From NCBI GenBank assembly GCA_934552695.1, contig CAKTER010000020.1:1-14784 (forward strand): a DNA stretch of 14,784 bases, given 5' to 3'. The DNA is from an uncultured Eubacteriales bacterium (GTDB taxonomy: Bacteria; Bacillota; Clostridia; Lachnospirales; Anaerotignaceae). Below, one piece after another: positions 1-14,784 of this stretch. Below the pieces are notes generated by a model that saw only the letters and a program-made list of their open reading frames with translations, did not search any database and was not told the DNA's origin. The translations under genes and the position numbers were made by a program. The stretch's first letter is position 1. Each line of letters opens with the position of its first letter.

Positions 1-396
1 CCCCCGCTCCGCCCACAGCCCCGGGCCCAACGCCGCCCCCAGCGGAATGCCGACTCGTTCGGCCTCCTCCGCCGAAAGGCGTTCATTCAAATTCCGGCTT
101 ACCGCCACCGCCAGCCGGTTGACCGCCATCGCATCCACGGTAAAGGCGTTTTCCCCCGCTCCCGGGCCCGGCCCCAGCAGCGCCGCTGCCGAAAGCCCCA
201 GCTCCGTTTCGGCTTTCTCTACCGCCTCGTCCATCCACAGCGTTACCCTCTGCCGGGCCTGCGCCTCCGCCAGCGCCAGAGCCACCGGCAGCACCCGCCG
301 TTCCGCTTGCCAAAGCGCCAGTCCCAACGCCAAAATCAGCGCTGCCAGCCCCCACCAACGGCCTGTTTTCTTCTTTTTAATGGCCCCATCCCCCAC
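1..396 (-). CDS. yunB: Sporulation protein YunB homologue, N-terminal part (cut by window edge)
   Basis: The 132 visible residues start at a GTG (394-396). An in-frame TAA two codons upstream rules out any longer form, and the ribosome site is weak (AAAGAA-like). A lysine-rich N-terminus is followed by one membrane segment (about residues 14-29), then a region rich in Ala and Leu with LALAEAQARQ (41-50). The last visible stretch, IPLGAALG (117-124), matches from memory the conserved IPLGQALG block of YunB. Known from Bacillus subtilis: YunB is made in the mother cell under sigma-E and is needed for normal sporulation; its biochemical role is unclear. The gene continues past position 1, so roughly the last third to half is missing. 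It is transcribed away from the PBP gene. The family call rests on the topology and the IPLG block and was not searched. Confidence 0.72.
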   Translation of the reverse strand, partial: MGDGAIKKKKTGRWWGLAALILALGLALWQAERRVLPVALALAEAQARQRVTLWMDEAVEKAETELGLSAAALLGPGPGAGENAFTVDAMAVNRLAVAVSRNLNERLSAEEAERVGIPLGAALGPGLWAERG

Positions 397-418
397 TTTT
401 TAAGAAATTCTTTTTTTA

Positions 419-446
419 ATTTTATGATACAACTAAGGGAAAACGC
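419..446 (-). promoter_or_regulatory. Candidate sigma-E-type promoter of yunB
   Basis: On the minus strand CATAAAAT (419-426) matches the sigma-E -10 consensus CATACAMT at seven of eight positions. Thirteen bases upstream, GCGTTTT (440-446) matches the -35 consensus KMATATT at five of seven. It would start transcription about 15-20 bases before the GTG of yunB. In Bacillus subtilis yunB belongs to the sigma-E regulon, which fits. The -35 match is only moderate. Confidence 0.4.
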
Positions 447-451
447 TTTCT
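438..451. promoter_or_regulatory. cre-like (CcpA/LacI-family) operator between yunB and the PBP gene
   Basis: GGAAAACGCTTTCT is a near-palindrome with a central CG. It agrees with the catabolite-responsive element TGWAANCGNTNWCA at eight of the ten defined positions, missing only the outermost T and A. It overlaps the -35 region of both the candidate yunB promoter and the PBP promoter. CcpA is the usual ligand of such sites in Firmicutes. No CcpA gene is in the window, so binding is inference. Confidence 0.35.
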
Positions 452-466
452 ATTTCCCCCCATTTT

Positions 467-475
467 TGCTATAAT
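467..475 (+). promoter_or_regulatory. Extended -10 promoter of the PBP gene
   Basis: TGCTATAAT is a perfect TATAAT hexamer (470-475) with the TG of an extended -10. No good -35 box is seen at 17 bases (TTTCTA, 447-452), which is common for extended -10 promoters. The transcript would start near 482, about 34 bases before the ATG at 516. Confidence 0.65.
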
Positions 476-515
476 CGGGGAAGATGTACTCTTGTACCAG
501 GTAAGGAGGAATCCG

Positions 516-3227
516 ATGAGTAATGCACAACAGCCCCAGCGGCGGCCCGCCCCCCGCAAGCGCAAGCAGCGGAAGCGCAAACGCCTGACCCCGGGCAGAA
601 TCATTCTGCGTACCATTCTTATTGTCATTATCGTGGCCATTTTCGCCATCGCCGGCGCCTTACTGGGCGCTTACATGGGGATTGTGGACTCGGCCCCCAC
701 CATGAATACCGACGATGTGGTTCCCGAAAACTACACCTCTATCGTTTACGACTCTGCCGGAAAAGAAATCGACCGGCTCCACGGCGAGGAAAACCGGGAA
801 TATGTCCAGCTGGATCAAATCCCCGAAAACCTGCAAAAAGCCGTGGTCTCCATCGAGGACGAGCGCTTCTACGAGCATAACGGCATCGACCCCAAGGGCA
901 TTTTACGGGCTTTGATGATTAACATCCAAACCCACAGCTTTTCGCAAGGGGCCAGCACCATCACCCAGCAGCTCATTAAAAACGAGGTGCTAACCAGCGA
1001 AAAGCAGCTGACCCGGAAAATCCAGGAGCAATACCTGGCCGTCCAACTGGAAAAGAATCTGACCGAAAAGCTGGGAAGCAAAGAGGCTGCCAAAAACTAT
1101 ATTTTGGAGCTGTATTTAAACACCATGAGCTTAGGCCACGGCCTGAACGGCGTCCAGGCCGCCTCTCTGTACTATTTTGGCAAGAACGTCAGCGAGCTGA
1201 CTCTGGCGGAGTGCGCCACGCTGGCTGGCATTACCAAAAACCCGTCCTACTACTCCCCCGTCCGCTTCCCCGAGCACATCACTGAGCGGCGGGCCACCGT
1301 TTTGCAAAAAATGGTGGATTTGGGCTATATTACACAGGCCCAGGCCGACGAGGCCAACGCCACCGACGTGACCTCCCTGTTGGCCAGCGGCGATACCACC
1401 GTAGACCAGGCCAAAGCCGCCAACCACACCTATTTTGTGGACCAGGTGATTTTGGATGTCGCCAACGCCCTGATGGAAGAAAAGGGCATGAGCAAGGCTC
1501 AGGCTTACAACATGATTTACAGCGGCGGCCTAAGCATTCATACCACCCTGGATCAAAGCATCCAATCGGTGCTGGATGCCTCCTATCAAAAGGCCGAGCT
1601 CTTCCCCCCCAGTGGCCGGGACGAGCTTTCCGCCACCTATACCATTTCGGTCATGGATACCACCACCGAGGAGCAATCCCACTATTCCCGCTCCAAAATT
1701 GTGTCCAATCAGGAGGAGGCCGAGGCCTTCGCCCAGTCGGTGCAGGACGAGCTGATTACAGACGGGCACCGGCTGGTAGCCGATAATTTACAGGTCACCT
1801 ACTCTTTGCAATCGGCTATGGTCATCATGGACCAAAGCACCGGCTATGTCAAAGCCCTCATCGGTGGCCGGGGCGAAAAGCAGGGCGACCTGGTCTATAA
1901 CCGGGCCACCCAGGCCCTGCGCCAGCCCGGCTCCTGCTTCAAGGTGCTGGCAGCCTATGCCCCCGCTTTGGATTTGGGGCTTTTAACCCCCGCCTCCTCG
2001 ATTAAAGACGAGGCCTTTACCGTAGGCGGCTGGAGCCCTCGGAACTGGTGGGGCAGCAAGTACCGGGGCTATTGCACCGTGCGGGAAGGCATCCGGGATT
2101 CTATGAACATTCTGGCTGCCAAAACCATGGCGCTGGTCACCCCCGAACGGGCTTACGAATACCTTCTCAACTTTGGCTTCACCTCGCTGGTCAAATCCCG
2201 GGAGGTCAACGGCCAAATCTTCTCCGACATCAACTACTCCACCAGTTTGGGCGGGCTGACCGACGGCGTTTCGGTGCTGGAATTAACGGCGGCCTATGCG
2301 GCCATTGCCAATGGCGGCGTATACAACAAGCCCACCACCTACACCGCCGTGTACGACCATAACGGCAACCTGTTGCTCAGCTACAACAACGAGTCCCACC
2401 GGGTCATCCACGAAAGCGTGGCCTGGCTGCTTACCGATATGATGAAAGACGTTATCACCGGCGGCGGCAGCGCTACCGGGCGGCTGGCCAACTTTACGCA
2501 AAACTCCATGCCCATTGCGGGGAAAACCGGCACCACCACCAACGACTACGACCTAACCTTTGCCGGGTACACCCCCTACTATACCGCCGGGATTTGGCTG
2601 GGCTACGACCAGCCCAAAACCATGAAGTACGATAAGAGCTATCACCTGCTGCTGTGGCGGGATGTGATGGATCAGCTGCACAACAACCTGCCCCGGGTAG
2701 AGTTTGAGCGCCCGGCCAATATCAGCTCGGTCACGCTTTGCTCGGTGTCCAACCAAATGCCCTCCGACTTATGCAGCCAGGATTATTACGGGTGCAAGGT
2801 CGTTACCGACTACTACGCCACCGACGTGGGGGCCGGTATTTCCAGCGAGCCCTGTACCCTCCACAAAACCTTTACCATCGACAATACCACCGGCTATTTG
2901 GCCGGGGACGATTGTCCCGCCGAGTACCGGCAGGAAGTGGTACTGGCTGTCGATGAAGAGGGCAAAATCCTCAACATGCCCGATTCCTTCGATGAAAACG
3001 GGGAAATCCTGAAAATCGTACTGGAGCCCTGTACCATTGACCACAGCGATTATCACGCCCCCGACTCCGGGGTAATCGGCGGAGAGGAAGAGCCGGAGGG
3101 CGGCGACCCGACCGACCAGCCCGACCAGCCCGACCAGCCCGATTCGCCCGACCAGCCGACGCCGGCCGTTCCTCAGCCGGAGCCGGCGCCCGACCCCTCC
3201 GATGACTATATTCCCATCGGCGGATAA
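516..3227 (+). CDS. ponA: Class A penicillin-binding protein (PBP1-type glycosyltransferase/transpeptidase)
   Basis: This 903-residue bifunctional enzyme polymerises lipid II glycan strands and cross-links their peptides outside the membrane. The start at ATG 516 is chosen because AAGGAGGA (503-510) sits just upstream; a TTG at 492 is in frame but lies before that site. A very basic cytoplasmic tail (1-28) precedes one membrane helix (about 29-53). The GT51 domain shows EDERFYEHNG (114-123, catalytic Glu114), GASTITQQ (145-152), RKIQE (167-171) and LELYLN (197-202). The transpeptidase domain shows SCFK (Ser473 nucleophile, Lys476), SMN (529-531) and KTGT (670-673). The C-terminal segment carries six cysteines (742, 753, 760, 780, 800, 839) and a Pro/Asp-rich tail. 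All catalytic motifs are intact. The class is certain; the ponA symbol is by analogy with the Bacillus subtilis class A PBP. Confidence 0.95.
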   Translation: MSNAQQPQRRPAPRKRKQRKRKRLTPGRIILRTILIVIIVAIFAIAGALLGAYMGIVDSAPTMNTDDVVPENYTSIVYDSAGKEIDRLHGEENREYVQLDQIPENLQKAVVSIEDERFYEHNGIDPKGILRALMINIQTHSFSQGASTITQQLIKNEVLTSEKQLTRKIQEQYLAVQLEKNLTEKLGSKEAAKNYILELYLNTMSLGHGLNGVQAASLYYFGKNVSELTLAECATLAGITKNPSYYSPVRFPEHITERRATVLQKMVDLGYITQAQADEANATDVTSLLASGDTTVDQAKAANHTYFVDQVILDVANALMEEKGMSKAQAYNMIYSGGLSIHTTLDQSIQSVLDASYQKAELFPPSGRDELSATYTISVMDTTTEEQSHYSRSKIVSNQEEAEAFAQSVQDELITDGHRLVADNLQVTYSLQSAMVIMDQSTGYVKALIGGRGEKQGDLVYNRATQALRQPGSCFKVLAAYAPALDLGLLTPASSIKDEAFTVGGWSPRNWWGSKYRGYCTVREGIRDSMNILAAKTMALVTPERAYEYLLNFGFTSLVKSREVNGQIFSDINYSTSLGGLTDGVSVLELTAAYAAIANGGVYNKPTTYTAVYDHNGNLLLSYNNESHRVIHESVAWLLTDMMKDVITGGGSATGRLANFTQNSMPIAGKTGTTTNDYDLTFAGYTPYYTAGIWLGYDQPKTMKYDKSYHLLLWRDVMDQLHNNLPRVEFERPANISSVTLCSVSNQMPSDLCSQDYYGCKVVTDYYATDVGAGISSEPCTLHKTFTIDNTTGYLAGDDCPAEYRQEVVLAVDEEGKILNMPDSFDENGEILKIVLEPCTIDHSDYHAPDSGVIGGEEEPEGGDPTDQPDQPDQPDSPDQPTPAVPQPEPAPDPSDDYIPIGG
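3114..3158 (+). repeat. Five 9-base repeats coding Asp-Gln-Pro in the PBP tail
   Basis: GACCAGCCC occurs three times in tandem, followed by GATTCGCCC and GACCAGCCG, all in frame. They encode DQP-DQP-DQP-DSP-DQP at residues 867-881. Such Pro-rich acidic tails on class A PBPs are disordered and vary in length through slippage. Confidence 0.85.
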
Positions 3228-3234
3228 TCCCTTT

Positions 3235-3265
3235 GACCCGGACGCCCTATGTCCGGGTCTTTTTT
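3235..3265 (+). terminator. Rho-independent terminator of the PBP gene
   Basis: GACCCGGAC (3235-3243) pairs perfectly with GTCCGGGTC (3251-3259) around a 7-base loop, followed by six T (3260-3265). It begins 8 bases after the PBP stop codon. Confidence 0.93.
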
Positions 3266-3282
3266 CCCCTTTCCGGCCCCAC

Positions 3283-3313
3283 AAAAAGCGCCCTGCTTTC
3301 GCAGAGCGCTTTT
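3283..3313 (-). terminator. Terminator of the opp-peptidase operon (possibly bidirectional)
   Basis: On the minus strand AAAAGCGC plus CTGC pairs with GCAG plus GCGCTTTT, with one mismatch, around a GAAA tetraloop (3297-3300). A run of T follows at 3287-3283. It lies 22 bases after the stop of the carboxypeptidase gene. On the plus strand the same stem ends in four T and could back up the PBP terminator. Confidence 0.88.
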
Positions 3314-3335
3314 CTTTGCGTTTCTTCGTAGATTC

Positions 3336-4613
3336 TCAGCCCTTTTGTTCCGCCAAAAACTCCATAACGGCAATCAGCGCATAGGCGTGGCGCAACGACC
3401 ATTGCTCCAGCCGCTCCAGCGGCACCTGGTCGTCGTTGTTGCACCGGCCTTCCACCGAATTGGAGGATTGCAGGGAGAACGACGGGCAAAAATACTTGTA
3501 GTAGGCCCAGCCCTCAAAGGTGGCGGTGGGTTTCCCGGTCTCGGCAAAGCAATCCAGCTCGGGCGGGAAGCTCACCGGGGCGGCGGTAAAGGTGCCGCAG
3601 CCGGGATGATTGGCCCGGAAGGCTTGGGAATAGATATTGGCCACCACGTTGGCATAGTCATAGCTGGGGCCATCGGAGGGGTCGCCATCGAACAGCAGGG
3701 TGTCCTCGGTAATAACCGAAGCCGAGTCGTAAACGAACAGGGCGGCGGGCACCACGGCGTCGATAAACTTCATGGCCGCCTGGCTTTCGTTTTCACTGCC
3801 GGCATAGGGGCCGTGGTAGGTGCTGGATTCGGGGATAATGTTGGACACACCGTACACAAACTCCTCTTTCCAGTTCCAGGGGAAGTTCCGGTTCAGGTCA
3901 ACGCCGTTGTGGTTCTTCCGCAGATAGTGCGGGGTGCCGTTCACCGTCTCCTCCCGCACGTCGATGTTGATGGTGGGCAGCATCGCCAGGCCCACCTTTT
4001 CCAGCAGGTCGGGGCGCATGTGGATAATGTGCCGCACCGCCCGCACCAGCAGCTCGGGGCCGGGCTCGCTGGCGTGTACCGCCCCGGCCAAGGCCACCAC
4101 CTTGTCCCGGTTGCCAATGTGCAGGGCGTGCATGGGCCGGTGCATAGTGGTTTCGCCGTATTGCTTCATTTCGATGAGGCCCGGATATTCGGCGGTCAGC
4201 TTCTCCAGCTCCTCCACCGTCCGCTTGTGGCTCCACCACACCTCGGGGTCCCGGACCCGGCAGCCCACAGGGCCCAAAACCGTGCCGTCCTCGCCCTGGG
4301 AAACCACCCAATACACATAGCAATGGCCTATTTCCGCCCCCTCGTCCAGGTATTCGCAAAAGGTATAGGAATAGGGCAGCTTGCCTTCAAAAATACAGGT
4401 CACGCCGGGGTCGGTCAACTTCATGTTGTCAATGTACTCCACCCAGTTGCCCATGGCGTCCCCGGCCATACCAAAGCTGAAGCTGATGTCATCGGCCTGC
4501 TTGCGGAAAATTTTAACCGGCGCATTGGGGTCTTCGCCGGGCATTCCCTGCTGCATAAAATAAACCCGTACCTTCCCGGCTACCGCCTGGGTATACAGTT
4601 TGCCTTTTAACAT
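3336..4613 (-). CDS. M14-family zinc carboxypeptidase homologue, cytosolic, with Asp at the usual third zinc-ligand position
   Basis: This 425-residue protein is the last gene of the operon. Its ATG at 4613 follows GAGGAAGG (4617-4624), 21 bases after the dipeptidase gene ends. There is no signal peptide or membrane helix. Residues 1 to about 120 look like a beta-rich N-terminal domain, and the M14 catalytic domain follows. Visible M14 landmarks are HASE (His180, Glu183, zinc ligands), LRKN (Arg232, compare carboxypeptidase A Arg127), DLNRNFP (Asn241, Arg242, substrate carboxylate binding), the GSENES block (272-277) and Glu367 in TFEGW as the probable catalytic Glu270. At the third zinc ligand, normally HS, the sequence reads VYDSAS with Asp296. 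M14 enzymes remove C-terminal residues from peptides or trim murein peptides. Next to a peptide importer it probably processes imported peptides. The family is firm; substrate and activity are not. Confidence 0.85.
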   Translation of the reverse strand: MLKGKLYTQAVAGKVRVYFMQQGMPGEDPNAPVKIFRKQADDISFSFGMAGDAMGNWVEYIDNMKLTDPGVTCIFEGKLPYSYTFCEYLDEGAEIGHCYVYWVVSQGEDGTVLGPVGCRVRDPEVWWSHKRTVEELEKLTAEYPGLIEMKQYGETTMHRPMHALHIGNRDKVVALAGAVHASEPGPELLVRAVRHIIHMRPDLLEKVGLAMLPTINIDVREETVNGTPHYLRKNHNGVDLNRNFPWNWKEEFVYGVSNIIPESSTYHGPYAGSENESQAAMKFIDAVVPAALFVYDSASVITEDTLLFDGDPSDGPSYDYANVVANIYSQAFRANHPGCGTFTAAPVSFPPELDCFAETGKPTATFEGWAYYKYFCPSFSLQSSNSVEGRCNNDDQVPLERLEQWSLRHAYALIAVMEFLAEQKG

Positions 4614-4634
4614 GATCCTTCCTCTTTTCCGCCC

Positions 4635-5777
4635 TTACTTCGCCCAGGTCTGTTCAAAAATACGCATCATGTTGCCGCCCAAAACCTTCTTTACGTCCTC
4701 GTGGCTAAAGCCCCGCTTCAGCATATGCTCGGTGATGTTGGGCAGGTTGGCGGTGCTCATCAGGCCCTCGGCGGCGGCGCAGAACTTGCCCCGGCCTTCC
4801 TCAATGCCCTTAATGTAAGCGCAGCCGTACTTGTCGTACAGGTTCTTGTGGAAGGTATTCAGGTTCATGGCGTCATCCCGGTCATAGCAGCCGGCCTGAC
4901 CATTGGAATCCAGGCCAATGCCAACATGGTCAATGCCCAGCATATCCGCATAGTAGGCCAGAATATCCACATAGTTCTCCACGGTGGGGAAGTGCTTCCC
5001 ATCGTACAGCAGAGGCAGATAGGCGGTAGCGCAAACCACACCGCCCCGCTCGGCGCACTTCTTCAGGGGCTCGTCGTCAATGGTCCGCAGGTGCGGATAC
5101 AGGGCAGAAGGATTCTGGTGGCTAAAAATCATGGGCTTTTCCGCATAATCCATAGCCTCCAACGCAGACTGGCGGCCGCAGTGGCTCAAGTCCAGCGTAA
5201 TGCCGTTCTTTTCCATGGCCCGAATCAGCACCTTGCCCTGCTCGGTAATGCCGGCATCCGTCCCGCTGGCACAGCCGTCGGCAGCAAAGGTCCGATGGTT
5301 GTAAGCAATCTGCATAACCCGCAGGCCCATTCTGGCCCATACTTCCAGCGAAGCCTCCAGGTCGGCATGATAGACAAAGTCGCAATGCTGAGCGCCAAAA
5401 ATGATGCCGGTCTTGCCTTCCCGCTTGGCCTGATAAATGTCCTCCACGCTGTGAATCATCATCAGCTTATCGGGCGAACGGTGTACGGCGTTGTGCATCC
5501 CAATCAGGTCGCCCATCACCTTGCTGGGGCTGGGGCTGTATACGTCACCCAGGGTAAAGTTCATGGCCGTAGCGCCGGACTGCTCCAGCTGCCAGTTGTA
5601 CTCGTGCAGGAAGAAGGAACACATATCCAAAACAATGGACTCGTCGTGCAGCTTCCGGGCCTCGGGAGAAATGGCTTCGTTGGTGGCGATTACCGCCGCT
5701 TTCAGGTCGGGGTCGTCGTTGCACCAGTAGTTCAGCTGATACTCTCCGGCCAGTTTCCACATTTCATCCATAGTCAT
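4635..5777 (-). CDS. M19-family (renal/membrane dipeptidase-like) hydrolase with altered first metal site
   Basis: This 380-residue protein starts at ATG 5777, eight bases after AAGGAGG (5786-5792). It has no signal peptide, so the family name 'membrane dipeptidase' does not describe its location. The M19 TIM-barrel landmarks are DLSHCG (His199), IFSHQN (His220), Arg231 in PHLRTIDDE, the AERGGVV block (242-248) and Asp290 in HVGIGLD. The usual N-terminal DGHxD motif reads DMCSF (51-55), so His and Asp are Cys53 and Phe55. The usual bridging Glu appears as Gln130 in FGAQHCD. M19 enzymes cleave dipeptides, often with a D-residue, using two zinc ions. I recall a subgroup with Gln at the Glu position, so this may be a known branch with a one-metal or different site. 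In this operon it would act on imported peptides. Confidence 0.85.
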   Translation of the reverse strand: MTMDEMWKLAGEYQLNYWCNDDPDLKAAVIATNEAISPEARKLHDESIVLDMCSFFLHEYNWQLEQSGATAMNFTLGDVYSPSPSKVMGDLIGMHNAVHRSPDKLMMIHSVEDIYQAKREGKTGIIFGAQHCDFVYHADLEASLEVWARMGLRVMQIAYNHRTFAADGCASGTDAGITEQGKVLIRAMEKNGITLDLSHCGRQSALEAMDYAEKPMIFSHQNPSALYPHLRTIDDEPLKKCAERGGVVCATAYLPLLYDGKHFPTVENYVDILAYYADMLGIDHVGIGLDSNGQAGCYDRDDAMNLNTFHKNLYDKYGCAYIKGIEEGRGKFCAAAEGLMSTANLPNITEHMLKRGFSHEDVKKVLGGNMMRIFEQTWAK

Positions 5778-5811
5778 TGCAAAAACCTCCTTAAGCTTAA
5801 AGATAGTTGGG

Positions 5812-6846
5812 TTATTTCACAGGCTCTGCCACAGCGGCGGAGTCTGGCATGGGAACCGTAATGTCGTCGTGCAAATGGCAAGCCACCGCATGGTTGGCGT
5901 CCACCTGGCGCAGCTTGGGCTTTTCTGTCCGGCAGCGCTCGGTAGCATACTTGCACCGGCCGCAGAAGGGGCAGCCCGGGGGCGGGTCGATGGGGCTGGG
6001 CACGTCGCCCTGCAAAATATCCTGGCTAAATTCGCCCTCGGCGCCAATCACGGGGATGGCCTTGATTAACGCCTCGGAATAGGGGTGCAGGGGCTTCTCA
6101 AACAGAGAATCCCGGTCGGCAACCTCCACCACGTTCCCCAAGTACATCACCAGCACCCGGTCGCACATGTGCTTCACCACCGCCAGGTTATGGGAAATGA
6201 ACACGCTGGACAGCTGATATTTCTTCTGCAAATCCTTCATCATGTTCAAAATTTTGGCCTGAATGGATACGTCCAAGGCCGAAACCGGCTCGTCGCACAA
6301 CAGCAGCTCCGGCTGGAGGGCCAGGGCCCGGGCAATGCCAATCCGCTGCCGCTGGCCGCCGGAAAACTCGTGGGGATGGCGGCTATACGCCTCGGGAGGC
6401 AAGCCCACCTCGTCCATCAGCTCCAGCACCCGCTGCTTCCGTTCCTCGGGGGTGCCAATCTTGTGAATCCGCAGCGGCTCCTCAATGCAGCGGCCCACGG
6501 TAAACTTGGGATCCAGCGAGGAATAGGGGTCCTGAAATACCAGCTGGACCTTCCGCTTAAACACAAAGTCCTCCTGCCGGCTCAGCTTGTTAATGTCTTT
6601 CCCCTCAAAGGTGATGGCGCCTTCGGTGGGGGTCAGCAGCTTTACCATCAGCTTGCCGGTGGTAGACTTGCCGCAGCCCGACTCGCCCACAATCCCCAAG
6701 GTTTCGCCTTTGTACACCGAAAAGCTCACATCGTCCACAGCATGGAGGAGGCGGGTCTTTTCAAACAGGCCCTTGTTATCCTTAACCGGATAATACATTT
6801 TCACATGGGAAAATGCCAGCAGTTCCTTGCGGTCATCCATACTCAT
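5812..6846 (-). CDS. oppF: Oligopeptide/dipeptide ABC transporter ATPase, OppF/DppF type
   Basis: This 344-residue ATPase powers peptide import on the cytoplasmic face, paired with OppD. It has Walker [10 protein letters not shown] (54-62), Q-loop around Gln105, signature FSGGQRQR (161-168), Walker B LLLCDEP (181-187), D-loop SALD (189-192) and switch His219. The C-terminal oligopeptide-transporter region contains PLHPY (252-256) and a cysteine set C292, C295, C298, C305 and C323. The spacing CX5CX6CX17C equals that in the partner OppD and may hold an iron-sulfur cluster. The ATG at 6846 overlaps the oppD stop by four bases (ATGA), so the two are translationally coupled; GGAGG inside the end of oppD serves as ribosome site. 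The choice between Opp and Dpp names cannot be made from sequence alone. Confidence 0.93.
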   Translation of the reverse strand: MSMDDRKELLAFSHVKMYYPVKDNKGLFEKTRLLHAVDDVSFSVYKGETLGIVGESGCGKSTTGKLMVKLLTPTEGAITFEGKDINKLSRQEDFVFKRKVQLVFQDPYSSLDPKFTVGRCIEEPLRIHKIGTPEERKQRVLELMDEVGLPPEAYSRHPHEFSGGQRQRIGIARALALQPELLLCDEPVSALDVSIQAKILNMMKDLQKKYQLSSVFISHNLAVVKHMCDRVLVMYLGNVVEVADRDSLFEKPLHPYSEALIKAIPVIGAEGEFSQDILQGDVPSPIDPPPGCPFCGRCKYATERCRTEKPKLRQVDANHAVACHLHDDITVPMPDSAAVAEPVK

Positions 6847-7814
6847 TCCTCATACCTCCAGCAACGAATCTGGTGCCCCGGCTCCGCTTCCCGCAAGGGC
6901 GGGCGTTCCGCCTTGCAGCGCTCGGTGGCAAAGGGGCACCGGGGCGAAAACCGGCAGCCCACAGGGAAATCGCTGGGCGGCGGCACCGTGCCCTTTATGT
7001 TATACAAATACTCCGGATCCTCGTCCAGCCGGGGGATAGACTTTAAAAGCCCCTCGGTGTAGGGATGCAGAGGATGTGCAAAAATCTCCTTCACCCCGGT
7101 GGCCTCTACAATCTGCCCGGCGTACATCACAACCACCTTTTCGGCCATTTTGGATACCACGCCAAAGTCGTGGGTAATCAAAATAATAGAGGTCCCGGTC
7201 TTTTTCTTCAGGTCCACAATCAGGTTCATAATCTGGGCCTGAATGGTCACGTCCAACGCGGTCGTCGGCTCGTCGGCAATCAGAATCTTGGGGTTACAGG
7301 CCAGGGCAATGGCAATCATCACCCGCTGCCGCATCCCGCCGGAAAGCTGGTGAGGGTAGTTGTTAAAAAAGGTCTCGGGGGAGGAAATCCCTACCAGGCC
7401 AATCAGCTCAATGGCCTTCGCCTTCGCCTCGGCCCCCTTCAGGCCCTGATGGTACTTTAAGGATTCCATAATTTGCTTGCCCACGGTATACACCGGGTTC
7501 AGCGAGGTCATGGGCTCCTGGAAAATCATCGAAATGTCGTTGCCCCGAATCTTTTCCATTTCCTTTTCGGAGCAGGCCAGCAGGTTCTTGCCCCGGTACA
7601 AAATCTCGCCGCCGGTAATCTCCCCGGGGGGTGTTTCAATCAGCCCCAAAATCGACAGGGAGGTTACGCTTTTGCCGCAGCCGGACTCGCCTACAATGGC
7701 CAAAATCTCGCTTTCGTTCAGCGAAAAGTCTACGCCCTCCACCACCGGCAGGGCGCCCTTATCCGAGTGGAAGCAGATGTGAAGGTCCTTTACTTCCAAA
7801 ATGGGTTCACTCAT
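6843..7814 (-). CDS. oppD: Oligopeptide/dipeptide ABC transporter ATPase, OppD/DppD type
   Basis: This 323-residue ATPase is the second nucleotide-binding subunit of the importer. It has Walker A GESGCGKS (42-49), Q-loop around Gln99, signature LSGGMRQR (157-164), Walker B ILIADEP (177-183), TALD (185-188) and switch His215. The C-terminal peptide-transporter region has HPLHPYTEG (247-255) and cysteines C287, C293, C300 and C318. The related DppD of a thermophilic Thermoanaerobacter-type bacterium is reported, as I recall, to bind a 4Fe-4S cluster in this region. ATG 7814 is eight bases after AAGGAGG (7823-7829). The last base of that site overlaps the first base region of the oppC stop, and oppD overlaps oppF downstream. 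It is of normal length and fully intact. Confidence 0.94.
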
Positions 7815-7827
7815 TGCCTCCGCCTCC

Positions 7828-8661
7828 TTACTTATTCTTCAGCTTGGGATCCAGCGCATCCCGAATCCCATCGCCAAACAAACTAAAGCCCAAAACCACC
7901 AGCGTAATGCCCACGCCGGGAACGATGGAGGCCCAGGGGAACTTCATCAAAACGTCCTTGGCCTGGTTCAGCATGGCGCCCCATTCCGGGTTGGGCGGCT
8001 GTACGCCGATGCCCAGGAAGGACAGGGCCGAAGCCGTCAGGATGGCATAGCCCAAAGCCAGGGTAAAGTCTACAATAATTACCGAAACCACGTTGGGGAT
8101 AATGTGCTGCATAATAATGCTTAAATCCGAGGCCCCCATGGTATGGCAGGCCTGCACGTATTCCCGCTGCTTTACGCTCATCACGCTGCTGCGCACCAGC
8201 CGGGCGCACTTGGGAATGGAATACAGGGTAATCGTCAGCATGGTGTTGGTGGTGCCGTTGCCCAAAATCGAGATGATGACGATGGCCAAAAGCAACCCGG
8301 GGAAGGCCAGCAGAATATCAATGATGGCCGTAATGATGTTATCCACAATCCCGCCGAAATACCCGGCGCAAACCCCCAAAATAATCCCGGCCAGCTCGCC
8401 CAGCAGTACGCCGAAAAAGCTAATCAAAAGCGACACCCGGGCGCCGTATACCATACGGGTGGCAATGTCCCGGCCCAGGTTATCCGTCCCCAAGGGGTGG
8501 CCCTTCATGGGCAGCCGATACACCAGGTTCAGGTCTTGGCCGTTGGGATCGTACTTGCAAAAGAAGGGGCCCACCAAGGCGATGAGAATAAAGGCCAAAA
8601 CCACAAAGAAAGCGACCACGGCAATTTTCCGCCGGGAAAAGTTTTTCACAAATTCCTTCAT
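7828..8661 (-). CDS. oppC: Peptide ABC transporter permease, OppC/DppC type
   Basis: This 277-residue inner permease subunit has a first membrane helix at about 12-32 and an extracytoplasmic segment with HPLGTDNLGRD (55-65), typical of the DppC/OppC family. Further helices lie at about 75-100, 108-133, 190-215 and 243-262. The cytoplasmic EAA coupling loop is at 168-188 (EYVQACHTMGAS), where the ATPases dock. The end reads GDGIRDALDPKLK, the family's usual C-terminus. ATG 8661 follows AAGGAGG (8669-8675), which overlaps the oppB stop codon, so translation is probably coupled to oppB. It lacks a long N-terminal extension and is slightly short for the family but complete. Confidence 0.94.
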   Translation of the reverse strand: MKEFVKNFSRRKIAVVAFFVVLAFILIALVGPFFCKYDPNGQDLNLVYRLPMKGHPLGTDNLGRDIATRMVYGARVSLLISFFGVLLGELAGIILGVCAGYFGGIVDNIITAIIDILLAFPGLLLAIVIISILGNGTTNTMLTITLYSIPKCARLVRSSVMSVKQREYVQACHTMGASDLSIIMQHIIPNVVSVIIVDFTLALGYAILTASALSFLGIGVQPPNPEWGAMLNQAKDVLMKFPWASIVPGVGITLVVLGFSLFGDGIRDALDPKLKNK

Positions 8662-8673
8662 GCTTTCGCCTCC

Positions 8674-9594
8674 TTAGTGATATTTAATCCGGGGATCCAC
8701 CACGCCATAAATGACGTCGGTTACGGTGTTTACAATAACAAAGGTAGCCGTCAGTACCAAAACCGCTCCCTGTACCACCGGGTAATCCCGGTTCAATACG
8801 CCGTCTACCAAATACCGGCCCATGCCCGGAATGGAAAATACCGTTTCTACCAGCGTGGAGCCGGCCAGCAAAATGCCAAACCGCAGGCCAATGCTGGTAA
8901 TTACGGGGATAATGGCATTCTTTAACGCATGGCCAAATACAATGATTTTCCGGGGCACGCCCTTAGCCCGGGCCGTCCGAATATAGTCCTGACTCAGCAC
9001 ATCCAGCATAGAGGAGCGGGTCACCCGGGTAATATCCCCCGCCGAGTAAAAGCCCAAAATACAAATGGGCAATACATAGTGCAGAGGTGTTTTTACGCCC
9101 ATACTGGGGAAAATGCCCAGCTTTAAGCAAAAAACCGACATGCTGATAATGGATAAAAAGAACAACGGCGTAGAAACCGCCAGCAGCGAAACCGCACTTA
9201 CGATATTGTCGATGGCCTTGTTGTGCCGTACCGCCGACAAAATCCCGAAGCAGATGCCCAGCACCGAGCCTACGGTAACGCCGCCCACAGCCAGCTTAAA
9301 GGTCACAGCGTATTTCGTAGCGATTTCCTTCGCCACCGGCCGTTTGCTGTAAATGGAGGTGCCCAAATCCCCCTGAAAAACGCCCTTAATAAAGTTCCAG
9401 TACTGCACCGGCCAAGGCTGATCCAGACCCAGTCTGGCCCGTTCGGCAGCCAGCGTTTCGGCCGGAACATTTAGGCCCAGCATATTTTTGACCGGGTCGC
9501 CCGGTACAAGACGTACTAGCAAAAAAACCAGCACTGAAATGGCGAAAAGCGTAATCAGCAGCTGGATAAGTTTTCGGATGGTGTATTTTAACAT
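8674..9594 (-). CDS. oppB: Peptide ABC transporter permease, OppB/DppB type
   Basis: This 306-residue permease pairs with OppC to form the membrane channel. The ATG at 9594 is chosen because GGGAGG lies five bases upstream; an in-frame TTG at 9618 would add eight residues but lies before that site. Helix 1 spans about 9-29. The periplasmic-facing loop has RLVPGDP (28-34) and GDLGTSIYSKRPV (75-87), a hallmark of DppB/OppB. More helices lie at about 100-122, 132-155, 171-187, 228-247 and 274-297. The EAA loop DYIRTARAKGVP is at 203-214. The C-terminus DPRIKYH is typical. It lies downstream of oppA, separated by a large hairpin, so its expression may be lower than that of oppA. Confidence 0.94.
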   Translation of the reverse strand: MLKYTIRKLIQLLITLFAISVLVFLLVRLVPGDPVKNMLGLNVPAETLAAERARLGLDQPWPVQYWNFIKGVFQGDLGTSIYSKRPVAKEIATKYAVTFKLAVGGVTVGSVLGICFGILSAVRHNKAIDNIVSAVSLLAVSTPLFFLSIISMSVFCLKLGIFPSMGVKTPLHYVLPICILGFYSAGDITRVTRSSMLDVLSQDYIRTARAKGVPRKIIVFGHALKNAIIPVITSIGLRFGILLAGSTLVETVFSIPGMGRYLVDGVLNRDYPVVQGAVLVLTATFVIVNTVTDVIYGVVDPRIKYH

Positions 9595-9608
9595 GGGAAC
9601 CTCCCTAC

Positions 9609-9653
9609 CTCTTTGCAAATCCGGGAGGGGTTTCCCCCTCCCGGAGCAAAGAG
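9609..9653 (-). promoter_or_regulatory. Large intercistronic hairpin between oppA and oppB
   Basis: In the transcript CTCTTTGC (9653-9646) pairs with GCAAAGAG (9616-9609). Inside it CCGGGAGGGG pairs perfectly with CCCCTCCCGG (9644-9621) around a GAAA tetraloop (9634-9631). The two stems of 8 and 10 bp are separated by a small internal loop. No long U-run follows, so it is not a classical terminator. It starts 11 bases after the oppA stop and ends just before the oppB ribosome site. Such hairpins after binding-protein genes usually stabilise that message and keep permease output lower; applied here this is inference. Confidence 0.75.
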
Positions 9654-9664
9654 CCGGTTTTTAA

Positions 9665-11275
9665 TTACTTCAAAATGGTAGCGTGTTCAAAGGACTGCTC
9701 GCCAATGGTATGCACAGTCACGTTCTGCAGCTTCTCGGTGCGGGCGGTGGTGTAGTTCATGCCCCACATCCAGATGCCGGCAGGGTCTTCCCGGTACAGG
9801 ATTTCGCCAGCCCGGGCATAGTATTCCTGACGCTTGGCCTGGTCGGTCTCGGCCGCCGCAGCGTAAATCAGCTCGTCCACTTCCGCATTGGAGTAGAAGC
9901 CATAGTTCCGGATGTTGGTGCCGGTGGTGGAGGTGGTGAACAGCCCCCGCAGAGCGCTGTCGGCGTCACCGGTCATGGAACCGAGGCCCATGATGAAGAT
10001 GGGCCAGTTAAATTCTTCCGGCGTAATACCGTCTACATAAGGCAGGAAGGAGTTCCACTCCAAAACCTCAATCTCGGCGTTTACGCCAACCTCGGCCAGC
10101 TGAGCCTTAACAATCTCGGCCATTTCCACGCCCTTCTCATACCGGGGAGTGGTTACAATCTTGGTGTCAAAGCCATCGGGATACCCGGCCTCGGCCAGCA
10201 GCTCCCGGGCCTTGTCCTGATCCTGTTCAATAATCCCCAGGTTGGCATAGCCAAATACGCCTTCGCCCACGACGTCGGTCGCCTGGTGTGCGGTATCGCC
10301 ATACAGGGCGTCCAAAACCGCCTGCTTGTCAACGGCATAAACCAAAGCCTGACGAACCTTGGTGTTGGAAATGATGGGGTCGTTGCAGCCAAACTGGAAG
10401 ATACGGAAGCCGTTGTTGTTGTGGGTTTCGGCTACGATACCCTCGGTGGCCCGCAGAGTGTCCAAATCCTCCTGCGTAAACTTCTCGATGATGTCAACCT
10501 CGCCGGTCTGCAGGGCAATCAGCCGGGCAGAGCTGTCGGGGATGGTCTTAAAGTTCAGGTACTTGGTAGGAGCCTCGCCACCCCAGTAATCGGGGAAGCT
10601 TTCCATGCACAGCTCGTTGTTAAAGTCCCAGGATACCAGCTTGTAGGGGCCGGTGCCGTTTTCGGCTTCCAGCTCGGTAGCAATATCCAGGCCATACTTT
10701 TCGATGGTGGCGTCATCCATAATGGAGAACACAGGGTCGGTCATCACAGCACTCAAAGCACCGTAGGGCTCGCTGGTGATGATGTTCACGGTGTAGTCGT
10801 CCACCTTTTCAAAGCTGGAAATGGCGGAGAAGCCGGTAGCGGTACGGCCCAGCTGATACTCCTTCGCCCGTTCAAACGTAGCGATAACGTCATCGGCAGT
10901 CATTTCGGAGCCATCGTGGAACTTTACGCCATGACGCAGATTAAAGGTCCAGGTCACATTGTCGTCGGCACAGCTCCAGCTTTCGGCCAGCAGGGGCTGA
11001 GGGCCTTCGTCGGAAGCCATCAGCAGGGTCTCGTACATCTGCCGCAAAACCTGCTCCGAGTTATTGTCGTTTTCCGCCTGAGGGTCCAGGGTGCTGGTGT
11101 CTACGTTAATCCCGTAGTTAATGGTATCGCCGTATTCGGCTTCGCCCTGAGTTTCGTCGGTCGCTGCATTGTTGCTGCTGTTGTCGTCCGAAGTATCCTT
11201 CGAGCCGCAGCCAGCCAGCAGGCCGGTGGTGCAAGCCACTGCCAGGAGCAGGCTTACAAACGCTCTTTTCTTCAT
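9665..11275 (-). CDS. oppA: Peptide ABC transporter solute-binding lipoprotein, OppA/DppA type (family 5)
   Basis: This 536-residue lipoprotein captures peptides outside the membrane and hands them to OppB/OppC. ATG 11275 follows AAAGGAGG (11284-11291) by eight bases; a farther in-frame start would lie before that site. The signal peptide MKKRAFVSLL begins a hydrophobic run ending in the lipobox LAGC, with Cys23 as the lipidated residue. A hydrophilic Asp/Asn/Ser-rich linker follows (about 24-48). The mature domain shows family 5 features: NVDTSTLDP (57-65), TADDV, GTGPYKLVSW and a C-terminal WMWGMNY segment. It is first in the operon, right behind the promoter. Family 5 binds di- to oligopeptides, nickel or glutathione; the neighbouring peptidases favour peptides. 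Ligand length cannot be told from sequence. Confidence 0.93.
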   Translation of the reverse strand: MKKRAFVSLLLAVACTTGLLAGCGSKDTSDDNSSNNAATDETQGEAEYGDTINYGINVDTSTLDPQAENDNNSEQVLRQMYETLLMASDEGPQPLLAESWSCADDNVTWTFNLRHGVKFHDGSEMTADDVIATFERAKEYQLGRTATGFSAISSFEKVDDYTVNIITSEPYGALSAVMTDPVFSIMDDATIEKYGLDIATELEAENGTGPYKLVSWDFNNELCMESFPDYWGGEAPTKYLNFKTIPDSSARLIALQTGEVDIIEKFTQEDLDTLRATEGIVAETHNNNGFRIFQFGCNDPIISNTKVRQALVYAVDKQAVLDALYGDTAHQATDVVGEGVFGYANLGIIEQDQDKARELLAEAGYPDGFDTKIVTTPRYEKGVEMAEIVKAQLAEVGVNAEIEVLEWNSFLPYVDGITPEEFNWPIFIMGLGSMTGDADSALRGLFTTSTTGTNIRNYGFYSNAEVDELIYAAAAETDQAKRQEYYARAGEILYREDPAGIWMWGMNYTTARTEKLQNVTVHTIGEQSFEHATILK

Positions 11276-11277
11276 GT

Positions 11278-11355
11278 CTACATCCTCCTTTGTGTTGCTG
11301 CCCACCCGGTGTTACTTTCCTTTTGAAACCTCTGTGCAACGTTCCGTTCGGGCAC
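11278..11355 (-). CDS. Possible 25-residue leader peptide ahead of oppA
   Basis: A GTG at 11353-11355 is preceded by GGGGGAGG (11360-11367) at a four-base spacing. It opens a 25-codon frame whose TAG (11278-11280) ends two bases before the oppA ATG, so the oppA ribosome site lies inside it. It would begin about 46 bases into the predicted opp transcript. The peptide is hydrophilic and Arg/Gln-rich (starting MPERNVAQRF) and has no recognisable family. It could couple translation to oppA or simply be chance, since the G-run favours ribosome-site look-alikes. Confidence 0.25.
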   Translation of the reverse strand: MPERNVAQRFQKESNTGWAATQRRM

Positions 11356-11407
11356 TTTACCTCCCCCGGGCTGCCATTCTTCTCTGCTGCCGCCTAGGTT
11401 GTGTTCG

Positions 11408-11436
11408 ATTATATTCCGGTTTTTGAAACGTGTCAA
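11408..11436 (-). promoter_or_regulatory. Perfect-consensus sigma-A promoter of the opp operon
   Basis: On the minus strand TTGACA (11436-11431), a 17-base spacer and TATAAT (11413-11408) match the vegetative consensus at all twelve positions. The start would fall near 11401, giving a leader of about 125 bases before oppA. A promoter this strong is expected to need a repressor, and the operator at 11423-11436 covers its -35 box. Confidence 0.92.
11423..11436. promoter_or_regulatory. LacI-family-type operator O1 over the opp -35 box
   Basis: TTGAAACGTGTCAA is a 14-base palindrome with one mismatch (G at 11432) and a central CG. The six bases at 11431-11436 are also the opp -35 box, so an occupied site would block RNA polymerase. 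The same sequence, perfect form TTGAAACGTTTCAA, recurs upstream of the regulator gene at 11759-11772. Confidence 0.7.
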
Positions 11437-11619
11437 TATTTTTTTACAAGAGTTTTCAATTTTCTTACGCTCTCGCCCCGCCGTCTCGTCCCAGCGGTCC
11501 CTTCAACCCACCTGTCAACTATCCAATTTATAAAAATCCACTGTGCCAAGCCCGTATTCCGAGGGCATTTTTCACAACAAGCCTTTGATTTTCCGCCCTT
11601 TTCCCCGCCCCCTCCTGCT

Positions 11620-11639
11620 AATTTTTATAAATTTTTATC
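11620..11639 (+). repeat. 10-base AT-rich tandem repeat
   Basis: AATTTTTATA is followed directly by AATTTTTATC. The A/T tracts are in phase with the helix and lie about 60-80 bases upstream of the regulator promoter. They could bend DNA or act as an upstream element; no function is shown. Confidence 0.5.
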
Positions 11640-11698
11640 CGTTTCCCCCCTCTTTCTCCCAGGTCTTTCCCTTTTCTTCCTATTTTGTTCCAAATCCA

Positions 11699-11719
11699 TT
11701 GACAGGGTATTGACAGGGT
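11699..11719 (+). repeat. Tandem TTGACAGGGT repeat at the regulator promoter
   Basis: TTGACAGGGT occurs at 11699-11708 and again at 11710-11719, an 11-base period, so the -35 hexamer TTGACA is present twice. A related TG(A)TAG follows at once. It may be a promoter duplication or a direct-repeat binding site. Confidence 0.75.
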
Positions 11720-11729
11720 GTGATAGAAT
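11699..11729 (+). promoter_or_regulatory. Promoter of the LacI/SBP hybrid regulator gene
   Basis: TTGACA (11699-11704) and TAGAAT (11724-11729) are separated by 19 bases, longer than the optimum. A TG at 11721-11722 makes the -10 box an extended one. The predicted start near 11736 puts the operator at 11759-11772 inside the leader, about 23 bases downstream, where a bound repressor would act as a roadblock. Confidence 0.55.
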
Positions 11730-11758
11730 ATTAAAAACTCCATTTTTATCAAAAATTT

Positions 11759-11772
11759 TTTAAACGTTTCAA
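11759..11772. promoter_or_regulatory. LacI-family-type operator O2 in the regulator leader
   Basis: TTTAAACGTTTCAA has a central CG and differs at one position from the perfect palindrome TTGAAACGTTTCAA. It shares 12 of 14 bases with O1. It sits between the regulator promoter and its start codon, as expected for autoregulation. Confidence 0.65.
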
Positions 11773-11810
11773 ATTTCCAAATTTTGTTGTTGCGGAAAGC
11801 GAGGACTCCT

Positions 11811-13985
11811 ATGGCGACCATGAAAGACATTGCAAAGCTGGCTGGCGTTTCCCAGGGAACGGTGTCCAACGTGCTGAACGGCCACTGCCACGTCAGCACA
11901 GAAAAAATGACCGCCGTGCTGGAGGCCGCAAAGGCTCTGGGCTATCAGCGCAACTCCCAGGCCCAGCAGCTGCGGAAAAATTCCGTCCTCTCTTCCCAGG
12001 TCGCTGTGGTTTTGCCCAACATCGACGAGCAGCAATACTCCGACTTTTATACCGTCATCCGGGACCACTTTCAGGAACAGGGGATGATGGTCAGCGGCTT
12101 TACCACCGAGGACCAGCCCGAAAACGAGCGCCGGGTGCTGCGGCAGCTGGCTACCGTCCGCCCCACCTATGTGTTTACCATTTCGTGTTTGGAGGAGGAC
12201 GACGGCCATTATGCCGACCTGAAGGCCATCGGCACCACCCTGGTCTTTGCCGGCCACACCCCCGACTACGCCCAGGACTGGGTCACCTTCGACTGTATCC
12301 GGGACGCCCGGAAAATCGGGGAACACATTGTGGCCCAAAGCCCCAAACGGGTACACATTTTGGCCATTCAGCACATCTTCCCCCGGGACCGGCAATTTTT
12401 GGACCTGCTGCTAAGCATTTTGCAGCTCAACGGCATCCCCTGCAACTACGACACCGCCAATACCGCCACCTGCTATCCGGTGGCTTTCGACCTCATCAGC
12501 CGGGAGCAGCCCGAGGTGCTGCTGTGTATGGCCCCCTACCTGAGCCGTAGCGCCAAGCTGGCCTGCGAGGTATTGGATAGCCCCTGCAAGCTGTACCACT
12601 TTGCCTACGGCCTGCGGCTGCCCGGCCAAAACGAGCATAACTACTATTATAATTACGGCCAGCTGGCCCGGGAAAGCCTGCGGGTGGCCCAAACCCGCAA
12701 GCAGTCTCCCCAAGCCCCGGCCCAACGGGTGTTTTTAAGCGCCGATGGCTTTTTGCCGCCCCATATTGCGCCAGAAATCCACCGGGACTGTACCCTGCAA
12801 ATGCTTTCCATTAAAAGCGACGCCAACGATGCCCTGCGGCGGATGTCCGCCGGGTTTACCAAAAAGACCGGTATCGGCTTAAACATCGTCACCCTGCCCC
12901 CCAACGAGCTGGACGAAATCTTAAGCCAGACCGCTCCCGGCATCCTGCAAGACTTCGACCTGTTGCGGATTGGCCGTCCCGATAACGTGGGCCTGCACCA
13001 ATGGCTCCACCCGCTGGATGCCGACTGCCACCGGCACCTGACCCATACCATGTTCCCCGAAGCCGTAGCCGCCCTATCCCAGTGGGATAAGGGCGTCCCC
13101 TATGCCGTGCCCTTCGACGTGGGCACGCAGCTGCTGGTCTACCGGCAGGACCTGTTCGAGGACCCCATGGTAAAGCGCCGGTACTACGAGCAGTACCGCA
13201 CCCAGCTGTGCCCTCCCAAGGATTATCAGGACTTCAATCAGGTAGCGGCCTTTTTTACCCGCACCCTAAACCTGCATTCCCCGGTGGACTACGGCACCTC
13301 CCTGCCCCTTGGGGCCAACATCAACATCCTGGCTCACTTCCTGCTGCGCTACGATTTTTATTTGCGGCAGTCTGCCCTGCCCGAGGGGGGGCACTTCGAT
13401 TTGGATGCGGCCCGTCAAGCCATCGAAAACCTGTGTCAGCTTTCGGCCTTTTCCACCCGCAGCAGCGAGTCCCGGGAGATTGGCGCCGATGTGACCGGAG
13501 CCTTTGCCCGGGGCGAGGTCGCCATGATTATCGGCCACTCCAACCACTCCAACCAGCTGCTGGACATTGTAAAAAACTCCCATACGGGCCGGATAGGCTT
13601 TAGCAGCGTCCCCGGCGGCTCCTGTATTTTGGGTGGCGCTTCCCTGGCCATTACCCGGAGCACCCGGGACTTTGAGGCGGCGCTGGAATGTATCCATTGG
13701 TTCTGCGGCTGGGAACAGGCCAATCTGTTCTGCCTGCTGGGGGGCTCCACGCCCCATCAGGCCGCTTACCTGGACCCCCGGCTGGTACGGTACTTCCCCT
13801 GGCACGCCCAGTTTGGGAAAAGCCACTTCAGCCCTCGGATGAACCAGCTGTACCGGGAATATTCCATCCCCCTGCTCAGCTCTGTGATTGGCTCCGCTGT
13901 GCGGAATACCATTTTGGGCGCCATCACCATTCAAGACTGTATGCAGCAGCTGGCCAAACAGCTGCCCCAGTGCCGTATCCACTAA
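11811..13985 (+). CDS. LacI-family transcriptional regulator fused to a family 1 solute-binding-protein domain
   Basis: This 724-residue protein starts at ATG 11811, five bases after GAGGA (11801-11805). Residues 3-24 (MKDIAKLAGVSQGTVSNVLNG) are a LacI helix-turn-helix. The hinge has AQQLRK (51-56), with Leu54 at the place of the DNA-intercalating Leu of PurR. A LacI-type periplasmic-binding-like domain follows (about 62-316). From about 326 a second sensor begins (CTLQMLSIKSDAND) that resembles family 1 extracellular sugar-binding proteins: GLHQWLHPLD (394-403), VPYAVPFDVGTQLLVYRQDLF (429-449), ARGEVAMI (566-573) and ILGGASLAI (606-614). Ordinary LacI regulators have about 330-350 residues. 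There is no signal peptide, internal stop or internal ribosome site, so it is one cytoplasmic chain. It lies divergent to the opp operon and probably controls it through O1 and O2. Repressor action is inferred from the O1 position. Confidence 0.88.
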   Translation: MATMKDIAKLAGVSQGTVSNVLNGHCHVSTEKMTAVLEAAKALGYQRNSQAQQLRKNSVLSSQVAVVLPNIDEQQYSDFYTVIRDHFQEQGMMVSGFTTEDQPENERRVLRQLATVRPTYVFTISCLEEDDGHYADLKAIGTTLVFAGHTPDYAQDWVTFDCIRDARKIGEHIVAQSPKRVHILAIQHIFPRDRQFLDLLLSILQLNGIPCNYDTANTATCYPVAFDLISREQPEVLLCMAPYLSRSAKLACEVLDSPCKLYHFAYGLRLPGQNEHNYYYNYGQLARESLRVAQTRKQSPQAPAQRVFLSADGFLPPHIAPEIHRDCTLQMLSIKSDANDALRRMSAGFTKKTGIGLNIVTLPPNELDEILSQTAPGILQDFDLLRIGRPDNVGLHQWLHPLDADCHRHLTHTMFPEAVAALSQWDKGVPYAVPFDVGTQLLVYRQDLFEDPMVKRRYYEQYRTQLCPPKDYQDFNQVAAFFTRTLNLHSPVDYGTSLPLGANINILAHFLLRYDFYLRQSALPEGGHFDLDAARQAIENLCQLSAFSTRSSESREIGADVTGAFARGEVAMIIGHSNHSNQLLDIVKNSHTGRIGFSSVPGGSCILGGASLAITRSTRDFEAALECIHWFCGWEQANLFCLLGGSTPHQAAYLDPRLVRYFPWHAQFGKSHFSPRMNQLYREYSIPLLSSVIGSAVRNTILGAITIQDCMQQLAKQLPQCRIH

Positions 13986-13990
13986 ATATA

Positions 13991-14015
13991 AAAGGACGCC
14001 TCGGCGTCCTTTTTT
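13991..14015 (+). terminator. Rho-independent terminator of the regulator gene
   Basis: AAAGGACGC (13991-13999) pairs perfectly with GCGTCCTTT (14004-14012) around CTCG, and T continues to 14015. It lies six bases after the regulator stop codon. Confidence 0.93.
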
Positions 14016-14084
14016 CTTTGCCTTTCTTTTTTCTTTGTCTTTCTTTTTCCCTTTCCTTTTTCTTTCCCCCCGCACAAAACAAAT

Positions 14085-14119
14085 GAGAAAAGCTCCCGCA
14101 CCCCTTCGGCTACGAGAGC
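14085..14119 (-). terminator. Probable terminator of the acyltransferase gene
   Basis: On the minus strand GCTCTCG (14119-14113) pairs with CGGGAGC (14098-14092), seven pairs including one G-T, with a 14-base loop. TTTTCTC follows (14091-14085). The stem begins inside the last codons of the gene, a compact arrangement. The loop is long and the U-run short, so confidence is moderate. Confidence 0.5.
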
Positions 14120-14784
14120 ATCTTCCTGGTTCGGTTTCGTTTCCAGCGCCCATACAGCAGGCACAGCCCCAGGGTCAGGCCATAGGTCAGCACGGCCCGG
14201 CCCACAAACAGCCAGCGCATCCGGCTTACGCCCCACACCTCCATCAGCCAGCGGTCAGCCTCCTGCAAAATCAGGCAATGGCACAAGTAAATGGGAAAGC
14301 TCACCGCCCCTATCCGCTCCAGCACCCGGGGCAAGGGCCGGGCCTGCCGCAGCCGCCAAGCCACCGCCCACACCAACAAAATGGCTCCCACACAATATCC
14401 CATGTGGGCCCCCTCCAGCAGCCGCAAGGAAAACCCCCGCCCCCGTGCCATGGACTGCCAGGCCAGCCACAAGTCCCCGGCGGCCACCAGCCCAAAGGCC
14501 CCGGCCCATACACCCCGGCCCCGCCACAGGGCCGTCACCAGCCGGTGGTAATGCTTCGCCCCGTAGCACCCCAACAGCCAATAGCCTAAATACGTCACAA
14601 ATACCCGGTCCCGGTAGGGAAACGGCGGTAGCCACAGCATGAGGGCAAAGGCCAGGGGCAGTGCCACCCAGCCGGGGACACGGCGCACCAGCCACAGCCA
14701 CAGAGGCAGCAGCGCATAAAACTGGACAACGATAACCACAAAATAGAAGGGGCTGGCAATGTTGCCAATCAGCCAATACCGGGC
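14110..14784 (-). CDS. Membrane acyltransferase, family 3 (OafA/fucose acetylase-like), C-terminal part
   Basis: The 224 visible residues run in frame from the window edge to a TAG at 14110-14112; the start lies beyond 14784. They begin ARYWLIGNIASPFYF and continue into at least six hydrophobic segments, with QFYALLPL near the start and SFPIYLCHCLIL near the end. The latter matches the S-F-x-IYLxH signature of acyltransferase family 3, whose members move acetyl or other acyl groups onto sugars or cell-surface polymers in the membrane. The catalytic His near the family's N-terminus is expected outside the window. Roughly 110-150 residues are missing. Substrate unknown. The tail is rich in Arg and Lys, as expected for a cytoplasmic end. 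It converges with the regulator gene and seems unrelated to the opp operon. Confidence 0.82.
   Translation of the reverse strand, partial: ARYWLIGNIASPFYFVVIVVQFYALLPLWLWLVRRVPGWVALPLAFALMLWLPPFPYRDRVFVTYLGYWLLGCYGAKHYHRLVTALWRGRGVWAGAFGLVAAGDLWLAWQSMARGRGFSLRLLEGAHMGYCVGAILLVWAVAWRLRQARPLPRVLERIGAVSFPIYLCHCLILQEADRWLMEVWGVSRMRWLFVGRAVLTYGLTLGLCLLYGRWKRNRTRKMLS

Follow-up and report, generated by a model that had tools for sequence, protein, structure and literature searches.

The window, by which we mean the whole 14,784-nucleotide stretch of DNA analyzed here, encodes a regulator that joins a LacI-type DNA-binding domain and a LacI/PBP1-like module to a complete MalE-type solute-binding module. 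This protein probably acts locally to repress the divergent opp–M19–M14 operon under the control of a ligand, with the MalE-like module as the likely sensor and the LacI module as a scaffold. The regulator has many relatives with the same architecture, which generally lack the canonical LacI effector residues and, in part, share an operator overlapping a −35 box; these two features, together with the linkage to M19 and Opp genes and a changed pocket in the clade of the window regulator, are what is new here.

Domain organization of the regulator

The regulator gene and its modules were assigned as follows.

11811..13985, forward strand: regulator coding sequence, 724 aa, ATG start with GAGG directly 5′ of the ATG
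11811..11981, forward strand: LacI helix-turn-helix (HTH) and hinge helix, residues 1–57 (PF00356, E 3e-14)
11988..12776, forward strand: LacI/PBP1-like module, residues ~60–322, without canonical effector residues
12777..13982, forward strand: complete MalE/CUT1-type solute-binding module, residues ~323–724 (profile match and structure comparison)

An in-frame TTG at 11784 is a possible alternative start of the open reading frame. The HTH scored 53 bits against PF00356, for which the curated cut-off is 27. None of the Pfam PBP1 models matched the window protein (P0001) at E 0.001, and the middle module was instead called by profile match: the P0001 profile aligns residues 2–297 to CcpA with an E value of 3.7e-41. 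The predicted structural model also has a complete PBP1-like fold behind the HTH.

The original prediction had placed a normally exported binding-protein fold at residues 320–724 of a transcription factor. Profile searches with this part matched a complete MalE-type (CUT1) module, and in the structure comparison solely binding-protein chains aligned over it among the 50 alignment rows listed, the LacI chains appearing in a separate list. Folded alone and without an alignment, the module had a pLDDT of 34. The protein starts with the HTH; inspection by eye revealed neither a signal peptide nor a lipobox, and no SBP_bac_5 domain was matched at E 0.001. At the level of sequence, the three-module architecture is thus confirmed, as is the presence of a normally exported fold on a transcription factor.

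LacI proteins are the textbook case of a regulator derived from a binding protein. Regulators joining an HTH with a solute-binding fold are already known. Btr/YbbB of Bacillus subtilis is an AraC-type transcription factor with a binding-protein domain; both its HTH and its binding-protein class differ from those of the window regulator. The accessible part of PMC13060122 describes SgrR and DsvR as transcription factors composed of an HTH and an SBP_bac_5-type solute-binding domain. They provide a precedent for the principle, but, as described there, they have two parts and a domain of the SBP_bac_5 type, whereas the window regulator has three parts and no SBP_bac_5 match. CUT1/MalE-type proteins such as 5iai, 6dtq (MalE3), 1eu8 (TMBP), and SmoF are exported, and the window regulator carries an HTH in the place of their signal peptide. 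Among the titles and abstracts listed in our literature searches, none describes a LacI plus MalE-type family, which does not in itself prove that the family is unpublished.

Occurrence and naming of the fused family

A three-part reading frame could arise if a sequencing error joined two genes, and the original prediction had named this as a way in which it could be wrong. The chance of this is negligible, and the explanation was rejected, because the fused architecture recurs in relatives: it was found in 20 of 24 homologues, in 59 of 79 genomic loci, and in 46 of 5,426 complete Escherichia coli genomes, which refutes a merging error for the family. The 20 homologues, which include the window protein, came from a protein search with 24 matches and have all three parts in 715–747 aa. 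The 79 loci were kept from at least 554 relatives of any coverage that were obtained by scanning genome contigs with an alignment as query; the same scan with a single protein as query gave no matches. Loci were counted as near full length, as was the window itself, when the profile match covered at least positions 80–660.

Fused regulators occur in Bacillota, Spirochaetota, Calditrichota, and Pseudomonadota. A relative is present in 51 of 72,556 plasmid records, and 48 of these 51 are from Escherichia. The copies in the 46 E. coli genomes, counted at ≥95% DNA identity to one plasmid copy, are located on plasmids in 44 cases and on chromosomes in two.

Similar, uncharacterized database entries, which the original prediction had mentioned, do exist among the homologues and annotated relatives, mostly under names that describe the C-terminal half. 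Among the 120 relatives listed (of 351), 42 were named (counted by hand): 34 as “extracellular solute-binding protein,” as in an annotated E. coli plasmid example, and two as “multiple sugar transport system substrate-binding protein.” Three names refer to the LacI half, and three are hypothetical. In the JGI names of two relatives (P0047 and P0119), both halves were recognized automatically. The second half of the fused protein thus hides the regulator in annotation, and the family is mostly misnamed; since most members are filed as a transporter part, local regulators are missed.

In a tree of MalE-like modules, a single branch with a support of 99 separates 84 fused from 18 stand-alone modules. 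This topology, from a tree that carries long-branch warnings, is in keeping with a single fusion. Four proteins (P0023, P0024, P0025, and one encoded at 9656–10888 of locus L072) are stand-alone MalE-like proteins of 404–411 aa that, by eye, lack a signal peptide; judging from their sequences, they may be related to the fused module and reside in the cytoplasm. In one metagenome assembly (L061), the fused gene appears as two overlapping frames (5316–5933 and 5899–7464), with the operator described below still upstream.

The divergent opp operon and its predicted operators

The adjacent genes, which had been read as a peptide importer, indeed encode OppABCDF and, in addition, a dipeptidase of family M19 and a carboxypeptidase of family M14, divergent from the regulator.

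9665..11305, reverse strand: OppA-type substrate-binding protein (PF00496), judged by eye to be a lipoprotein, start probably at 11275
8674..9618, reverse strand: OppB-type permease (Pfam)
7828..8661, reverse strand: OppC-type permease (Pfam)
6843..7814, reverse strand: OppD-type ATPase (Pfam)
5812..6846, reverse strand: OppF-type ATPase, above the cut-off of the NF008453 dipeptide ATPase model
4635..5777, reverse strand: M19 dipeptidase, by eye without a signal peptide
3336..4613, reverse strand: M14 zinc carboxypeptidase (Pfam)
11408..11436, reverse strand: sigma-70 type promoter of the opp operon, TTGACA-17-TATAAT, 12 of 12 consensus positions
11423..11436, reverse strand: predicted operator 1, TTGACACGTTTCAA, covering the −35 of the opp promoter
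11759..11772, forward strand: predicted operator 2, TTTAAACGTTTCAA, starting 52 bp 5′ of the regulator ATG

Approximately 130 N-terminal residues of the M14 carboxypeptidase (3336–4613, reverse strand) have no Pfam assignment. A promoter search of the stretch returned two promoter-like sites (0.5 expected).

Both predicted operators are CG-centered near-palindromes, and both lie in the 505 bp that separate oppA from the regulator. No other site in the window has two or fewer mismatches to TTGAAACGTTTCAA; 0.03 such sites are expected, and two were found in none of 200 shuffled sequences. Because the TTGAAACGTTTCAA consensus was derived from the sites themselves, we also ran a pair test that does not use a consensus; a pair of similar CG-centered near-palindromes in the gap occurred in none of 2000 shuffles.

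CG-centered, even palindromic sites near promoters are a trait that the window regulator shares, by sequence, with LacI, CcpA, and PurR, as are the HTH, the hinge helix, and the PBP1-like module. The accessible part of a survey of LacI regulators (PMC4052901) gives a central CG for the sites of 1173 of 1303 regulators; in the accessible main text, the word “peptide” was not found. The window regulator differs from LacI, CcpA, and PurR in that the canonical effector residues are absent and a whole MalE-type module is added, and it is linked to peptide import.

The position of operator 1 also bears on the mode of control. PurR works with a corepressor, and CcpA regulates in both directions, so that the LacI family offers precedents for modes other than inducible repression. 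That the window regulator would be an activator or corepressor-dependent regulator of the opp operon nevertheless seems improbable, since the −35 overlapped by operator 1 belongs to a promoter agreeing with the consensus at all 12 positions, and a promoter of this quality needs no activator. Inducible repression is the mode that we favor.

Distribution of the operator across the family

As an independent test, we searched other genomes with the window-derived consensus, using 100 shuffles per locus. At 17 of the 55 non-window loci, a set that includes close kin such as L022/L026, L023/L028, and L014/L024, the best upstream match had a shuffle p ≤ 0.01. The 350-bp regions before regulators contain 21 sites in 19,361 bp, as opposed to 25 sites in 1,006,244 bp elsewhere, which corresponds to an odds ratio of 43.7.

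The exact asymmetric form TTGACACGTTYCAA, the first six bases of which are a −35 box, was found in 31 copies in 30 of 106 sequences (two of which, L028 and L083, represent one place). A −10 matching at least 5 of 6 positions at a distance of 15–18 bp follows 14 of the 31 copies, compared with 62 of 664 other TTGACA hexamers in the same sequences. The next reading frame after TTGACACGTTYCAA is a labeled importer, GDPD, or metallo-β-lactamase (MBL)-fold gene in 16 of the 31 cases (in L007 at a distance of 1.4 kb), oppA in the window, and the regulator itself once (L054); the rest are unlabeled or were not tabulated. For the window, the automated list of reading frames gave an antisense frame in place of oppA. 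Among full-length loci, 23 of 60 carry the exact sequence and 37 lack it.

We also searched 15 whole genomes that had been picked because of their fused regulators. They contain 14 exact copies of TTGACACGTTYCAA in 13 genomes (two genomes have none), and the distance to a fused-regulator frame is at most 320 bp for all 14; the reversed-pattern control gave one. Judging from these 14 copies, the fused proteins seem to regulate locally, each through one principal site. Two of the genomes encode two fused paralogues: in G004 (Hungatella hathewayi, locus L009), at C1:1292574 and C1:1881677, there is a single operator copy, and in G005 the paralogues on C9 and C51 each have their own exact operator.

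The evidence for a second operator at a constant distance upstream of the regulator is suggestive: matches of at least 10 of 14 positions were found 20–39 bp upstream at 9 of 55 loci, compared with 7 at 80–99 bp and 7 at 160–179 bp. To the extent that the operator is common to the family, it directly predicts the targets of many members.

The putative sensor module

The accessible part of PMC10647483 names Arg197 and Asp274 of LacI among the residues forming hydrogen bonds with IPTG. The window regulator has Phe196 (codon 12396–12398) at the position equivalent to Arg197 and Ala265 at the position equivalent to Asp274, the register to LacI numbering being our own reading from the R-x-x-G motif. 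At the aligned columns, 23 of the 27 ordinary LacI proteins carry the arginine and 18 the aspartate; of the 79 fused proteins, none has the arginine and five have the aspartate. The control set of 27 was obtained from 30 rows by removing three fused genes that were truncated at the end of a contig; since four and nine of these controls lack the arginine and the aspartate, respectively, the canonical effector residues are common but not required in the LacI/GalR family. When a slippage of up to two columns is allowed, the counts become 26 of 27 versus 31 of 79 for arginine and 22 of 27 versus 14 of 79 for aspartate, which makes the contrast weaker, yet it is still there.

Pairwise identity among 68 non-redundant sequences averages 57% in the HTH, 21% in the PBP1-like module, and 30% in the MalE-like module. 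As the effector residues are absent and the MalE-like module is the better conserved of the two, we infer that the LacI module serves as scaffold and relay and that sensing resides in the MalE-like module. Two options had been left open in the original prediction, namely inputs from two ligands or a single ligand combined with a structural module; these data favor the second, with the LacI sensor as the structural part, and speak against the first.

An arrangement with two sensors, in which the PBP1-like module responds to an unusual effector through other residues, the MalE-like module to a second one, and both signals are integrated, is unlikely in our judgment, although it accounts for several observations. 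The PBP1-like fold is complete in both profile match and model, several relatives score PF00532 or PF13407, and residues such as E106 (99%) and D161 (87%) are conserved in this module in 75 rows outside the window clade. The LacI pocket could hold something via other residues, given that an arginine lies within two columns in 31 of the 79 fused proteins. Set against this are the near absence of both effector residues at their aligned columns and the fact that the PBP1-like module is the least conserved part of the family proteins. We therefore retain the MalE-like module as the probable sensor.

The pocket of the MalE-like module

In the window regulator, codon 388 (12972–12974) encodes Gly instead of a pocket Asp, and codon 558 (13482–13484) encodes Gly instead of Trp. 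Position 388 aligns, by our own count on the 1eu8 alignment, with Asp70 of TMBP-type proteins, a pocket residue that touches the sugar in these proteins. The accessible part of PMC7949145 states that Asp80 of LpqY contacts glucose and that its equivalent in a Thermus protein, Asp70, has been implicated in closure. Position 558 is a putative pocket site that was compared by conservation rather than tied to a known ligand contact. Outside the clade of the window regulator, position 388 is Asp in 68 of 73 rows and position 558 is Trp in 60 of 73; inside the clade, neither residue occurs in any of the 11 rows (position 388 is Gly in four and Asn in seven). The description of the module as of sugar-binding type thus holds for its MalE-type fold, but a sugar ligand is doubtful, as the pocket Asp and Trp are absent in this clade.

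The 11 rows with the changed pocket form one clade with an SH-aLRT of 100 in a quick tree made without bootstrap. Four relatives were found at E 1e-60 in 400 genomes of one family, among them L108 and L109, whose regulators are 30–31% identical to that of the window and 69% identical to each other. Both face genes for M19, OppA, OppB, OppC, OppD, and OppF, with the same operator as in the window in between. Their M19 proteins are 46–47% identical to the M19 of the window; the M19 gene comes first in these two loci and near last in the window, the gene partnership being the same. The M19–Opp linkage is thus present in all three of the 11 clade members with a readable importer context, namely the window, L108, and L109; the other eight are P0003–P0009 and L008. 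The simplest account of these sequences is that the pocket change coincided with the move of the regulator to peptide import. Since the 11 rows belong to one clade, the change in the pocket and that in the context occurred jointly, once or a few times, and their association is a correlation rather than independent evidence.

Loss of Asp388 and Trp558 may also reflect lost binding instead of a new ligand, which is the main alternative to a rebuilt pocket. The MalE-like module of the window clade would then have no ligand and would be structural or contact another protein (for example the importer), while the regulator answers to something else. The absence of both residues in 11 of 11 rows fits such a loss, as does the stem branch of the window clade, which is long at 1.29 changes per column. 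We nonetheless think it has a rather small chance of being correct, as the module is complete, residues conserved throughout the family (D383, P434, R445, D447, and W664) are present, and four members of the window clade are 72–75% identical over their full length. Binding of a ligand by the changed pocket remains the reading that we prefer.

In the window clade, the effector would most likely be an imported dipeptide or a breakdown product of it. In the proposed mechanism, a LacI-type dimer without ligand would sit on operator 1 and keep RNA polymerase off the opp promoter, while a dimer on operator 2 would limit synthesis of the regulator itself (autoregulation), perhaps with looping. When dipeptides or their products accumulate in the cytoplasm, they would be bound by the C-terminal MalE-like module. 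The LacI/PBP1 module, which would no longer have an effector site and would serve as a dimerization scaffold, would relay the Venus-flytrap closure of the MalE-like module. The resulting shift of the scaffold would make the HTH pair leave the operators, so that the importer and the peptidases are made.

For the family as a whole, we tentatively entertain a wider view, to which we give somewhat less than an even chance: a large, mostly misnamed family of one-component regulators abandoned the LacI effector site, moved sensing to a captured MalE-type importer protein, and kept one operator at the −35 of the controlled promoter as importer and pocket changed, the sugar-type pocket being rebuilt for dipeptides in the window clade. 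A second binding protein seems to have been added and to have taken over sensing, which would mean that domain capture can rewire allosteric switches. The modular design, with one DNA site and an exchangeable MalE-like sensor, could serve for biosensors.

Gene neighborhoods across the family

Neighbors were grouped in a hand-sorted table covering up to seven genes per side, using Pfam labels of cluster representatives or, failing these, sequence starts. The 59 loci fall into the following groups, given with the number of loci carrying the exact TTGACACGTTYCAA: Fe-type ABC importer and/or GDPD phosphodiesterase, 19 loci (GDPD in 15 and MgtC in 8), of which 12 carry it; MFS transporter (PF03825) with an MBL-fold enzyme, seven loci, of which four; ribose-type importer or enzymes that commonly accompany it, 16 loci, of which one; MalFG-type importer, eight loci, of which two; and no group, nine loci, of which three. 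A search of 394 genomes of the order yielded three relatives at E 1e-45, including the new loci L110 and L111, both of which adjoin Fe-type importers (sequences read by eye).

In L001, L003, L006, L013, L016, L022, L025, and others, an Fe-type permease, ATPase, and substrate-binding protein occur together with GDPD (with DUF4996). Some Fe-type/GDPD loci also carry MgtC, and the MBL-fold enzyme is found in other groups. The Fe-type importer, GDPD, and MBL neighbors suggest that some members of the family have phosphodiesters or phospho-sugars as ligands.

At locus L008, the divergent gene beside a sister-clade regulator is a 95-aa fragment at the contig end (1–285, reverse strand), with an operator and a perfect −10 in between. 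By eye, the fragment reads like an M28 aminopeptidase, without a significant match: it had no Pfam match, a homologue search excluding longer proteins gave just its own record, and one weak match was to an M28 peptidase (E 5); the fragment was left out of the evidence. In E. coli (NZ_CP063488.1, locus L104), a plasmid-borne cassette at 2848–8175 consists of MgtC, MFS, and MBL hydrolase genes facing the fused regulator; the latter is annotated as “extracellular solute-binding protein,” and an exact operator is located at 5726–5739.
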